Source: Bacteroidetes bacterium GWF2_33_16
GTDB taxonomy: Bacteria > Bacteroidota > Bacteroidia > Bacteroidales > UBA12077
Length of the DNA: 64,000 bases
Direction: 5' to 3'
Assembly: GCA_001768565.1 (NCBI GenBank)
Contig: MEOE01000013.1
Span: 62,001-126,000, forward strand
A program made the position numbers and the translations under genes. This document shows, one piece after another, positions 1-64,000 of the stretch. The stretch's first letter is position 1, and the number at the start of each line of letters is the position of its first letter. Below the pieces are notes generated by a model. That model had not been told where the DNA came from, did no database searches, and was given only the letters and a program-made list of their open reading frames with translations.

Positions 1-1855
1 AATTACTCAACAACCGATAATTCTCCGGCATATTATTCTCCAACAGTAAATAATTGAAATGCTGTTTATGTCTTCTGGGTTGCAGAGCTTTTATGCTTTT
101 TAAACTTTCTTCGTTTGTACACCTATATTCAATTTCAACATCTTTACTTACCGGTAAATTATTGATTCTGCTTATTATTGAAGCAAATGAAGATTCATGT
201 TCCAGGTTGAAGGGAATATTAATTACAGTTTTTCTAATATCCTCCAATCCACCTTGAATTTTTACAGCAAACAAAGTTTGAGATCCATTAATCAAATGAT
301 CAAAAATATTACCAAAAACTCGTTGAGTTGCAGTAGTTTTTTCAACCCATCCAAAAACTATATCAGATACCAAATATTCTTTTGCGGCCATTAAAATACC
401 ACTTGAGATATTTAGGTCGACACGGGTTATAACTTTAAGATTTTCTTTTAAATTATTGAATTCTGATATATTACTCTCTAGCACTTCTCTAATATTTAAA
501 ATATTCTCTCTTGAACTTTTATTGTCGTTTAAAATATTTAGAACATATACGGGTTGGGATGAATGTATCGACTGAAAACTATTGGCTATTTCAACCAGAT
601 TTTTCATAGTAGAAGGATTGGATATTGGAACAAGAATTCTGCTTTGAAAATTTTCATCTATCGATGTATCAATAGTAACTGCCAATTTTTTTCCAAATCT
701 TTCCGTTATAAAAGTTGCTGTTAAACTACTGATAAGAATTATTAAAATTGTTGCATTGAAAATTGTTTCATCAATCATATGTTTTTCAAACCCTATTAGA
801 ATAATAGCGATTGTTGCTGCTGCATGTGAACTTGTTAAACCAAACAATAAGTTTCTTTGTATATTGTTAAACTTGAGAATTTTCTGAGAAATAAAAGCAG
901 CTATCCATTTTCCTGCAAATGCAGATATTACCAAAACTCCTGAAACAAACCATAAATATGTTCCTGATATTAGAATTTGAGTATTAATCAACATCCCTAT
1001 ACCAATTAAAAAAACAGGGATAAACAATACATTACCGACAAAATCGACATGGTGCATTAATAAGGAATTTTTGGGAATACTTTTATTCAATGCAAGGCCC
1101 GCTACAAAGGCTCCAATAATTGCTTCTAATCCTATTATTTCTGCTAAAAAGGATGAAAAGCATAACATAAAAAGCAGAAAAAGAAAGTGTACTGGTCGGT
1201 CTCGTTTAATATATTTAAAAAACCAACGAGCAATTCTGGGAAATGAATAAAAGATGAAGAAAATATATACAAAAAAGAAAAACATTAATTTTAAAACCTG
1301 AAAACTTATTGTATCACTTTGAAAATCCTGAGTTAAAATAGACAATATCATTAATACCATTGTATCTGTAATTATCGTTCCTCCCACTGCAGTTAATACA
1401 GAAATATCTTTGGTAACTCCTAGCTTACGAACAATTGGATAAGCAACCAGTGTATGCGTTGAAAACATAATTGATACAAGTAAAGTTGCATATAACTCCA
1501 AATGCAATACATAGCTTGAAATTATATATCCCAGTATAAATGGAAAAATAAAAGTTGAAAAACCAAAAAGAATACTGTTTTTCATACTAGTCTTAAGTCT
1601 TTCAGGATTTAATTCGAGTCCTGCAATAAACATAATATACAACAAACCCACTGTTCCTAAAAGTTCAATGCTTGAATCATTTGAAAGTATATTAAAGCTA
1701 TAAGGTCCAATTAAAACACCCACTATAATAAAAGATGCAACATCAGGTATTTTAAATATGCGAAAAAAGAATGGTGAAAATAGTATAAGCCCTATAAGCA
1801 CCATAAAAATAAGAAGTGGCTCTTGTAAAGGGAAAACAAAAGGTAATTGGTTCAT
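1..1855 (-). CDS. Cation/proton antiporter, Kef/CPA2 type, with C-terminal UspA-like domain (cut by left edge)
   Basis: The minus-strand frame opens with ATG at 1855-1853 (MNQLPFVFPLQEPLL) and stays open to base 1, so about 618 residues are visible and the C-terminus is missing. The first 400 or so residues are a chain of hydrophobic segments typical of the CPA2 monovalent cation:proton antiporters, with recognisable pieces such as IPDVASFIIVGVLIGP, YIMFIAGLELNP, GGTIITDTMVLM and EAIIGAFVAGLALNK. After a short linker, ILVPISNPSTMKNLVEIAN starts a soluble universal-stress-protein-like domain, a common cytoplasmic regulatory extension in this family. Its expected role is Na+ or K+ export in exchange for protons at the inner membrane. 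The ion cannot be read from the sequence. The family is secure. Confidence 0.88.
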   Translation of the reverse strand, partial: MNQLPFVFPLQEPLLIFMVLIGLILFSPFFFRIFKIPDVASFIIVGVLIGPYSFNILSNDSSIELLGTVGLLYIMFIAGLELNPERLKTSMKNSILFGFSTFIFPFILGYIISSYVLHLELYATLLVSIMFSTHTLVAYPIVRKLGVTKDISVLTAVGGTIITDTMVLMILSILTQDFQSDTISFQVLKLMFFFFVYIFFIFYSFPRIARWFFKYIKRDRPVHFLFLLFMLCFSSFLAEIIGLEAIIGAFVAGLALNKSIPKNSLLMHHVDFVGNVLFIPVFLIGIGMLINTQILISGTYLWFVSGVLVISAFAGKWIAAFISQKILKFNNIQRNLLFGLTSSHAAATIAIILIGFEKHMIDETIFNATILIILISSLTATFITERFGKKLAVTIDTSIDENFQSRILVPISNPSTMKNLVEIANSFQSIHSSQPVYVLNILNDNKSSRENILNIREVLESNISEFNNLKENLKVITRVDLNISSGILMAAKEYLVSDIVFGWVEKTTATQRVFGNIFDHLINGSQTLFAVKIQGGLEDIRKTVINIPFNLEHESSFASIISRINNLPVSKDVEIEYRCTNEESLKSIKALQPRRHKQHFNYLLLENNMPENYRLLSN

Positions 1856-2252
1856 ATTCCGATCTATTGGATTATTTTATTAATTTAATACTATCTATTA
1901 ATTAAAGAATTAAGTTCCAGAGCTAATTAAATTGAGATGTTTTAATTTAGAATTTAGACGAAATACAATTATTTAGTAACACATAGGTTTGGTTGATGCA
2001 GGTACTTATAAATCGCAAAATAAAAATTAAATATTTGAAAGCTTATTCCTTAATTCTAATCCACTTTAGATTGCCTTTCAGAATCGTATTATAAATAAAA
2101 ATCTTACATTGTTACCAATGGTTTAAATTCGATTTTGTAATTTTGAAATTATATTAGTATTGGCAGGTTTATTCATTTATTATTATTGATAATAAATATA
2201 ATTAAGATTCATACTATTTAAGAATTAATTGATACATTTTATTTAAACAGTA
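1856..2252. other. 397-base intergenic region without a recognisable gene
   Basis: This very AT-rich spacer separates the divergent antiporter and U32-like genes. I see no open reading frame of note, no RNA gene and no convincing hairpin. Neither strand has an exact TAnnTTTG -7 box, so the two divergent promoters expected here could not be placed. Confidence 0.5.
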
Positions 2253-3044
2253 ATGCCTAATAATTTTGTTTATACAATTTCGGCAAGAGGGAAAAGAGCA
2301 AACCAGCCGATGGAAAATTACCTTAAAACCTTTTTTCCAAATATACCTTTACGCAAAATAGATAGTGTTTTTGGTTTTGTTGAACCATCGTCATTTTATA
2401 GCGGAAGACCATTTATTGGAAGGCAAATTTCGGATAAAGATTATGATTTTTTAAGAAGAAATAATATTGGGGTACGAATTCCTTTTACTAATCATTTTGC
2501 AACTGAAAAAGAATATCAAAAAAATAAAAAAATCCTCGAGAAATATCATCAAAAAGGAAACTCAATTATTACCACAAATGATAATCTTGCAACTTGGATT
2601 AAAAGAGATTATCCATTATACCAGATTGAAGCAAGCTTATTAAAAGAAGTAAAAAATCTTGAAAATATAAATAGTGCACTCGAATTGTACGATACAGTCG
2701 TTTTACCAATGAACCTTAATAACAATCATGAGCTTTTAAAAAGTATTGATCAGAAAAACCGAATTACACTTTTTGGAAATGGAGGATGTGCACTCACCTG
2801 CCCTAACAGAATTTGCTACGAATATATTTCAAAGCGAAATAAGGTTTTAACCACAACAAATATTCTATTCAGATATTTGTATTACTGGTACTTTTTCGTT
2901 TTACGAAACAAGTGGTGTATGCACAAAATAAAACCACGCAAACTGCATGGTGTTAAGGATTTTGATATTGATCAGCTTGCCGAACTTGGATTTACCCGGT
3001 TTAAAATGCTACGTGAACATGCAGGAAGAAAAACTGGATACTAG
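2253..3044 (+). CDS. Uncharacterised protein, possibly a U32-peptidase-like TIM barrel
   Basis: This 263-residue soluble protein has no signal peptide or membrane segment. I do not recognise a named family with certainty. The layout resembles U32 peptidase-like (UbiU/UbiV/RlhA-type) barrels: a strand-helix series, then a segment placing a partner strand (YDTVVLPMN), then a strand ending in a cysteine-rich turn, GNGGCALTCPNRICYEY, around residues 177-193. That turn has three cysteines in 11 residues and could bind a metal or Fe-S cluster. The C-terminal part ends in a conserved-looking LGFTRFKMLREHAGR stretch. The gene stands alone between divergent and convergent neighbours. The U32 link is inference; the cysteine cluster is seen directly. 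Confidence 0.6.
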   Translation: MPNNFVYTISARGKRANQPMENYLKTFFPNIPLRKIDSVFGFVEPSSFYSGRPFIGRQISDKDYDFLRRNNIGVRIPFTNHFATEKEYQKNKKILEKYHQKGNSIITTNDNLATWIKRDYPLYQIEASLLKEVKNLENINSALELYDTVVLPMNLNNNHELLKSIDQKNRITLFGNGGCALTCPNRICYEYISKRNKVLTTTNILFRYLYYWYFFVLRNKWCMHKIKPRKLHGVKDFDIDQLAELGFTRFKMLREHAGRKTGY

Positions 3045-3107
3045 AAGAAATGTTGAATTTTTGAATTTTGAATTATAAATGTTAAACATGAACTTTGAGT
3101 TTGTTTT

Positions 3108-4751
<1,644 letters not shown>

Positions 4752-4753
4752 TT

Positions 4754-4772
4754 AAACCCAAATTATGGGTTT
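4754..4772 (-). promoter_or_regulatory. Small hairpin at the predicted 5' end of the ABC-F transcript
   Basis: The inverted repeat AAACCCA/TGGGTTT (4754-4760 and 4766-4772) has a 5-base loop. It lies just downstream, on the minus strand, of a TACTTTTG -7 box, so it would be at the very start of the mRNA leader. A role in mRNA stability or expression control is possible but untested. Confidence 0.35.
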
Positions 4773-4773
4773 G

Positions 4774-4781
4774 CAAAAGTA
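4774..4781 (-). promoter_or_regulatory. Bacteroidota -7 promoter box for the ABC-F gene
   Basis: On the minus strand the sequence reads TACTTTTG, an exact match to the TAnnTTTG consensus of the Bacteroidota primary sigma factor. It lies about 50 bases before the start codon at 4724. A good -33 TTG is not evident. Confidence 0.45.
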
Positions 4782-4901
4782 CGGATTATTTAATTACATA
4801 AAAATGAATTACAAAAAAATATCAAGGAAAATAAATACTCATTTTTTTAGGTATTATAGGATGGTCTTTATAATTTTATAATATCAATAAAACTGGCAGT
4901 T

Positions 4902-5516
4902 ATGATCAGAAATTCTTTAATTGTTGTATTCTTGTTTATAAGATTTTTTACCTTTTCTCAGGTATTAACTCAAATAACAGAAACTGATTATACATTAAGA
5001 ATTGATTCAGATAGTTTAATACGTCAATTAACGTTATGGAAAGAAAAAGACTCATCGTTTTATTATGGTTTCAAATATTCGTGTACAAAATTTAAACCTT
5101 TGACCAACGCATTAGATCTAAGTGAAGAGATCATTATTATCGAAAGATTATTGAAATCTGCTTCCGATAGTATTGTATTAAATTTAAATACAATTTTTAT
5201 TGGTTATCCAATAGAATACGAAGATATATTTGAAAACCATATAAATGCTTTTCAGAATTCTGTCGAATGGCAAAATCATGTAAGAAATACTGGTAAAACA
5301 CTTGATTATAAACTTATTCGAAAAATAATGCTCGACAGTAATGTATATAAACCCCTAAATGATTTTCTAGAAACAATGGGGTATTATATTATTGGTTTCG
5401 AAACTGAAAAACATGGATTTGCAACTAAAGAAAACCTTAAAAAGGCTGGTTTATCAGGGCAAGAAATAATTCCTATGCCATTTATGGTTTGGGTAAAGTT
5501 GAGAAAGGTACTTTAA
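4902..5516 (+). CDS. Uncharacterised secreted protein
   Basis: The 204-residue protein begins with a hydrophobic signal sequence (MIRNSLIVVFLFIRFFTFSQ) whose FSQ end is typical of signal peptidase I cleavage in Bacteroidota. The mature part is mixed charged and hydrophobic with no motif I recognise. It has one cysteine in YSCTKF and no membrane segment. It is likely periplasmic. It lies 81 bases before the SGNH hydrolase gene on the same strand, so the two could be co-transcribed, but nothing ties their functions together. Confidence 0.6.
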   Translation: MIRNSLIVVFLFIRFFTFSQVLTQITETDYTLRIDSDSLIRQLTLWKEKDSSFYYGFKYSCTKFKPLTNALDLSEEIIIIERLLKSASDSIVLNLNTIFIGYPIEYEDIFENHINAFQNSVEWQNHVRNTGKTLDYKLIRKIMLDSNVYKPLNDFLETMGYYIIGFETEKHGFATKENLKKAGLSGQEIIPMPFMVWVKLRKVL

Positions 5517-5597
5517 GTTCCATATTTGTGTAATATTAAATATCAATATTTATTTAATATTGGACATTAAAAATTATTTCACAAAAGTTAACCTAAA

Positions 5598-6704
5598 ATG
5601 ACTGAATTTAAACTAAAAAGTTTCTTTATAAGAACAGTTTTTATAGTTACTATATTTATATTCAATTTAAATTTATTGAAAGCCGAAGACGATAAAGATA
5701 AGATTGAGATATTATTTATTGGTAATAGTTACTTCATTTATAATAATTTACCAGCTTTAGTTGATAGCCTTGCAATAAATTCAGGCAAGGACATATATAT
5801 ATTCTCTTACTCACTTCCTGGAACGAGTCTAGCTGAGCATATAGAGAGTGATATTGTTAGAACTAAAATAAATGAACGTGACTGGGAATATGTTATACTT
5901 ATTGGTAGTGGTGCTGAAATGGCTTACCCTGAATATTTCTTAAGTTCGCATACTAGCTTATCATTATTAGAATTTAAAAATAGAATTGAATATAACTGTT
6001 CATCTACTAAAATGATTTTTTGTATGTCGTGGGCGTATGAAGATGGAATAATCTTTTCAGATGGTACAATTGATACATATGAAGGAATGCAAAATGCCAT
6101 TTACGACAATACCCTGTTATACTCAAATACTATAGGTTTTGAAATAGCACCAGTTGGTTGGGCATGGTATAAAGTTCTGGAAGAAAAAGGATATCCCCTG
6201 CATTACTTGCATCGTCCAGACTGGAATCACCCATCTTTAAGAGGTTCCTATATTATGGCTTGTGTAGTATATACAACAATTTTTCAGGAAACTACAGTTG
6301 GCAATAAATATTATGCAGATTTACCTGTTGATGAAGCAAGTTATCTGCAGAATAATGGGTCAACTATTGTTCTTGATAATATAGACCTTTGGAATATTGA
6401 TATTCCTTCATCAAACAATGATGCTGGAATAAATAAAAGTCTGCCTCAATTATATCAGAACTACCCAAATCCATTTTATTTAAACACTATGATAAGATTC
6501 GATATATACGAATCTTCATTTGTAGAAATTACGGTATATAATATTTTAGGAAAGCTTGTTGCCAATCTGATTAAGAAACAAATGATTCCTGGAAGTTATT
6601 CAATAAATTTCGATAGTGAAAATTTGGAAAATGGAGTTTATTTCTATAGCATAAAAACACAAAATTATTTTCAAACTAAAAAAATGCAACTTATTAATAA
6701 GTAA
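5598..6704 (+). CDS. Secreted SGNH/GDSL-like hydrolase with T9SS type A sorting domain
   Basis: The 368-residue protein has a signal sequence (residues 1-30) followed by an SGNH-type hydrolase domain. Block I is ILFIGNSYFIYNNLP with putative nucleophile S44. The C-terminal DWNHPSLRG supplies D208 and H211 for a Ser-Asp-His triad. Residues 282-368 form a type IX sorting domain: QLYQNYPNPF, then VEITVYNILG, then GVYFYSIKT and a lysine-rich end. The enzyme is therefore predicted to leave the cell surface through T9SS. The substrate, perhaps an acetylated polysaccharide or lipid ester, cannot be told. The two domain assignments are firm and the triad is inferred from the motifs. Confidence 0.85.
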   Translation: MTEFKLKSFFIRTVFIVTIFIFNLNLLKAEDDKDKIEILFIGNSYFIYNNLPALVDSLAINSGKDIYIFSYSLPGTSLAEHIESDIVRTKINERDWEYVILIGSGAEMAYPEYFLSSHTSLSLLEFKNRIEYNCSSTKMIFCMSWAYEDGIIFSDGTIDTYEGMQNAIYDNTLLYSNTIGFEIAPVGWAWYKVLEEKGYPLHYLHRPDWNHPSLRGSYIMACVVYTTIFQETTVGNKYYADLPVDEASYLQNNGSTIVLDNIDLWNIDIPSSNNDAGINKSLPQLYQNYPNPFYLNTMIRFDIYESSFVEITVYNILGKLVANLIKKQMIPGSYSINFDSENLENGVYFYSIKTQNYFQTKKMQLINK

Positions 6705-6775
6705 TTACTTAATCGTTTACAAATTTAAAATTTAATAAGAAATAATAGACAAAAACTACATTTAGATTTTTTTAT

Positions 6776-6820
6776 TAGGGATACAGGAATAATAATATGT
6801 TCCTATATCCCTATTTTTTT
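6776..6820 (+). terminator. Rho-independent terminator after the SGNH hydrolase gene
   Basis: A 14-position stem (6776-6789 with 6800-6813) contains one C/A mismatch, a 10-base loop and a following T run at 6814-6820. It lies 72 bases past the plus-strand stop codon, between convergent genes. Confidence 0.8.
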
Positions 6821-6887
6821 AAAGAAGTGTTTTGTATCTGGCCAATATAGAAATTTCCAATTATAAATCAAATTGAGTTGTTTTTCG

Positions 6888-9314
6888 TTATTCATATCTT
6901 AGACTATCCACCGGATTTGCTCTGGCCGATCGAATGGTCCTATAGCTTATAGTTAAAATTGCAATACTAATAGCAACCAAAAAACCTACTGCAAAATCAA
7001 AAACTGTTAAGCTAATGCGGTAATGATAATTTTGCAACCAGCTTTTTGCAAAATAGTAAATCAAGGGCCATGCAATAAGTGTAGCAATTCCAATTAATAT
7101 AACAATTTCTCTGGCAATAAGAAAGAAGATGCTTGCCACATTAGCTCCCATGGCTTTTCTTATTCCAATCTCTTTGGTTCTTTGTTCTACTGTAAATGAT
7201 GTTAATCCGAACAAACCCAAAGACGCAATTAATATAGCCAACAATGTAAATATTATTGCAAGTTTCGAATTGCGTGCTTCTTCCCTATACAAGTCATTAA
7301 ACGATTCATCAAGGAAATAATACTGCATTGGGTCATTATTTGAGAATTCTTTCCACACGTTCTCAATATTTTTTATCGTATTTTTTATATTATTAGGCGA
7401 AATTCGGGCTGTTACAAAACCCCAATTATTATCTTCGCCTTTAAATACAAAAATATAGGGAGTAATTTCTTGTTGTAACGATCTAAAATGAAAATCTTTA
7501 ACCACACCAATAACCGGGGCATAAGTTGCAGAGTCAGGATTGTCATTATCACTATTTAAAAAACGTGTTCCAATTGCCGGAGAGAAATTGTAATGTTTAA
7601 CAGCTCTTTCATTTAGAACAACTGCCTCTACATCAGTCGGGTAATTTTTGTCAAAAAAGCGGCCTTCAACTATTTCCATTCCCATAGTTTCCAAATAATC
7701 ATAATCAACCCAGTTTGTTTCAAGCAATAAAACCTCGTCTCTTCTTCCTTCTACAACATGCCCGTTATTGTTATTATTATGAGCAGGTAATGCAGTAGAT
7801 GCAGTAACTTTTAGCACACCTTCAACCTTAAGAAGCTCTTCCTTAAATGATTTAATTTTATTACCAATTACATCAGCACGTTGAATTACAAGCAATTGTT
7901 CTTTCTGAAATCCCAAATCTTTATTCTGCATATATTTTATCTGACGATACATGATAGATGTTCCAATTATCAGAATAATAGAAATCGAAAATTGCAGGAT
8001 TACCAATATGCTTCTTAATTTACCATTCTTCATACTGTCCTTTAAACTACCTTTAAGTACCAGCACTGGCTTAAATGCAGAAAGATAAAAAGCAGGGTAT
8101 GTTCCTGCCAAAAATCCGACAAAAGCAGTAATAATTAGTAACGCAGGTATAGTATACCAGTTATTTGTATAGCCAAAATCAAGGTTAACTTGCAATAGAT
8201 TATTGAAATAAGGTAAACTTATTTCTACAATTAATACAGCAACTAAAAGCGAAAAGAATGATAATATTAGTGATTCAGCTAAAAATTGTTTTATTAATAA
8301 CCATTTAGATGATCCGCTTACTTTTTTTATTCCAACCTCCTTTGCTCTTTTTGCAGCTTGGGCTGTAGATAAATTCATAAAGTTTATTGCAGCAATTACG
8401 ATAATTAACAAAGCAATACTTGCAAAAATATATAGGTATTTAGGATCATTTGCTGGTTTTGTATCTTGCTGAACTTCAGGCTGCAAATGAATCTTTAGTA
8501 AAGGTTGCAAAAACATTGAATATTTGTTGCCTTGAGTTAAGAAATCCTCAATGGATATTCCTATAGCTTGCTGAATAAGTGGCCCCACATATTTGGCTAT
8601 CATCTCAGGAATCTTTTTATCAACTTCCTTTGGATTTGCTCCCTCTCGTAAAAGCAAATAAGTATTAAAGCTATTTGATAACCAGTAATTATCACTTGCA
8701 CGACGATTAGATAAAAATGAACCTATAATATTTGCCTTAAAATGAGTATTTCCAGGTATATCCTTGAAAATCCCAGATACTTTATACAATGCACTATCAT
8801 TACCAACCTTTAACATCTTATCCATTGGATCTTCACTGCCAAATATCTTTTTTGCGGTTAATTCTGAAAGAACTAGTTTGTTAGGTGCATTCAAAACATC
8901 ATTAATATTACCTTTTATTAGAGGTAAAGAAAATATCTTAAAAAACGATGAGTCACATTCGATGTAAGCTTCTTCAGTAAAACTTATATCATTATTTTTA
9001 ATAATAGTTTCACCCCAAACATTGAGTCTTGTATAATCTTCAACTTCAGGAAAATCAGCTAACATAGTTGGACCAACCGGCGAAGCTGTGAAAGACCCTG
9101 TAACCTCCTGGCCACCAATTTTCCCATCCAGAATTACACGATAAATACGTTCTGCTTTATCATTATATGTATCGTAACTCAGTTCATACATTACATATAA
9201 TGCTATTAACAAACTACAAGCAATACCAATGGATAATCCAAGCATGTTAATTAAAACATACCCTTTTTGCTTTCCAAATGAGCGAATACTGTGTTTCACT
9301 AAATCTTTTATCAT
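6888..9314 (-). CDS. MacB/FtsX-type ABC transporter permease
   Basis: The 808-residue membrane protein has the duplicated layout common in Bacteroidota: an N-terminal membrane segment (about 20-40), a MacB-type periplasmic core domain, a block of three FtsX helices (about 285-420), then a second extracytoplasmic domain and a final block of three helices. Both helix blocks carry the family motif, seen as KRAKEVGIKKVSGSS and QRTKEIGIRKAMGA. It ends in RSARANPVDSLRYE, the usual C-terminus. Such permeases work with a separate ATPase, and none is encoded nearby. The substrate is unknown; relatives act in efflux of peptides, lipids or antibiotics, or as mechanotransmitters. The 781-residue protein at 55595 is a paralogue. 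Confidence 0.92.
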   Translation of the reverse strand: MIKDLVKHSIRSFGKQKGYVLINMLGLSIGIACSLLIALYVMYELSYDTYNDKAERIYRVILDGKIGGQEVTGSFTASPVGPTMLADFPEVEDYTRLNVWGETIIKNNDISFTEEAYIECDSSFFKIFSLPLIKGNINDVLNAPNKLVLSELTAKKIFGSEDPMDKMLKVGNDSALYKVSGIFKDIPGNTHFKANIIGSFLSNRRASDNYWLSNSFNTYLLLREGANPKEVDKKIPEMIAKYVGPLIQQAIGISIEDFLTQGNKYSMFLQPLLKIHLQPEVQQDTKPANDPKYLYIFASIALLIIVIAAINFMNLSTAQAAKRAKEVGIKKVSGSSKWLLIKQFLAESLILSFFSLLVAVLIVEISLPYFNNLLQVNLDFGYTNNWYTIPALLIITAFVGFLAGTYPAFYLSAFKPVLVLKGSLKDSMKNGKLRSILVILQFSISIILIIGTSIMYRQIKYMQNKDLGFQKEQLLVIQRADVIGNKIKSFKEELLKVEGVLKVTASTALPAHNNNNNGHVVEGRRDEVLLLETNWVDYDYLETMGMEIVEGRFFDKNYPTDVEAVVLNERAVKHYNFSPAIGTRFLNSDNDNPDSATYAPVIGVVKDFHFRSLQQEITPYIFVFKGEDNNWGFVTARISPNNIKNTIKNIENVWKEFSNNDPMQYYFLDESFNDLYREEARNSKLAIIFTLLAILIASLGLFGLTSFTVEQRTKEIGIRKAMGANVASIFFLIAREIVILIGIATLIAWPLIYYFAKSWLQNYHYRISLTVFDFAVGFLVAISIAILTISYRTIRSARANPVDSLRYE

Positions 9315-9494
9315 TTTCTTTTCTTTTAATTAAGAACAATCATTACTTTTATTAGAGTAACAAACTCTTTTCTATTAAAAAAATCTAATTTCCAATATAG
9401 AATTATATCAAAACAGACGCTTGAGAATAAAAAAATGTTACAAAAGAAATTAAAATAACCTGCAATAAAATTTAAAATTCATGTCAGGGTATAT

Positions 9495-10058
9495 ATGAAA
9501 GCTGAAAATACAAATAACAACTTTTTGCGTTTTTTTTCAACTGAATACAAAAATTTAATTGGGTATGTAAAAAAATATCTGAATGAAAGATATTATAATG
9601 TTTCAGCAGAAGACATAATTCAGGATGTGGCATTAAACATTTTTAACAAGGTTGATTTTGATTCGCAAATCGAAAACATAGCCGGTTACTTTTACCGATC
9701 AATACGAAATAAAATTTCTGATATTCAGCACAAAAAGAAAAAAGAACTTTTTGTTAACGACATTACAGATCATAATGAGAACACTTTTTTCGAGATATTA
9801 TTGGCTAATGGAACTGACAGCACAAAGGCAATTGATGACAATAATTTTTATAAAAAACTATACGCTGCATTAAGAGAACTAAATCCAAATCAGCAGGCAG
9901 TTATTGTGGCCAGTGAAATTGATCATATACCATTCGACGAACTATCGGAAGAATGGGGTGTACCGGTGGGAACATTGCTTTCGTGGAAAAGTAGAGGAAT
10001 GAAAAAACTAAAAGAAAAAATCAAGCTTGAGGACTTTTATATTGATAATGAAACGTAA
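9495..10058 (+). CDS. RNA polymerase sigma factor, ECF-like sigma-70 family
   Basis: The 187-residue protein has sigma region 2 in its first 80 residues (ISAEDIIQDVALNIFNKV-type segment, then YFYRSIRNKISDIQHKKK) and region 4 near the C-terminus. Region 4 has a helix-turn-helix in LRELNPNQQAVIVASEIDHI and FDELSEEWGVPVGTLLSWKSRGMKKLK (about 127-175). Region 3 is absent, so it is of the extracytoplasmic-function type. It is followed 74 bases later by a two-helix membrane protein that may be its partner. No classic zinc-binding anti-sigma factor is adjacent. The family call is firm; the regulon is unknown. Confidence 0.9.
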   Translation: MKAENTNNNFLRFFSTEYKNLIGYVKKYLNERYYNVSAEDIIQDVALNIFNKVDFDSQIENIAGYFYRSIRNKISDIQHKKKKELFVNDITDHNENTFFEILLANGTDSTKAIDDNNFYKKLYAALRELNPNQQAVIVASEIDHIPFDELSEEWGVPVGTLLSWKSRGMKKLKEKIKLEDFYIDNET

Positions 10059-10132
10059 AATCAGTTAGCAGTTGACAGTTAACAATTAGAAATTAAACAA
10101 TTTTTAGCAATAAACCATTAAACTATTAAAAA

Positions 10133-10555
10133 ATGGAAACACAAACATTTTACAGAGAAAATCCCTGGAGAAAAGGATTCCGATACGTTGGTATTTTTAT
10201 CCTGGGAGGATTAGCAGCCATTGCATTTGGTTTTTTATTTGGATATTTTGTAATGCTGCTCTGGAATTGGCTTATGCCAGCAATATTCGGATTAACAACA
10301 ATTACATTTTGGCAAGCAGTTGGAATAATTATTTTGGCCCGCCTTATTTTTGGAGCTTTTAAGCATAGTGATAAACACAACCACGATTATCCGACTAGGA
10401 AATTCAAAGACAAGTGCAAAGACAAAGAGTGGTGGAAACAACACAAAAGCAACTGGCGCTACTTCGATGATTACTGGAACGAAGAGGGTGAGGAAGCATT
10501 CAACTCTTTTATTGAACGCAAGAAAAATAAACCTGATTCAGAAGTAAAAGAATAA
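10133..10555 (+). CDS. Small membrane protein downstream of the ECF sigma gene
   Basis: The 140-residue protein has two hydrophobic segments (about residues 18-45 and 50-78) and then a hydrophilic tail. The tail is rich in His, Lys and Trp (HSDKHNHDYPTRKFKDKCKDKEWWKQHK) and ends in an acidic stretch. I do not recognise a named family. Position directly after a sigma factor suggests a regulatory or envelope-stress role, possibly as an unusual anti-sigma factor or as a target gene, but this is inference. A terminator follows. Confidence 0.65.
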   Translation: METQTFYRENPWRKGFRYVGIFILGGLAAIAFGFLFGYFVMLLWNWLMPAIFGLTTITFWQAVGIIILARLIFGAFKHSDKHNHDYPTRKFKDKCKDKEWWKQHKSNWRYFDDYWNEEGEEAFNSFIERKKNKPDSEVKE

Positions 10556-10576
10556 AACTACTTCTAATATCTAATT

Positions 10577-10626
10577 AAAGCATTATGGATAAGGTACTAA
10601 GACCTCACCATAATGTTTTTATTTTT
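10577..10626 (+). terminator. Terminator after the ECF sigma/membrane protein pair
   Basis: CATTATGG (10581-10588) pairs with CCATAATG (10608-10615). A short inner stem AGGT/ACCT and flanking A/T pairs extend the hairpin. TTTTTATTTTTT follows on the plus strand. The T run overlaps the last codons of the convergent methyltransferase gene. Confidence 0.7.
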
Positions 10627-11362
10627 TACTCTGAATTACATAAAACATATAGCCATAATAATCAGCGTATTTTTTAAACAGATCTATTTCGATCTGCACT
10701 CCATTAATTATATTAAGGGCTTCTGAGTTATTAATATACTTTTTACGTGCTTTGTAAACATTTTTCTCCAATGGATAATAGTAGTTATTCATCCATCCAT
10801 TTGCGCTTAAAGAAAAAGAATCAATTATTTCATATCCACATTTTTTAATAAGCTTTTTATTTTCTTCCACCGTCATCATACCGGGATATTCATTTTTCCA
10901 GAAATCTTTTAATTCATCTGGTGGATTGGACTTAAACCAATTAGCATCGCTAATAACCATAAATCCTTTTGGTTTTAAAAATTTTCGCCAGTTGTTTAGT
11001 CCATTTTCAAAACCAGTAATATAAATTGATCCTTCGGACCAGATTACATCATACTTTCCAAGAGGTAAATCGAGACTATTCATATTCTGACAAACTGTTT
11101 TCAGTCGATCGTTAATACCCATTTCAACAAGCTGTTTATTTATCTCATCCAGAAAAGGCTGATAATTATCCACAGCGGTAATTTCTGCACTGCTATTCAA
11201 CGCGATCGCTATTGCTTGAAAGCCAGATCCACAGCCAACATCCAAGATTTGCTCTATATTAATTTCCTGTTTGATAATATTTAATGCTTTAATCGTTAAC
11301 ATAATATCACCAGGACCTTGTCTTGGTAGATTGCTAAAAACCTCATAAAATATTTCATTCAT
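10619..11362 (-). CDS. Class I SAM-dependent methyltransferase
   Basis: The 247-residue soluble protein has the Rossmann-fold methyltransferase motifs. Motif I is ILDVGCGSGFQAIAIA (about 39-54), the acidic residue of motif II is in ITAVDNYQPF, and post-motif strands include YDVIWSEGSIYITGF and KPKGFMVISDANW. The latter half matches generic ubiE-like small-molecule methyltransferases. The substrate cannot be predicted. It is a single gene on the minus strand, with a start 58 bases from the divergent PorV-like gene. Confidence 0.85.
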   Translation of the reverse strand: MNEIFYEVFSNLPRQGPGDIMLTIKALNIIKQEINIEQILDVGCGSGFQAIAIALNSSAEITAVDNYQPFLDEINKQLVEMGINDRLKTVCQNMNSLDLPLGKYDVIWSEGSIYITGFENGLNNWRKFLKPKGFMVISDANWFKSNPPDELKDFWKNEYPGMMTVEENKKLIKKCGYEIIDSFSLSANGWMNNYYYPLEKNVYKARKKYINNSEALNIINGVQIEIDLFKKYADYYGYMFYVIQSKK

Positions 11363-11420
11363 GATTTATTCTTGATTTACGTATTTAATTATCGTAAATT
11401 TACTAAAATTGAGTATCAGC

Positions 11421-12569
11421 ATGAAATTAAAGCATATTGTTTCACTGATTATCATTTTTTCTTCATTAAATACTTACTCCCAGTATTCAAACAGCATTGT
11501 ATTGCCCATAATGGATATTAATTCCAATGCTCGATTAGGAGGAATAGGAGATATAGGTGTTGTTTCGTCTGACTTTTATAAAGATGCAGGATTGTTCCAA
11601 AATCCATCACTTATTTCGAATAATTCTATTTTTTCAGGAACAGGATTAAATTTAAGGAGTATAAAAGATTCGTACATAGAATATGCTTGTATCGAAGGTT
11701 GGAATGGATATTTTGCTATAGACTCATTAAATGCTATTGGATTTAATCTGTCTTACTTGAACTATGAAGATCAGTTAATTACAGACGAGTTGGGTAAACC
11801 CCTACCCGATTTTGAGCCATATGAATTGTTTCTCCAATTTAATTATTCGCGAAGCTTTACAAAAACTTTATCTGCAGGTATGGGAATAAAGTATATTCGT
11901 AGCAATTATGCATTCTCTGAATTAGAAACTACAATTAATTCATTTTCTGTTGATCTTGGCATTAACTACCATAAAAAATACAATTTGGCAAACAATTCAA
12001 ATCTAACTACGAGTTCGGGTATGGCCATTACCAATTTTGGGCCACGTATTTCAAATAACCGAGACGAAAAAGCCTTTATTCCTTCTAAAATATTATTCGG
12101 ATTATTTATTAACCCTGATATTGAGATTAGTCATTTATTCAGACTTAATATTGAACTTGGATATCAGGCAGAAAAGTATTTAATACCATCCGAACCAGTT
12201 TATAATACCGAAGGAGAAATTATTGAAGGAAAAGATCCCGACATTACTGCTTTCAATGCTTTATACCAATCATTTTATGATTCACCTGATGGGTTTTCAG
12301 GTGAACTGGATGAAATACGAAACAAATTTGGAAGCGAATTCAGATTAAATTTTATGAATACAGCATTTATAGCACTCAGGCACGGCCGCATATTTGAACT
12401 GGAATCACTGGATGGCGGAAATTATCAAACCTTTGGAGGTGGACTGGGCTTATGGGGATTTATGATAGATTATATGTATATTAATTCCGATAATGATTTT
12501 CTTAATAATAACTGGGCAATAACCTTAAGTGCAAGATATAATCTAGATGGAGATTTTTTTCGATTTTGA
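11421..12569 (+). CDS. PorV/PorQ-like outer membrane beta-barrel protein
   Basis: I take the ATG at 11421, which gives a clean signal peptide (MKLKHIVSLIIIFSSLNTYSQ), rather than the TTG 12 bases upstream. The 382-residue protein begins its mature part with PIMDINSNARLGGIGDIGV followed by FQNPSLIS, the N-terminal signature of the PorV/UPF0164 barrel family. The rest is a series of alternating amphipathic strands ending in an aromatic residue (GDFFRF), typical of outer membrane barrels. PorV itself shuttles T9SS cargo to the attachment complex, and paralogues have other roles. T9SS cargo is encoded at 5598 and 13564, so a secretion role is plausible but unproven. Confidence 0.75.
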   Translation: MKLKHIVSLIIIFSSLNTYSQYSNSIVLPIMDINSNARLGGIGDIGVVSSDFYKDAGLFQNPSLISNNSIFSGTGLNLRSIKDSYIEYACIEGWNGYFAIDSLNAIGFNLSYLNYEDQLITDELGKPLPDFEPYELFLQFNYSRSFTKTLSAGMGIKYIRSNYAFSELETTINSFSVDLGINYHKKYNLANNSNLTTSSGMAITNFGPRISNNRDEKAFIPSKILFGLFINPDIEISHLFRLNIELGYQAEKYLIPSEPVYNTEGEIIEGKDPDITAFNALYQSFYDSPDGFSGELDEIRNKFGSEFRLNFMNTAFIALRHGRIFELESLDGGNYQTFGGGLGLWGFMIDYMYINSDNDFLNNNWAITLSARYNLDGDFFRF

Positions 12570-12585
12570 GATTCGTGGTAAAAAA

Positions 12586-13041
12586 TCAGCTTAATTTTAC
12601 TTCTTTGAAGATTATTTTTTCAAGTAGCTCTACAGCAGACTTTACAAATAAAGAACATTTTCTGTTAAAAACATCAGCCCTGTTGGCTTCTTCTCTGCCT
12701 TCAGGAGTGTTTAAATCAAAACTAATCAACGCCTTGCAATTTATTGTACCATTCAATTTTGCAAACTCTCTCGAAAAATCCTGAATTAATTGATTCGTTA
12801 TTTCTTTTGCTTCGTCATCTCCTTGTTTGTATTTTCCACGTAAATAACCAATTACCATGTATGCGCCTGTTACTGAGCCACAAGTACCTTGCATCCGACC
12901 CATTCCACCGCCAAAACCAGAAGCTAAGCGCAGCGCTGTTTCCTCATCGATATTCATTATATCAGCAAATGAAACAATAACGGATTGTGCACAATTAAAT
13001 CCTTCGGAATAAAAGTGTAATGCTTTTTCTGAGCGGTTCAT
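12586..13041 (-). CDS. C_GCAxxG_C_C family protein (putative redox protein)
   Basis: The 151-residue protein carries the motifs that name the family: a cysteine in EGFNCAQSV (about C17), then GFGGGMGRMQGTCGSVTGAYMVIG, then single cysteines in NGTINCKAL and NRKCSLFV. The conserved cysteines suggest a redox or metal-binding role, and family members are often found near oxidoreductases. The function is not established. It lies 11 bases downstream of the 81-residue gene at 13053 and is probably co-transcribed with it. The family call is firm. Confidence 0.88.
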   Translation of the reverse strand: MNRSEKALHFYSEGFNCAQSVIVSFADIMNIDEETALRLASGFGGGMGRMQGTCGSVTGAYMVIGYLRGKYKQGDDEAKEITNQLIQDFSREFAKLNGTINCKALISFDLNTPEGREEANRADVFNRKCSLFVKSAVELLEKIIFKEVKLS

Positions 13042-13052
13042 CTTAAATCGGG

Positions 13053-13298
13053 TTATGCAGGTTGACGATGGTGTATAAACTGATTAAATTTTTCGGCAAA
13101 AATAGTACTGCAATTAACTAACCTATATTCTGGTATTAACTGTTCCGAATAATCAATTTCAACTCTTGCTGATGGATTCTTTTCTAAATGTCCGATTACT
13201 TTTAAGTAATCGTTTACTACATCGTACTCAATAAAATCAATATCAAAGGGATCTTTAACCTCTATTTTGCTTCCATTCTTAAAACAAGTAACTTGCAT
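13053..13298 (-). CDS. Small uncharacterised protein
   Basis: The 81-residue protein has no signal peptide or membrane segment. It contains two cysteines (VTCFKNG and LVNCSTI) and looks like a compact beta-rich domain. It lies 11 bases upstream of the C_GCAxxG_C_C gene on the same strand, which supports it being a real translated gene. I recognise no family. Confidence 0.6.
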   Translation of the reverse strand: MQVTCFKNGSKIEVKDPFDIDFIEYDVVNDYLKVIGHLEKNPSARVEIDYSEQLIPEYRLVNCSTIFAEKFNQFIHHRQPA

Positions 13299-13503
13299 AG
13301 TATGATTTGTTAATTTTTTTTATTCTTTATCAAACTTCAGACCAAAGTTTTTTAAAATTCTTTATTAAAGTTAGTAAAAAAATTATAACCCGCAAATAGT
13401 GATGCCATTTTTTTAACTTCCCCAATATTAAGGTCTTTGGTTTAAAAGATGTGTATTCTTAATTATTGGTTGCGTTAATTAATAATTTAATAAAAACTGA
13501 AAT

Positions 13504-13545
13504 GAAAAAAAAGGAGCAGTTTAATTACATACTGCTCCTTTTAAC
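13504..13545 (-). terminator. Terminator for the acidic secreted protein gene
   Basis: AAGGAGCAGT (13511-13520) and ACTGCTCCTT (13531-13540) form a perfect 10-bp stem with a 10-base loop. On the minus strand a run of eight T follows. It lies about 20 bases past the stop codon at 13564. Confidence 0.9.
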
Positions 13546-13563
13546 AATGAAAGCACTAACTAA

Positions 13564-14700
13564 CTATTTAATTGTTAGTTTTTTTGTTGCTGTTTTTTTG
13601 TCTACTGAAATTTGAATATAGTACACACCTTTTAATAAATCTATTGCTTTATTATAGATTCCTGAAAATCCTTTTTGCTCATCAGAAAAACTACTTTTTC
13701 CGGATTTATCGAAAATATTAACCTTTAAATTAGATTTATTTTTAACCTCAAACTCAAGGATGGCTTTGCGATCCTTTACCTTGTATCTAATTTTAATATC
13801 TATATCTTTAAGTTCATTTTCAGGTTTAATATCCTTTCTAATTTCACTTAATATTTTTTTATCCTCATCAGAAATATCCTTAATCATCATTATCATTTTC
13901 TCAGAATCTTTTGATGATTTAATAATAATTACATCGTCATTAGAATAAAAATCGCCTTCTTCTCCATCCATTACAACTGTTTTGTAGGTTCCATCACCCC
14001 CACTTTTAACTACTACATTGTACGATTTTTCATCTGATGATTTATCATTTTCGTCAGATGTAATAAAAATGTCGAATTTTTCTGAATCACCAGTTGCAGT
14101 TACAATTTTTTTAACCTTTATTGTTTTACCGCTATCTGATAAGTTTGTTTCATCATCAAAGGCCGAAACCCAAACCATTACATTATCATCTCCCTTTTCG
14201 CTATTATCTTTAATAATAATCCTTTTGCTACCCTTTTCAATAATGGTATCTATGTTTATTTTGTCAATTGAATTCCCCGTAAAGTAAACTACTTTTTTAT
14301 CGGATGAAATAGATTTGTCATCGTCAGAAGTAATAAAATATGTATAATTTACTTTTTTAACAGCGCCATCCAATTCGTCTGATACTTCAATCCAAACATG
14401 TTTTAATGAATCGCACTTATCCGATTTTTCGCTATCAGTAAAATAAATCTTCATATTACTTTCCTTTTTCTCACCAGATTCAAGTTGCTCAATAATCTCT
14501 TCCATATCTTTTGTAATATGGAATCCAGATAAGTCAATATCTTTAAAATCAGTACCAACAATAATTGTATCAATAACAGTGGTTTTGCCATTGATATCTT
14601 TTATCATCTTAATTTTAACCTTTTTCTGCTCCTGTGCATTAATTGAAAGAACAAAAAGCATTAATACAAATACTGGAATTAGTTTAAATTTTGTTTTCAT
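13564..14700 (-). CDS. Secreted acidic repeat protein with T9SS-type C-terminal domain
   Basis: The 378-residue protein has a signal peptide (MKTKFKLIPVFVLMLFVLSINAQ). The body is strongly charged, rich in Asp, Ser and Lys, and holds at least two related repeats. One contains HVWIEVSDELDG and later FITSDDDKSISSDKK; the other contains MVWVSAFDDETN and later FITSDENDKSSDEK. Residues from about 315 on (LKVNIFDKSGKSS, GVYYIQISVDKKTATKKL) match a type A sorting domain lacking its N-terminal NPF part. It is divergent from the histidine kinase gene at 14857, 156 bases away, a pairing that suggests the kinase system controls or senses it. The molecular function is unknown. Confidence 0.78.
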   Translation of the reverse strand: MKTKFKLIPVFVLMLFVLSINAQEQKKVKIKMIKDINGKTTVIDTIIVGTDFKDIDLSGFHITKDMEEIIEQLESGEKKESNMKIYFTDSEKSDKCDSLKHVWIEVSDELDGAVKKVNYTYFITSDDDKSISSDKKVVYFTGNSIDKINIDTIIEKGSKRIIIKDNSEKGDDNVMVWVSAFDDETNLSDSGKTIKVKKIVTATGDSEKFDIFITSDENDKSSDEKSYNVVVKSGGDGTYKTVVMDGEEGDFYSNDDVIIIKSSKDSEKMIMMIKDISDEDKKILSEIRKDIKPENELKDIDIKIRYKVKDRKAILEFEVKNKSNLKVNIFDKSGKSSFSDEQKGFSGIYNKAIDLLKGVYYIQISVDKKTATKKLTIK

Positions 14701-14735
14701 TTTTATATCTCCTTTTACGTTTTTAAATCATAACA

Positions 14736-14743
14736 CAAACTTA
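14736..14743 (-). promoter_or_regulatory. -7 box for the acidic secreted protein gene
   Basis: On the minus strand this is TAAGTTTG, an exact TAnnTTTG match, 36 bases before the start codon at 14700. No well-placed -33 TTG was seen. Confidence 0.45.
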
Positions 14744-14829
14744 TAAAACAATAAAGCCTGTAATATTTAACAACTGGTTAAAAAGAGTTAAAGAAATGTT
14801 AAAGTTTAAATAGCACTTATTTTTATATT

Positions 14830-14837
14830 TATCTTTG
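14830..14837 (+). promoter_or_regulatory. -7 box for the histidine kinase/response regulator operon
   Basis: TATCTTTG is an exact match to TAnnTTTG, 19 bases before the ATG at 14857. That predicts a leader of only about 10-12 bases. The -33 element is weak. Confidence 0.55.
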
Positions 14838-14856
14838 ATTCATAATTAAGGTTCTA

Positions 14857-16476
14857 ATGAAGAAACATTGGATGCATTTTTTAATCTCAGTAATGATTAT
14901 TTCCCTTTCAGGAATAATCATTGTGCAGCTTTTATGGATAAAGAATGCTATTGAAGTTAAAGAAACTGAGTATAATAAAAATGTAAGAGAGGCTCTGGAA
15001 AATATTGTTCAGAAAATTGAACGTAAACAGCAAATTGTGTTTTTATCAGAAAACATCGATCGTATTTTTTATACCAGCAACCAGAGTGACTCAATTTCAA
15101 TCAAGAATAATTACTATCAATACTTTGTTGATGATAGTTCAAGTAATTGGAAGAAAAATAATTCACAACACAATGAGTACAATATAACAGTAAATGCAAA
15201 TTCAACTCCTAAGAAGGTTTTTAAGAATAAATCAATAGAAAATAGCACCCGTGTTTACATTACTAATGATGAATTGAAAAACAAGGCTAATTCAGTAATT
15301 TTTATTTCAGATACGAGTAAGGTTATAAAAAAATCAAATACCTACACAATTGTAAAAGCAGAACAATTCAAAAAGAATATTAATGATATGGTATTTGAAT
15401 TTGAGACCCGGTATAGTTCTGCGGCAGACAGAATTGATTTCGATAACCTAAATGATATTATTAAAAAAGAAATTGTAGATAATGGAATTGATGAAGAATT
15501 CCACTATGCAATTATCAATTCGCGAAATGATAGCATTGAAAATAGATCAACGCAATTTAATGAAATGCTAATTAATAAAGCCTATAAGGCTAACCTGTTT
15601 CCAAATGATTATGTAGATAAAAACATCTTTTTGTATCTATATCTTCCAGGTAAAAATAACTTCATCTTTAGATCTTTAATTTATATGCTTTCTGGATCTG
15701 TATTTTTTACGCTGGTTATTATTTTAATTTTTGGATTTACAGTTCGGATCATATACAAACAAAAAAAAATCTCTGAGATTAAATCGGATTTTATAAATAA
15801 TATGACCCATGAGTTTAAGACTCCCATTGCAACCATTTCACTCGCTGCAGATTCCATTTCAAATCCAAAAGTGTTGGGTAATCAGGAAAGAATTAACGAA
15901 TACCTGCGAATAATTAAGGAAGAAAATCGAAGAATGAACAACCAGGTAGAAAGTGTTTTGCAGATGTCGTTACTCGAAAAAGATAAATTCAAATTATCGC
16001 TAAAAGAAGCTGATTTGCACAAATTAATACAGAAAGCTATTCAGAATATTGAAATACAAATTAAACAAAAAAACGGAGCAATAAAGTCCATTTTTGAAGC
16101 TTCAAATTGTTATGCCAGAATTGATGAAATCCACTTTTTAAATATAATTCATAATTTGCTCGATAACGCAAATAAATATGCAAATCAAAATCCTGAAATC
16201 AGCATTTCTACAAGAAATCAGAATGGCAATATTCTTATAACTATTGAAGATAATGGTATTGGCATAAAAAAGGAAGACCTGGTGCGAATATTTGATAAAT
16301 TTTATCGGGTTTCAACCGGAAATATTCACAATGTAAAAGGATTTGGTTTGGGCCTCAGTTATGTTAAAGCTATTGTAACTCAGTTTGGAGGAATAATTCA
16401 TGCTACAAGTGAATATGGAAAAGGATCAAAATTTGAAATTAGTTTGCCAATAATACAAGTAAACAATGAAGAATAG
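14857..16476 (+). CDS. Sensor histidine kinase
   Basis: The 539-residue inner-membrane kinase has one membrane helix at residues 8-28 and a second at about 272-297. Between them is a 240-residue periplasmic sensing domain with no motif I recognise. The cytoplasmic part has the HisKA motif MTHEFKTPIATISLAADS and a HATPase domain with N box LLDNANKYA, G1 box DNGIGIKKEDL and G2 box GFGLGLSYVKAIV. The downstream response regulator overlaps it by 11 bases, so the two are translationally coupled. The pair resembles the RprX/RprY-like systems common in Bacteroidota. The signal is unknown. Confidence 0.93.
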   Translation: MKKHWMHFLISVMIISLSGIIIVQLLWIKNAIEVKETEYNKNVREALENIVQKIERKQQIVFLSENIDRIFYTSNQSDSISIKNNYYQYFVDDSSSNWKKNNSQHNEYNITVNANSTPKKVFKNKSIENSTRVYITNDELKNKANSVIFISDTSKVIKKSNTYTIVKAEQFKKNINDMVFEFETRYSSAADRIDFDNLNDIIKKEIVDNGIDEEFHYAIINSRNDSIENRSTQFNEMLINKAYKANLFPNDYVDKNIFLYLYLPGKNNFIFRSLIYMLSGSVFFTLVIILIFGFTVRIIYKQKKISEIKSDFINNMTHEFKTPIATISLAADSISNPKVLGNQERINEYLRIIKEENRRMNNQVESVLQMSLLEKDKFKLSLKEADLHKLIQKAIQNIEIQIKQKNGAIKSIFEASNCYARIDEIHFLNIIHNLLDNANKYANQNPEISISTRNQNGNILITIEDNGIGIKKEDLVRIFDKFYRVSTGNIHNVKGFGLGLSYVKAIVTQFGGIIHATSEYGKGSKFEISLPIIQVNNEE

Positions 16477-17155
16477 CAGTATTTTTTTGGTTGAAGATGA
16501 TGCTAATTTTGGCTCGGTATTAAAATCGTACCTCGAAATGAATGATTTTAAAGTAACCTGGATTCAAGATGGGGCAAAAGCATTGGACTCATTTAAGCTT
16601 CAGAAATTTGATATTTGTATTCTCGATATAATGTTACCCAATCTTGATGGATTTTCAATCGCAAAATACATTAAGCTACACAGTAAGGATATTCCAATTA
16701 TTTTTCTGACCGCCAAAACATTAAAAGATGATATTCTTGAGGGATTTAAAATCGGAGCCGATGACTACATTACAAAACCATTTGATTCAGAAGTATTACT
16801 TTATAAAATTAAAGCTATCTTAAAAAGAAATAAACTTGATTTAGGTAATGATACAAAATTCATTATTGGTACCTATGAATTCGATTCAATTCTGCGAACA
16901 TTAAGCCATAAAAACCAAACAACTAAATTATCGCCAAAAGAAGGCGATTTGTTAAAAATGTTATGCCAAAATAAAAACAAAATCCTCGATCGGGATAAAG
17001 CTTTAAATCAAATTTGGGGAAACGATGGATACTTTACTGCACGCAGCATGGATGTTTATATTACTAAACTCAGAAAATACCTGAAAGATGATCCTTCGAT
17101 TGAAATCGAAAATATTCATGGAACTGGATTTATCCTTAAAAGCAGCAAAAACTAG
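16466..17155 (+). CDS. OmpR/PhoB-family response regulator
   Basis: The 229-residue protein has a receiver domain with acidic pocket VEDDANF, phospho-acceptor aspartate in FDICILDIMLPNLDGF, and the conserved lysine in DYITKPFDSEVL. A winged-helix DNA-binding domain (about 130-227) follows, with LSPKEGDLLKMLCQN and SMDVYITKLRKYLKDD. The start overlaps the kinase gene by 11 bases. Its stop codon TAG shares the sequence CTAG with the stop codon of the convergent putP gene. It presumably regulates genes on phosphorylation by the upstream kinase, perhaps including the divergent gene at 13564. Confidence 0.93.
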   Translation: MKNSSIFLVEDDANFGSVLKSYLEMNDFKVTWIQDGAKALDSFKLQKFDICILDIMLPNLDGFSIAKYIKLHSKDIPIIFLTAKTLKDDILEGFKIGADDYITKPFDSEVLLYKIKAILKRNKLDLGNDTKFIIGTYEFDSILRTLSHKNQTTKLSPKEGDLLKMLCQNKNKILDRDKALNQIWGNDGYFTARSMDVYITKLRKYLKDDPSIEIENIHGTGFILKSSKN

Positions 17156-18579
17156 TTCTTGTCTTTTTGAGTAAAAAAGCTCACAATTACGATTGCTATC
17201 AAAGCAAAAACAAAAGAGGTAAATCGAACAGAAATAAAATTATTCAATATTTCAATATTGCTCCATATTACAGTAGATATTGCGCCAGTCAGCATACCTG
17301 CAATTACTCCTTTGCTGGTAATTTTCTTCCAATAAAGAATAAGTAAAAGAGCAGGGCCAAAGGAAGACCCCAAACCAGCCCAGGCATACGAAACCATTTC
17401 GTAAATAAGTTTTTCACTGGTAATAGCAATAAAAAATCCCAATACACCAATGGTAACAGTAATAAAACGACTTAATTGGAGTAACCGCTTGTCAGAAACA
17501 TTCATGCCCAATGCTTTATGATAGAAATCTTCGATTACAGAAGATGTAATAACAAGAAGCTGACTATCAGCAGTTGACATCATTGCAGCAATAGCAGCAG
17601 AAATAAATAGTCCGGCAAGCCATGCAGGCAACAAACTAGTGGCAAGGTAAGGCATTATTTCTTCAACATCGGTAAAAAATCCTTTACCATATAATGTTAA
17701 TCCTACTAAACCAATTACCATTGCACCTGTAAATGCAGGTATGGCCCATGCAATAGCAATTCTGCGACTAATTTTAATTTTTTCGGTACTTTTAATCGAC
17801 ATAAACCGAACAAGCAAATGAGGCTGACCCATATATCCTAATCCCCAGCTTAAACCACTAATTACGACAGCTACTGCTGCCCAACCCGTTTTTCCATGAA
17901 CCAAACTATTAAAATCTGTATTCTCTGCACCCAGAGCCTGTGTAATTGAGGTGCCTTGTTTTGCAATTTCAATTAATCCAAATATTGGAAGTATAATCAA
18001 TGCTCCAAGCATTAAAACTCCTTGAATAAGATCTGTCCATGCAACAGCAAAAAAGCCTCCCATCATTGTATAAAAGACTATTACCACAACACCAATTGCA
18101 ATACCCCAAAAATGAGGAATCTTAAAAGTAACAAACATAACTTTGCCTGCCCCGTTAAATTGAGCAGCCAGATAAAATGTAAAAAAGAATATAATTATAA
18201 ATGTTGCAATAACACGAATTACCTTTCCTCCTTCGCCAAATTTTTCGGCAAAAAAGTTAGGTAATGTAATTGCATTTACCTTCTCTGATTGTGTTCTTAA
18301 ACCCTTTGCAATTACAAACCAGTAAAGAATAATCCCGGAGACACAACCCAAGGCAGTCCATACTTCAATAAATCCAAGAGCAAAAGCAGCGCCAGGCAAT
18401 CCTAATAATAACCAGGCTGATTCACCCGAAGCTCTTTCAGAAAAAGCAACAACCCAAGGATTCAATTTTCGACCAGCAAGAAAATAATCATCGTGTGATT
18501 TATTGTTTTTGTAAGTTATGAAACCAACAATTAGAACTATAACTAAATAAGCAATAAAACCAATTAATGTATAACTCAT
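17152..18579 (-). CDS. putP: Sodium/proline symporter (SSS family)
   Basis: The 475-residue protein has about 13 hydrophobic helices and is the normal length for PutP. It shows SSF-family motifs: DDYFLAGRKLNPWVVAFSERASGESAWLL near residues 30-58, TMMGGFFAVAWTDLIQG around 170-187, and FISAAIAAMMSTADSQLLV around 325. The SERASGESAWLLLGLPG segment is specific to proline transporters. It imports L-proline with Na+ across the inner membrane, for use as a carbon/nitrogen source or osmolyte. It is a single gene that ends inside the shared stop-codon sequence with the response regulator. Substrate is inferred from family resemblance. Confidence 0.9.
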   Translation of the reverse strand: MSYTLIGFIAYLVIVLIVGFITYKNNKSHDDYFLAGRKLNPWVVAFSERASGESAWLLLGLPGAAFALGFIEVWTALGCVSGIILYWFVIAKGLRTQSEKVNAITLPNFFAEKFGEGGKVIRVIATFIIIFFFTFYLAAQFNGAGKVMFVTFKIPHFWGIAIGVVVIVFYTMMGGFFAVAWTDLIQGVLMLGALIILPIFGLIEIAKQGTSITQALGAENTDFNSLVHGKTGWAAVAVVISGLSWGLGYMGQPHLLVRFMSIKSTEKIKISRRIAIAWAIPAFTGAMVIGLVGLTLYGKGFFTDVEEIMPYLATSLLPAWLAGLFISAAIAAMMSTADSQLLVITSSVIEDFYHKALGMNVSDKRLLQLSRFITVTIGVLGFFIAITSEKLIYEMVSYAWAGLGSSFGPALLLILYWKKITSKGVIAGMLTGAISTVIWSNIEILNNFISVRFTSFVFALIAIVIVSFFTQKDKN

Positions 18580-18692
18580 AATTTAATTTACTAATTCACT
18601 AATAAATATAATTCATGGATTATTTATCCTTTTGTGAAATAAGAAAATAAAAATCAAAAATCAAAATATTTAAATCCGAGAAATCGCAATTA

Positions 18693-19007
18693 TTAAGGTA
18701 ATTTCTTATTTAATACTTGAATAATTTCTCTTGTAGTTTTATAGTTCACTGAGCCTTTTTCTTCTTTGTACACTAATTGGTAAAAATCGCAATTTATACA
18801 ATTCTCTAATTTCATACTAAAAGTACCTTGAACTACACCTCCACAAAGAGTCCCTGCAACAGCCCAACAAGATCTGCCACCATTCTTGCCATTATTAATT
18901 TTATCAACTTTCTTTTCTAGAGATGCAGGGCAAACTCCTAATTGATTAGCTTTGAAACCACCTGGTTCTCTGCCACATTTTTTATGTTCCCAACAATTAG
19001 ATTTCAT
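18693..19007 (-). CDS. Two-CW domain protein
   Basis: The 104-residue cytosolic protein has the paired Cys-Trp motifs of the two-CW family: NCWEHKKCGREPGG at the N-terminus and SCWAVAGTLCGG in the middle, followed by a third cysteine pair in NCINCDFY. This pattern suggests metal or Fe-S binding. The domain often occurs attached to or beside signalling proteins in anaerobes, but its function is not established. Here it is a stand-alone gene. Confidence 0.8.
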   Translation of the reverse strand: MKSNCWEHKKCGREPGGFKANQLGVCPASLEKKVDKINNGKNGGRSCWAVAGTLCGGVVQGTFSMKLENCINCDFYQLVYKEEKGSVNYKTTREIIQVLNKKLP

Positions 19008-19334
19008 ATTATAAGAGTTTAAATTCTTTTTTTTTACGAATGATAGGTTTCTGATGTTTCAGAAATATAAAAAAACATATACTATTTAAAAATTAACAAA
19101 AAAATAATACAACATTAATATATTAATCTTGAGTTTAACACTTTAGCTTTACATACTAAAATATAATTGATTTTTAACAAAGCTATAAATCCACTGTTTT
19201 AAGATTTATATAAATAATGACAAATTAGCATACTACTATTCATAGTTCAGCTTATTTGTCATCAATAAAATACAGGAACATTATTTGCAGCTAATAAAAA
19301 ATTATTAGAACTTGACATATAATTATTTCGAAAG
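19008..19334. other. 327-base intergenic region without a recognisable gene
   Basis: This very AT-rich spacer lies between divergent genes. I see no coding frame, RNA gene or strong hairpin. A one-off match to the -7 box (TAGCTTTA near 19144) lacks a suitably spaced TTG and is not called. Confidence 0.5.
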
Positions 19335-21557
19335 ATGAATCATATTGAAATACAAACCAAATACAATGAGATCTGCAATTATATTTTCACGGGTGAATTG
19401 ACCCATTCTATTGAGCAATTAAAGGTTTTTGCCAATCAAACCAAAAAGCAATATCATCAGAACCAGATCGATATTTTACAGGAAACATATTCGAATATAT
19501 TAAAACACTCGTTTAAAAATATTAACGATCCTGAGCGTGATAGTATTTATAAGCATTTACAGCGGTCACTTTTAGAGCTGACAGATACAATTAAAGAGTG
19601 TTTGCTTACAGAAGTTTCTGGTTTGACAATTTATAAGATGAAATGGTCACTTGACAGAAAAAGAGAATTACATACAGATGAAGCTATATCATTAATTCAG
19701 CATTTGACTTTCGATAGCGAGCTAGATGAGATTTTAAAGAATAACGATATCAACCTACCTGGCTCATCAGACAAGACCATTTCGCGACAACAAGCTTTAC
19801 GCGATTTGTTTAATTATTTATGGTTAACAGATAAATATATTGAAACCGAAAGCAAAATCCTTGAAACTATTTGTTATTCAGAAAAAATACCATGGCATGA
19901 TAAAAGCTTAATTGTTAGTGCAATTACACTAAGTTTGCTCCGATTTTTCGATAAAAATAAATTCTATGCACTTCAGAATTTCTATTATTTGAACGAAGAA
20001 CAAGTTTGGGAACGAGCATTAATTGGCCTTTTATTAGGATTTTACAAGTATAATAAACGAATTGAGTATTATCCAGAACTAGTAAAAGTGATGGAGAAAA
20101 TAGCAAAGACGCAGGATATTGATAAACAAACTGAAGCTATCATTATTCAGATTTTTAAATCAAAAGACACTGAGAGGATTACAAAAAAATGGGATGAGGA
20201 GATTTTACCCGAAATGATGAAAATGCAGCCTCTGATTGAGAAAAAACTCGATCTTGAAAATATTGTTCCCGACAAGTTTTTTGAAGATAAAAATCCTGAC
20301 TGGGAGCAGGTTTTTGAAGACTCTCCCGGCTTGTTAGATAAGTTACAAGATTTCTCAAAATTACAAATCGAGGGCGGAGATGTATTTATGAGTGCTTTCT
20401 CTCGGTTAAAACATTTTCCTTTTTTTAATGAAATTAGCAATTGGTTTCTACCTTTCTATAAAGAAAATGAGATGATCGATTCGCAAATTCAGCAAAAAGA
20501 AACAAATCTCCAACCCTTTATCGAACAACTCCAAAGATCACATTACATGTGTAATTCTGATAAGTATTCGTTTTGCCTGAACCTTCAGTTTATTCCTGAA
20601 TCGCACAAAACCATGATGATGGAAATGTTTAATGAAGAAATGAAAAATGTTGAAGAAATTTCGAAAGATGAAAATCTGATAAATAATTTTGCAATTTCAA
20701 AAAGTATAATTACACAATATCTACAAGATCTATATAGATTTTTCAAGTTGTACCAATATAAGCATGAGTTTTCAGATATCTTTTCATGGAAATTTGATAT
20801 TCAAAATACATTTTTCTTTAAAAAACTCATACATAACACACGAATAACACGTAATCTTGCTGAATTCTTCCTTGAAAATAAGCATTTTGAGCAGGCTGCT
20901 GAATTATTCTCAACATTAATAAATGTTGAAGAATCTGACATTGAATTATTTGAGAAAATAGGTTATTGTTATCAGCAAACAGGGAACTATCAAAAAGCAC
21001 TCGAGTATTATAAGAAAGCTGAATTATTCGATAGTAAGAAAGTTTGGATTATTAAGAAAATTGCACTTTGTTACAGATACCTTAATAATCCCGAGAAAGC
21101 ACTCGAGTACTATTTCGAAGCAGAAAAATCAGAACCAGAAAATCTTTATATTCTTGCCTATATTGGTCATACCATGGTACGGTTGAAAAGATTCGATGAA
21201 GCTTTGAAGTATTATTTTAAGGTTGAATACTTATCTCCAGCTAACGACAAAATTCAACGTCCAATTGCATGGATCTCATTCATGCTTGGGAAATTCGATG
21301 TTGCAGAAAAATATTACTTGAAGATTATTGATTACAAAAAAAACGAGTTTGATCTTATTCATCTTGGTCATGTTCGATGGTGCTTAAAAGAGCAGCAAAA
21401 AGCAATTGAGTCTTATCAGGAGGCATTACGCTTACTTAATAATGATTACCTGTTGTTTTTTAATGCATTTAATGATGAAATAGATTATTTGGTTAAATTC
21501 GGAATTAATGGAATTGATATAAGCCTAATGAAAGATTACTTAACTCAGGACCAATAA
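19335..21557 (+). CDS. Large TPR-repeat protein
   Basis: The 740-residue protein lacks a signal peptide and appears cytosolic. Residues 1-470 are helical with no family I recognise. From about residue 510 there are TPR repeats, with units such as FEQAAELFSTLINVEESDIELFEKIG, YQKALEYYKKAELFDSKKVWIIKKIA, PEKALEYYFEAEK and FDEALKYYFKVEYLSP. TPRs mediate protein-protein contact. The Mut7-C protein gene follows 10 bases later, so the two are very likely co-transcribed. The partner and process are unknown. Confidence 0.8.
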   Translation: MNHIEIQTKYNEICNYIFTGELTHSIEQLKVFANQTKKQYHQNQIDILQETYSNILKHSFKNINDPERDSIYKHLQRSLLELTDTIKECLLTEVSGLTIYKMKWSLDRKRELHTDEAISLIQHLTFDSELDEILKNNDINLPGSSDKTISRQQALRDLFNYLWLTDKYIETESKILETICYSEKIPWHDKSLIVSAITLSLLRFFDKNKFYALQNFYYLNEEQVWERALIGLLLGFYKYNKRIEYYPELVKVMEKIAKTQDIDKQTEAIIIQIFKSKDTERITKKWDEEILPEMMKMQPLIEKKLDLENIVPDKFFEDKNPDWEQVFEDSPGLLDKLQDFSKLQIEGGDVFMSAFSRLKHFPFFNEISNWFLPFYKENEMIDSQIQQKETNLQPFIEQLQRSHYMCNSDKYSFCLNLQFIPESHKTMMMEMFNEEMKNVEEISKDENLINNFAISKSIITQYLQDLYRFFKLYQYKHEFSDIFSWKFDIQNTFFFKKLIHNTRITRNLAEFFLENKHFEQAAELFSTLINVEESDIELFEKIGYCYQQTGNYQKALEYYKKAELFDSKKVWIIKKIALCYRYLNNPEKALEYYFEAEKSEPENLYILAYIGHTMVRLKRFDEALKYYFKVEYLSPANDKIQRPIAWISFMLGKFDVAEKYYLKIIDYKKNEFDLIHLGHVRWCLKEQQKAIESYQEALRLLNNDYLLFFNAFNDEIDYLVKFGINGIDISLMKDYLTQDQ

Positions 21558-21567
21558 AACCAAACAA

Positions 21568-22299
21568 ATGCAGGTAACTTTTCGTTTTTACGAAGAACTA
21601 AACGACTTTTTAAATTTAAAAAGGCAAAAGAAAAGTTTTACTGCTGAATTTAACTCGCAAACATCAGTAAAGGATGCCATTGAATCTTTTGGAGTGCCGC
21701 ATACTGAGGTGGATTTAATACTTGTAAATAGCAATTCAGTTGATTTTACATATCGTTTAAAACCCCACGACTTTGTATCAGTTTATCCTATATTCGAAAG
21801 CATAGATATTTCTAGTACAACCAATCTGCGACCTACGCCACTCCGTGTAATAAAATTCGTACTTGATGTACATTTGGGCAAATTGGCAAAATATTTACGC
21901 TTACTTGGATTCGATACTCTTTACAGCAATTCATACTCCGATACTGAAATAATAAACATCTCAACAATTGAAAAACGAATTATTCTTACACGCGATATTG
22001 GAATTTTGAAAAATAATCTGGTAACACATGGATATTGGTTACGATCGCAAGATTCAAAGCAACAGTTAATTGAAGTAATTCATCGATTTGACTTAAAAAA
22101 CAAAATAAATAAGTTTACCAGATGTATTGTCTGTAATGGAGAAATTATTAAAGTTGATAAAATTAAAATAGAAAGCAAGCTAGAACCAAAAACGAGAATG
22201 TTTTTCAATGAATTTTACCAATGTAAAAACTGTAATAAGATATATTGGTATGGTTCGCATTATAAAAATATGCTAAACTTTATCAATTCTATAAAATAA
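21568..22299 (+). CDS. Mut7-C RNase domain protein with N-terminal ubiquitin-like domain
   Basis: The 243-residue protein joins a Mut7-C-type ubiquitin-fold domain (residues 1-80, MQVTFRFYEELNDFL) to a Mut7-C (DUF82) PIN-like RNase domain. The RNase domain begins FVLDVHLGKLAKYLRLLGFDTLY and has an acidic site at LTRDIGIL. It ends in a zinc ribbon with CIVCNGEI and CKNCNKIYWYGSHY. It presumably acts on RNA, by analogy with the family; activity has not been shown here. It sits 10 bases behind the TPR gene. Confidence 0.9.
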   Translation: MQVTFRFYEELNDFLNLKRQKKSFTAEFNSQTSVKDAIESFGVPHTEVDLILVNSNSVDFTYRLKPHDFVSVYPIFESIDISSTTNLRPTPLRVIKFVLDVHLGKLAKYLRLLGFDTLYSNSYSDTEIINISTIEKRIILTRDIGILKNNLVTHGYWLRSQDSKQQLIEVIHRFDLKNKINKFTRCIVCNGEIIKVDKIKIESKLEPKTRMFFNEFYQCKNCNKIYWYGSHYKNMLNFINSIK

Positions 22300-22385
22300 C
22301 TTAATCTTTTGTTATAAAACTGATATATTGAATTATTTAATAGTACTTAACTTGCTTTTATCTTTCCGGTTTTTATATTTCACAT

Positions 22386-22417
22386 AAAAAAAATCCGGTC
22401 AAAAACCCGGATTTTTT
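22386..22417. terminator. Bidirectional terminator between convergent genes
   Basis: AAAAATCCGG pairs with CCGGATTTTT around an 8-base loop. A runs precede and T runs follow the stem, so it can end transcripts from both the Mut7-C gene (plus) and the nitroreductase operon (minus). Confidence 0.9.
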
Positions 22418-22432
22418 ATTCATTTTTCTTTT

Positions 22433-22978
22433 TTAATATCTTTTAAATGGCTTGTAAAAGAACTTCTCCCAATGAACCACTTCTTTAATAGGTTTTCTCA
22501 ATTGTTCATGCCTGTTTGGATCACCCTCATCCGCTGCATATCCAATAGGTAACAAAACCATTGGTTCAACACCATCAGGAAGGTCAAGCATTTTAACACA
22601 TTTCATAACATCAAACTTACAAATCCAGCATGTTGCTAATCCAATATCAGTTGCAGCTAATGTCATATGATCCACAGCAATAGCAACATCCATATTTGTA
22701 TGGATTTTACCATCGGCTCTGCGCCATGCATCGCGATGATCGCCACAAACAACAATAATGGCTTTTGCTGATTCGAGCCATGGCTCTTCGTAACATTCGC
22801 GTATCTTTCTCAACGCTTCTGGTTCTGTTAAAGCAACAAAGTGCCATGGTTGATTATTTTTAGCAGAAGGGGCAACTCTGCCAGCTTCCATTACTTGTAA
22901 AAGAAGCTCTTTTTCTACAGGTTTATCCTGATAATTGCGCGACGAATATCGTCTCTTTGCGAGTTCTAAGAATGTCAT
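22433..22978 (-). CDS. Nitroreductase family protein
   Basis: The 181-residue protein has the FMN-dependent nitroreductase fold: RRYSSRNYQDKPVEKE at the N-terminus, GRVAPSAKNNQPWHFVAL (FMN contacts), IAVDHMTLAATDIGLATCWI in the middle, and MVLLPIGYAADE near the end. These dimeric flavoproteins reduce nitroaromatics, quinones or other substrates with NAD(P)H. The natural substrate is unknown. It is the last gene of a minus-strand run starting at 25762 and lies 21 bases after the S4 gene. Confidence 0.9.
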   Translation of the reverse strand: MTFLELAKRRYSSRNYQDKPVEKELLLQVMEAGRVAPSAKNNQPWHFVALTEPEALRKIRECYEEPWLESAKAIIVVCGDHRDAWRRADGKIHTNMDVAIAVDHMTLAATDIGLATCWICKFDVMKCVKMLDLPDGVEPMVLLPIGYAADEGDPNRHEQLRKPIKEVVHWEKFFYKPFKRY

Positions 22979-22999
22979 ATCGATAAGTTTTTAAATTAG

Positions 23000-23212
23000 T
23001 TACTCAATTATAATTATTTTATCAAAAACTTCAATTTTGTCACCTTTACGCAGCTTCGCCCTTTTTCTGCTCTCAATTTGTCCATTAAGCTTAACCTGAC
23101 CATCCTCTACAATGTTTTTTGCTTCGCCCCCACTCCCGCTTATATTTGTAGCTTTCAATAATTTAATAAGTTCAATATATTCCGAATCAGCTATTAATTT
23201 AAATTTAATCAT
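23000..23212 (-). CDS. S4 domain RNA-binding protein (YaaA/RlbA-like)
   Basis: The 70-residue protein is little more than one S4 domain: LIKLLKATNISGSGGEAKNIVEDGQVKLNGQ then RKRAKLRKGDKIEVFD. Small stand-alone S4 proteins bind structured RNA, often ribosomal. Its ATG overlaps the stop codon of the upstream sirtuin gene by 4 bases, indicating translational coupling. Confidence 0.88.
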   Translation of the reverse strand: MIKFKLIADSEYIELIKLLKATNISGSGGEAKNIVEDGQVKLNGQIESRKRAKLRKGDKIEVFDKIIIIE

Positions 23213-23961
23213 GCTTTCATTTTTAATTTACTAATTAATTGTTCCATTACTTCAGTTGCTTTTCCCTGTAAAAATAAATCGGTAATAGAATCGGTAAACA
23301 GAGACCTTTCTGGATTTATTTCGATAATCATTGCACCATTTTGTTTTGCAATTGTAGGAATTGTTGATGAAGGAACTACTTCGCCTGTTGAACCAATAAT
23401 TAAAATAAGATCGGCTTTTTCTGCCGCTACTATTGACTTTTGATATGCCAATTGAGGAATTGATTCACCAAAGAAAATAAAATCCGGCTTTAAAACGCCA
23501 TGGCAACTGTCGCATAAAGGAACAATGTCATTCAAATTCACTTCGGCAGCAACAAACTCCTTTGCACAGTATGGGCAAACCAACATTCGTGAATTACCAT
23601 GAAATTCGTAAACCTCTTTGCTTCCAGCGTCGGTATGCAGATTATCAATATTTTGGGTAATAACTGCTTTTATTATGCCAAGATTTTCCAGTTCCGCCAG
23701 AGCAAAATGAGCTGCATTTGGTTTGGCAGCGCCAAAAAAATCATAAAATATTTCTTTTATTACTCTCCAAGAGTCAATTGGATTTAAAAAGAAATTGTTT
23801 AGATCTAGAACGTTGGGATCATATTTGCTCCATAATCCATCTTTTCCGCGGAAGGGAGGAATACCACTTTCTACAGAAATTCCTGCACCTGTAAAAGCTA
23901 TTGCATAACTTGAATTTGCTATCAATTCAACAGCATTTTCTATAGTATCTTGTGCTACCAA
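23209..23961 (-). CDS. NAD-dependent protein deacylase (sirtuin, Sir2 family)
   Basis: The 250-residue protein has the sirtuin core: NAD-binding AFTGAGISVESGIPPFRGKDGLWSKYDP (about 18-46), catalytic TQNIDNLHTDAGS with YEFHGN just after it, and a four-cysteine zinc site (CPYCAKEF and CDSCHG). IIGSTGEVVPSS and IIEINPE complete the NAD site. It removes acyl groups from lysines using NAD. It follows the C45 hydrolase by 7 bases and overlaps the S4 gene by 4 bases. Confidence 0.92.
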   Translation of the reverse strand: MVAQDTIENAVELIANSSYAIAFTGAGISVESGIPPFRGKDGLWSKYDPNVLDLNNFFLNPIDSWRVIKEIFYDFFGAAKPNAAHFALAELENLGIIKAVITQNIDNLHTDAGSKEVYEFHGNSRMLVCPYCAKEFVAAEVNLNDIVPLCDSCHGVLKPDFIFFGESIPQLAYQKSIVAAEKADLILIIGSTGEVVPSSTIPTIAKQNGAMIIEINPERSLFTDSITDLFLQGKATEVMEQLISKLKMKA

Positions 23962-23968
23962 TATATAC

Positions 23969-25762
23969 CTATTTGTATTTTTTTATAATTTTCTCAATTA
24001 TATCCAGATCCTTTTGTATTTCTGTATCAACGAAGTACTGAATTATATCTGAATTAATCTGAGCATACAATTTATGAATTTTTTCTATATAAACCTCATC
24101 ATTTTTAGTTTGAAGCAACTTATCGTACATCTCAATCATATTTACTTTTGCCCTATATTCGAAATAAGGATTTACAGATGAGGTTTGCAACATCTCTTCG
24201 AGTGTAACAATAGCCTTAAAATAATCTTTCTTTTCTCTTACAACCCTATATTTATTGTAGTAAGCCAGAAAATAATCTGGTAATTCGGCTATATAATTAT
24301 CAGCATGAATATATGCATTCTCGTAGTCTTTTAGCTTTAAATAATAGCTGGACAATAAGTATTCTCCAAGAGCCGGTTCAAGATTATAGTTCTTTAAATT
24401 ATCAATTATCAGAAGAAAATCTTTGTTGGTTAGTTTCTTTTTTTTCGAAAATGTTAAGTCATACCAATTATAAAAACTGATTGAAGCAGAATGATATTCG
24501 CTATCTGCTATTTCTTTTTTTGATTTGAAAACATCAACTTCTCCAGTTTGTATATTGTAATGCAAGTAATTATTTAATGCAGCATTGTGCTCCCCGTAGG
24601 TGAAATAAATTTCATTATTGGTATTATCCAAAATACAGCTTTTAATGGTATTTAGGTTATTAATACAATATCCATAGAATGGATCGTGCAATAAACGATG
24701 ATTTTCGGTATTTATTAAAATCTGATAACTCTTATCTATTAAATTATCATTGGCTATTTTTGTATTCAGTTCCTTTATTTTTCGCTCGCGAGAAATATTA
24801 AACGTACTAAACATCCAAACAGGACTGTACTTATAACGACCTTTATCCGACAAAGAAAGGTTCTCAACAAAAATAAAATCATCATTCATACTATTTTTGA
24901 TAACCTCACCACGGGTAAGTTCATAAATTGCTCCAGAATTGTCAATTTTGCTACCCGCAGTTATAAACCAAGCGTGCGAACTATAATTTTTGAATTGATT
25001 TTCGACCTGACTGAGATTTTCAGCATTCTCTAAAATATTTCGAACTTTAAAAGCTAAGGGCATGCCTGTATTATAATCATCAATTTTTTTCCCACTTTCA
25101 GCTGGAGCACCATTCATATTTATTGAGAGACTTAAACCCGAATGATTCATTCCTGTATAAACTCCCGGATAACCAATAAATGTTAAGTTTGTAAATGGTT
25201 TTTTATTAGTATGATGATAATTTACAATCAAGGGAAAGTGCGTCAATACTTCTATTCCAGGCCAATCTAAATTACGGCCATGCACAATACCTTTTTCGTT
25301 ACGCAGAACAAAAGCTGTGCAACTGATTTTAAAAAATAGCTGAGGTATGTAGGCAATTATCTGAATATCCTTAAGATTAAGTTGCGCTCCTTCGGCCATT
25401 CCTTTCATCTCCAGCATGTACTCTATGGGCATATTCTTTTCAATCTTCTTAATTTTTTTTGAAACAACACTATTTACAATCCACTTTTTTATAAAAAAGC
25501 TTCCAGTATTTGCAACAATCATACTATCAACAACATGATCCATTTCCAGCAGGTAATCTTTCATTAGTACACCATATTGCAATCCTGCTTCGTATGGATC
25601 ACCTTTAACAGTTAGAAAAGGAATATTCTCCTTAACAATCAGGAAACCATTATTGAACCTTCTAACACCATCATTGTCTGTGGTATATGTATAATTTTGC
25701 GAAAATAATAGAGTTGGAAAAATCAGAATAAGAAGCAGAGCTATTTTTTTTATCATAAACAA
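23969..25762 (-). CDS. Secreted C45-type Ntn-hydrolase with C-terminal TPR-like region
   Basis: The 597-residue protein has a signal peptide ending FSQ (residue 22; the ATG two codons in is an alternative start). It contains a C45/AAT-like Ntn-hydrolase domain: GDPYEAGLQYGVLMKDYL, then KISCTAFVLRNEKGIVHGRNLDWP with predicted autoproteolytic nucleophile C148, then YPGVYTGMNHSGLSLSINMN. The family, which includes acyl-CoA:6-aminopenicillanate acyltransferase, cleaves or transfers acyl groups on amide bonds. The last 140 residues look like TPR helices (YENAYIHADNYIAELPDYFLAYYNKY). It heads the four-gene minus-strand operon. The substrate is unknown. Confidence 0.87.
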   Translation of the reverse strand: MFMIKKIALLLILIFPTLLFSQNYTYTTDNDGVRRFNNGFLIVKENIPFLTVKGDPYEAGLQYGVLMKDYLLEMDHVVDSMIVANTGSFFIKKWIVNSVVSKKIKKIEKNMPIEYMLEMKGMAEGAQLNLKDIQIIAYIPQLFFKISCTAFVLRNEKGIVHGRNLDWPGIEVLTHFPLIVNYHHTNKKPFTNLTFIGYPGVYTGMNHSGLSLSINMNGAPAESGKKIDDYNTGMPLAFKVRNILENAENLSQVENQFKNYSSHAWFITAGSKIDNSGAIYELTRGEVIKNSMNDDFIFVENLSLSDKGRYKYSPVWMFSTFNISRERKIKELNTKIANDNLIDKSYQILINTENHRLLHDPFYGYCINNLNTIKSCILDNTNNEIYFTYGEHNAALNNYLHYNIQTGEVDVFKSKKEIADSEYHSASISFYNWYDLTFSKKKKLTNKDFLLIIDNLKNYNLEPALGEYLLSSYYLKLKDYENAYIHADNYIAELPDYFLAYYNKYRVVREKKDYFKAIVTLEEMLQTSSVNPYFEYRAKVNMIEMYDKLLQTKNDEVYIEKIHKLYAQINSDIIQYFVDTEIQKDLDIIEKIIKKYK

Positions 25763-25846
25763 GAAATTAATCTTTATAAATTTAAGAATAATTTCAGGAA
25801 TTCAATAATAAAGAGAAAAAGTTCATTACGAGCCTGCCTCTTATTG

Positions 25847-25974
25847 TCACTGCGAATGAGGCCTGAAAGGGCGATTGAAACAGTTTTTTTATCCTGTCTA
25901 TGGATTACTTCACTTCCTGCCTGCCGGCAGGCATGGCGTTCGCAATGACTATCTGGATATTAAGTTCGCAGTGA
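25847..25974. repeat. MITE-like intergenic repeat with 10-bp terminal inverted repeats
   Basis: The ends are exact inverted repeats, TCACTGCGAA (25847-25856) and TTCGCAGTGA (25965-25974). Inside are a variant copy GTTCGCAATGAC (25938-25949) and a perfect 16-bp palindrome TGCCTGCCGGCAGGCA (25918-25933). Base composition is much more GC-rich than the flanks. There is no coding capacity. It resembles the dispersed intergenic repeats of Bacteroidota genomes; no second copy is visible in this window. Confidence 0.6.
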
Positions 25975-25989
25975 TTATCCCTATTTTGA

Positions 25990-27444
25990 TTAAATATTTT
26001 TTACTTCGGTAATCAGTTTTTGCAATGTTTCTTTGGCATTACCAAACAACATACGTGTTTTTTCGTGGTTAAATAAACTGTTTTCGATGGCAGCATATCC
26101 CTTACCCATTCCACGCTTCATTACAATTACATTTTTGGCTTTCAGTGTTTTAACAATAGGCATTCCATATATAGGGCTTGAAGGATCGTCTTCTGCAGCA
26201 GGATTTACAACATCATTTGCACCAATAACAATAACTACATCAACACTTTCCATTTCATCATTGGCTTTGTCACTTTCTAACAACTTATCGTAAGGAACAT
26301 CTGCTTCGGCCAGCAAAACATTCATATGACCCGGCATTCGCCCTGCAACAGGATGAATTGCATATTTCACATCTACCCCTTTATCCTGCAAAATGGAATC
26401 CAACTCATAAGCAAGATGCTGAGCCTGAGCAACCGCTAAACCATATCCAGGCACTACCATTACTTTTCTCGAATAAGTAAGCAATATAGCTGTATCAATT
26501 AAAGATATCTCCCTAATTGAACCTTGCTCGGTTTCAACAGCCACAGTTCCTCCACCAAATGAACCAACAATAACATTTAATAATGAACGATTCATTGCTT
26601 TACACATTAGAAATGTAAGAATCGTTCCCGCCGAACCAACCAGAATACCACCTGTAAGCATCACAAGATTATCATATAAAAATCCACCCATTGCGGCTGC
26701 AATGCCAGTAAATGAGTTCAGCAATGAAATAACCACAGGCATATCTGCGCCACCAATAGGCATAACAAATAAAACACCATAAATCAGAGAAATTGCAAGA
26801 AGTGCATAAACCAACGGAGATAATTCAGCAGGATCAACATTTCCACGAGTCATAATATAAATAGTTAATGCAACTATAATGATTACCATAAAAATATTTA
26901 CAATACGTAACGTTAATGAGCGTATATCTTTTATTCTACCATCGAGTTTACCAAAAGCAATAATACTTCCGGCAAATGATACACTCCCAATAATTAATCC
27001 CAGGAATATAACCAATGCTTGCCAATTCAATAATCCATGTTGAGCAATTAATTCTTTATTAATATGAGGAAATTCCATTAAGGATATTAAAGCAGCAGCA
27101 GCGCCACCCATACCATTGAATATAGAGACCATCTCTGGCATCTTTGTCATTTTTACTCTACGAGCAATTATCCATCCCACAATTGTACCAATTGATATAG
27201 CAAAAAATATCAACCCGAAATTACCCATTTTTTGTCCATTATGGCGATGCAATAACAAAGTAGCGACAATTGCTATAACCATACCAGCAGCAGCCCAAAG
27301 ATTCCCTTTTTTTGCTGAATCAGGATGACTCAACATTTTTAATCCCATAATAAATAATACAGATGCAATGAGATAAAAAATTTCTAATACAGAATCACCA
27401 AAAGTGAATTGTACATGCTTCGAAAATTCAATTATTCTGTCCAT
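25990..27444 (-). CDS. pntB: NAD(P) transhydrogenase subunit beta
   Basis: The 484-residue protein has an N-terminal half of about nine membrane helices and a C-terminal soluble NADP-binding domain (about 310-484). The latter begins VMVVPGYGLAVAQAQH and contains HPVAGRMPGHMNVLLAEA, VVIVIGANDVVNPAAEDD and MKRGMGKGYAAIEN, all hallmarks of PntB. With the two gene products upstream it transfers hydride between NADH and NADP+ coupled to proton entry across the inner membrane, the main source of NADPH driven by the proton gradient. It is the third gene of the operon, 8 bases after the second. Confidence 0.95.
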   Translation of the reverse strand: MDRIIEFSKHVQFTFGDSVLEIFYLIASVLFIMGLKMLSHPDSAKKGNLWAAAGMVIAIVATLLLHRHNGQKMGNFGLIFFAISIGTIVGWIIARRVKMTKMPEMVSIFNGMGGAAAALISLMEFPHINKELIAQHGLLNWQALVIFLGLIIGSVSFAGSIIAFGKLDGRIKDIRSLTLRIVNIFMVIIIVALTIYIMTRGNVDPAELSPLVYALLAISLIYGVLFVMPIGGADMPVVISLLNSFTGIAAAMGGFLYDNLVMLTGGILVGSAGTILTFLMCKAMNRSLLNVIVGSFGGGTVAVETEQGSIREISLIDTAILLTYSRKVMVVPGYGLAVAQAQHLAYELDSILQDKGVDVKYAIHPVAGRMPGHMNVLLAEADVPYDKLLESDKANDEMESVDVVIVIGANDVVNPAAEDDPSSPIYGMPIVKTLKAKNVIVMKRGMGKGYAAIENSLFNHEKTRMLFGNAKETLQKLITEVKNI

Positions 27445-27452
27445 TATAATGA

Positions 27453-27761
27453 TTATTTCTTGGGTTTCTTTTTAAACATTTCCAGCATACGATCAGTAAC
27501 AACAAAACCACCAACAACATTAAGCGTTCCGAGAAGCACAGCAAAAAATCCAAGCACCATACTTAAACCTGTTTCTGCATGTCCAAGCACGATTATTGCA
27601 CCAATTACTACTACTCCATGAATCGCATTAGCACCCGACATTAATGGGGTATGAAGAACTGCCGGCACGTGCGAAATAACTTCTATACCAAGAAATATTG
27701 ATAATATCACTATAAATAATGCCTCTGCATTAACATATATAAATTGTAGTATTGCTTCCAT
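27453..27761 (-). CDS. pntAB: NAD(P) transhydrogenase subunit alpha, membrane part
   Basis: The 102-residue protein has three membrane helices and the PntA C-terminal features HVPAVLHTPLMSGANAIHGVVVIGA and FFAVLLGTLNVVGGFVVTDRMLEMF. In E. coli this region is fused to the NAD-binding domain. Here it is a separate gene, as in Rhodospirillum. It lies 4 bases after the NAD-binding subunit and 8 bases before pntB. Confidence 0.95.
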   Translation of the reverse strand: MEAILQFIYVNAEALFIVILSIFLGIEVISHVPAVLHTPLMSGANAIHGVVVIGAIIVLGHAETGLSMVLGFFAVLLGTLNVVGGFVVTDRMLEMFKKKPKK

Positions 27762-27765
27762 AATA

Positions 27766-28887
27766 CTAATTATTTGATTTTACGCGTTCATTAATTATTT
27801 CTTTGTTATGCGTAATGCAAGTACCGCGAACAATCTCATCATTAAAATCCAATTTCAGATTCCCTGAATCATCAATTATTAGTTTCAAAAAGTTTATGAT
27901 ATTGTTTCCATACATTTTGCTCGCATCTGCAGGTATTTCAGATGACAAATTCGAATTTCCAATTATTCTAACATGATTTATTTCGATCATCTGATTATCT
28001 TTTGTTAGCTCACAATTACCACCTGTTGATGATGCTAGATCTATAATTACTGATCCGGGTAACATATTCTCAACAGTATCTTTGGTAATAAGAATTGGAG
28101 CTTTACGACCAGGAATCTGAGCGGTTGTTATTACCACATTGGCTTTTTTAGCATGATCCTGAATTAATTTTTGCTGCTTCTGTTTATACTCTTCGGTTTG
28201 TTCAACAGCGTATCCACCAGCATTTTTGTCATCATTTGCACCTTCAACCTCAATAAATTTGGCACCCAGACTCTGCACTTCTTCTTTTACTGCAGAACGA
28301 ACATCAAAGGCTTCGACTATAGCACCTAATTTGCGAGAGGTAGCTATTGCCTGTAATCCTGCAGCACCAGCACCTAAAACTAAAACCTTTGAAGGTCGTA
28401 TTGTTCCTGCTGCCGTCATAAGCATTGGAAAGAATGAAGATAAATGATTTGCCGCTACGAGAACCGCTTTATAACCGGCTACAGTTGCCATTGAGGAAAG
28501 AATATCCATAGATTGGGCTCTTGTGGTTCTTGGAACCATATCTATACTAAAAGTTGTAATATTTTTATCGATAAAATACTGAACCAACTCTTTATTAAAT
28601 AATGGATTATAGGCAGTCAGTACAGACTGACCTACTTTTAATTTATTATACTCATCGGGTGTTAAGGGGTGTATACTTATTATCAGATCCGAATTATTTA
28701 AAACTTTATCACGATCTAGTATTTCAGCACCATTATCTATATAGTTTTGATCTGAACTGAACGATCTTTCACCCGCTCCCTTTTCTACAGCAATCTTTGT
28801 TTTAAGATTAAAAAGTGTTTTAACATTATCGGGTAATATTGCGACTCTGTTTTCATTTCCGGGTTCTTTGAGAATACCTATTTTCAT
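27766..28887 (-). CDS. pntAA: NAD(P) transhydrogenase subunit alpha, NAD-binding part
   Basis: The 373-residue soluble protein is related to alanine dehydrogenase and carries the PntA domain I features: MKIGILKEPGNENRVAI at the start, MVPRTTRAQSMDILSSMATVAGYKA in the middle, and the Rossmann motif VLVLGAGAAGLQAIATSRKLGAIVEAFD. The RQD-type loop follows, and TTAQIPGRKAPILIT completes the NAD site. It binds NAD(H) on the cytoplasmic side of the complex. It is the first gene of the operon, and its promoter should lie in the 257-base gap before sucA. Confidence 0.95.
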   Translation of the reverse strand: MKIGILKEPGNENRVAILPDNVKTLFNLKTKIAVEKGAGERSFSSDQNYIDNGAEILDRDKVLNNSDLIISIHPLTPDEYNKLKVGQSVLTAYNPLFNKELVQYFIDKNITTFSIDMVPRTTRAQSMDILSSMATVAGYKAVLVAANHLSSFFPMLMTAAGTIRPSKVLVLGAGAAGLQAIATSRKLGAIVEAFDVRSAVKEEVQSLGAKFIEVEGANDDKNAGGYAVEQTEEYKQKQQKLIQDHAKKANVVITTAQIPGRKAPILITKDTVENMLPGSVIIDLASSTGGNCELTKDNQMIEINHVRIIGNSNLSSEIPADASKMYGNNIINFLKLIIDDSGNLKLDFNDEIVRGTCITHNKEIINERVKSNN

Positions 28888-29144
28888 TTTATAGAGATTA
28901 TTGTCAGGTAATTAGTATTCAATTTTGGATTTATTCAGCATTTTAATAATTTATCTTCTAAACATTATTGATTAATTTTTGTTCAATTTAAAAATAAAAT
29001 GAAAAGATTAAACAGAATGCTTAAACAATATGATATTAGGCTTATTTTGACTAAATTTATTTTTTTATAAAAGACATTTTCATCGAATTAATGCTAAACA
29101 AAATCTCAATTTCATTGTAATAATCTGAAGCAAAATATATCATT

Positions 29145-31946
29145 ATGGATAAATTCTCATATTTAGGAAGCTCCGAAATTGAATCGATTGAAAAACTATA
29201 TGAACAATATAAAACTAAACCAACATCTGTAGATATTCAATGGCAAAAGTTTTTTGAAGGATTTGAATTTGCTCAGAAGAATTTCCCAGATTCGGCAAAA
29301 GGCAGCGAATGGATGGATAAAGAATTTAAGGTTATTAACCTAATTGAAGGATACAGAAAACGCGGTCATTTATTTACCAAAACCAACCCTGTACGTGAAC
29401 GAAGAACATATTCACCAACACTTGCCATTGAGAATTACGGTTTAGAATCATCCGATCTTGAGAAAACTTTTCAGGCAGGAAAAAACATTGGAATTGGATC
29501 TGCTACATTAAAAGATATTGTTTCTCATCTCGAAACAACCTATTGTCAATCGGTTGGTGCTGAATATATGTTTATCCGAAATACTGAAGTCGTTAGTTGG
29601 TTGCAAAACAAAATGGAAAGCAGTAAAAACATCCCTGTTTTTGCTAAGGAAAAACGAAAACATATTTACAATTACTTAAAACAGGCAGTAGGATTTGAGA
29701 ATTTCATTCACCGAAAATTTGTCGGGCAAAAAAGGTTTTCGCTTGAAGGTGCTGAAACGATGATTCCTGCACTTAATGCAATAATCGAAAAAGGATCTAA
29801 ATTAGGAATAGAAGAGTTTATAATTGGCATGGCTCATCGTGGAAGGTTAAATGTATTAGCCAATATAATGAAAAAACCTGTTGAGAGTATTTTCTCTGAG
29901 TTCTTAGGCGAAGAGTATGATGATGCTATTGCTTTGGGTGATGTGAAATATCACCTGGGATATGAGAATACAATTAAAACAAACGAAGGAAAATCGGTAT
30001 ATCTAAAACTTGTTCCAAACCCTTCGCATCTCGAAACAGTTGGTCCAGTTGTTCAAGGAATTTCAAAAGCACTAATCTGGGAGAAGTACAATCATGATTA
30101 TAATAAACTTACACCCATAATCATTCATGGTGATGCAGCCATTGCCAGTCAAGGTGTTGTTTATGAAACCTTGCAAATGTCTCAGCTAAAAGGATACAAA
30201 ACCGGGGGAACTATTCATTTAGTAATTAATAACCAGGTTGGTTTTACAACCAACTACCTTGAAGCACGTTCGAGTACATATTGCACTGATATTGCAAAAG
30301 TTACCAAGTCTCCTATTTTTCATGTGAATGGTGATGACGTTGAAGCACTTGTTTATACTATAGAGTTGGCTTTAGAATATCGTCAAATTTTTCATACTGA
30401 TGTATTTATTGATCTTTTATGTTACCGGAAATATGGTCACAATGAGGGTGATGAGCCACGATTTACACAACCTTTATTGTATGATATTATTAGTAAACAT
30501 CCCAATCCACGAGATATTTATGGAAGATTTCTGGTTGAAAACAGTTTTAGTACACAGGTTGAATTAAAAAAGCTTGAACAAGATTATAATCAACAACTTG
30601 AGCAAAATTTCGAGATTGCACAGAAAAATAAAAAGGTAAGCATAAAACAATTTCTGGGTGAAGAATGGAAAAATTTTCGCCATCCGAAAAAAGAAGATTT
30701 CGACAAATCGCCAGATACGAGTGTAGACAAAAAAATATTAAAAGCAATTGCACATAAGTTAAATCATTTACCCAAAGACAAAAAGTTTTTTAGCAAGGTA
30801 GAGAAGTTAATGACCGATCGAAATAACATGATAAAAGAAGAAAAGCTTGATTGGGCTATGGCTGAATTGCTAGCATATGGCACATTGGTTACCGAGGGGC
30901 ACTTGGTTAGGTTGAGTGGACAAGACTCAGAGCGTGGTACATTTTCGCACCGCCATTCAACATTAACAATCGAGGATTCGGTAGACAAATATATTCCATT
31001 AAAGAATATCAGTGACGATCAAGCACCTTTCTTTGTATTCAATTCACCTTTATCGGAGTACGGTGTTCTTGGATTTGAATATGGATTTGCACTTGCATCT
31101 CCTAAAGGCTTAACAATTTGGGAAGCACAATTTGGTGATTTTCATAATGTTGCACAAGTAATTATTGATCAATATATGAGTTCTGCAGAAGATAAATGGG
31201 GTTTAATGAATGGACTTACACTGTTTCTTCCTCATGGATTCGAAGGACAAGGTCCAGAGCACTCCAGTGCAAGAGTAGAACGTTTTTTAACTATGAGTGC
31301 AAATAATAATATGCAGATTGTGAATGCAACAACACCTGCTAACTTTTTTCATGTGTTACGCCGGCAGGTTCATCGTAATTTTGCTATACCACTGGTTATA
31401 TTTACACCAAAGAGTTTATTACGACACCCAAAATGCATTTCTCCATTGGATGATTTAGCCAGTGGCACTTTCAAGGAAGTTATCGACGATGGAAATGTGG
31501 ATATTAATGAAGTACGAAGCGTTGTATTTTGCACTGGTAAGATTTACTATGATTTATTTGAAAAGAAAGAAGAATTTAATGCCAGAGACATTGCACTTGT
31601 TCGTGTTGAGCAATTGCATCCTTGGCCAGAAAAACAAATTCAGCAGATAATAAAAAATTACCCAAATACACTTCGATGGTTGTGGGTTCAGGAAGAACCT
31701 GAAAATATGGGAGCATGGAACTATGTTCGTGATAAATTTAATGAAATTGACATTAAGCCATTGGCACGATTGGCCAGTGGTAGTCCTGCCGTAGGCTTAA
31801 ATAAACTCCATATTCTAGGTCAACAAGAAATTATTAATAAGGTTTTCAGAAAGTGTACTTGTGAACTTAAAAAAGTATATTGCGGATTACAATGTGAAGT
31901 TGGAAGTAAGAGAGAAGAGATTAATAGGGAACATACTTATTTGTAG
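29145..31946 (+). CDS. sucA: 2-oxoglutarate dehydrogenase E1 component
   Basis: The 933-residue protein has the family's N-terminal segment (YLGSSEIESIEKLYEQYKTKP). It also has substrate/ThDP-binding motifs GMAHRGRLNVLANIM, HGDAAIASQGVVYETLQMSQL and VINNQVGFTT, RYGHNEGDEP-type CYRKYGHNEGDEPRFTQP, and the C-terminal transketolase-like domain with FLPHGFEGQGPEHSSARVERFL. E1 decarboxylates 2-oxoglutarate with thiamine diphosphate and passes the succinyl group to the lipoyl arm of E2, encoded 52 bases downstream. It belongs to an oxidative citric acid cycle. Length is normal for the family. Confidence 0.96.
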   Translation: MDKFSYLGSSEIESIEKLYEQYKTKPTSVDIQWQKFFEGFEFAQKNFPDSAKGSEWMDKEFKVINLIEGYRKRGHLFTKTNPVRERRTYSPTLAIENYGLESSDLEKTFQAGKNIGIGSATLKDIVSHLETTYCQSVGAEYMFIRNTEVVSWLQNKMESSKNIPVFAKEKRKHIYNYLKQAVGFENFIHRKFVGQKRFSLEGAETMIPALNAIIEKGSKLGIEEFIIGMAHRGRLNVLANIMKKPVESIFSEFLGEEYDDAIALGDVKYHLGYENTIKTNEGKSVYLKLVPNPSHLETVGPVVQGISKALIWEKYNHDYNKLTPIIIHGDAAIASQGVVYETLQMSQLKGYKTGGTIHLVINNQVGFTTNYLEARSSTYCTDIAKVTKSPIFHVNGDDVEALVYTIELALEYRQIFHTDVFIDLLCYRKYGHNEGDEPRFTQPLLYDIISKHPNPRDIYGRFLVENSFSTQVELKKLEQDYNQQLEQNFEIAQKNKKVSIKQFLGEEWKNFRHPKKEDFDKSPDTSVDKKILKAIAHKLNHLPKDKKFFSKVEKLMTDRNNMIKEEKLDWAMAELLAYGTLVTEGHLVRLSGQDSERGTFSHRHSTLTIEDSVDKYIPLKNISDDQAPFFVFNSPLSEYGVLGFEYGFALASPKGLTIWEAQFGDFHNVAQVIIDQYMSSAEDKWGLMNGLTLFLPHGFEGQGPEHSSARVERFLTMSANNNMQIVNATTPANFFHVLRRQVHRNFAIPLVIFTPKSLLRHPKCISPLDDLASGTFKEVIDDGNVDINEVRSVVFCTGKIYYDLFEKKEEFNARDIALVRVEQLHPWPEKQIQQIIKNYPNTLRWLWVQEEPENMGAWNYVRDKFNEIDIKPLARLASGSPAVGLNKLHILGQQEIINKVFRKCTCELKKVYCGLQCEVGSKREEINREHTYL

Positions 31947-31998
31947 ATGTGAGATTTAAGTCTTGATACTTGATTTTTGATACTTGATACTAAATTAT

Positions 31999-33246
31999 AT
32001 GATTGAAATAAAAATACCGAGTCCGGGTGAATCGATTACCGAAGTTGTGTTATCGAACTGGTTAGTAGATGATGGTCAATTTGTTGAAAAGGACCAGGAA
32101 ATAGCCGAGATCGAATCCGATAAGGCAACATTGCCACTAATGGCATCGGAGAGCGGTAAAATAGAGATTTTAATACCTGTTGGCACAACAACAAAGGTGG
32201 GTGCTGTAGCATGCAAAATTGATACTTCGGCAAAAGTGGAGGAACCAGAACTACAAAGTGCCAAAAAAGAAGAATCACCAAAACCAGAAGTTAAGGTAGA
32301 AACTCAGCAACAGCTGAAACCAGAAGTAACAAAAAGCACTCCTGAGTATTCGAATGTTAAAGTCTCTCCGGTAGCTCAAAAATTAATGGATGAAAATAAC
32401 CTGAATATTGATGATGTTTTAAAAGGATTAAAGCGAATTGGCAAACACGAAATAGAGCAAGTAATTGCAAACAAATCAGTTAATGGTATTTTATCATCAC
32501 CAAAAAAAGAAAACTCTCGAGACATTGAACGTAAAAAGATTTCGCCTTTACGCAAAAAGTTAAGTGAACGACTGGTTTCTGTAAAAAACGAAACCGCCAT
32601 GCTTACCACGTTTAACGAAGTGGATATGACTGAAATAATAAAACTCAGGAACCAGTATCAGAAACAATTTACCGAAAAGCATGGAATAAAACTGGGTTTT
32701 ATGTCGTTCTTCACCAAGGCTGTGACCATTTCTTTAAAAGCATATCCGGCAGTAAACTCTCAAATAGAAGGTGATGAAATTCTTTATCCTGAATTTACAG
32801 ATATTGGTATTGCAGTTCAAACCCCAAAAGGATTAATGGTTCCTGTTGTTCGTAATGCAGAATCAATGAATCTGGCCGAGCTCGAATTAAAGATAAAGGA
32901 ATTAGCAGATAAAGGAAGGGCTGGAAGAATATCTCTTGATGATTTAACAGGAGGAACATTTACCATAACCAACGGAGGTGTTTTTGGTTCGTTACTCTCT
33001 ACTCCTATTTTAAATCCACCCCAATCAGGAATTTTAGGAATGCATAACATTCAGGACCGGCCAGTTGCCATAAATGGAAAAGTAGAAATTCGTCCAATGA
33101 TGTATATTGCCTTATCGTATGATCACAGGACAATTGATGGGAAGGACTCAGTAGGATTTTTAGTTAAAGTTAAAGAATTGCTTGAATCACCTTATAAAAT
33201 GCTGCTAGGCGAAAAAGACGCCAATGAAATATTATTGGAACTATAA
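31999..33246 (+). CDS. sucB: 2-oxoglutarate dehydrogenase E2 component (dihydrolipoyl succinyltransferase)
   Basis: I choose the ATG at 31999 ([16 protein letters not shown]) over a TTG 15 bases upstream, because it starts directly with the lipoyl domain. The 415-residue protein has one lipoyl domain with ESDKAT (lipoylated K42), a Lys/Glu/Pro-rich linker, a peripheral subunit-binding domain ([20 protein letters not shown]) and a catalytic acyltransferase domain ending [15 protein letters not shown] with the catalytic His and Asp. It transfers succinyl to CoA. The E3 lipoamide dehydrogenase is not encoded in this window and must come from elsewhere. A terminator follows. Confidence 0.95.
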
Positions 33247-33249
33247 AAA

Positions 33250-33280
33250 AAAACGAGCAGGTTAATCTGCTCGTTTTTTT
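33250..33280. terminator. Bidirectional terminator after sucB
   Basis: AAAACGAGCAG (33250-33260) pairs perfectly with CTGCTCGTTTT (33267-33277) around a 6-base loop, with A and T runs on either side. It serves sucB on the plus strand and the M28 peptidase on the minus strand. Confidence 0.92.
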
Positions 33281-33286
33281 TAATTC

Positions 33287-34759
33287 TTAATTGTTCTCCA
33301 CTCCCAGCAATCCAAAATAAATCATTCGGGCTACATCTACCATTATATCTGGAGTTAAAGCATCTACGTTATCGAGTGGATGATGGTAATATACTGGCTT
33401 TACTCCATTGGTTGTGCCAATTGCAAACGATTTATATCCATCCATCGTGAATACAGCACCATCGGTTCTAGGGCGCGTTTTAACTGTCCTAGCTTCTGAT
33501 GTTTTCATAGTTCGTTTTATATAATTGGAATTAGCATCGGTAAAATGTTTGCTTATTTCTGGGTATGAATCGCCACCCCACAACGCCAGTCCAGTTCCAT
33601 TTCCAACCATATCGAGGTTGATCATACAAACTACTTTCTCTTTTGGAAATTTGGGATTATTCACATAAAATGTACTTCCTAATAATCCACATTCTTCACC
33701 ACCAAACATAATAAATAGTATGGAGCGTTTAGGCTTTACTGGTGACTGAGCCAAAATTCGAGCTGCAGCCATAATATCAACCACTCCGGATGCATTATCC
33801 AATGCGCCTGGTAATAGTTTACCTAAATTACCTACACCATCGTGGTGAGCACCGATAATAATTACTTCATCTTTTAATTCAGGATCCGTCCCTTCGATTA
33901 AACCAATCACATTACACGATTTTGAATCTTCGAACCGTTGCGTATTTGCCTTAATAGTTGCCCTTCCTTTTAGTGCGAAAGAATTTGGTTTTAAATCAAC
34001 AACAATTCTCTCTCTTATCTCCTTATAATTTTTACCAGATGCAGTAAACATATCATTAGCTACCTCTTCGCCAATATGCACATACACTATATTTTTATTG
34101 TATGATGTGTTTGGATTGGCTAATTTGTTAATATACAGCCATCCCTTTGCTCCATGAGCAATTGCATTTTTAAATTTATACTGATGATAATCGTATGGAA
34201 CCCATTTTTCAATCTCTGGAATATTTCCATTAACCGGAAGTCCTGATTCAAAAACAAGGATTTTATCTTTTACATCTATTCCTGCATAATCGTCGTAACC
34301 CAATTCGGGAGCTGTAATTCCAAAACCAACATACACCAAATCACCTTCAATTGTTCCGCTACCCGAATTCTGACCAGGATAGTATTCTTCGGGAAAACGA
34401 TATTCCTTTTCAGTAATTTTCCCAGTTTCATCTTTAAACTGATAATTAACACTGCCACAATCAAATACTTGTGTGTATGCATTATCGAAATACTGCAAAT
34501 AAGATCCATTATCTCCCATAGGTTTAATTCCCCATTCTTCAAATTTTGAAGCAACCCATTGAGCTGATTTCATATAGCCTGGCGAGCCAGATAATCGACC
34601 ATTAAACTCTTCTGAAGTAAGCCTGTTAGCATACTCTAAAATTTCGCTTTCGGTAATTGATTGAGCAGTTTGAACCATTTTTTCCTGTTTATTTTCCTGA
34701 CAGTAAGAAAAAATTGGGAAAACTAGCAGCAATATGCTAATACCATATTTTCTAATCAT
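33287..34759 (-). CDS. Secreted M28 family zinc aminopeptidase
   Basis: The 490-residue protein has a signal peptide ending in SYCQ and a PA-type insert around residues 140-230. The M28 zinc peptidase domain shows the expected ligands and catalytic residues in IIIGAHHDGVG, GALDNASGVVDIMAAARIL, MFGGEECGLLGSTFY, CMINLDMVGNG and YHHPLDNVDALTPD. It is expected to trim amino-terminal residues from peptides in the periplasm or outside the cell. It is a single gene ending at the shared terminator with sucB. Confidence 0.93.
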   Translation of the reverse strand: MIRKYGISILLLVFPIFSYCQENKQEKMVQTAQSITESEILEYANRLTSEEFNGRLSGSPGYMKSAQWVASKFEEWGIKPMGDNGSYLQYFDNAYTQVFDCGSVNYQFKDETGKITEKEYRFPEEYYPGQNSGSGTIEGDLVYVGFGITAPELGYDDYAGIDVKDKILVFESGLPVNGNIPEIEKWVPYDYHQYKFKNAIAHGAKGWLYINKLANPNTSYNKNIVYVHIGEEVANDMFTASGKNYKEIRERIVVDLKPNSFALKGRATIKANTQRFEDSKSCNVIGLIEGTDPELKDEVIIIGAHHDGVGNLGKLLPGALDNASGVVDIMAAARILAQSPVKPKRSILFIMFGGEECGLLGSTFYVNNPKFPKEKVVCMINLDMVGNGTGLALWGGDSYPEISKHFTDANSNYIKRTMKTSEARTVKTRPRTDGAVFTMDGYKSFAIGTTNGVKPVYYHHPLDNVDALTPDIMVDVARMIYFGLLGVENN

Positions 34760-34902
34760 AATAATAGATTTTGAATACTTATTAAGACTAAATTATATCT
34801 ACTAAGTTTAAAATAACGTTAGCAAAGTAAGAAAATTCATTATTTCACGTTCATTTTAAAAGCTTTTATTACTTTTATGCGACTAAACCGGTTATTTTAA
34901 TT

Positions 34903-35523
34903 ATGATAAAGAGAATACAATTCTTTCTATTGCTTATTATTTTTCATACTTCTGTAGATGCTCAAATACCAATAAAAATTGGAGAAAAGACTATTGATTC
35001 GCTTCAATACAAAAGTAAAACTACCTGGATTACATTAACTCCATTCTTTTTTGTAAACCGTAAATTCTCACCTGATCATGGAGAAACATGGAAAAATATA
35101 GGAATGTTTGGTCAAAACCTTAAGCCATACTTAATAAGTGATTCTATTGCTACTCAGAATATTAATATTTACAAATATACCCGTGCAGCAGGAATTTTAC
35201 AAATGTGGGTATTAACTCCCTTACTTGCATACCGCCATTTTACTTACGATCCTTCAGAAAAATTTAGCACAGGAGATGATATAATTGATCAAAGTACTTA
35301 TCAGGAGGAAGAAAGCGGTTATTTAACCGCTGCAGTTCTTGTTTTTATTACAGGTTCATTTACTTATCATGTTTTATCCAAGACTTATTTATTCAGGTCA
35401 CTTCATGATTATAACAGGGGAATTCTGGATAATTCTTTTTTAGAATCTGCAGAAATAAATCTGAACCTGATAGTTGATCCTGTTTCAAATAGTCCTCAGT
35501 TGGGAATAGTTATTACTTTCTAA
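34903..35523 (+). CDS. Uncharacterised exported protein
   Basis: The 206-residue protein starts with a signal peptide (MIKRIQFFLLLIIFHTSVDAQ). Two hydrophobic stretches lie at about residues 94-108 (AGILQMWVLTPLLAYR) and 142-160 (YLTAAVLVFITGSFTYHVLS), so it may be an inner-membrane protein with periplasmic parts. I recognise no family and there is no functional context. Confidence 0.6.
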   Translation: MIKRIQFFLLLIIFHTSVDAQIPIKIGEKTIDSLQYKSKTTWITLTPFFFVNRKFSPDHGETWKNIGMFGQNLKPYLISDSIATQNINIYKYTRAAGILQMWVLTPLLAYRHFTYDPSEKFSTGDDIIDQSTYQEEESGYLTAAVLVFITGSFTYHVLSKTYLFRSLHDYNRGILDNSFLESAEINLNLIVDPVSNSPQLGIVITF

Positions 35524-35592
35524 AAAGTATCCCTCCAAAGGTTTAAAAAGCTTTTTAAAGAGAATGTCTCTACAAGGGTTGTATCTCAGCAA

Positions 35593-35631
35593 TAAAAAAA
35601 CAGAACCGGTACTTTTTATTTCCCGATTCCG
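35593..35631 (-). terminator. Terminator for the LeuD-like gene
   Basis: Read on the minus strand, ACGGAATCGG pairs with CCGGTTCTGT using two G-U pairs and is followed by a run of seven T. It lies about 45 bases past the stop codon at 35675. Confidence 0.7.
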
Positions 35632-35674
35632 TTTTATCAAACTAACTACAATAATGCAAATCGTTTATGCAATG

Positions 35675-36202
35675 CTATTCAATTGCATATTCAATAAATT
35701 CATTCTCGCAATCTTCTTTCTCGCGGCAATTAATATCGTTATAAACACAGTAAATATAATCTATGTCGTTATACCCATTTAACAAACATTCTTTTTTATA
35801 TGCACTCATGTGGAAATATTCCTTCTCTCCAGTTTTAACAATCATTATTTCCTGACCCACTATATCGACAAAAAGCTTAAGCCTTGATTCTACATTGTAT
35901 TCGCTAAACATTTTATCAATAAAATCTTGTGAAATCTCGATTGGAAACAATCCTGCATTCAACGCTTTGGAGTTAAACACATCAGGAAAATCAGAAGAAA
36001 TTACTATTCTGTAACCAGCATCGAACATAGCCTTTACAGCAAAATCGTAATCTGATACTGCACCTGAATTATTTTCCAGCACCAAAATCTTATTTGCATA
36101 TTTATTGCTGATCTTAACTAAATTAAATTGTTCAACCTCGAAATCTTCAAGTTTTGATTTAACTATACCAGATGTTAATGTTGAATAGTTGACAATACTC
36201 AT
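35675..36202 (-). CDS. Orphan LeuD-like (aconitase swivel-domain) protein
   Basis: The 175-residue cytosolic protein resembles the small subunit of 3-isopropylmalate dehydratase. SSDFPDVFNSKALNAGLFPIEIS (about 85-107) matches the substrate-binding loop and following strand. AYKKECLLNGYNDIDYI near residue 140 matches the characteristic LeuD C-terminal segment. The N-terminal half is divergent, and cysteine-rich residues end the protein (CVYNDINCREKEDCENE). No leuC or other leucine-pathway gene is adjacent, so a catalytic role in leucine synthesis is unlikely without a distant partner. The resemblance is my own reading; moderate confidence. Confidence 0.6.
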   Translation of the reverse strand: MSIVNYSTLTSGIVKSKLEDFEVEQFNLVKISNKYANKILVLENNSGAVSDYDFAVKAMFDAGYRIVISSDFPDVFNSKALNAGLFPIEISQDFIDKMFSEYNVESRLKLFVDIVGQEIMIVKTGEKEYFHMSAYKKECLLNGYNDIDYIYCVYNDINCREKEDCENEFIEYAIE

Positions 36203-36507
36203 AATAAAAATTTTAATTTAAAAAAACAAAAAATCAAAACAAAGTATCAAAAAATAAAAAACTTATAAATCCTTTTTCAGCAATAAATGATAAAGAATTT
36301 TAACTTTTGTTTTTCATTTTTTTATTTACATTTGTTTTGAATTACTTTCCAAAAATAACCGACCAAAAGTATTTTTTGTAATTAAACCTAAAAAACAAAT
36401 TATTCTATGATTTACGATGTCTACAATACTTATCAACCTAAATTAACATTATTTAATAATTTGATTTAATTGATCTTAGGGAACATCTAATTAAAAATTT
36501 GATTACA
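36203..36507. other. 305-base intergenic region holding a divergent promoter area
   Basis: This AT-rich gap separates the LeuD-like and helical-repeat genes. Apart from the plus-strand promoter listed at 36307-36334, I see no coding frame, RNA gene or hairpin. If that promoter is used, the helical-repeat mRNA has a leader of about 165 bases. Confidence 0.5.
36307..36334 (+). promoter_or_regulatory. Candidate Bacteroidota promoter upstream of the helical-repeat gene
   Basis: TTG at 36307-36309 and TACATTTG (exact TAnnTTTG) at 36327-36334 are 17 bases apart, slightly shorter than the usual 19-20. Confidence 0.45.
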
Positions 36508-38064
36508 ATGGCCAACAGAAATTCAGACCCAATTTTTCAATTAATAAAATCGCTTACAAAAGCAGAAAAAAGATATTTTAAGCTTTATGTTACACGCTTA
36601 AAAAGCACTGAAGATGCTTTATTTATAAAACTCTTTGATTTAATTGATAAGCAAAAAGATTATGATGAAAATAAAATCCTTGAAAAGGAGAAATCAATAA
36701 AAAGTCAACAAATATCAAACTTAAAAGCACATTTGCATAGGCAGGTTCTTAAAAGCTTACGAAGTTTTAATTCCGACGAAGATATTGAAATTCGAATTCG
36801 AGAATTGCTTGACCATTCGACCATACTTTACAACAAATGTTTATACGATCAATGTGTAAAAACACTTGAAAAGGCAAGGAATATGGCAGAAACCAACGAA
36901 AAGAATTTTTTATTGTTTGAAGTAGTTGAACTTGAAAAAAGGCTTGTTACAAAATTTATTCGTACCAACATTGAAAATAAGGTAAGTGAAATTATAAAAT
37001 CATCGGAGCAGATTAAAGAGAAAATAAGCAACATCAGTACCTTCTCTAATTTAACCATAAAGTTATACTCTTTTTATCTTAAAATTGGTTTTCTTCGAAA
37101 TCACCAGGACTTTGAGCTGGTAAACAGCTTTTTGTATTCTACCTTACCTGTATTTCAGGAAGATAAGTTATCTTTTGATGAAAAAATGTATCTATATAAT
37201 TCATTTGTTGGATACTATTTCTTTATCCAGGATTTTGAAAGAGGATACGAATATGCCAAAAAGTGGGTTAGTTTGTTTGATGAACATCCACGATTAGTTC
37301 CAGCAAAAACTGAACAGTTTATAAAAGCAATCAACAACTTGTTGGTTTCTCAGTCGAAGCTTTTCCGATATGAGGAGTTTATTGCAACAACCCATAAATT
37401 AGAGGCTATTAAGGATAATCCTGAAATAAAACTAACTGAGAATATTCGACTACAACTATTTAAGTATTTATCAACTCATAAAATTAACCGATACTTTTTA
37501 TTGGGCGAATTTACAGAAGGATCCAAGATTATACCAGAAATAGCCGAAAGTCTTGAAAAATTCGAAGATTTATTAGATACCCATTATATTACAATTTTCT
37601 ACTACAAATTTGCTTGCATGTATTTTGGTGACAATAATTACCACAAAACAGTATTCTGGCTTAATAAAATTATAAATATGAAGGATGTGGATATTCGCTC
37701 AGATATTCACAGTTTTGCCCGCATTTTAAACCTCATTAGTCATTATGAATTGGGAAACTTTGATCTGGTAGATTATTACCTACGATCAACGTACCGTTTT
37801 TTAATAAAGAAGAATGACTTGCATGCATTCCAAAAGATTATTCTTCGGTTTGTGCGCAAATTGGGTTCAATTACCAGAGATCAGCTTACCGATGCATTTA
37901 AAGATTTACGTGAACAATTACTTCCATTAAATGAGAAGTTTTATGAACGACGACCATTCATTTATTTTGATATAATATCATGGCTCGAGAGTAAAATTGA
38001 GAATCGAAATAACCAGGAAATTATTCGAGAAAAAGTGCTACGAAAGATTAGTAGTAATCAATAA
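36508..38064 (+). CDS. Uncharacterised helical-repeat protein
   Basis: I take the ATG at 36508 (MANRNSDPIFQLIKSLTKAEKRYFKLY) rather than the TTG 9 bases upstream. The 518-residue protein is soluble, almost all helical and charged, with a TPR-like rhythm in segments such as YNKCLYDQCVKTLEKARNMAE and FERGYEYAKKWVSLFDEHP. I recall similar proteins only as hypothetical genes of Bacteroidota. The highly basic N-terminal region could contact nucleic acid or ribosomes, but that is speculation. It converges on the small membrane protein at 38069. Confidence 0.7.
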   Translation: MANRNSDPIFQLIKSLTKAEKRYFKLYVTRLKSTEDALFIKLFDLIDKQKDYDENKILEKEKSIKSQQISNLKAHLHRQVLKSLRSFNSDEDIEIRIRELLDHSTILYNKCLYDQCVKTLEKARNMAETNEKNFLLFEVVELEKRLVTKFIRTNIENKVSEIIKSSEQIKEKISNISTFSNLTIKLYSFYLKIGFLRNHQDFELVNSFLYSTLPVFQEDKLSFDEKMYLYNSFVGYYFFIQDFERGYEYAKKWVSLFDEHPRLVPAKTEQFIKAINNLLVSQSKLFRYEEFIATTHKLEAIKDNPEIKLTENIRLQLFKYLSTHKINRYFLLGEFTEGSKIIPEIAESLEKFEDLLDTHYITIFYYKFACMYFGDNNYHKTVFWLNKIINMKDVDIRSDIHSFARILNLISHYELGNFDLVDYYLRSTYRFLIKKNDLHAFQKIILRFVRKLGSITRDQLTDAFKDLREQLLPLNEKFYERRPFIYFDIISWLESKIENRNNQEIIREKVLRKISSNQ

Positions 38065-38068
38065 AATA

Positions 38069-38530
38069 CTAATTAAACAGATAATAATTCTTTGTTTGGG
38101 GCATTAAAGTCAGAACAAGCAATATAATCCCAAGAAAAGCATAAACAATTTGTATTGGAGCTCCATATCCGATTAGCATTATTTGCACATCAATCCAAAT
38201 GATAAGCATAATTGAAACATACAATGAATAAGTCCATGCCCAATGCTGATCTTTGTAAATATTAAGCTTATTAGCCCACTTCCATGTTGGTTTCTTAATT
38301 AAACTATAGGCAACAAAAGCTGGAAAAACACCTAATAAAAATAAAAGAATTAATCCCGGGAATAAATAATCTTTAAATGGAGAGCCTTCAAGATTGGATA
38401 ATGGCATTTGTAATAAGTTGCCCGAAGGATCAATAACTAATGTAATTCCTCCATAAAAAGCACCAAAAACTTGAAATATCAATACAATAATAAGCATATA
38501 AACAGATATTGGCCTCCTTGTTGAATTCAT
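38069..38530 (-). CDS. Uncharacterised four-helix membrane protein
   Basis: The 153-residue protein has four hydrophobic helices, at about residues 8-28, 52-75, 97-117 and 122-143, with short loops. No motif or family is recognised. It ends only 4 bases from the stop codon of the convergent gene at 36508, leaving no room for an independent terminator. Confidence 0.65.
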   Translation of the reverse strand: MNSTRRPISVYMLIIVLIFQVFGAFYGGITLVIDPSGNLLQMPLSNLEGSPFKDYLFPGLILLFLLGVFPAFVAYSLIKKPTWKWANKLNIYKDQHWAWTYSLYVSIMLIIWIDVQIMLIGYGAPIQIVYAFLGIILLVLTLMPQTKNYYLFN

Positions 38531-38614
38531 ATTTTAAACTTTGTGTTATTTGAGAATTAATTAAACGAATTTTTATTTAACTTGTCAAATCAAAAGTACT
38601 CAAAAAAACGAATC

Positions 38615-40306
38615 ATGAAAAAATCATTTCTTATAATTTCAGTAATCTTTTTAAGCATAAATAGTATGTGTGCACAAGATCGTATAACTGGCAAAACTTT
38701 TGCTACTCGCTCTGAAGTAATAGCAAAACATGGCATGGCTGCTACCAGTCAGCCCCTGGCAACACAAATTGCACTCGATATTCTCAAAAAAGGTGGTAAT
38801 GCAATTGATGCAGCTATTGCAGCAAATGCAGCTCTGGGTTTAATGGAACCTACAGGGAATGGGATTGGAGGCGACTTATTTGCCATTATATGGGATGCAA
38901 AAACTCAAAAACTTTATGGACTAAATGCCAGTGGACGATCACCAAAATCATTGACATTGGAATATTTTAAAGAAAAAGGATTTACCAAAATTCCCTCACA
39001 TGGACCATTATCTGTTTCTGTTCCCGGATGCGTTGATGGCTGGTTTGAGATGCACAAGAAATTCGGATCGATGAAAATGACCGAAATCTTAAAACCTGCA
39101 ATTGATTATGCACGCGAAGGATTTCCGGTAAGCGAACTCATTGCTTACTACTGGAATGGAAACTCTCGAAACCTGAAAGATTTTTCTGGGTTTAAAGAAA
39201 TCTATATGCCCAACGGTAAAGCACCTCAAAAAGGTGAGATTTTCAAAAATCCTTACCTTGCCAATACACTTGAGAAAATTGCAAATGGTGGACGCGATGT
39301 ATTTTACAAGGACGAAATTGCAGAAAAAATTGATGAATATATGAAACGTCAGGGTGGATTTTTATCATACGAAGATCTGGCAAGTCATACATCGGAATGG
39401 CTCGAACCAGTTTCGACAAATTACAGAGGTTATGATGTATGGGAATTGCCACCAAATGGACAGGGTATTGCAGCTTTGCAAATACTAAATATTCTGGAAT
39501 TATATGATATAACATCTATGGGATTTGGAAGTACCGAATATCTTCATCTACTTACTGAAGCTAAAAAACTGGCATTCGAAGATCGTGCAAAGTACTACGC
39601 TGATATGTCTTTTGCTGATGTTCCTGTAGAGCAATTAATATCGAAAGATTATGCCCAAAAAAGAAATGAACTCATTAATCCAAACCGTGCAGCACGAAGC
39701 TATACTCCGGGCGAGTTAGAACAGGGAAATACAATCTATATGACTGTTGCCGATCAATATGGAAACATGGTTTCGCTTATTCAGAGCAATTATCGTGGAA
39801 TGGGCTCAGGAATGACTCCTGAAAATCTTGGATTTGTTATTCAGGATCGTGGCGAACTGTTTACATTAGAAGAAGGACATGCCAATTGCTATGCTCCTGG
39901 TAAAAGACCATTTCATACCATTATTCCAGCTTTTATTACCAAAGATGGTAAGCCATTTATGAGTTTTGGAGTTATGGGTGGCGCTATGCAACCACAAGGT
40001 CATGTTCAGATTGTGGTAAATATGATCGATTTTGGAATGAACCTTCAGGAAGCTGGCGATGCCCCTCGAATGCAACACCTGGGAAGCTCCGAACCAACTG
40101 GTGAAAAAATGACCGATGGCGGTACGCTCGTTTTAGAATCGGGATTTGATTACGAAGTAATTCGTGAGTTACTCAAAAAAGGACACAAAATATCTTACGA
40201 TTTGGGAGGATATGGAGGTTATCAGGCAATTATGTGGGACGAAGAAAATGGAGTTTATTATGGAGCTTCCGAATCTCGTAAAGACGGTCAAGCATCAGGT
40301 TATTAG
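38615..40306 (+). CDS. ggt: Gamma-glutamyltransferase
   Basis: The ATG at 38615 gives a good signal peptide (MKKSFLIISVIFLSINSMCAQ); a TTG 33 bases upstream would add a charged extension and is less likely. The 563-residue proenzyme carries AATSQPLATQIALDILKKGGNAIDAAIA and EPTGNGIGGDLF in the large subunit. The self-cleavage site is before T373 in EQGNTIYMTVADQYGNMVS, followed by QSNYRGMGSGM in the small subunit. It cleaves gamma-glutamyl bonds such as those of glutathione in the periplasm. The nucleophile is followed by Ile-Tyr rather than the classical Thr-His, as in GGT-like (YwrD-type) relatives, so substrate preference may differ. Confidence 0.92.
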   Translation: MKKSFLIISVIFLSINSMCAQDRITGKTFATRSEVIAKHGMAATSQPLATQIALDILKKGGNAIDAAIAANAALGLMEPTGNGIGGDLFAIIWDAKTQKLYGLNASGRSPKSLTLEYFKEKGFTKIPSHGPLSVSVPGCVDGWFEMHKKFGSMKMTEILKPAIDYAREGFPVSELIAYYWNGNSRNLKDFSGFKEIYMPNGKAPQKGEIFKNPYLANTLEKIANGGRDVFYKDEIAEKIDEYMKRQGGFLSYEDLASHTSEWLEPVSTNYRGYDVWELPPNGQGIAALQILNILELYDITSMGFGSTEYLHLLTEAKKLAFEDRAKYYADMSFADVPVEQLISKDYAQKRNELINPNRAARSYTPGELEQGNTIYMTVADQYGNMVSLIQSNYRGMGSGMTPENLGFVIQDRGELFTLEEGHANCYAPGKRPFHTIIPAFITKDGKPFMSFGVMGGAMQPQGHVQIVVNMIDFGMNLQEAGDAPRMQHLGSSEPTGEKMTDGGTLVLESGFDYEVIRELLKKGHKISYDLGGYGGYQAIMWDEENGVYYGASESRKDGQASGY

Positions 40307-40355
40307 AAGTTTAAAGTAAGTTAAAGTGAACTAAAGTTAAAAGTTTGAAGTTAAA

Positions 40356-40592
40356 ATGGTATTTAATCTGTTTAAAAAGAAGAAGAAAAAAGTACAACTT
40401 AAAGATTTAAATGGAAATCCATTACAAGTTGGCGATAAAGTAGAATCACTTAGATATGATCTTGGAATATCTACACTTATTGAAACTGAAAATGGATTTG
40501 AATACGAATCAGAAGCAACTGGCCAAAAAGTTAGCTATGCTAGAATGATTGATGCTGCCACTACTTTTCAAAAGGTTAGAAAGATCTTTTAA
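40356..40592 (+). CDS. Small uncharacterised protein
   Basis: The 78-residue protein has a lysine-rich start (MVFNLFKKKKKKVQLKDL) followed by a small beta-rich domain, GNPLQVGDKVESLRYDLGISTLIE, which has the look of an SH3- or KOW-like barrel. It has no membrane segment. I recognise no family. It lies 49 bases after ggt, past a spacer made of repeated TTAAAGT-like words. Confidence 0.6.
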   Translation: MVFNLFKKKKKKVQLKDLNGNPLQVGDKVESLRYDLGISTLIETENGFEYESEATGQKVSYARMIDAATTFQKVRKIF

Positions 40593-40663
40593 GTTAACTA
40601 TTTAAATCAGTTTTAAATTATCGGATTTAAAGCATTAAATTACTTTATATCCTGATTATTTCA

Positions 40664-40671
40664 TATTTTTG
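40664..40671 (+). promoter_or_regulatory. -7 box for the nrfHA operon
   Basis: TATTTTTG is an exact TAnnTTTG match, 28 bases before the nrfH ATG at 40700. No clear -33 TTG is present, which would fit an activated promoter. No FNR/CRP-like palindrome is obvious next to it. Confidence 0.5.
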
Positions 40672-40699
40672 GTTTTGGTCATACTCAAAACCGGAAAAC

Positions 40700-41281
40700 A
40701 TGAACCATTTCCTAAAAAGAATAATTCCTCCCAACAAATGGAAATTTCCTGTTATCATTATTTTAGGTATTTTCACCGGTCTTTTTATCTATTCGTTTCA
40801 TATCTCCAAAGCAACATCTTATCTGTCGGATAATCCACAAACATGCATAAACTGTCATATAATGGTTCCGCAGTATGCTACATGGAATCACAGCTCTCAT
40901 CGGGAGTTTACATCATGTAATGAATGTCATGTACCTCAGGATAATTTCTTTTCACATTATTATTTCAAGGCAAAAGATGGCTTACGACATGCTACCATTT
41001 TTACACTTAGAGCCGAACCACAGGTAATTCATATTAAAGAAGCAGGCATTAATGTAGTGCAACAAAACTGCATTCGATGCCATGAACAATTAATTACTTC
41101 TGCGAGCAAAATAATGCATAATGAAGATCATCAGAAAAATAGAGAATCAAGGCTTTGCTGGGAGTGTCATAAAGAAGTTCCACATGGCAGAGTAAACAGC
41201 CTTTCAAGTACACCAAATGCATTTGCTCCCTTACCAAAAAGTCCTGTGCCGAAATGGCTAAAAGAAATTACTAAAAAATAA
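40700..41281 (+). CDS. nrfH: Cytochrome c nitrite reductase small subunit
   Basis: The 193-residue protein has one N-terminal membrane anchor (about residues 15-33) and four CxxCH heme sites: CINCH (49-53), CNECH (73-77), CIRCH (124-128) and CWECH (153-157). This matches the NapC/NrfH family. It oxidises menaquinol and feeds electrons to the pentaheme NrfA encoded 11 bases downstream, on the outer face of the inner membrane. Confidence 0.96.
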   Translation: MNHFLKRIIPPNKWKFPVIIILGIFTGLFIYSFHISKATSYLSDNPQTCINCHIMVPQYATWNHSSHREFTSCNECHVPQDNFFSHYYFKAKDGLRHATIFTLRAEPQVIHIKEAGINVVQQNCIRCHEQLITSASKIMHNEDHQKNRESRLCWECHKEVPHGRVNSLSSTPNAFAPLPKSPVPKWLKEITKK

Positions 41282-41292
41282 ATTATATACCT

Positions 41293-42795
41293 ATGAAACC
41301 AATTGGCGAACAAATAAAAGAAAAACCCTGGCTGGGATGGATCATTTTTCTATGTACCATCATAATAGTTTTCTTTCTAGGGTTACTGGCCTCATCTATT
41401 ATTGAGCGACGTGCCGAAGCTGTTTTTGCGTATACGCCCGAAGTCGAGCATTCACAGTGGGAACCACGAAACGAAATCTGGGGTAAGAATTTTCCGCGGC
41501 AATACAATCGTTATATGCAAACATCCGATACCAGTTTTGCAAGCAAATATAACGGTGGAGCTATGCGCGACATGCTCGAAGAAGACCCAAGGCTTGTTGT
41601 TCTTTGGGCTGGATATGCATTTTCAAAAGACTATTCACAAGGTCGTGGGCACTTTTATGCAATAACTGATATTCAACAGAACCTGCGTCCAGGCTCGCCA
41701 GTTGATGGAGCTAAAAGTCCTTTACCAAATACCTGCTGGACATGCAAAAGTCCTGATGTACCAAGAGTAATGCAGGAAGTAGGTATCGCCGAATTTTACA
41801 AAGGAAGCTGGGAAACCCGAGGACACGAAATAGTTAATTTTATTGGTTGTGCCGATTGTCATGATGCACAAAATATGAACCTGCGAATAACACGCCCTGC
41901 TCTTATCGAAGCCTTCGATCGCAGAGGTGTCGATATCAACAAAGTTAGTCATCAGGAAATGAGATCTTTGGTTTGTGCTCAATGCCATGTTGAATATTAT
42001 TTTCAAGGTGATGGAAAGTACTTGGCTTTTCCATGGGACAATGGTTTTACTGCCGAAAATATGGAAGAGTATTATGATAGTTACTCTTTTGCCGACTGGA
42101 CTCACTCAATTAGTAAAACACCCATGTTAAAAGCACAACATCCGGATTATGAGTTATTCATGACCGGCATTCATGCGCAACGTGGACTATCGTGTGCTGA
42201 TTGCCACATGCCATATATGAACGAAGGAGGACAAAAATTCACAGATCATAAAATTCAAAGTCCGTTAAATAACATTGCAAATACGTGCCAGGTCTGCCAT
42301 AGAGAAGAAACATCGAAACTTATTGCCAATGTTTATGAGCGACAAGATAAGATAAAGCAAAACCGCGATAAGCTCGAAGAACTTCTTGTTCGTGCACATG
42401 TTGAAGCAGGAAAAGCCTGGGAATTAGGTGCAAAAGAAACGGAAATGCAAGCTATACTTCAGAATATCAGGCATGCACAATGGCGTTGGGATTTTATTGC
42501 TGCATCGCATGGAGGATCGTTCCACAGTCCGATTGAAAGTGCCAGAATAATTTCAACAGGTATTGATATTGCACAGGAAGCAAGAATAAAACTAGCACGC
42601 CTACTTGCGACTTATGGATATAACAATGAGTTGCCTTATCCCGATATTAGCACAAAAGCAAAAGCTCAGAAGTTTATCGGTCTCGATACGGAAAAACTGC
42701 GTAACGAAAAAGATAGATTCTTAAAAGAAGTGATTCCACAATGGAAAAAACAAGCCGAAGAACGCGAAAAAAACTATGAAACAAAGAATATTTAA
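41293..42795 (+). CDS. nrfA: Ammonia-forming cytochrome c nitrite reductase
   Basis: The 500-residue protein carries the diagnostic active-site heme motif CWTCK (148-152), where lysine ligates the catalytic heme, and four CxxCH hemes: CADCH (186-190), CAQCH (228-232), CADCH (301-305) and CQVCH (332-336). The N-terminus is a hydrophobic helix (residues 14-34) that may stay uncleaved as an anchor. The enzyme reduces nitrite to ammonium with six electrons. With NrfH it forms a complete respiratory nitrite ammonification module, the electron sink used when oxygen is absent. A terminator follows. Confidence 0.97.
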   Translation: MKPIGEQIKEKPWLGWIIFLCTIIIVFFLGLLASSIIERRAEAVFAYTPEVEHSQWEPRNEIWGKNFPRQYNRYMQTSDTSFASKYNGGAMRDMLEEDPRLVVLWAGYAFSKDYSQGRGHFYAITDIQQNLRPGSPVDGAKSPLPNTCWTCKSPDVPRVMQEVGIAEFYKGSWETRGHEIVNFIGCADCHDAQNMNLRITRPALIEAFDRRGVDINKVSHQEMRSLVCAQCHVEYYFQGDGKYLAFPWDNGFTAENMEEYYDSYSFADWTHSISKTPMLKAQHPDYELFMTGIHAQRGLSCADCHMPYMNEGGQKFTDHKIQSPLNNIANTCQVCHREETSKLIANVYERQDKIKQNRDKLEELLVRAHVEAGKAWELGAKETEMQAILQNIRHAQWRWDFIAASHGGSFHSPIESARIISTGIDIAQEARIKLARLLATYGYNNELPYPDISTKAKAQKFIGLDTEKLRNEKDRFLKEVIPQWKKQAEEREKNYETKNI

Positions 42796-42805
42796 AATTC
42801 AGAAG

Positions 42806-42834
42806 ATCCGAAGCAAAAACTTCGGATTTTTTTT
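42806..42834 (+). terminator. Terminator after nrfA
   Basis: ATCCGAAG (42806-42813) pairs with CTTCGGAT (42820-42827) around a 6-base loop, followed by T through 42834. Confidence 0.9.
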
Positions 42835-42851
42835 ATCAATGCTTAAAGTTA

Positions 42852-42859
42852 TACCTTTG
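42852..42859 (+). promoter_or_regulatory. -7 box for yidD
   Basis: TACCTTTG is an exact TAnnTTTG match, 20 bases before the ATG at 42880. It lies directly behind the nrfA terminator, as expected for an independent transcription unit. Confidence 0.55.
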
Positions 42860-42879
42860 CATAAATTTGATCAATTCTA

Positions 42880-43173
42880 ATGTTGGGTATACTTAAAAAG
42901 ATAATCGGTTATATTCTTCTTATCCCAATCTATTTTTATAAATGGGGAATATCTCCCTATAAACCTGCCTCCTGTCGCCATATACCAACATGCTCACAAT
43001 ATGCTGTTGATGCTATAAAAATGCATGGTCCATTTACCGGAAGCCTTCTTACTATAAACCGCATTTCACGCTGCCATCCATGGGGAACACATGGCTATGA
43101 TCCAGTTCCAAAAATCTTGGTTAAAAAATACAAAAACTACAAAAAAGGTAAATATTCGATACTTAATAAATAA
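42880..43173 (+). CDS. yidD: Membrane protein insertion efficiency factor YidD
   Basis: The 97-residue protein has the full YidD pattern: an amphipathic N-terminal helix, YKWGISPYKPASCRHIPTCSQYAVDAIKMHG with its conserved cysteines, and SLLTINRISRCHPWGTHGYDPVP. It aids insertion of inner-membrane proteins near the Sec/YidC machinery. It is usually beside rnpA or yidC; here it stands between the nitrite reductase and oxidase clusters. Confidence 0.94.
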   Translation: MLGILKKIIGYILLIPIYFYKWGISPYKPASCRHIPTCSQYAVDAIKMHGPFTGSLLTINRISRCHPWGTHGYDPVPKILVKKYKNYKKGKYSILNK

Positions 43174-43220
43174 CCCGGAGAAATCATCTTTTAGCTTTAA
43201 TAAACAATCTACTCAATCAA

Positions 43221-43251
43221 TTGACTTGTATTATAATTTTCTCTACATTTA
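43221..43251 (+). promoter_or_regulatory. Candidate promoter for the HMA lipoprotein gene
   Basis: TTG at 43221-43223 and TACATTTA at 43244-43251 (7 of 8 matching TAnnTTTG including any-base positions) are spaced by 20 bases. The start codon follows at 43293. Confidence 0.45.
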
Positions 43252-43292
43252 GAATTCGTAAATGAAATACTCAAATTCTAAAACCATCAATT

Positions 43293-43637
43293 ATGAAAAT
43301 TAAAATTCTAATTATCCTAGCCACTGTATTCGTACTTTCTTGTCAGAACACTCCAAAAGAAAATACAGAGCAAACGGAAACACCAATTAATCAAGAAGTA
43401 TTGGCAAATGCTCAAAAAGTTGAAATCAATATTGAAGGAATGACTTGTACCGGATGTGAAAATACGATTCAGAATAAGATTAGTGAATTTGAAGGTGTCT
43501 ATTCGGTAAAAGCTTCTTACGAGCAAGGAATTGCAATATTAGAAATAGACTCAATCAAAGTCGATATTCAAAAAATTGAAGAAGCAATTAACGAAGTGGG
43601 ATATAAGGCTACTGGTCATAAAAAAATATATGAGTAA
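43293..43637 (+). CDS. Lipoprotein with heavy-metal-associated domain
   Basis: The 114-residue protein has a lipoprotein signal (MKIKILIILATVFVLSC) with lipidated C17, a Thr/Glu-rich linker, and an HMA domain with metal-binding GMTCTGCENTIQ. The domain is of the copper-chaperone fold. Its place just before the caa3 oxidase cluster suggests delivery or buffering of copper in the periplasm, though this is inference. Confidence 0.88.
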   Translation: MKIKILIILATVFVLSCQNTPKENTEQTETPINQEVLANAQKVEINIEGMTCTGCENTIQNKISEFEGVYSVKASYEQGIAILEIDSIKVDIQKIEEAINEVGYKATGHKKIYE

Positions 43638-43643
43638 CCTTTT

Positions 43644-43734
43644 AAGACAAATTTGTCTTTAATTATTTTATATTTAGGTAATTGATTACCTTTTTTGTAT
43701 TTGGACTAGGTCTAAATTGTCTTTAAGTAAGACA
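43644..43734. promoter_or_regulatory. Two AAGACA/TGTCTT inverted repeats upstream of the respiratory operon
   Basis: A perfect 16-bp palindrome AAGACAAATTTGTCTT lies at 43644-43659. A second inverted repeat, TGTCTT-taagt-AAGACA, lies at 43718-43734, with arms of the same word in opposite order. They lie in the 207-base gap before the Fe-S protein gene. They may be operators; the first could instead be a weak terminator of the HMA gene. Confidence 0.4.
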
Positions 43735-43844
43735 CAAACTAAGTATTTATAGAAAAGTTTCATATTTTTATGAATATAGTTATATAATAAAGTACATATA
43801 AAAATAAGTTAAAACAATTCAAAAAATCCTTCAAAAAACTAAAT

Positions 43845-44792
43845 ATGAACGAACAATCGGAAGGAAAAAACAAAAACAACCGTAGGCAGTTTTTAAAAAA
43901 TCTGGGTCTTATTGGAACCGGTGCAGTAGCTGGTGGTGCAGCTATATATTCAGGGTACAGGTTCGAAAAATCGAAAGATGAATCGGGCGAAAGAATTCGG
44001 GTATTAACCGCTGATAATAAATTAGTTGAAGTAGATAAATCTGCATTAAAAGAAATCACGCTTGATATAACTGAGCTTCAAAAACGTGGCCGCGAAGGAC
44101 TACCTGGTCATCGCTGGGTAATGGTTATCGACTTATCGCGATGTCGGAACGCACGCAAATGTATGGAAGCATGCCAGGGAGCTCATCAGCTAAGAGCAGA
44201 GCAGCATCATATCAATGTATTACAAATGCAGGACTCTCCTACTACAGCTCCATACTATATGCCAAAACCTTGTCAACATTGCGATAATCCGCCCTGCGTA
44301 TCAGTTTGCCCGGTTGATGCAACCTTTAAAAGAGCCGATGGAATTGTATTAATCGATAACGAACGATGCATTGGTTGCCGTTTTTGTATTGCGGCATGTC
44401 CTTATTCAGCAAGAGTATTTAATTGGTTCGATCCTAAAGATGCTGAACTGCATAAAGATCAGCTCTACGATGTTGAGCTGAATGTGCCACAGAAAAAAGG
44501 AACAATTTCAAAATGCCTTTTCAGTGCCGATAGGCTAAGAGTTGGAAAAATGCCATACTGCGTTTCGGCCTGTCCGAATGGTGTTTATTATTTTGGTGAT
44601 GAAAACGAAGATGCAGTTACTAACGGTACAACGAAAGAAACCTTTAGACTAAGCAAGCTTCTGCGTGATAATGCAGGTCATCTCCTAATGGAAGAATTAG
44701 GTACAAAACCAAGGGTTTATTATCTGCCACCAAAAAACAGACTTTTCGAATTTCCAGATAAAAATATTCTTGACAATGAACATCATACATAA
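43845..44792 (+). CDS. Tat-exported ferredoxin-type Fe-S subunit (NrfC/HybA-like)
   Basis: The 315-residue protein has a Tat signal (NNRRQFLKN at 11-19, then a hydrophobic stretch) and four cysteine motifs. Motifs II (C143, C146, C151, C155) and III (C175, C178, C181, C185) are complete. Motif I has C100, C106 and C110 but A103 where the second cysteine should be. Motif IV has C224, C239 and C243 but S227 at its second position. Two clusters may therefore be three-cysteine [3Fe-4S] types or altered. It should work with the NrfD protein encoded 25 bases downstream as the electron-carrying subunit of a quinol-linked complex outside the inner membrane. Confidence 0.9.
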   Translation: MNEQSEGKNKNNRRQFLKNLGLIGTGAVAGGAAIYSGYRFEKSKDESGERIRVLTADNKLVEVDKSALKEITLDITELQKRGREGLPGHRWVMVIDLSRCRNARKCMEACQGAHQLRAEQHHINVLQMQDSPTTAPYYMPKPCQHCDNPPCVSVCPVDATFKRADGIVLIDNERCIGCRFCIAACPYSARVFNWFDPKDAELHKDQLYDVELNVPQKKGTISKCLFSADRLRVGKMPYCVSACPNGVYYFGDENEDAVTNGTTKETFRLSKLLRDNAGHLLMEELGTKPRVYYLPPKNRLFEFPDKNILDNEHHT

Positions 44793-44817
44793 AATTTAAG
44801 TTTAAACTACTGCTATT

Positions 44818-46155
44818 ATGTCTGAAATAAAAAATGAATATATAAAACTAGATAAAAGTGCCGAACAGATAACTACTGATCTTATGCGCCCAGTAAACCT
44901 AAGTATTGGGTTTAAGGCATGGATGGCATTTCTGATAATTTCTTTGGCAGTTTGTATTTACGCGTATACTATTCAGCTTAATATTGGATTGGGTGTTACC
45001 GGATTGCGAGATTATGTATCATGGGGAATGTATATTGCAAACTTTGTTTTCTTTGTGGCAGCCAGTTTAATTGGTATGCTTATTGGCGCTGTACTTGGTT
45101 TAATCGGAATTAAATGGATAACTCCACTAGTGCGCATCGCAGAAATAATTGCAGTTGCCTTTGCTGCAGTTGCTGGATTGGTTATCATTTCAGATATGGG
45201 TCGGCCAGAAAGATTGCCATATGTTTTAATGTATGGCAGAATTCAATCACCAATTCTGTGGGATGTTACTGTTGTTACAACTTATCTGGTTATGAGCTTA
45301 TTGCTTTATTTTTTGCCACTAATACCCGATCTCGCAATTGGAAAAGATAAACTGCAAGGTGTACCTAAAATTCATAAAATCATTTATAACATTTTATCGC
45401 TAAACTGGGTAGGAAGTGAGGAACAAATTAAAATTATTCACAAATCTGTTCGCATTCTGCTTATATTAATTATTCCGGTTGCTTTTGCCATTCATACCGT
45501 TACATCGTGGCTTTTTGCAGTTACACCTCGTGCCGGATGGGACAGCACCATATTTGGACCTTACTTTCTAAGTGGTGCATTTGTAGCAGGCTCAGCAGCC
45601 GTTATTATTGCCATGTTCTTTTTTCAAAAAAACTACAAATTAAAAGATTATATTACTGATTTTCATTTTGATAAAATGGGAAAATTACTTTTTCTGGTAT
45701 CCATTGTTTATTTCTATTTTAATCTGAATGAATTTCTTGTTCCCGGATATAAACTGAAGCAAGCCGATGCTATTCACTTGCAAGCATTATTTAATGGTAA
45801 TTGGGCAAAACTTTTCTGGGCAACACAGATATTTGGTTTAATTCTTCCTTTGATTCTTTTATTATTCAGGAAAATGCGCAAAGCTTTTCCAATACTTATT
45901 ATCTCTATATTTGTTATTGCCGGTGCTTGGCTAAAACGGTATATTATCGTTGTCCCTACTCAAGAGCATCCTTACTTACCAATACAAAATGTACCCGATT
46001 ATTTTATGGGATATACACCAACGCTAATTGAAACAGCCATTACGGCAGCATCAATTATACTGGTTCTGATTATTATAACCATTTTATCAAAGTTTTTCCC
46101 TGTAATACCAATATGGGAAACAGTTCATGAGAATAAAACTGATCAGAAATCATAA
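44818..46155 (+). CDS. NrfD/PsrC-type quinone-interacting membrane subunit
   Basis: The 445-residue protein has about ten membrane helices and NrfD-family features such as GLRDYVSWGMYIANFVFFVAASLIGM at the start, ISDMGRPERLPYVLMYGR and PILWDVTVVTTYLVMS in the first half, and SWLFAVTPRAGWDSTIFGPYFLSGAFVAGSAA in the second. This longer NrfD type resembles the ActC/PsrC proteins that bind quinone without heme. With the upstream Fe-S protein and the downstream cytochrome c it probably makes a menaquinol:cytochrome c oxidoreductase. Spacing on both sides is short (25 and 12 bases). Confidence 0.92.
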   Translation: MSEIKNEYIKLDKSAEQITTDLMRPVNLSIGFKAWMAFLIISLAVCIYAYTIQLNIGLGVTGLRDYVSWGMYIANFVFFVAASLIGMLIGAVLGLIGIKWITPLVRIAEIIAVAFAAVAGLVIISDMGRPERLPYVLMYGRIQSPILWDVTVVTTYLVMSLLLYFLPLIPDLAIGKDKLQGVPKIHKIIYNILSLNWVGSEEQIKIIHKSVRILLILIIPVAFAIHTVTSWLFAVTPRAGWDSTIFGPYFLSGAFVAGSAAVIIAMFFFQKNYKLKDYITDFHFDKMGKLLFLVSIVYFYFNLNEFLVPGYKLKQADAIHLQALFNGNWAKLFWATQIFGLILPLILLLFRKMRKAFPILIISIFVIAGAWLKRYIIVVPTQEHPYLPIQNVPDYFMGYTPTLIETAITAASIILVLIIITILSKFFPVIPIWETVHENKTDQKS

Positions 46156-46167
46156 ATAGTACAAGAA

Positions 46168-47091
46168 ATGAAAAGAAGAATCATGATAAAATATTTAACA
46201 ATACTAATTCCGTTCGTATTTCTGTATATAAATTCTTATTCGCAAACCGAAGAATGGATTGTTCCTAAAGAAAAAAAAGAGGTTGTAAGTACATTTAATT
46301 TTACTGATGAAAATATAAAATCAGGAGAATCACTTTATCAAAAAAACTGTTTATCATGCCATGGTAATCCTACCAAAGGAAATTTTGCACCATTGCAACC
46401 ATCACCGGGCGATCCTGCATCAGAAAAATTCCAGAACCAATCCGATGGGTCGATGTTTTATAAAATTACCGAAGGTCGGGTTTTAATGCCTCAGTTTAAA
46501 AATATTTTGTCAGAAAAAGAACGATGGGAAGTCGTTGCATTCATTCGAAGTTTTAACAAAAATTACGTACAACCCGCATTAGCTAAAATCGATGAATTTA
46601 AAGGCGATGCCGTAAATATTGAAATTATATTCGATAAAGAAAATAGGCAACTTATCGCCAAGGCTATTGGCACAGTTAAAGAAAAAATCGAACCTGTAAA
46701 AAAGGCTGAAATGGTATTATTTGCAAAACGGTACTTTGGTAATATGCAAATAGATGAATCAAAACGAACAAACGAAGAAGGTATGGCTTTCTTTAGATTG
46801 CCTGAAGAATTGCCAGGCAACGATAGTGGTTATGTTGAGTTTATTGTAAGATTAAATGAATCAAGCTTTGGGGATATTCAGAAAACAGCATTAATACATG
46901 CTGGATTACCCAAAAATATGGAAAAATTAACTGATCAGAGGGCTATGTGGAATATTACCAGAAAAGCTCCGGTGTGGTTACTTATCAGTTATTTTGGCGG
47001 AGTTCTGTTTGTTTGGAGCTTTATTGTATATATTCTTTTACAACTTTATAAATTAAGAAAGATTGGCAGTGAAGTAACAAATAACGAGTAA
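46168..47091 (+). CDS. Membrane-anchored monoheme cytochrome c
   Basis: The 307-residue protein has a signal sequence (an internal ATG at 46183 is an equally good start). Its cytochrome c domain has CLSCH (61-65) and a likely methionine ligand in EGRVLMPQF near residue 106. A beta-sandwich-like domain spans about 130-235, and a C-terminal membrane helix (about 274-297) is followed by a basic tail. It therefore faces the periplasm while fixed to the membrane. Its position between the NrfD subunit and the oxidase genes makes it the likely electron carrier linking the two. The middle domain is not assigned to a family. Confidence 0.88.
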   Translation: MKRRIMIKYLTILIPFVFLYINSYSQTEEWIVPKEKKEVVSTFNFTDENIKSGESLYQKNCLSCHGNPTKGNFAPLQPSPGDPASEKFQNQSDGSMFYKITEGRVLMPQFKNILSEKERWEVVAFIRSFNKNYVQPALAKIDEFKGDAVNIEIIFDKENRQLIAKAIGTVKEKIEPVKKAEMVLFAKRYFGNMQIDESKRTNEEGMAFFRLPEELPGNDSGYVEFIVRLNESSFGDIQKTALIHAGLPKNMEKLTDQRAMWNITRKAPVWLLISYFGGVLFVWSFIVYILLQLYKLRKIGSEVTNNE

Positions 47092-47125
47092 ATACCTTAA
47101 TGGCAAATAACTAAAATCAAGCGAT

Positions 47126-47509
47126 ATGAAGAAATTAACTACTATTGGCCGTATACTTTTTGCTTTGCCCTTTGGAATTTTTGGATTAAACCATCTTTTA
47201 ATGATCGATTTTTACATTGGAATGCTAAGCACTTTTATTCCTGGTTCAAGCTTTACAATTATACTCACAGGTTTAGCGCTTATTGCGGCATCAATTAGCA
47301 TTATTATTAAAAAGTATATCAAGCTTTCGTGTATTCTTTTAGCCATTTTACTTTTCATTTTTATTATGACAATTCATGTTCCTAATTTGTTTAATGATAA
47401 AGAATCTATAATGGCACTGGTTGCTCTTTTAAAAGACACAGCCTTAATGGGTGGTGCACTGATGATAGCAGGGATATATCAAAAAGAAGAAAACGAAGCA
47501 GGAATTTAA
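47126..47509 (+). CDS. DoxX-like small membrane protein
   Basis: The 127-residue protein has four membrane helices and begins with RILFALPFGIFGLNHLLM, the usual DoxX-family opening. The HVPNL loop and a final MGGALMIAG helix fit that family. It may be a structural or quinone-related accessory of the neighbouring respiratory complex, but no function is proven. It is embedded in the operon. Confidence 0.7.
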   Translation: MKKLTTIGRILFALPFGIFGLNHLLMIDFYIGMLSTFIPGSSFTIILTGLALIAASISIIIKKYIKLSCILLAILLFIFIMTIHVPNLFNDKESIMALVALLKDTALMGGALMIAGIYQKEENEAGI

Positions 47510-47520
47510 CACATACTATT

Positions 47521-48294
47521 ATGAGAAAAATATTTCAAGCACTATTATTCATACTTTTAATTAGTTCTTTTCAAATAATCCTTGCGCAAGAACCAATTAC
47601 ACGTGATATTATCGAAGTTGGCTGGGTTGATCATTTAGGAGATACAATTCCTCTTGATTTGCAGTTTTTTAATGAGCAAAACGATACAGTTACATTGCGC
47701 CAGTTAATAGATAAACCCACCATTATCAACTTTGTTTACTTTAATTGTCCCGGATTATGCAGTCCTCTGCTCGAAGGGATTTCAAAAGCTATTGAAAGAA
47801 CAGATATGGATTTTGGTAAAGATTACCAAGTTATAACCATTAGTTTTGATATTACTGATACACCCGAAAAGGCAAAGCAGAAGAAGATAAATTTTATCCA
47901 GAATATAAGTAAAGAAAAAGCAAACCATTGGATTTACCTAACAGGCGAAAAAGAGAATATTTATAAAATTGCCGATGCTGTTGGTTTCAAATTCAAACAA
48001 ACAGGGTTGGATTTTGCTCATCCATCTGGTATTATTTTGGTTAGCCCACAGGGCAAAATTACACGATACTTATATGGACTTGAGTTTCTTCCTTTTGATT
48101 TAAAAATGGCAATTATCGAATCACAAAAAGGATTAGCTCGCCCAACTATAAATAAAGTTCTTGAATATTGTTTTAACTACGATCCCAGAGGACAAGGATA
48201 TACTCTAAGTGTTACAAGGATTACAGGTACTATTATTATTTTTATTGCTATTGTAGTTTTCTTAAGTTTAATAGTTAGTAGAAGAAAAAAATAA
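47521..48294 (+). CDS. SCO1/SenC family copper chaperone
   Basis: The 257-residue protein has a signal or anchor at residues 1-22, a thioredoxin-like domain with the copper ligands in FVYFNCPGLCSPLLEG (CxxxC) and the conserved histidine in LDFAHPSGIILVSP, and a C-terminal membrane helix (about 233-252). SCO proteins assemble the CuA site of cytochrome oxidase subunit II. Encoded 11 bases before subunit I, it fits that role. Confidence 0.94.
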   Translation: MRKIFQALLFILLISSFQIILAQEPITRDIIEVGWVDHLGDTIPLDLQFFNEQNDTVTLRQLIDKPTIINFVYFNCPGLCSPLLEGISKAIERTDMDFGKDYQVITISFDITDTPEKAKQKKINFIQNISKEKANHWIYLTGEKENIYKIADAVGFKFKQTGLDFAHPSGIILVSPQGKITRYLYGLEFLPFDLKMAIIESQKGLARPTINKVLEYCFNYDPRGQGYTLSVTRITGTIIIFIAIVVFLSLIVSRRKK

Positions 48295-48305
48295 AAAATC
48301 AATAT

Positions 48306-49937
48306 ATGAGTGGATTAACACAAGAACATGCTCAACCGAGCTATTTGGATCAACAGGGAAAATATAAAGGCCTTTTAGGCTGGATATTTTCGACCGATCA
48401 TAAACGGATTGCCTTGTTATACTTATATACCATTGTGGTATTTTTTCTGGTAGCCGTTGTTTTCGGTTTATTAATGCGAATAGAGCTATTCTTCCCCGGT
48501 CAGGATATTATGAGTCCGCAAACGTACAATGCCATGTTCACCGTACATGGGGTTATTATGATTTTTATAATTGTAATTCCGGGACTTTCAGCCGTTTTTG
48601 GCAATTTCTTTTTACCCATTTTGATTGGAGCCAAAGATGTTGCATTTCCGCGTTTAAACTTATTATCATGGTGGATATTCTTGTTTGGAGCAATTCTGGC
48701 CGTTCTTTCTCAGTTTGCAGGAAGTGGAGCTCCTGATACAGGATGGACTTTTTATGTTCCCTACAGTGCCGAAAGTGACTCAAATGTGGTAATTGCTTTA
48801 ACTGCCGCATTTGTGTTGGGATTTTCATCCATCTTAACCGGATTAAACTTTATTGTTACTATTCACAGAATGCGTGCTCCGGGAATGACATGGTTTAGAA
48901 TGCCCTTATTTCCATGGTCGCTTTACGCAACAGCCTGGATACAAGTTCTGGCAACACCAATTGTAGGTATTACCTTATTAATGGTTATTGCTGAAAGAAC
49001 ATTACATATTGGCTTCTTTGATCCTGCACTTGGCGGAGATCCAATACTTTTTCAACATTTATTTTGGATTTATTCGCATCCCGCAGTGTATGTTATGATT
49101 TTGCCTGCTATGGGCGTTGTAACTGAGATTTTCCCAACTTTTAGTCAGAAACCTGTTTTTGGATATACAGCTATCGCGATATCAAGTTTGGCAATTGCCG
49201 GTGTTGGGTATTTTGTTTGGGGACACCATATGTTTACATCAGGAATGAGCTATTCTGCCCGTTGGTTTTTCTCATTTCTTACATTTATTGTTGCTGTTCC
49301 GAGTGCCATAAAAGTTTTTAACTGGTTATCGACCATGTATAAGGGTTCAATAGATTTAAAACCACCTTTATTATATGCCATATCTTTTATCTTTTTATTT
49401 ATGATTGGTGGTTTAACCGGATTGGTATTGGGTTCACTGGCAACCAATGTTCAAGTTCACGATACTGCTTTTGTTGTTGCACATTTTCACTATATTATAT
49501 TTGGAGGAATGGGTTTCGGCTTTTTTGCCGGAATGCATTATTGGTTTCCCAAAATGTATGGCAGAATGTATAATATAAAACTTGCCAATATTGCATGGGG
49601 AATACTGTTTACAGGATTTAACTTCTTATATTTTCCACAATTTGTTATTGGAATGCAGGGAATGCCTCGCCGATATTTTGATTACCTGCCCCAATTTCAG
49701 GTAGGCCATTTTATTTCGAGTATTGGTGCTTTTATTTTGGTTACGGGTATCATTTTAATGATTTATAATCTTATTAGAAGTGCTCACAAGGGAGAAGTTG
49801 CCCCGGCAAATCCCTGGCGTGGCAGTACGCTCGAATGGCAAATTTCATCTCCTCCACCATTGGAAAACTTTGATGAGATACCTGTGATTACAGGAAAACC
49901 TTACCAGTATAATACCGATGATTTAGGAAACGAATAA
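48306..49937 (+). CDS. ctaD: Cytochrome c oxidase subunit I (A2-type heme-copper oxidase)
   Basis: The 543-residue protein has twelve helices and all heme-copper oxidase ligands: MFTVHGVIM for the low-spin heme, WIYSHPAVYVMILP with the CuB histidine and cross-linked tyrosine, VWGHHMFTSG for CuB, and VVAHFHYIIFGG for the heme irons. The YSHPAV motif in place of the glutamate-bearing GHPEV marks the A2 subfamily, as in Thermus caa3. It reduces oxygen to water and pumps protons. The other subunits follow in order III, IV, II. Confidence 0.97.
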   Translation: MSGLTQEHAQPSYLDQQGKYKGLLGWIFSTDHKRIALLYLYTIVVFFLVAVVFGLLMRIELFFPGQDIMSPQTYNAMFTVHGVIMIFIIVIPGLSAVFGNFFLPILIGAKDVAFPRLNLLSWWIFLFGAILAVLSQFAGSGAPDTGWTFYVPYSAESDSNVVIALTAAFVLGFSSILTGLNFIVTIHRMRAPGMTWFRMPLFPWSLYATAWIQVLATPIVGITLLMVIAERTLHIGFFDPALGGDPILFQHLFWIYSHPAVYVMILPAMGVVTEIFPTFSQKPVFGYTAIAISSLAIAGVGYFVWGHHMFTSGMSYSARWFFSFLTFIVAVPSAIKVFNWLSTMYKGSIDLKPPLLYAISFIFLFMIGGLTGLVLGSLATNVQVHDTAFVVAHFHYIIFGGMGFGFFAGMHYWFPKMYGRMYNIKLANIAWGILFTGFNFLYFPQFVIGMQGMPRRYFDYLPQFQVGHFISSIGAFILVTGIILMIYNLIRSAHKGEVAPANPWRGSTLEWQISSPPPLENFDEIPVITGKPYQYNTDDLGNE

Positions 49938-49947
49938 AACGTATTAC

Positions 49948-50562
49948 ATGGAAAACACGATTAGTCATATAGTACATCGCGATGACGAAGCATCGAAAAT
50001 GGGAATGTGGATTTTTATTTTCACCGAGCTGCTGCTCTTTGGTGGATTATTTCTCGTTTATGCTGTTTTCAGAGCCAAATATTCCGAAGATTTTCATATT
50101 GCTGCAATGGAACTGAATGCCTTTGTCGGAACTGCAAATACAGTTATTCTGTTAATCAGCAGCATGACTGTTGCTATGGCTATTACTGCAATTCAGAAAG
50201 GAGACAAAGGTTTATCAATAAAACTTTTGGCAGTTACTCTTCTGCTGGCAACTTTTTTTATGATAAACAAATATTTCGAATGGTCTGGGAAAATTCATCA
50301 CGGATTATACCCAGGATCCGAGGTAATGCTTGGTTTAAACCGAGGTCAATTGCTTTTCTTTGGTTTATATTATGCCACCACTGGATTACATGCACTACAC
50401 GTATTTATTGGCATGGCAATATTGGCTGTTATGCTTTTCAGAATAAAAAGTGGAAAAATTACACAAGATAATTTCGTACATCTCGAAAATGGAGGTTTGT
50501 ACTGGCATTTAGTTGATTTAATATGGATTTTCTTGTTTCCACTATTATACCTTATTACCTAA
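49948..50562 (+). CDS. ctaE: Cytochrome c oxidase subunit III
   Basis: The 204-residue protein has five membrane helices, with family features KMGMWIFIFTELLLFGGLF, KYFEWSGKIHHGLYPGS and YYATTGLHALHVFIGMAILAVM, and ending in ENGGLYWHLVDLIWIFLFPLLYL. It is the five-helix short form. It lies 10 bases after subunit I. Confidence 0.95.
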   Translation: MENTISHIVHRDDEASKMGMWIFIFTELLLFGGLFLVYAVFRAKYSEDFHIAAMELNAFVGTANTVILLISSMTVAMAITAIQKGDKGLSIKLLAVTLLLATFFMINKYFEWSGKIHHGLYPGSEVMLGLNRGQLLFFGLYYATTGLHALHVFIGMAILAVMLFRIKSGKITQDNFVHLENGGLYWHLVDLIWIFLFPLLYLIT

Positions 50563-50573
50563 AAATATCTTAT

Positions 50574-50861
50574 ATGGAGAAAGAACATAAACATCATATT
50601 TCAAGTTATTTTGCGCATGGGACAGTATTGGTTACACTACTTGTTTTAACAGTAATAACAGTTGTAGTGGCTGGTCTTAAGCTAGGTCCGTTATCGGTTT
50701 TTGTTGCATTAATTATTGCTTCGATAAAAGGAACAACAGTTTTAACCTACTTCATGCATTTGAAATATGACAAACCCATATACCGCATTATGGTTTTTGG
50801 TGTTTTTTTACTTTTTGCTCTAATTATTGGAATTACATTTATTGATTATGTATTCCGCTAG
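50574..50861 (+). CDS. ctaF: Cytochrome c oxidase subunit IV
   Basis: I take the ATG at 50574 (MEKEHKHHISSYFAHG); an ATG at 50523 in the same frame lies inside the subunit III gene and is less likely. The 95-residue protein has three membrane helices and the typical IKGTTVLTYFMHLKYDKP segment of bacterial subunit IV. Confidence 0.92.
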   Translation: MEKEHKHHISSYFAHGTVLVTLLVLTVITVVVAGLKLGPLSVFVALIIASIKGTTVLTYFMHLKYDKPIYRIMVFGVFLLFALIIGITFIDYVFR

Positions 50862-50896
50862 TTTAAATTACTTGTATAACATTAAAAAAATATAAC

Positions 50897-51817
50897 ATGT
50901 ATTCAGGTGCATCAAATTTTGTCGAAGGAGTAGATAAAGCATTTATGCTTATTATGGGCATATCCATATTCTTCCTTATTGGCATAACTACCGTAATGAT
51001 TATTTTCCTATTTAAATATTCGCGAAAAAAGAATAAAAAACCATCAACAAATGATGGTAGTATAAAGTTAGAAATAATATGGACAGCAATACCATTGGTA
51101 CTTGTAATGTTAATGTTTTATTATGGTTGGGTTGGCTATGCACCCATGCGAAAAGTCCCTGATGATGCCATGCTGGTGAAAGTTACAGGAAAAATGTGGC
51201 AATGGATTTTCGAATACGAAAATGGAAAAACATCTCCTGATCTGGTAATTCCTTTAAATAAGCCAGTAAGGCTGGATTTATACTCACCCGATGTTAACCA
51301 TAGTTTATTCATTCCTGCCTTTAGAGTTAAGGAAGATGTGGTTCCCGGATACGACAATTATCTTTGGTTCACACCTTATTATATTGGTGATTACGAAATT
51401 CTGTGTGCTGAATATTGTGGTTTAATGCACTCTTATATGACTGCCAAAGCAAAAGTTGTTTCGCAAGAAGAATTTGATGTCTGGCTAGCTGATTTTACGC
51501 CTATAGAAAAGGAATCTGAACATCCCGGATTATTGATCATCAATGCAAATGCATGCACTGCATGCCATTCGCTCGATGGAACCAGACTCGTAGGTTCCTC
51601 CTTTAAAGATTTGTGGGGAGCCAAAAAGATAGTTTTGGTTAAAGACAATGAAAAAGAAATAACGGTGGATGAGCAATATATTAAAAAGTCAATATACGAT
51701 CCCGACGCTGAAGTAGTTCAAGGTTTTAATAAGGGCCTGATGCGTTCATATACTGGAGTAATCTCCGAAGAAGATGCAAACAAAATTGTTGAATATCTTA
51801 AAACATTGAAAAAGTAA
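50897..51817 (+). CDS. ctaC: Cytochrome c oxidase subunit II with fused cytochrome c domain
   Basis: The 306-residue protein has two N-terminal membrane helices, then a CuA domain with DVNHSLFIPAFRVKEDV and EILCAEYCGLMHSYM (the Cys, Glu, Cys, His and Met ligands), and then a C-terminal cytochrome c domain with CTACH near residue 220 and a likely methionine ligand in NKGLMRSYTG. The fusion defines a caa3 oxidase and gives direct entry for electrons from a cytochrome c. Placing subunit II last, after subunit IV, is unusual compared with the common II-I-III-IV order. Confidence 0.95.
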   Translation: MYSGASNFVEGVDKAFMLIMGISIFFLIGITTVMIIFLFKYSRKKNKKPSTNDGSIKLEIIWTAIPLVLVMLMFYYGWVGYAPMRKVPDDAMLVKVTGKMWQWIFEYENGKTSPDLVIPLNKPVRLDLYSPDVNHSLFIPAFRVKEDVVPGYDNYLWFTPYYIGDYEILCAEYCGLMHSYMTAKAKVVSQEEFDVWLADFTPIEKESEHPGLLIINANACTACHSLDGTRLVGSSFKDLWGAKKIVLVKDNEKEITVDEQYIKKSIYDPDAEVVQGFNKGLMRSYTGVISEEDANKIVEYLKTLKK

Positions 51818-51844
51818 TCATTTCTTTCAATTCTAACTTTAAAG

Positions 51845-52720
51845 TTGAATTCAATAAAAAACCGGGGTTCACAAATCCTCACCTTAATTCGTATAGGGGT
51901 TTCGCTGGCAGTAACATTTTCTGCAGCAGTCGGATATATTGTTTCATCTGGCCATATTGATTCAAAAATAATATATGTATTATCGGGTGTTTTCCTCCTT
52001 GCTGGTGGAGCCTCAGCACTAAACCAATTTCAGGAAAGAGAAACGGATGCCTTAATGAAAAGAACAAAGAACCGTCCTATTCCATCTGGGAAAATCTCTC
52101 CATTAACCGGAGTTTTAATTTCAGAGTTGTTTTGTTTTATCGGATTAATACCCTTGATTTTAATAGGTATTATTCCGGCCCTGTTGGGAATATTTAACAT
52201 CTTGTGGTATAATGGATTATATACATATCTCAAGAAAAAAACTGCTTTTGCTGTTGTTCCAGGTGCAATAACAGGTGTTGTTCCTTTATTAATAGGTTGG
52301 ACTGCTGCTGGTGGATATTTTCTTGATCCAACAATTATTTTTATTTCATTTTTTATTTTTATGTGGCAAATTCCACATTTCTGGTTGCTTCTTATGCAGC
52401 ACAACAGAGATTATCAAAATGCTGGACTGGGAACACTTTACAAATCATTTTCTAATAATCAAGTAAAAAGAGTATTGTTTGCCTGGATTATTGCAACTTC
52501 ATTAGCAACCTTGTTTTTTCCTTTTTTTGGAATAATTACCAACAGTATCCTGATAACTATAATTATTGTATTAAGCATTCTGCTTATAATAACATTTTAC
52601 TTTGTTCTCTTTTATAATAAAGATAAAATCATTTTTAAGTTCGCATTTGTATGCATAAATGCATTTCAGATCTTAGTATTACTCATACTTATTGCTGAAA
52701 ACATTACCTTTAAAATTTAA
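51845..52720 (+). CDS. ctaB: Protoheme IX farnesyltransferase (heme O synthase)
   Basis: The 291-residue UbiA-family membrane protein has the prenyl-diphosphate/Mg site QFQERETDALMKRTKNRPIPSG and the second site in LLLMQHNRDYQNAGLG, with about nine helices. It makes heme O, the precursor of the heme A of the adjacent oxidase. No ATG is available near the start. The frame is closed upstream by the ctaC stop codon, so TTG at 51845 is the best start. Its end overlaps the convergent kinase gene by 11 bases. Confidence 0.92.
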   Translation: MNSIKNRGSQILTLIRIGVSLAVTFSAAVGYIVSSGHIDSKIIYVLSGVFLLAGGASALNQFQERETDALMKRTKNRPIPSGKISPLTGVLISELFCFIGLIPLILIGIIPALLGIFNILWYNGLYTYLKKKTAFAVVPGAITGVVPLLIGWTAAGGYFLDPTIIFISFFIFMWQIPHFWLLLMQHNRDYQNAGLGTLYKSFSNNQVKRVLFAWIIATSLATLFFPFFGIITNSILITIIIVLSILLIITFYFVLFYNKDKIIFKFAFVCINAFQILVLLILIAENITFKI

Positions 52721-54089
52721 GATAAAAAGTAGTTCCTCCCTTAGTGCCATTAAAAGAATTATTAATATCTGATTTGAAATAAATTTCACCTTCATGCTTT
52801 TGCATAATTTCTTTTGATAAGCTCAAACCAATTCCCGAACCTTGGTCTTTTGTTGTAAAAAATGGAATAAATATATCATCCTTAATTTCATCTCGAATTC
52901 CACAACCATTATCCTGAATTGAAATTTCAAGCGATTTATTTAATCCTCTAGCCACAATATTAATTTTCTTTTCAAGGATGGTATCAAGTGCTTCAATTGA
53001 GTTTTTAATTAAATTTATAATTACCTGTTCAATAAGCTTTCGATCGAATGAATAGTTCAATTCTAAAGGGCTAACTTTAACTTGTATGTCGATTTGTTTT
53101 TCTTTCAATGTCTCTGAAAACAAATGCACAATACTATCTATAAATTCTTTGATTTGTACTTCTTCTATTTGTAATTCCGGAATTTTTGTAATCTGCCTGT
53201 ATTGACTAATAAAATTTAATAGTCCTTTGCTCCTATCCTCAATTGTTTCGTTGTTTTTATTAATATCTTTCAAATCTTCATCATTAAGTTCTTTAAGTAA
53301 TTTTAATTCATCTCCATTTTTAAGTATTCTCCTTACTGCAACCGATAAGGTAGTAATTGGAGTCAATGAATTCATCATCTCATGAGTTAAAACTCGAATT
53401 AGCTTTTTCCATGTGCTTATTTCTTTCTCATCAAGTTGCTTTTTCAGATCATGAAAGGTTACAATCTTAATTATCTGACCTTCAATTTTTACTTCTGAAA
53501 ATCTGAATAAAAAATCACTAACAGTTTTGCCTATAAAAACCTTACTAAGTTTTTTTTGGCCAGGCCTTGACAGAACAATACTTTTAGCCAATCCATCCTG
53601 AATTTTATCCAATTCCCAAATGTTATTTAAAAATTTTATTTGTAATAAATTTTTTGCTGCAGAATTAATAATCCTCACTTGCCCCTCCTCATCAAAAGAT
53701 ATTAATCCATCGCTAATATTTTCGATTATATAACCTAAATACTGCTCCTGGCTTAGTTTCTCGAGTCTTGTTTTCTTAATTTCATTTGAAATCTGCTGAA
53801 AAGAATAATTCAGGTCTTTAAAGCTCTTTTGTAAACTTTCGGGGAAATAGAGTTCAGAAGTATCTTTCTCCTTTAATTCAATTAAAAATCGTGCAAAATC
53901 TCGGTTAATTTTATTACCATATTGAATCAATGCAACAACTTGAAAAATTGCTAAAATAATAAAAAACAGTACAGTCACTACCCTGTTGGATTGCGGAATA
54001 AAATAAACTACAACTAGTAGAGTTAAAAAAATTAAAATAACCCTTAGAATTATTTGAATTGAAAATCTGTTAAATTCCATATTTCTCAA
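52710..54089 (-). CDS. NtrY-like sensor histidine kinase
   Basis: The 459-residue protein has two adjacent membrane helices (about residues 10-30 and 36-56) with almost no periplasmic loop, so it likely senses a cytoplasmic or membrane signal. A PAS-like domain (about 115-215) is followed by the phospho-acceptor H236 in LTHEMMNSLTPITTL and an ATPase domain with NLIKNSIEAL, DNGCGIRDEIKDDIF and GSGIGLSLSKEIM. Its start overlaps the upstream regulator gene by 20 bases (an ATG three codons in is possible). It should phosphorylate that regulator. Confidence 0.93.
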   Translation of the reverse strand: MRNMEFNRFSIQIILRVILIFLTLLVVVYFIPQSNRVVTVLFFIILAIFQVVALIQYGNKINRDFARFLIELKEKDTSELYFPESLQKSFKDLNYSFQQISNEIKKTRLEKLSQEQYLGYIIENISDGLISFDEEGQVRIINSAAKNLLQIKFLNNIWELDKIQDGLAKSIVLSRPGQKKLSKVFIGKTVSDFLFRFSEVKIEGQIIKIVTFHDLKKQLDEKEISTWKKLIRVLTHEMMNSLTPITTLSVAVRRILKNGDELKLLKELNDEDLKDINKNNETIEDRSKGLLNFISQYRQITKIPELQIEEVQIKEFIDSIVHLFSETLKEKQIDIQVKVSPLELNYSFDRKLIEQVIINLIKNSIEALDTILEKKINIVARGLNKSLEISIQDNGCGIRDEIKDDIFIPFFTTKDQGSGIGLSLSKEIMQKHEGEIYFKSDINNSFNGTKGGTTFYLKF

Positions 54090-55428
54090 TTTTTAAATAC
54101 AATGTAGATCTTGAAATTCCAAGTTCGGCAGCTGCTTTGGTTAAATTGCCCTTTTGGCTATTTATAGCGTTTATTATAGCATTTTTCTCTATATCATTCA
54201 GCTTCTTTAGTTTGTTTGAATCACTTCTAACTGAAACTCCAGAAGGAAATAAATCATCAGGATTAATCACTTCCGATTGACATAATAGTATTGCTCTTTC
54301 AATTGTATGTTCTAATTCACGAACATTACCCGGCCAGTTATGTTGTAAAATCTTCTCTATGGAATTACTTGAAAATTTCATCCCTTTTTTATTGTATTTC
54401 TTTAATAATTCGCATAGAAATAAATTTGCTAATAGAATAATATCATTCCCCCTATCGCGCAATAGTGGGCTTTCAATAATCAATGTATTAATACGGTAAA
54501 AAAGATCTTCACGAAAGGTTTTGTCTATTACCATTTGCTTAAGGTTTTGGTTTGTAGCACAAATTAACCTGACATTTACCTGAGTTGATTTATTGCTTCC
54601 AACCTTTACTATGGTGTTGGTTTGAATTGCACTTAAAAGCTTTTGTTGCAGAGAAAGTGATAAATTACCAATTTCATCTAAAAATAGCGTTCCATCAGAA
54701 GCTGCTTCAAACCGGCCTATTCTATCTTCCTTTGCATCGGTAAATGCTCCTTTTACATGTCCAAAAAGTTCACTTTCAAATAAATTATCATGAATAGCTC
54801 CCAAATCGACATGAATAAATGGTTCATTTTTCCTTTCGGACTGTTTATGAATCTCGTATGCTATAAGCGCCTTTCCTGTACCATTTTCTCCAAGAATTAA
54901 TACAGTTGCATCTGTAGCAGCAATTTTTTGAATGGTTGATTTAACAGAAAGGATTGATTCAGATTCTCCAATAATGCTTGGATAATGATGACCAGATTCA
55001 GCAATTGTAGATTTTAGCTGATTCACTTTTTTCCTCGATTGGCTCAATTCTACAAAATTTTGAAGAGAGTAAATCAATTTATCGCTATCCCAGGGTTTGG
55101 TAATAAAATCATCGGCACCTTCTTTCATAGCGCGCACAGCGATCTCAATATCACCATATGCTGTTATAAAAACAATTACACTAGTTGGCTCCTGCTTTTT
55201 TATTTCTTCGAACCAATAAAATCCTTCGTTTCCTGTATTAACACCAGCTGCAAAATTCATATCCAGAAGAACAACATCTACTTCTTCCCTTTCTAACAAA
55301 TTTTTAATCAGGTTTGGATTCTTTAGGGTTAAAATCTTCTCAAATTCATTTTTCAATAATTGATGCAACGACCAAAGTATCTCTTCATTATCATCAACAA
55401 TCAGAATGGTTCCTTTTTTTCTTTTCAC
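54070..55428 (-). CDS. NtrC-type sigma-54-dependent response regulator
   Basis: The 452-residue protein has a receiver domain with D56 as phospho-acceptor (VVLLDMNF). Its AAA+ domain has Walker A GENGTGKA (180-187), the sigma-54-contact loop GAFTDA (227-232, where the classic form is GAFTGA) and [18 protein letters not shown] Fis-type helix-turn-helix ends the protein ([24 protein letters not shown]). It activates sigma-54 promoters when phosphorylated, and the divergent FtsX permease gene at 55595 has such a promoter. Its own promoter overlaps the putative binding sites. Confidence 0.95.
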
Positions 55429-55450
55429 TTTATCAGTAGATTTGTTATAG

Positions 55451-55481
55451 CAAATGTATAAATAGTCCGAAAATAAGACAA
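55451..55481 (-). promoter_or_regulatory. Promoter of the NtrC/NtrY operon
   Basis: On the minus strand, TTG (55481-55479) and TACATTTG (55458-55451) are spaced by 20 bases, an exact match to the Bacteroidota housekeeping promoter. The ATG at 55428 follows 23 bases after the -7 box. Confidence 0.7.
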
Positions 55482-55506
55482 TTATATGTACGAAATTCGG
55501 ACATAT
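55461..55506. promoter_or_regulatory. Putative tandem NtrC-type binding sites
   Basis: A 23-base palindrome at 55484-55506 (arms ATATGTACGAA and TTCGGACATAT around a central A) has one mismatched pair of eleven. A degenerate second site has the half GTCCGAA at 55465-55471, placing its centre at about 55472, 23 bp or two helical turns from the first centre at 55495. Confidence 0.6.
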
Positions 55507-55555
55507 TTACATAATAATAAAATGTATACCACTGATTTATTGATGTTTAAAATCA

Positions 55556-55572
55556 TGGCACATTCCTTGGCT
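55556..55572 (+). promoter_or_regulatory. Putative sigma-54 promoter for the FtsX permease gene
   Basis: TGGCAC-attcc-TTGGCT resembles the consensus TGGCAC-N5-TTGC. The -24 half is perfect; the -12 half reads TTGG, with GC one base later. The predicted start of transcription, about 55582, is 13 bases before the ATG at 55595. Confidence 0.55.
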
Positions 55573-55594
55573 AAATAATAAAAATAATTTAGCT

Positions 55595-57940
55595 ATGATT
55601 AAAAATTACGTAACAACTACATTAAGAAGTTTATTTAGTAATAAACTCTTTTCTGCTATTAACATATTAGGCTTGGCTACAGGAATGGCTGGAGCAATCT
55701 TGGTTTTTCTTTATATTGAGTATGAATTGAATTATGATAAGTTTTTTACAAATTATGAGAATATTTACAGATTAGTTCGCGATTACAATATTGGTGGCGA
55801 GCAATCTCTTAATCCATCGACCTCATATGGACTAGCTCCTTCAGTTAGGGAAGAAATCCCATCAGTCATTAAGTCAACCAGATACTTTAGAAAATCTACT
55901 AATATTAAGCACAAAGATGATGTGTTTAAGGAAGTTGTTTGTTATACAGATTCCCTTTTCCTAGATATTTTTAATTATCAATTTATTTTGGGTAATTCAA
56001 ATACTATTTTTAAAAATCCGGATGAAATAATCATTACTGAAAGCTTTTCTAAGAAATATTTTGGCGAAGAAAATCCATTAGGCAAAGTATTATTATTTGA
56101 TGAAACTATGAATTTTAAAGTTAGTGGAGTAATTAAAGATGTTGCTTCAAACTCTCATTTTAAGTTTAATATTATTGGTCCCATTTCAAAATTTAATAAT
56201 GGAATTCCTGAAGATGAATGGTTTAACAACTATTTCCAAACATATGTTTTGCTTAATAAAAACTCTAACCTTACTGAAACGGAAGAACAATTATCGGCAT
56301 TATATGCCAAGAAAATGCAATCCGAAGATCAAAAAGTAAAAATTCATTTGCAGAACTTACAGGAACAGCATTTCGCTAATAATCAGGTTAGTAAACTAAA
56401 CATATATTTATTTTTAGCCATAGGAATTTTTATACTTATTCTGGCCTGTATAAATTACATGAATTTAAATACAGCCAAATATATTAAAAGGACTAAAGAA
56501 GTTGGCATAAGAAAGATTCTCGGAGCTAATAAAATACAGCTTATTAAACAATTTTTTGGTGAAACCATATTACTTTCTACGATATCAGCATTTATTGGTA
56601 TTTTATTAGTCGAAACCTTACTTCCCTACTTCAATAAAGTTGCTGGAATCCAAACAAATATTGATTATTTATCTACGACCTTTCTTTTAGCTATTCTATC
56701 AATAATAATTGTTTCAAGCTTATTAGCTGGTAGTTATCCAGCCATATTTTTATCATCATTTAAGCCAGTTAAAATACTAAAAGGACAACTAGGTTCCTTC
56801 AAGCTGAGTTCAAATCTCCGAAGAATCCTTGTTATCTTTCAGTTTTCCATATCTACAATTCTATTGATCTGCACTGGCTACATATATTTGCAGTTTAACT
56901 ATATGACCAATAAGAATCCCGGTTTTACAACTGAAAATATCATATACTTAAACTTAAATTCAAAGCTTGTTGCTAAATATGATGTTTTTAAATCCACATT
57001 ATTGAATAATACTAAAATCAAGGGTGTAACAAAAACAGCATTTTTACCAATGGATCTATATGGATTAGTAAACAATCTTAACTGGGAAGGAAGAGTTGAT
57101 CAGGAAAAATCAGCATTTGCTTTTCAGAGCGTCGAATTTGATCATCAGAATACAATCAATTACAAGTTATTAGAAGGGAGATTCTTTTCTAAGGAATTCG
57201 CATCAGATTCTTTAGCAGTAGTTATAAATCAAAAAGCTCAAAAGCTTATGAATTATGAAAATCCCATTGGTAAAAAAATACTGTTTGGAGACACAGAAGC
57301 AGATGGCATTTTAAATATTATTGGTGTAGTTGAGGATTTTCATTCATTACCAGTTAATGATGAAATTGAACCCGTAATGTTATTAATGTATTTTAATGAT
57401 TATTACAACTTCGTATTAATCAAATTAGATGGAAAAGAAAATGATAAAACCATAAACTTTATTTCCGAAGTATGGAATGAGTTCTCTCCCGGATTTCCAT
57501 TTGAATACCAATACATTGATGATACTATTAAAAACATGTATGGCGATACTCAGCAGACAGCCAACGCTTTTATACTTTTTGTATTTATTGCCATTTTAAT
57601 CTCATGTGCAGGTTTGTTTGGGCTGTCTTCATTTACTGTTGAGCAAAAAACCAAAGAAATTGGTATACGAAAAGCATTAGGTGCTACAACAAGTTTGGTA
57701 TTTATTCTTTTAAACAAAACATTTACCAAATGGGTACTTATTTCAATTATTATTGGCAGTCCGGTTGCTTATTACTTAATGATTAAATGGCTGAACAACT
57801 TTGCATATCATATCAAACCCAATATTTTTGTTATTTTTGGTGCTGGTTTTATCATTTTGTTAATCGCTCAACTTACAGTTACTTATCAAACTATAAAAAC
57901 TGCAAGATCAAATCCAGTGGATAGTTTGCGGTATGAATAA
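55595..57940 (+). CDS. MacB/FtsX-type ABC transporter permease under probable sigma-54 control
   Basis: The 781-residue protein has the same layout as the 808-residue protein at 6888: one N-terminal helix, a MacB-type periplasmic domain, three helices with KRTKEVGIRKILGA, a second periplasmic domain, and three final helices with QKTKEIGIRKALGA. It ends in RSNPVDSLRYE. It lacks an ATPase partner nearby. The divergent NtrC-type regulator and the sigma-54-like promoter just upstream suggest induction by an envelope or export-related signal. The substrate is unknown. Confidence 0.92.
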   Translation: MIKNYVTTTLRSLFSNKLFSAINILGLATGMAGAILVFLYIEYELNYDKFFTNYENIYRLVRDYNIGGEQSLNPSTSYGLAPSVREEIPSVIKSTRYFRKSTNIKHKDDVFKEVVCYTDSLFLDIFNYQFILGNSNTIFKNPDEIIITESFSKKYFGEENPLGKVLLFDETMNFKVSGVIKDVASNSHFKFNIIGPISKFNNGIPEDEWFNNYFQTYVLLNKNSNLTETEEQLSALYAKKMQSEDQKVKIHLQNLQEQHFANNQVSKLNIYLFLAIGIFILILACINYMNLNTAKYIKRTKEVGIRKILGANKIQLIKQFFGETILLSTISAFIGILLVETLLPYFNKVAGIQTNIDYLSTTFLLAILSIIIVSSLLAGSYPAIFLSSFKPVKILKGQLGSFKLSSNLRRILVIFQFSISTILLICTGYIYLQFNYMTNKNPGFTTENIIYLNLNSKLVAKYDVFKSTLLNNTKIKGVTKTAFLPMDLYGLVNNLNWEGRVDQEKSAFAFQSVEFDHQNTINYKLLEGRFFSKEFASDSLAVVINQKAQKLMNYENPIGKKILFGDTEADGILNIIGVVEDFHSLPVNDEIEPVMLLMYFNDYYNFVLIKLDGKENDKTINFISEVWNEFSPGFPFEYQYIDDTIKNMYGDTQQTANAFILFVFIAILISCAGLFGLSSFTVEQKTKEIGIRKALGATTSLVFILLNKTFTKWVLISIIIGSPVAYYLMIKWLNNFAYHIKPNIFVIFGAGFIILLIAQLTVTYQTIKTARSNPVDSLRYE

Positions 57941-57956
57941 AAAAGGGATTATATTT

Positions 57957-57983
57957 AAAAAGCCAGATTGATTCTGGCTTTTT
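57957..57983. terminator. Bidirectional terminator between the permease and TonB receptor genes
   Basis: AAAAAGCCAGA (57957-57967) pairs perfectly with TCTGGCTTTTT (57973-57983) around a 5-base loop, lying between convergent stop codons. Confidence 0.92.
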
Positions 57984-57999
57984 AAATTAATTATTCATG

Positions 58000-60243
58000 C
58001 TATTTAATTCGATATCTCAATCCCAAATAAAATAGTCTCCCCATCACTGGACCCCAGATAAGGGAACTATCAAAATAGTTTCCAAAAGGATCTTCATTAG
58101 AAATTATTGGATTAGGTTGCATATAATCGAGCAAATTCTCTCCTCCAAGATAAACTTCAAACTTCTCTTTAAATGCTTTGCTTATCTGTGCATTCATTAA
58201 ATAAAATGACGGAGAAAACTCATCTAACCGATATTCTGACGGATTCGATCCAGTAAATGGTATTCGCTTTTTGCCTTGCCAGTTTATAGTATAATCAAAT
58301 TTCCAGTGATTACGTGTTTCATACCCAAAGTTCAAAAATGCCCTGTGCGAAGAAACAAGTGGTTTATCTTCAAGATTGTCATCATACGTAACTTTAACAT
58401 CGTACCAGCGATAAGCCATCCGAATATCAAGTCTTTTCACCAGCTCATAATCAAATTGAGCTTGAAAACTGTTTGCGTAGGATTTACCTTCCAGGTTATA
58501 GAAATTTACTTCCTGTGGATCCTGATCCAAATCAATCACAATCTGATTTAAAAAATCTGTTCGATAAAAATCGACACTCACACTACCATTGCGATAATCC
58601 AAGGTAAATTTTTGCGTAAAATTTAATCCATAATTCCATGCAACTTCTGGCTCTAAACCATATGGATTATCATTGTTTTTACCCTGAATGATAATCTTTC
58701 GTGAGCTGGCAAATAATCCACTATTTTCAGATAAAATGCTTGCAGTTCGTTGACCTCTTCCTGCCGAAGCACGCAAAACCGTTTTTTCGGTTATCGCATA
58801 ACGCAAATGCAATCGCGGAGTAACAAATGCTCCGTAAACATTGTGGTAATCGGCTCGTAAACCTGCAACAACACTAAATTTTTCGAGATGCGAGTACGTA
58901 TACTCAAAATATGCTCCCGGAACCATTTCATTTCGCTTAAAAACAGTATCATTAAAGTGCTCATTATACTTGTCGTACTGAAAGCTAGCTCCGGTTCTAA
59001 ATTTATGATTTGTATTACCAATAATTCCCTGATACAGCAAGTTTGCATAAGCCATATTCTGATCAGCATTATATGAATTTAAACCAAAATAGCTATTCTG
59101 TTGATGAGTAGTCCATGATAGTTGCAAACCAACTGAACCGCCAGGAAAATCTTTAAAAACTTTTCCAATCTTGGCCCATCCTTCGTAACGATTTACATTC
59201 ATTCGCATACCCCAATAATTGGTGGTCATAGCATCCGTTTCGGGATTAAACTTCAACTGTCCTCCAGTACTTTCAATAAAGGTTCCTTTTACTCCTAACT
59301 GAGCTTCTAAACCATTTGGATTTTGATATTTCCATCGGTTTAAACCAATATAATAAGTTGATAAAGGGTTATCTAAAAAACCATCCATGTTTTGATCATG
59401 CTTAAAAGAATTATTCTTAGAATGCAATAATAAGCCAGTTGACCATTTATCATTTACTTTTTGAGATAGATGTAAATTGCCTTCAAAATTGCCTTCCTGA
59501 TTTGCATATATGTTCAGGTATAAACGCTCAGAATCTTCTGGTTTTCGAAGTTCTACATTTATCTGACCAGTAATACTTTCGAAACCATTTGCGACAGAAC
59601 CTGCGCCCTTGTTTAGCTGAATACTTTCAATCCATGTTCCGGGAACATAAGATAGTCCGTAAATAGCCGATAATCCACGAATATCAGGAATATTTTCGCG
59701 GGTAATCTGAACATAAGGACCAGCCAAACCCAACATCTGTATCTGGCGTGTTCCGGTAACTGCATCGGTAAAAGAAACATCAACACTCGGACTGGTTTCA
59801 AAACTTTCCGACAAGTTACAACATGCTGCTTTCTGTAATTCCTTTTCGCTTAAAACTTCAACCTTTAATGGTTCTAGCAATGAAATCTCCGTTGTTTTCC
59901 TTCTATGCACAACGGTTACTTCATCCAGCACCACAGATGATTTTAACGTAACTTCAACATTGCTTTTGCCCTTTGTTTCGATGGTATCATTTTGAAACCC
60001 AATAAAACTTACAACCAGCTTCGTTGATTGCCTTAACCGTGAGATACTGAAATTTCCATTTTCATCGGTTATTGCACCAACAGTGGTTCCCGACCAATAA
60101 ACATTCGCACTAAAAAGCGGTAATTTACTTCCATCTTCTACTTGTTCAAATACTTTCCCTTTTAAATAATCTGTACTTTGCTGTGCATAAAGTTTAAAAG
60201 AAAGGAAAAGCATGAACAATGCTATCCATTTATAATTTTTCAT
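58000..60243 (-). CDS. TonB-dependent outer membrane receptor (probable metal uptake)
   Basis: The 747-residue protein has a signal peptide ending in LYAQ, a carboxypeptidase-regulatory-like domain (about 27-105, GKVFEQ to VSFIGFQNDTI), a plug domain and a 22-strand barrel ending in an aromatic-basic strand. The plug contains the cysteine pair KAACCNLSESFETSPSVDV and QIQMLGLAGPYVQI, seen in receptors linked to copper or other metals in Bacteroidota. It is the last gene after an HMA protein (12 bases upstream) and a HYC_CC_PP protein, which supports a metal role. The ligand is inferred. Confidence 0.92.
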   Translation of the reverse strand: MKNYKWIALFMLFLSFKLYAQQSTDYLKGKVFEQVEDGSKLPLFSANVYWSGTTVGAITDENGNFSISRLRQSTKLVVSFIGFQNDTIETKGKSNVEVTLKSSVVLDEVTVVHRRKTTEISLLEPLKVEVLSEKELQKAACCNLSESFETSPSVDVSFTDAVTGTRQIQMLGLAGPYVQITRENIPDIRGLSAIYGLSYVPGTWIESIQLNKGAGSVANGFESITGQINVELRKPEDSERLYLNIYANQEGNFEGNLHLSQKVNDKWSTGLLLHSKNNSFKHDQNMDGFLDNPLSTYYIGLNRWKYQNPNGLEAQLGVKGTFIESTGGQLKFNPETDAMTTNYWGMRMNVNRYEGWAKIGKVFKDFPGGSVGLQLSWTTHQQNSYFGLNSYNADQNMAYANLLYQGIIGNTNHKFRTGASFQYDKYNEHFNDTVFKRNEMVPGAYFEYTYSHLEKFSVVAGLRADYHNVYGAFVTPRLHLRYAITEKTVLRASAGRGQRTASILSENSGLFASSRKIIIQGKNNDNPYGLEPEVAWNYGLNFTQKFTLDYRNGSVSVDFYRTDFLNQIVIDLDQDPQEVNFYNLEGKSYANSFQAQFDYELVKRLDIRMAYRWYDVKVTYDDNLEDKPLVSSHRAFLNFGYETRNHWKFDYTINWQGKKRIPFTGSNPSEYRLDEFSPSFYLMNAQISKAFKEKFEVYLGGENLLDYMQPNPIISNEDPFGNYFDSSLIWGPVMGRLFYLGLRYRIK

Positions 60244-60255
60244 GATAGAATAATC

Positions 60256-60615
60256 CTAATGAGATTCCACTCCATCACGATAAGCACAGCATTTTGGGAG
60301 TTTCTTATAAACCTCGTCCGAAGCTTTCTGCTTTTCAGTATCGTGACCAGCTTCTGCAACGGCATTATGAATATCATCAAGAGTTACTTTCGAAGGAGTA
60401 TAAATAACTTTAAGCAGTTGGGTTTGTTTGTTCCACTCTGCAAGTTTCACTCCTTTTATGAGTGCTGCATTTTCTATGCGGTCTTTACACATTCCACAAA
60501 CGCCCATCACTTTGAACTCAATAGTCTCAACTTTTTTTGTTTTTTCCTGTGCCTGAGAGCTAATTGCAAACAAAGAAATAATAACGATTCCAATTAATAA
60601 TAATATATTTTTCAT
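60256..60615 (-). CDS. Exported heavy-metal-associated (HMA) domain protein
   Basis: The 119-residue protein has a signal peptide (MKNILLLIGIVIISLFAISSQAQ) and an HMA domain whose metal loop is GVCGMCKDRIENAAL, a CxxC of the copper-chaperone type. The C-terminus has a further cysteine pair (KLPKCCAYRDG). It probably carries copper or a similar soft metal in the periplasm. It lies 12 bases before the TonB receptor gene and 72 bases after the HYC_CC_PP gene. Confidence 0.9.
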   Translation of the reverse strand: MKNILLLIGIVIISLFAISSQAQEKTKKVETIEFKVMGVCGMCKDRIENAALIKGVKLAEWNKQTQLLKVIYTPSKVTLDDIHNAVAEAGHDTEKQKASDEVYKKLPKCCAYRDGVESH

Positions 60616-60687
60616 TTCAGTAGATTTTTAAATTAAACAAAAGATTAATAATGCTTTGAAAAAAGCAAAACGAGTTTCTACTGAAAG

Positions 60688-61077
60688 TTAGGCGTAGTAT
60701 ATAAGGGAGCAGTTTAAAATCCAAAATGGATTTTTATAAGGTGGAGATGAATTATTTTCAAATCTCTGAAAATCTAGATTATGCTCATTATTTAATAAAG
60801 CAATATCAATTATTGGTTGAATATCCAGATTGATTGATGGAATAGTAAGAATTCGAAAATCCTGACTAACTCTTTGTTCATCACTTATCGCGTAATGCAA
60901 AAACTGATTTTCACAGCAGGATTTGTTCGTCGTTTCGCCACCACAGCAGCACGATTCGGTATTTTCAAAGAGCTTTAGGGATTCAAGCCGATCTCCACAA
61001 TAGTGCAAGTTTATTGTTAGTCCTAATGAAACTAGAACATAAAAACTTAAAAACACTATCGTTATAGATCTTTTCAT
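60688..61077 (-). CDS. HYC_CC_PP family protein
   Basis: The 129-residue protein has an N-terminal signal or anchor, the name-giving LHYCGDRLESL motif, and cysteine clusters SCCCGGE and KSCCENQ. A proline pair (SSPPYKNP) lies close to the C-terminus. The family is confined to Bacteroidota and is found with metal-related TonB receptors. A role in binding copper is likely but not proven. It is the first gene of the three-gene locus. A -7-like box (TATATTTG, 61089-61082) lies so close to the ATG that the transcript may be nearly leaderless. Confidence 0.88.
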   Translation of the reverse strand: MKRSITIVFLSFYVLVSLGLTINLHYCGDRLESLKLFENTESCCCGGETTNKSCCENQFLHYAISDEQRVSQDFRILTIPSINLDIQPIIDIALLNNEHNLDFQRFENNSSPPYKNPFWILNCSLIYYA

Positions 61078-61341
61078 GTTACAAATATAACTATTGACTC
61101 ATTCATAATGCTTATATAATTTTTAGAATATTTTACAAGATTTTAAGTATTATGATAATGCTTTTCAAATAATCAGTAATAAAAACAAAATTATTTTTAT
61201 TCTTGATATAAGCACTTAAAAATTGTGTAATATTGATCACATATAACAATTAACGCTATAAATTTCTTATTAAATCCTTGATGATAGTATTATTATGGTG
61301 TAACTTGTCTTTCATATCCGATTAAATTAAAACCTTAAATC

Positions 61342-62313
61342 ATGAGAAAAAAAAATTTATTAAAATTAGGTTTGGCTTTAATTCTGCCGTTCTTCATACT
61401 TAGCTGTGAAGAAGAAGTTGATCCTCCAGAACCAGATTTTTCTGCAACTGTAATTGATTCTGATTCAGAAGTAACAATATCATTTACTGATAAGTCTTCA
61501 AATAAACCCGATGCATGGTATTGGACATTTGAAGGTGGTAATCCATCTACTTCAACAGAAGAAAACCCTTCTGTAACATACTCTTCAAGTGGAATCTACA
61601 ATGTTACATTATCTGTTATTAATGATGGTGGCGAAAATGAAATAATTAAGTACGATTACATTAATATTGTAAAGTTCAATAACCCGTTATTTACCGATAT
61701 AGATGTAACTGTGGGTGATATAACACAAACTGTTTCACCCGATTCATATACTATGTTTGGACAAATTGAAAATTCATCAGTATCTTATTATGCCGAAACA
61801 TCAGGAAGAACAACTTCAAACACACTCATTGGAATACTAATTTCATGGGATTATACTGTCGATTTAAATTCCTATTCTACCTACAACCTAATCCTTACTT
61901 CTTCTTATGTATTTATATATATTGCAAACAACAGTAGTTATATCTTAAGCCCATTCTATGTAAATTATGGCAATAGTACATACCAAACTACTGACAATAT
62001 TGAAATCCCCAATAATGGAGTAGAATATAGCACAGGTTATTACAGAGCATTTTCTGGAATGGAAATTAGGGCATATTATAAATATTATCCAACACAATAT
62101 ACTTATTGGATCAATCCTACTAATTTAACCATTCCATGGACAAATAATCAATATGTTGAATTGTCGTATAGCAAATCGATAAATGAAAATAGTAACAAAG
62201 CAATTGAAACTAATTATTCCGAAACTGGCACTCTTTACCCAACCGTTTTAAATTTAAACAATAAATCATGCCTCGACAAGAATGCCAAAGATATGCCTCA
62301 ATCAAATAGATAA
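61342..62313 (+). CDS. PKD-domain surface lipoprotein
   Basis: The 323-residue protein has a lipoprotein signal with lipobox ILSC (lipidated C22 or thereabouts) followed by an acidic stretch EEEVDPPEPD. Acidic residues just after the cysteine favour surface export in Bacteroidota. Residues 30-110 are a PKD domain (AWYWTFEGGNPSTSTEENPSVTYSSSGIYNVTLSVIN). The remaining 200 residues are rich in Tyr, Asn, Ser and Thr and match no family I know. It may bind polymers or other proteins at the surface. Confidence 0.8.
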   Translation: MRKKNLLKLGLALILPFFILSCEEEVDPPEPDFSATVIDSDSEVTISFTDKSSNKPDAWYWTFEGGNPSTSTEENPSVTYSSSGIYNVTLSVINDGGENEIIKYDYINIVKFNNPLFTDIDVTVGDITQTVSPDSYTMFGQIENSSVSYYAETSGRTTSNTLIGILISWDYTVDLNSYSTYNLILTSSYVFIYIANNSSYILSPFYVNYGNSTYQTTDNIEIPNNGVEYSTGYYRAFSGMEIRAYYKYYPTQYTYWINPTNLTIPWTNNQYVELSYSKSINENSNKAIETNYSETGTLYPTVLNLNNKSCLDKNAKDMPQSNR

Positions 62314-62334
62314 TAAAAAAAGTAAAATAAAATG

Positions 62335-62371
62335 AAAACAAGAGATTGTAAACTTCAATCTCTTGTTTTTT
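62335..62371. terminator. Terminator after the PKD lipoprotein gene
   Basis: AAAACAAGAGATTG (62335-62348) pairs perfectly over 14 bp with CAATCTCTTGTTTT (62356-62369), with a 7-base loop and a T run. It lies between convergent genes and could act on both strands. Confidence 0.92.
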
Positions 62372-62426
62372 CATCTGGTTAACTGAATTATTTTTTAAAA
62401 CAAAAAAATCAATCTAAGAGAAGATT

Positions 62427-63653
62427 TTAGAAAGTACTTCTTTCAATAATCTTTAAGATTACCTGAACTGATTTCTCCATTGATTCCAAAACAGCAAATT
62501 CATATTTTCCATGGTAATTATGTCCTCCTGTAAATATATTCGGACAGGGTAAACCCATGTATGAAAGTCTTGCACCATCAGTTCCGCCCCGAACTGGTTT
62601 AATTTCTGGCTTCACTCCTACCTCAATCATGGCCTGCTTAACCTGTTCAACAATATGCAAAACGGGCTCGATCTTCTCACGCATATTGAAATACTGATCC
62701 TTAATTTCTATTGTAGCAATTGGTTGGTTAAACTTTCTATTTATTGTATTAACTGCATTCTGAATGAGTTCTTTTTTGATATCAAACTTAGTTTTGTCAT
62801 GATCACGAATAATATACTGAATATATGCTTCTTCAACAGTTCCATTGAATTTTGTAACATGAAAAAAACCTTCGTAATGATCTGTTAGTTCAGGCCTTTC
62901 ATTTACAGGTAGTAATTCATTTATTTCTGTAGCAATCAGAATTGCATTTATCATCTTATCTTTTGCGTATCCGGGATGAATATTTCTTCCTTGTATCTTG
63001 ATTTTGGCTGATGCAGCATTAAAATTTTCATATTCGAGTTCACCAATCGGACCACCATCAACTGTATATGCATAATCAGCTCCAAATTTCTGAACATCAA
63101 AATAATCGACTCCCTTACCAACTTCCTCATCGGGTGTAAATGCAATCTTAATAGTTCCATGTTTTATTTCAGGATGATGAATCAAGTAATCCATAGCTGT
63201 CATAATTTCTGCAACACCTGCCTTATCATCAGCGCCTAATAGTGTATCGCCACTAGCAGTTATAATAGTTTGTCCTATATAGTTCTTTAATTCAGGAAAA
63301 TCATTCACTCTCAAAATAATATCCAATTCCTTATTAATGATGATATCATCTCCATTGTAGTTTTTAAAAACCTGCGGTTTAACATTTGTACCGCTCATAT
63401 CGGGCGAAGTATCCATGTGAGCCAGAAAGCCAATCGTAGGAACATTTTTTTCGGTATTTGATGGTAATGTTGCAGTTACGTATCCATATGTATCAACTTT
63501 AACTTCGACTAAACCAATTTCCAATAATTCTTTTTCAAGAAGATTAGCCAAATCAAATTGCTTTTTTGTACTTGGAAAAGTTTGTGAATCTTCATCAGAT
63601 TGAGTATCAATCTGAACATATCGCATAAACCGATCGACAATTGCCTTTTGCAT
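62427..63653 (-). CDS. pepT: Peptidase T (tripeptide aminopeptidase)
   Basis: The 408-residue protein is the same length as E. coli PepT. It carries the M20B metal site: FLAHMDTSPDMSG with the first His-Asp, SGDTLLGADDKAGVAEIM, FTPDEEVGKGVDYFD with the catalytic glutamate, YTVDGG, and PVRGGTDGARLSYMGLPCPNIFTGGHNYHG. It removes the N-terminal residue of tripeptides in the cytosol. No signal peptide is present. It is a single gene. Confidence 0.96.
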   Translation of the reverse strand: MQKAIVDRFMRYVQIDTQSDEDSQTFPSTKKQFDLANLLEKELLEIGLVEVKVDTYGYVTATLPSNTEKNVPTIGFLAHMDTSPDMSGTNVKPQVFKNYNGDDIIINKELDIILRVNDFPELKNYIGQTIITASGDTLLGADDKAGVAEIMTAMDYLIHHPEIKHGTIKIAFTPDEEVGKGVDYFDVQKFGADYAYTVDGGPIGELEYENFNAASAKIKIQGRNIHPGYAKDKMINAILIATEINELLPVNERPELTDHYEGFFHVTKFNGTVEEAYIQYIIRDHDKTKFDIKKELIQNAVNTINRKFNQPIATIEIKDQYFNMREKIEPVLHIVEQVKQAMIEVGVKPEIKPVRGGTDGARLSYMGLPCPNIFTGGHNYHGKYEFAVLESMEKSVQVILKIIERSTF

Positions 63654-63799
63654 ATGATAAATTTTAAAAGAATAAAATTACTATAAAGTTCTTTATTTCT
63701 TGTGATATGATTCATTTTGATTTTTAAACTAACAAATACAAATTTTATTCATTTGAAATACAGTATATTATATTTTTTTTGTAACTTTTAAATTACTTT

Positions 63800-63840
63800 A
63801 TGTAATGTATTATTGCTTATATGTAATCTATACATTACAT
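63800..63840. promoter_or_regulatory. Repeated ATGTAAT/ATTACAT words upstream of the right-edge gene
   Basis: ATGTAAT occurs at 63800-63806 and 63821-63827, two helical turns apart, and the inverted ATTACAT at 63834-63840. The last two form an imperfect palindrome. The cluster lies 29 bases before the start codon at 63869 and may be an operator. Confidence 0.35.
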
Positions 63841-63868
63841 TTATAGTATTAATTAAAAACCTATATGA

Positions 63869-64000
63869 ATGAAAACAAAATTTCTTTTTCCAAATCGATT
63901 TAAACGAATTGGCTGGATATTATTAATTCCTGCTGCAATTCTTGGATTCTTTATACTATTTTTTGATTTTGAATTTATGTTTCTGGATTCAAAAGTATTT
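63869..64000 (+). CDS. Membrane protein, 5' fragment (cut by right edge)
   Basis: Forty-four codons are visible from ATG at 63869, starting MKTKFLFPNRFKRIGWILLIPAAILG-like and leading into a hydrophobic helix at about residues 14-32. I recall similar starts in small uncharacterised membrane proteins of Bacteroidota. An ATG four bases upstream in another frame closes after 12 codons. The rest lies outside the window. Confidence 0.6.
   Translation, partial: MKTKFLFPNRFKRIGWILLIPAAILGFFILFFDFEFMFLDSKVF

Follow-up and report, generated by a model that had tools for sequence, protein, structure and literature searches.

An Fe-S/NrfD/cytochrome c trio beside a caa3 oxidase as a probable minimal stand-in for complex III in Bacteroidales

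The gene run and its surroundings

The window, a stretch of 64,000 nucleotides from a Bacteroidales genome, carries a run of genes encoding an Fe-S protein, an NrfD protein, a monoheme cytochrome c, a small membrane protein, an SCO protein, the oxidase subunits in the order cox1-3-4-2, and CtaB, all on the plus strand. The first three genes, referred to here as the trio, specify a 315 aa Fe-S subunit matching Fer4 families, with a twin-arginine signal and four cysteine motifs (43845..44792), a 445 aa NrfD subunit (44818..46155; PF03916, 115 bits) and a 307 aa membrane-anchored monoheme cytochrome c (46168..47091; Cytochrome_CBB3). Next are a small membrane protein of 127 aa that is DoxX/MauE-like at best (47126..47509) and an SCO-family copper chaperone (47521..48294; SCO1-SenC, 45.6 bits). 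The oxidase itself comprises subunit I (48306..49937; COX1, 504.8 bits; TIGR02891, 674.7 bits with a cut-off of 670.75), the 204 aa subunit III (49948..50562; COX3, 72.8 bits), subunit IV (50568..50861; caa3_sub_IV, 72.1 bits with a cut-off of 37.25) and subunit II, which has a C-terminal cytochrome c domain (50897..51817; COX2, COX2_TM and Cytochrom_C; TIGR02866, 165.4 bits versus 147.7).

The original prediction placed all genes on one strand in this order, as is observed, and ended the run at cox2. The genes named were correct but the endpoint was not, as the heme O synthase gene ctaB (51845..52720; UbiA, 150 bits; cyoE_ctaB, 168.2 bits, below the cut-off of 210.3) follows after 27 bases and is part of the same run. 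From the Fe-S gene through cox3, the stop-to-start gaps are 25, 12, 34, 11, 11 and 10 bases, and 35 bases separate cox4 from cox2. The proposed spacing of 10-36 bases agrees with the measured 10-35, except between cox3 and cox4, where the gap is 5 bases if the internal ATG at 50568 is used and becomes a 40-base overlap if the longest cox4 reading frame, starting at 50523, is taken. Judged from these gaps, the run may form one transcript. Scans for regulatory sites were uninformative: promoter-like sites number 35, compared with 49.6 on average in shuffled sequence, and terminator-like sites 12, compared with 6.6. The Bacteroides-type pattern occurs at chance frequency and has no match near the run.

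Upstream of the run on the plus strand is a gene for an HMA-domain protein (43293..43637; HMA, 51.4 bits), and roughly 1 kb before the run, likewise on the plus strand, come nrfH-like (40700-41281) and nrfA-like (41293-42795) genes. An HMA protein also occurs near the locus that joins alternative complex III (ACIII) to a caa3 oxidase in genus-mates (L207, L208).

Properties of the individual proteins

The Fe-S protein was predicted to contain four cluster motifs. All four are present, yet they hold 14 cysteines in total because motifs I and IV have three each, the second cysteine being missing. Each of the two three-cysteine sites would be expected to give a [3Fe-4S] signal. All 14 are invariant across 112 aligned proteins, and the twin-arginine pair (R13 R14) is invariant in 32 sequences. 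By sequence, the best PDB match is PsrB; by fold, PsrB ties with ArrB. The predicted fold matches PsrB at Z 17.1 and ActB at Z 14.6-15.6, scores that come from a poor model (mean pLDDT 65.6).

The window NrfD, used as a profile, reaches ActC chains at 214-224 bits. ActC residues His139, Ser164, Asp169 and Arg395 correspond to Asp126, Ser144, Asp149 and Arg374 of the NrfD subunit, all four invariant in 13 sequences. Asp126, Ser144 and Asp149 would presumably form the menaquinol site, with Arg374 as the gate. One position counts against the role proposed for the trio, namely Leu232, which takes the place of Asp253 in ActC. The original prediction of ten helices is a count from hydropathy, which gives 11 windows in this protein and mostly 9-10 in relatives.

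The cytochrome consists of a signal, a heme domain with CxxCH (61-65) and Met107, a beta-sandwich (148-244) and a C-terminal helix (269-306). Both CxxCH cysteines, His65 and Met107 are invariant in 33 sequences. When the whole structure model (mean pLDDT 89.0) was searched against the PDB, Roseiflexus ActE came first and an unrelated c552 scored nearly equally, matches that depend on the cytochrome domain; in this whole-model search no clear match to the beta-sandwich emerged. The small membrane protein is present at 40 of 53 trio-caa3 loci and is probably ancillary. Its proposed DoxX-like identity is weak: sub-cut-off DoxX matches occur in three of six homologues, while the window copy matches no Pfam family.

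The oxidase and other quinol-oxidizing routes in the genome

The genome (4.33 Mb, 36 contigs) is listed as 100% complete. Subunit I is its sole PF00115 match, hence there is one heme-copper oxidase. This is of caa3 type, given the cytochrome c domain of cox2, the caa3-type subunit IV and a subunit I score over the CtaD cut-off.

The absence of both bc1 and a full ACIII, as originally predicted, is borne out across the whole genome. The NrfD gene is the sole PF03916 match, and a search with the window NrfD itself likewise returns one match; no second NrfD or ActF is thus seen with PF03916, a model that may not detect every ActF. ActD (PF11821) has no match, whereas the same search finds it in four of four genus-mates, which were chosen for their ActC-like matches. 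There is also no match to bc-type cytochrome b (PF00033), a model that matches 8 of 14 control genomes. These genome-wide searches covered PF03916, PF00115, PF11821 and PF00033; within the run, no multiheme ActA is encoded.

Distribution of the trio among relatives

The original prediction called for relatives with the same trio beside cox genes and no other complex III, and these were found. Among the best 80 named relatives, a cytochrome c oxidase adjoins the trio at 64 loci (caa3 at 53, cbb3 at 8, both at 3), seven more loci end within 2.7 kb, and nine have no adjoining oxidase. SCO is present at all 53 trio-caa3 loci. Since the gene order recurs in dozens of relatives, it is not due to chance.

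In 78 related genomes, the trio or ACIII occurs in 22 of the 23 with a cytochrome c oxidase and in 7 of the 55 without, a contrast assessed by Fisher tests that leave relatedness of genomes uncorrected. The 23 divide into nine with the trio only, eleven with ACIII only (by ActD), two with both and one with neither; moving G332 on account of its distal-type module changes the split to 9, 12, 1 and 1. The relationship is therefore one of near-exclusion, and exclusivity is imperfect: G353 has trio-caa3 plus ActD, bc-type cytochrome b appears in two of 12 trio-caa3 genomes checked, and trio genomes G338 and G172 have a cytochrome b-like match of 910-913 aa. In G334 and G352, both fragmented, the trio occurs without a caa3- or cbb3-level match.

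The trio-type NrfD is absent from all 19 genus-mates, seven of which have ActD, and ACIII adjoins caa3 in all five genus-mates read. The window Cox1 falls in a 24-row trio-only clade (SH-aLRT 99) and the genus-mates' Cox1 in a clade of their own (100); the window SCO and CtaB group with those of the genus-mates (SH-aLRT 99 and 99).

Comparison with known systems

The trio resembles ACIII in several respects. Its NrfD is of the ActC type, its four-cluster Fe-S domain appears from modelling to share the ActB B2 fold, its monoheme cytochrome resembles ActE, and it adjoins caa3 genes, the same job being proposed. Unlike ACIII, it occurs in a genome without ActD or a second NrfD/ActF match, its run lacks the multiheme subunit, and its 315 aa Fe-S protein has no molybdopterin-like B1 domain, ActB of relatives being 927-1087 aa. 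The three-cysteine sites lie in motifs I and IV rather than in motif III as in ACIII. A quick tree with SH-aLRT support only and several long branches puts trio NrfD in one clade and ActC in another; its ActF clade includes four rows that the neighbour rule had wrongly marked as caa3 or distal. Because ActD is absent from the genome and these clades are separate, the reading of the trio as a broken ACIII remnant was rejected.

In Geobacter Cbc4 (CbcSTU), CbcS is multiheme and CbcU is NrfD-like. The complex is described as a c-type cytochrome, an Fe-S protein and a membrane protein, called a b-type cytochrome, and is proposed to be a menaquinol:cytochrome c oxidoreductase (PMC11434368). By this description, the trio has the same three kinds of parts; unlike the trio, Cbc4 works in extracellular electron transfer rather than for an oxidase.

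The trio also shares an Fe-S and NrfD pair with the SirCD, NrfCD and PsrBC quinol dehydrogenases, but its run has an anchored cytochrome and oxidase genes and no catalytic reductase subunit. An NrfD with Ser144 and Asp126, paired with a four-motif Fe-S protein, places it among NrfD-type (CISM-like) systems. By sequence, the trio lies outside ACIII as an apparently undescribed variant among NrfD-type quinol oxidoreductases. Searches of open-licence PMC papers brought up no description of such a trio adjoining caa3 or cbb3 genes in Bacteroidales.

Alternative readings

An unlikely alternative is that the trio acts as a general-purpose quinol dehydrogenase and cytochrome c, with the oxidase as just one of its partners beside a number of periplasmic reductases. 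Distal relatives in Bacteroidia adjoin Fnr, DUF5777 barrel, EB_dh and YceI genes with no oxidase genes, which would fit such a role, as would the nine oxidase-free loci and the trios unlinked to caa3 in G347, G141 and G172. The distal modules nevertheless differ: the variable residue of motif IV is Ser in 79 oxidase-linked and nearest proteins and Cys in 33 distal ones, and the fusion of heme to anchor in oxidase-linked and nearest trios is not seen in distal modules. Moreover, most trio-caa3 genomes checked lack ActD; that of the cultured strain Geofilum rubicundum JCM 15548 (G371) matches neither ActD nor PF00033.

It is very improbable that the trio is a cytochrome c:menaquinone reductase of the DsrOP or Qrc kind, working in the opposite direction or in sulfur metabolism. 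The closest NCBIfam models are indeed those of DsrOP from DsrMKJOP, with DsrO first for the Fe-S protein (193.4 bits, cut-off 200) and DsrP, then QrcD, for NrfD. These scores fall below cut-off, NrfD reaching 126.6 bits of the 350 for DsrP equivalog level and 58.6 of 570 for QrcD, and the run has no DsrM, DsrK, DsrJ or QrcA/B genes. Linkage of the trio to an oxygen-reducing enzyme favors quinol oxidation.

Finally, the Fe-S/NrfD pair could be the NrfCD of the upstream cytochrome c nitrite reductase, its adjacency to cox being accidental, a reading prompted by the nearby NrfHA-like genes and by NrfC-type matches of the Fe-S protein but rejected as hardly credible: the TIGR03149 score of 111 bits is far below the cut-off of 377.6, nrfA already adjoins an nrfH-like quinol dehydrogenase, and at none of the best 80 named loci, some on short contigs, is there a same-strand NrfH or NrfA gene within 12 kb.

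Proposed role and significance

The trio most likely acts as a minimal menaquinol:cytochrome c oxidoreductase that would substitute for complex III and feed the caa3 oxidase of the same run. Of the original prediction, it is the stand-in role that comparative genomics supports well, because the genome has no ActD, bc-type cytochrome b or second NrfD match, the linkage recurs, trio and ACIII nearly exclude each other and Cox1 clusters by partner. The genes, their linkage in many genomes and the conservation of quinone-site and heme positions are observed, whereas activity, direction, order of carriers and contact with subunit II are inferred. Menaquinol would be oxidized at the periplasmic side of NrfD, and electrons would pass to the Tat-exported Fe-S subunit and along its cluster wire to the one heme of the membrane-anchored cytochrome. 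From there they may reach subunit II of the oxidase by way of its cytochrome c domain, perhaps within a supercomplex as originally suggested, and continue through CuA and heme a to the oxygen site.

There is about an even chance that the trio represents a third kind of complex III beside bc1 and ACIII, one that has three subunits, sends electrons through the full length of its Fe-S wire to one heme, may translocate protons through its single NrfD and be physically bound to caa3 or cbb3, is widespread in Bacteroidales, and trades places with ACIII in the form of a cassette that includes the oxidase core. If so, many oxygen-using Bacteroidales would depend in respiration on an equivalent of complex III to which automatic annotation would give a name taken from polysulfide or tetrathionate reductase. 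ACIII has two NrfD subunits and, in Rhodothermus, six hemes; with one NrfD and one heme, the trio would offer a far smaller system in which to test proton pumping by NrfD proteins. The genus, with ACIII-caa3 and trio-caa3 in different species, is in turn a natural experiment on complex III swapping.

Gene Run and Alternatives in the Genome

On the + strand, the run is ordered as Fe-S protein, NrfD, anchored monoheme cytochrome c, small four-helix protein, SCO, cox1, cox3, cox4, cox2 and ctaB. The intergenic gaps are 10-35 bases except between cox3 and cox4, where the spacing is either 5 bases or a 40-base overlap. An HMA-domain gene (Pfam) lies upstream, as do genes that are presumably yidD, nrfH and nrfA, judged by their sequences. 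The NrfH-like and NrfA-like genes (window 40700-42795, 5' of the run) encode four CxxCH motifs apiece, a pair that suggests that the same organism reduces nitrite to ammonium.

The genome, G000, comprises 4.33 Mb in 36 contigs with a listed completeness of 100%, and the window lies on contig C13. In whole-genome searches with four profiles, PF03916 and PF00115 each gave a single match, the run's NrfD and cox1 respectively, and PF11821 (ActD) and PF00033 (bc-type cytochrome b) gave none. The same searches recovered ActD in 4/4 genus-mates, a group chosen because it had ActC-like matches, and PF00033 had hits in 8 of 14 control genomes.

Subunit Features

In ActC, the quinol residues are His139, Ser164, Asp169 and Asp253, with Arg395 as a gate (PMC8076601). 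Alignment to ActC chains carries these positions to Asp126, Ser144, Asp149, Leu232 and Arg374 of the window NrfD, the numbering of the Rhodothermus chain being transferred by spacing. Across 13 NrfD sequences these residues do not vary, with the exception of Leu232. Asp at the first quinol position also occurs in DsrP, QrcD and Wolinella PsrC, according to PMC8076601.

Among 112 aligned Fe-S proteins (near-copies included), 14 Cys are invariant, and 105 have another residue in place of the second Cys of motif I. At the matching position in motif IV, Ser occurs in 79, which are the window protein, those of oxidase-linked loci and their closest relatives, and Cys in 33, comprising the distal modules L036-L064 together with locus L107. 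The Fe-S gene of one relative, G335, is split into two ORFs (L097:2995-3884). Cysteine motifs usually pair as I/IV and II/III, and given that pairing the trio's three-Cys clusters would sit at the far end of the Fe-S wire. ActB from 12 loci differs in that the second Cys of motif III is changed to Thr (11) or Ser (1). In Rhodothermus ACIII, the sole [3Fe-4S] cluster of ActB, FeS1, is positioned next to the quinol site at the membrane, ~11 Å from ActA heme I (PMC5928083). With no ActA heme close to the membrane to receive them, electrons in the trio would presumably cross the entire wire to reach the cytochrome.

The trio cytochrome has a CxxCH motif and Met107 that are invariant in 33 sequences, and its predicted model (mean pLDDT 89.0) combines a cytochrome domain with a beta-sandwich and ends in a helix. 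Oxidase subunit II contains COX2 and cytochrome c domains, and the enzyme is therefore a caa3-type cytochrome c oxidase. In Flavobacterium, ACIII contacts the oxidase through a five-helix subunit III (PMC8361435). The window Cox3 (204 aa) has five helices by hydropathy, which would be compatible with a trio-oxidase supercomplex.

Trio Loci in Named Genomes

At least 593 stretches from named genomes matched A2, an alignment of NrfD, and the best 80 were kept as loci, a top list rather than a sample. Among these 80, caa3 adjoins the trio in 53, cbb3 in eight and both in three; in seven the contig ends within 2.7 kb downstream of the trio, and nine have no oxidase beside it. The 53 trio-caa3 loci among the best 80 all contain SCO and the cytochrome; 51 contain the Fe-S gene, the remaining two beginning at a contig end, and 40 the DoxX-like gene. 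Cultured carriers include Marinilabilia rubra and Geofilum rubicundum for trio-caa3 and Marinifilum, Ancylomarina, Labilibacter and Saccharicrinis species for trio-cbb3. The locus and genome sets overlap, since the contigs of L156, L188 and L194 also belong to G355, G353 and G320.

Two other arrangements were also seen. At L146, L179 and L205, NrfD (69, 68 and 64% to the window's by tblastn) lies beside MFS transporter genes, and neither an Fe-S nor a cytochrome gene was found near it. At L138, L150, L154 and L167, NrfD and an anchored cytochrome are preceded by an opposite-strand gene of 975-977 aa, an FAD-oxidase/Fer4 protein in L138, and no Fe-S gene was found near NrfD.

Co-occurrence with ACIII and Cytochrome b

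Searches for the window NrfD, ActD, PF00115 and PF00033 covered the same 78 related genomes. Trio-type NrfD (at least 50% identity) was counted in 13 and ActD in 18, and 23 had PF00115 matches of at least 380 bits, taken as caa3/cbb3 level, two of them partial. The 23 oxidase genomes divide into trio only 9, ActD only 11, both 2 and neither 1, and the other 55 into trio only 2, ActD only 5 and neither 48. In one of the two genomes with both, G332, the Fe-S motif puts the module in the distal type; its reassignment gives 9, 12, 1 and 1. The 16 oxidase genomes of the same order outside the window's genus, each of another family, divide into 8, 5, 2 and 1. With descent ignored, oxidase is associated with either module across the 78 genomes (Fisher p = 2e-12), and the trio and ActD exclude one another in oxidase genomes (p = 0.0006) and outside the genus (p = 0.035), or p = 0.0001 and 0.009 with G332 moved.

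A second check covered 18 genomes from named loci. ActD was absent from all 12 trio-caa3 genomes, G000 among them, and from the one genome without an oxidase beside the trio; it was present in four of five trio-cbb3 genomes. Of two further trio-caa3 genomes, G320 lacks ActD and G353 has it, so that 13 of 14 are without it overall. In Marinifilum flexuosum, ACIII adjoins caa3 and the trio adjoins cbb3.

PF00033 (bc-type cytochrome b) matched six of the 78 genomes, three of them oxidase genomes: G332 (473 aa) and, as long fusions, G338 (913 aa), a trio-only genome, and G323 (928 aa). It also matched 7 of the 18 genomes from named loci, including 2 of the 12 trio-caa3 genomes, which speaks against exclusivity. 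The four of those seven loci that were inspected, from some Bacteroidales, all encode, beside cytochrome b, a Rieske-like protein and a cytochrome of roughly 770-820 aa that carries eight CxxCH motifs (L235:3650-7753, L236:7096-11394, L237:3860-8002 and L238:3790-7853). By Pfam, the Marinilabilia rubra locus encodes cytochrome b, Rieske, cytochrome c554 and TPR repeats.

Probable Exchange with ACIII Within the Genus

Within the 78-genome set, trio-type NrfD was found in none of the 19 genus-mates and ActD in seven, several of these genomes being incomplete. At the five genus-mate loci inspected (G300, G304, G306, G310 and G313), ACIII is divergent from cox1-3-4-2. In a quick Cox1 tree of 68 rows, with SH-aLRT as the only support, the window Cox1 belongs to a clade of 24 rows, all trio-linked (99), and is closest in identity to Marinilabilia (81%), and the five genus-mates form a separate clade (100) inside a group whose rows are mostly ACIII-linked (84). 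An ACIII-linked row, L211 (84), and the unlinked caa3 Cox1 of G347, G141 and G172 branch basally on the trio side. In contrast to Cox1, the window SCO and CtaB group with those of genus-mates (SH-aLRT 99 and 99). The window DoxX-like protein is also nearest to theirs (support 58), and Cox2 does not group with genus-mates' Cox2. Since Cox1 groups by partner and SCO and CtaB by genus, the trio and oxidase core have a common history apart from the assembly genes. Across 37 loci, distances of trio subunits correlate with those of oxidase subunits at r 0.78-0.84, oxidase subunits among themselves at 0.79-0.86, and SCO and CtaB at 0.74-0.81, on the whole below the trio-oxidase values. These correlations are supportive at most because linked genes should correlate anyway.

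Relation to Known Systems and Distal Modules

In its proposed function the trio is like ACIII and like Cbc4, itself a proposed complex (PMC11434368), but it falls outside ACIII in being without ActD, ActF and a fused ActB. It is not among the NrfD systems listed in the available part of PMC8076601, nor described in those of PMC10564751 or PMC9145763. Precedents for the general idea are an ActC-like NrfD of SAR324 suggested as a cytochrome reductase (PMC4782131) and other NrfD clusters reported to match no described complex (PMC10732223). Labilibaculum is reported to have another cytochrome c oxidase besides cbb3, with no electron donor named in the accessible text (PMC5760507).

The distal modules of other Bacteroidia (L036-L064; for example, L041:7923-14215 and L056:8959-15777) encode Fe-S and NrfD proteins and differ from the trio in that the anchored protein is without heme and a separate small monoheme cytochrome is encoded nearby. 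In some genomes of the class, ACIII and distal modules share one contig (G100; L058:11645-19145). Some distal modules are in tandem, and their neighbours include Crp/Fnr, DUF5777 barrel, EB_dh and YceI genes. The distal modules are an undescribed use of this core, perhaps an anaerobic one.
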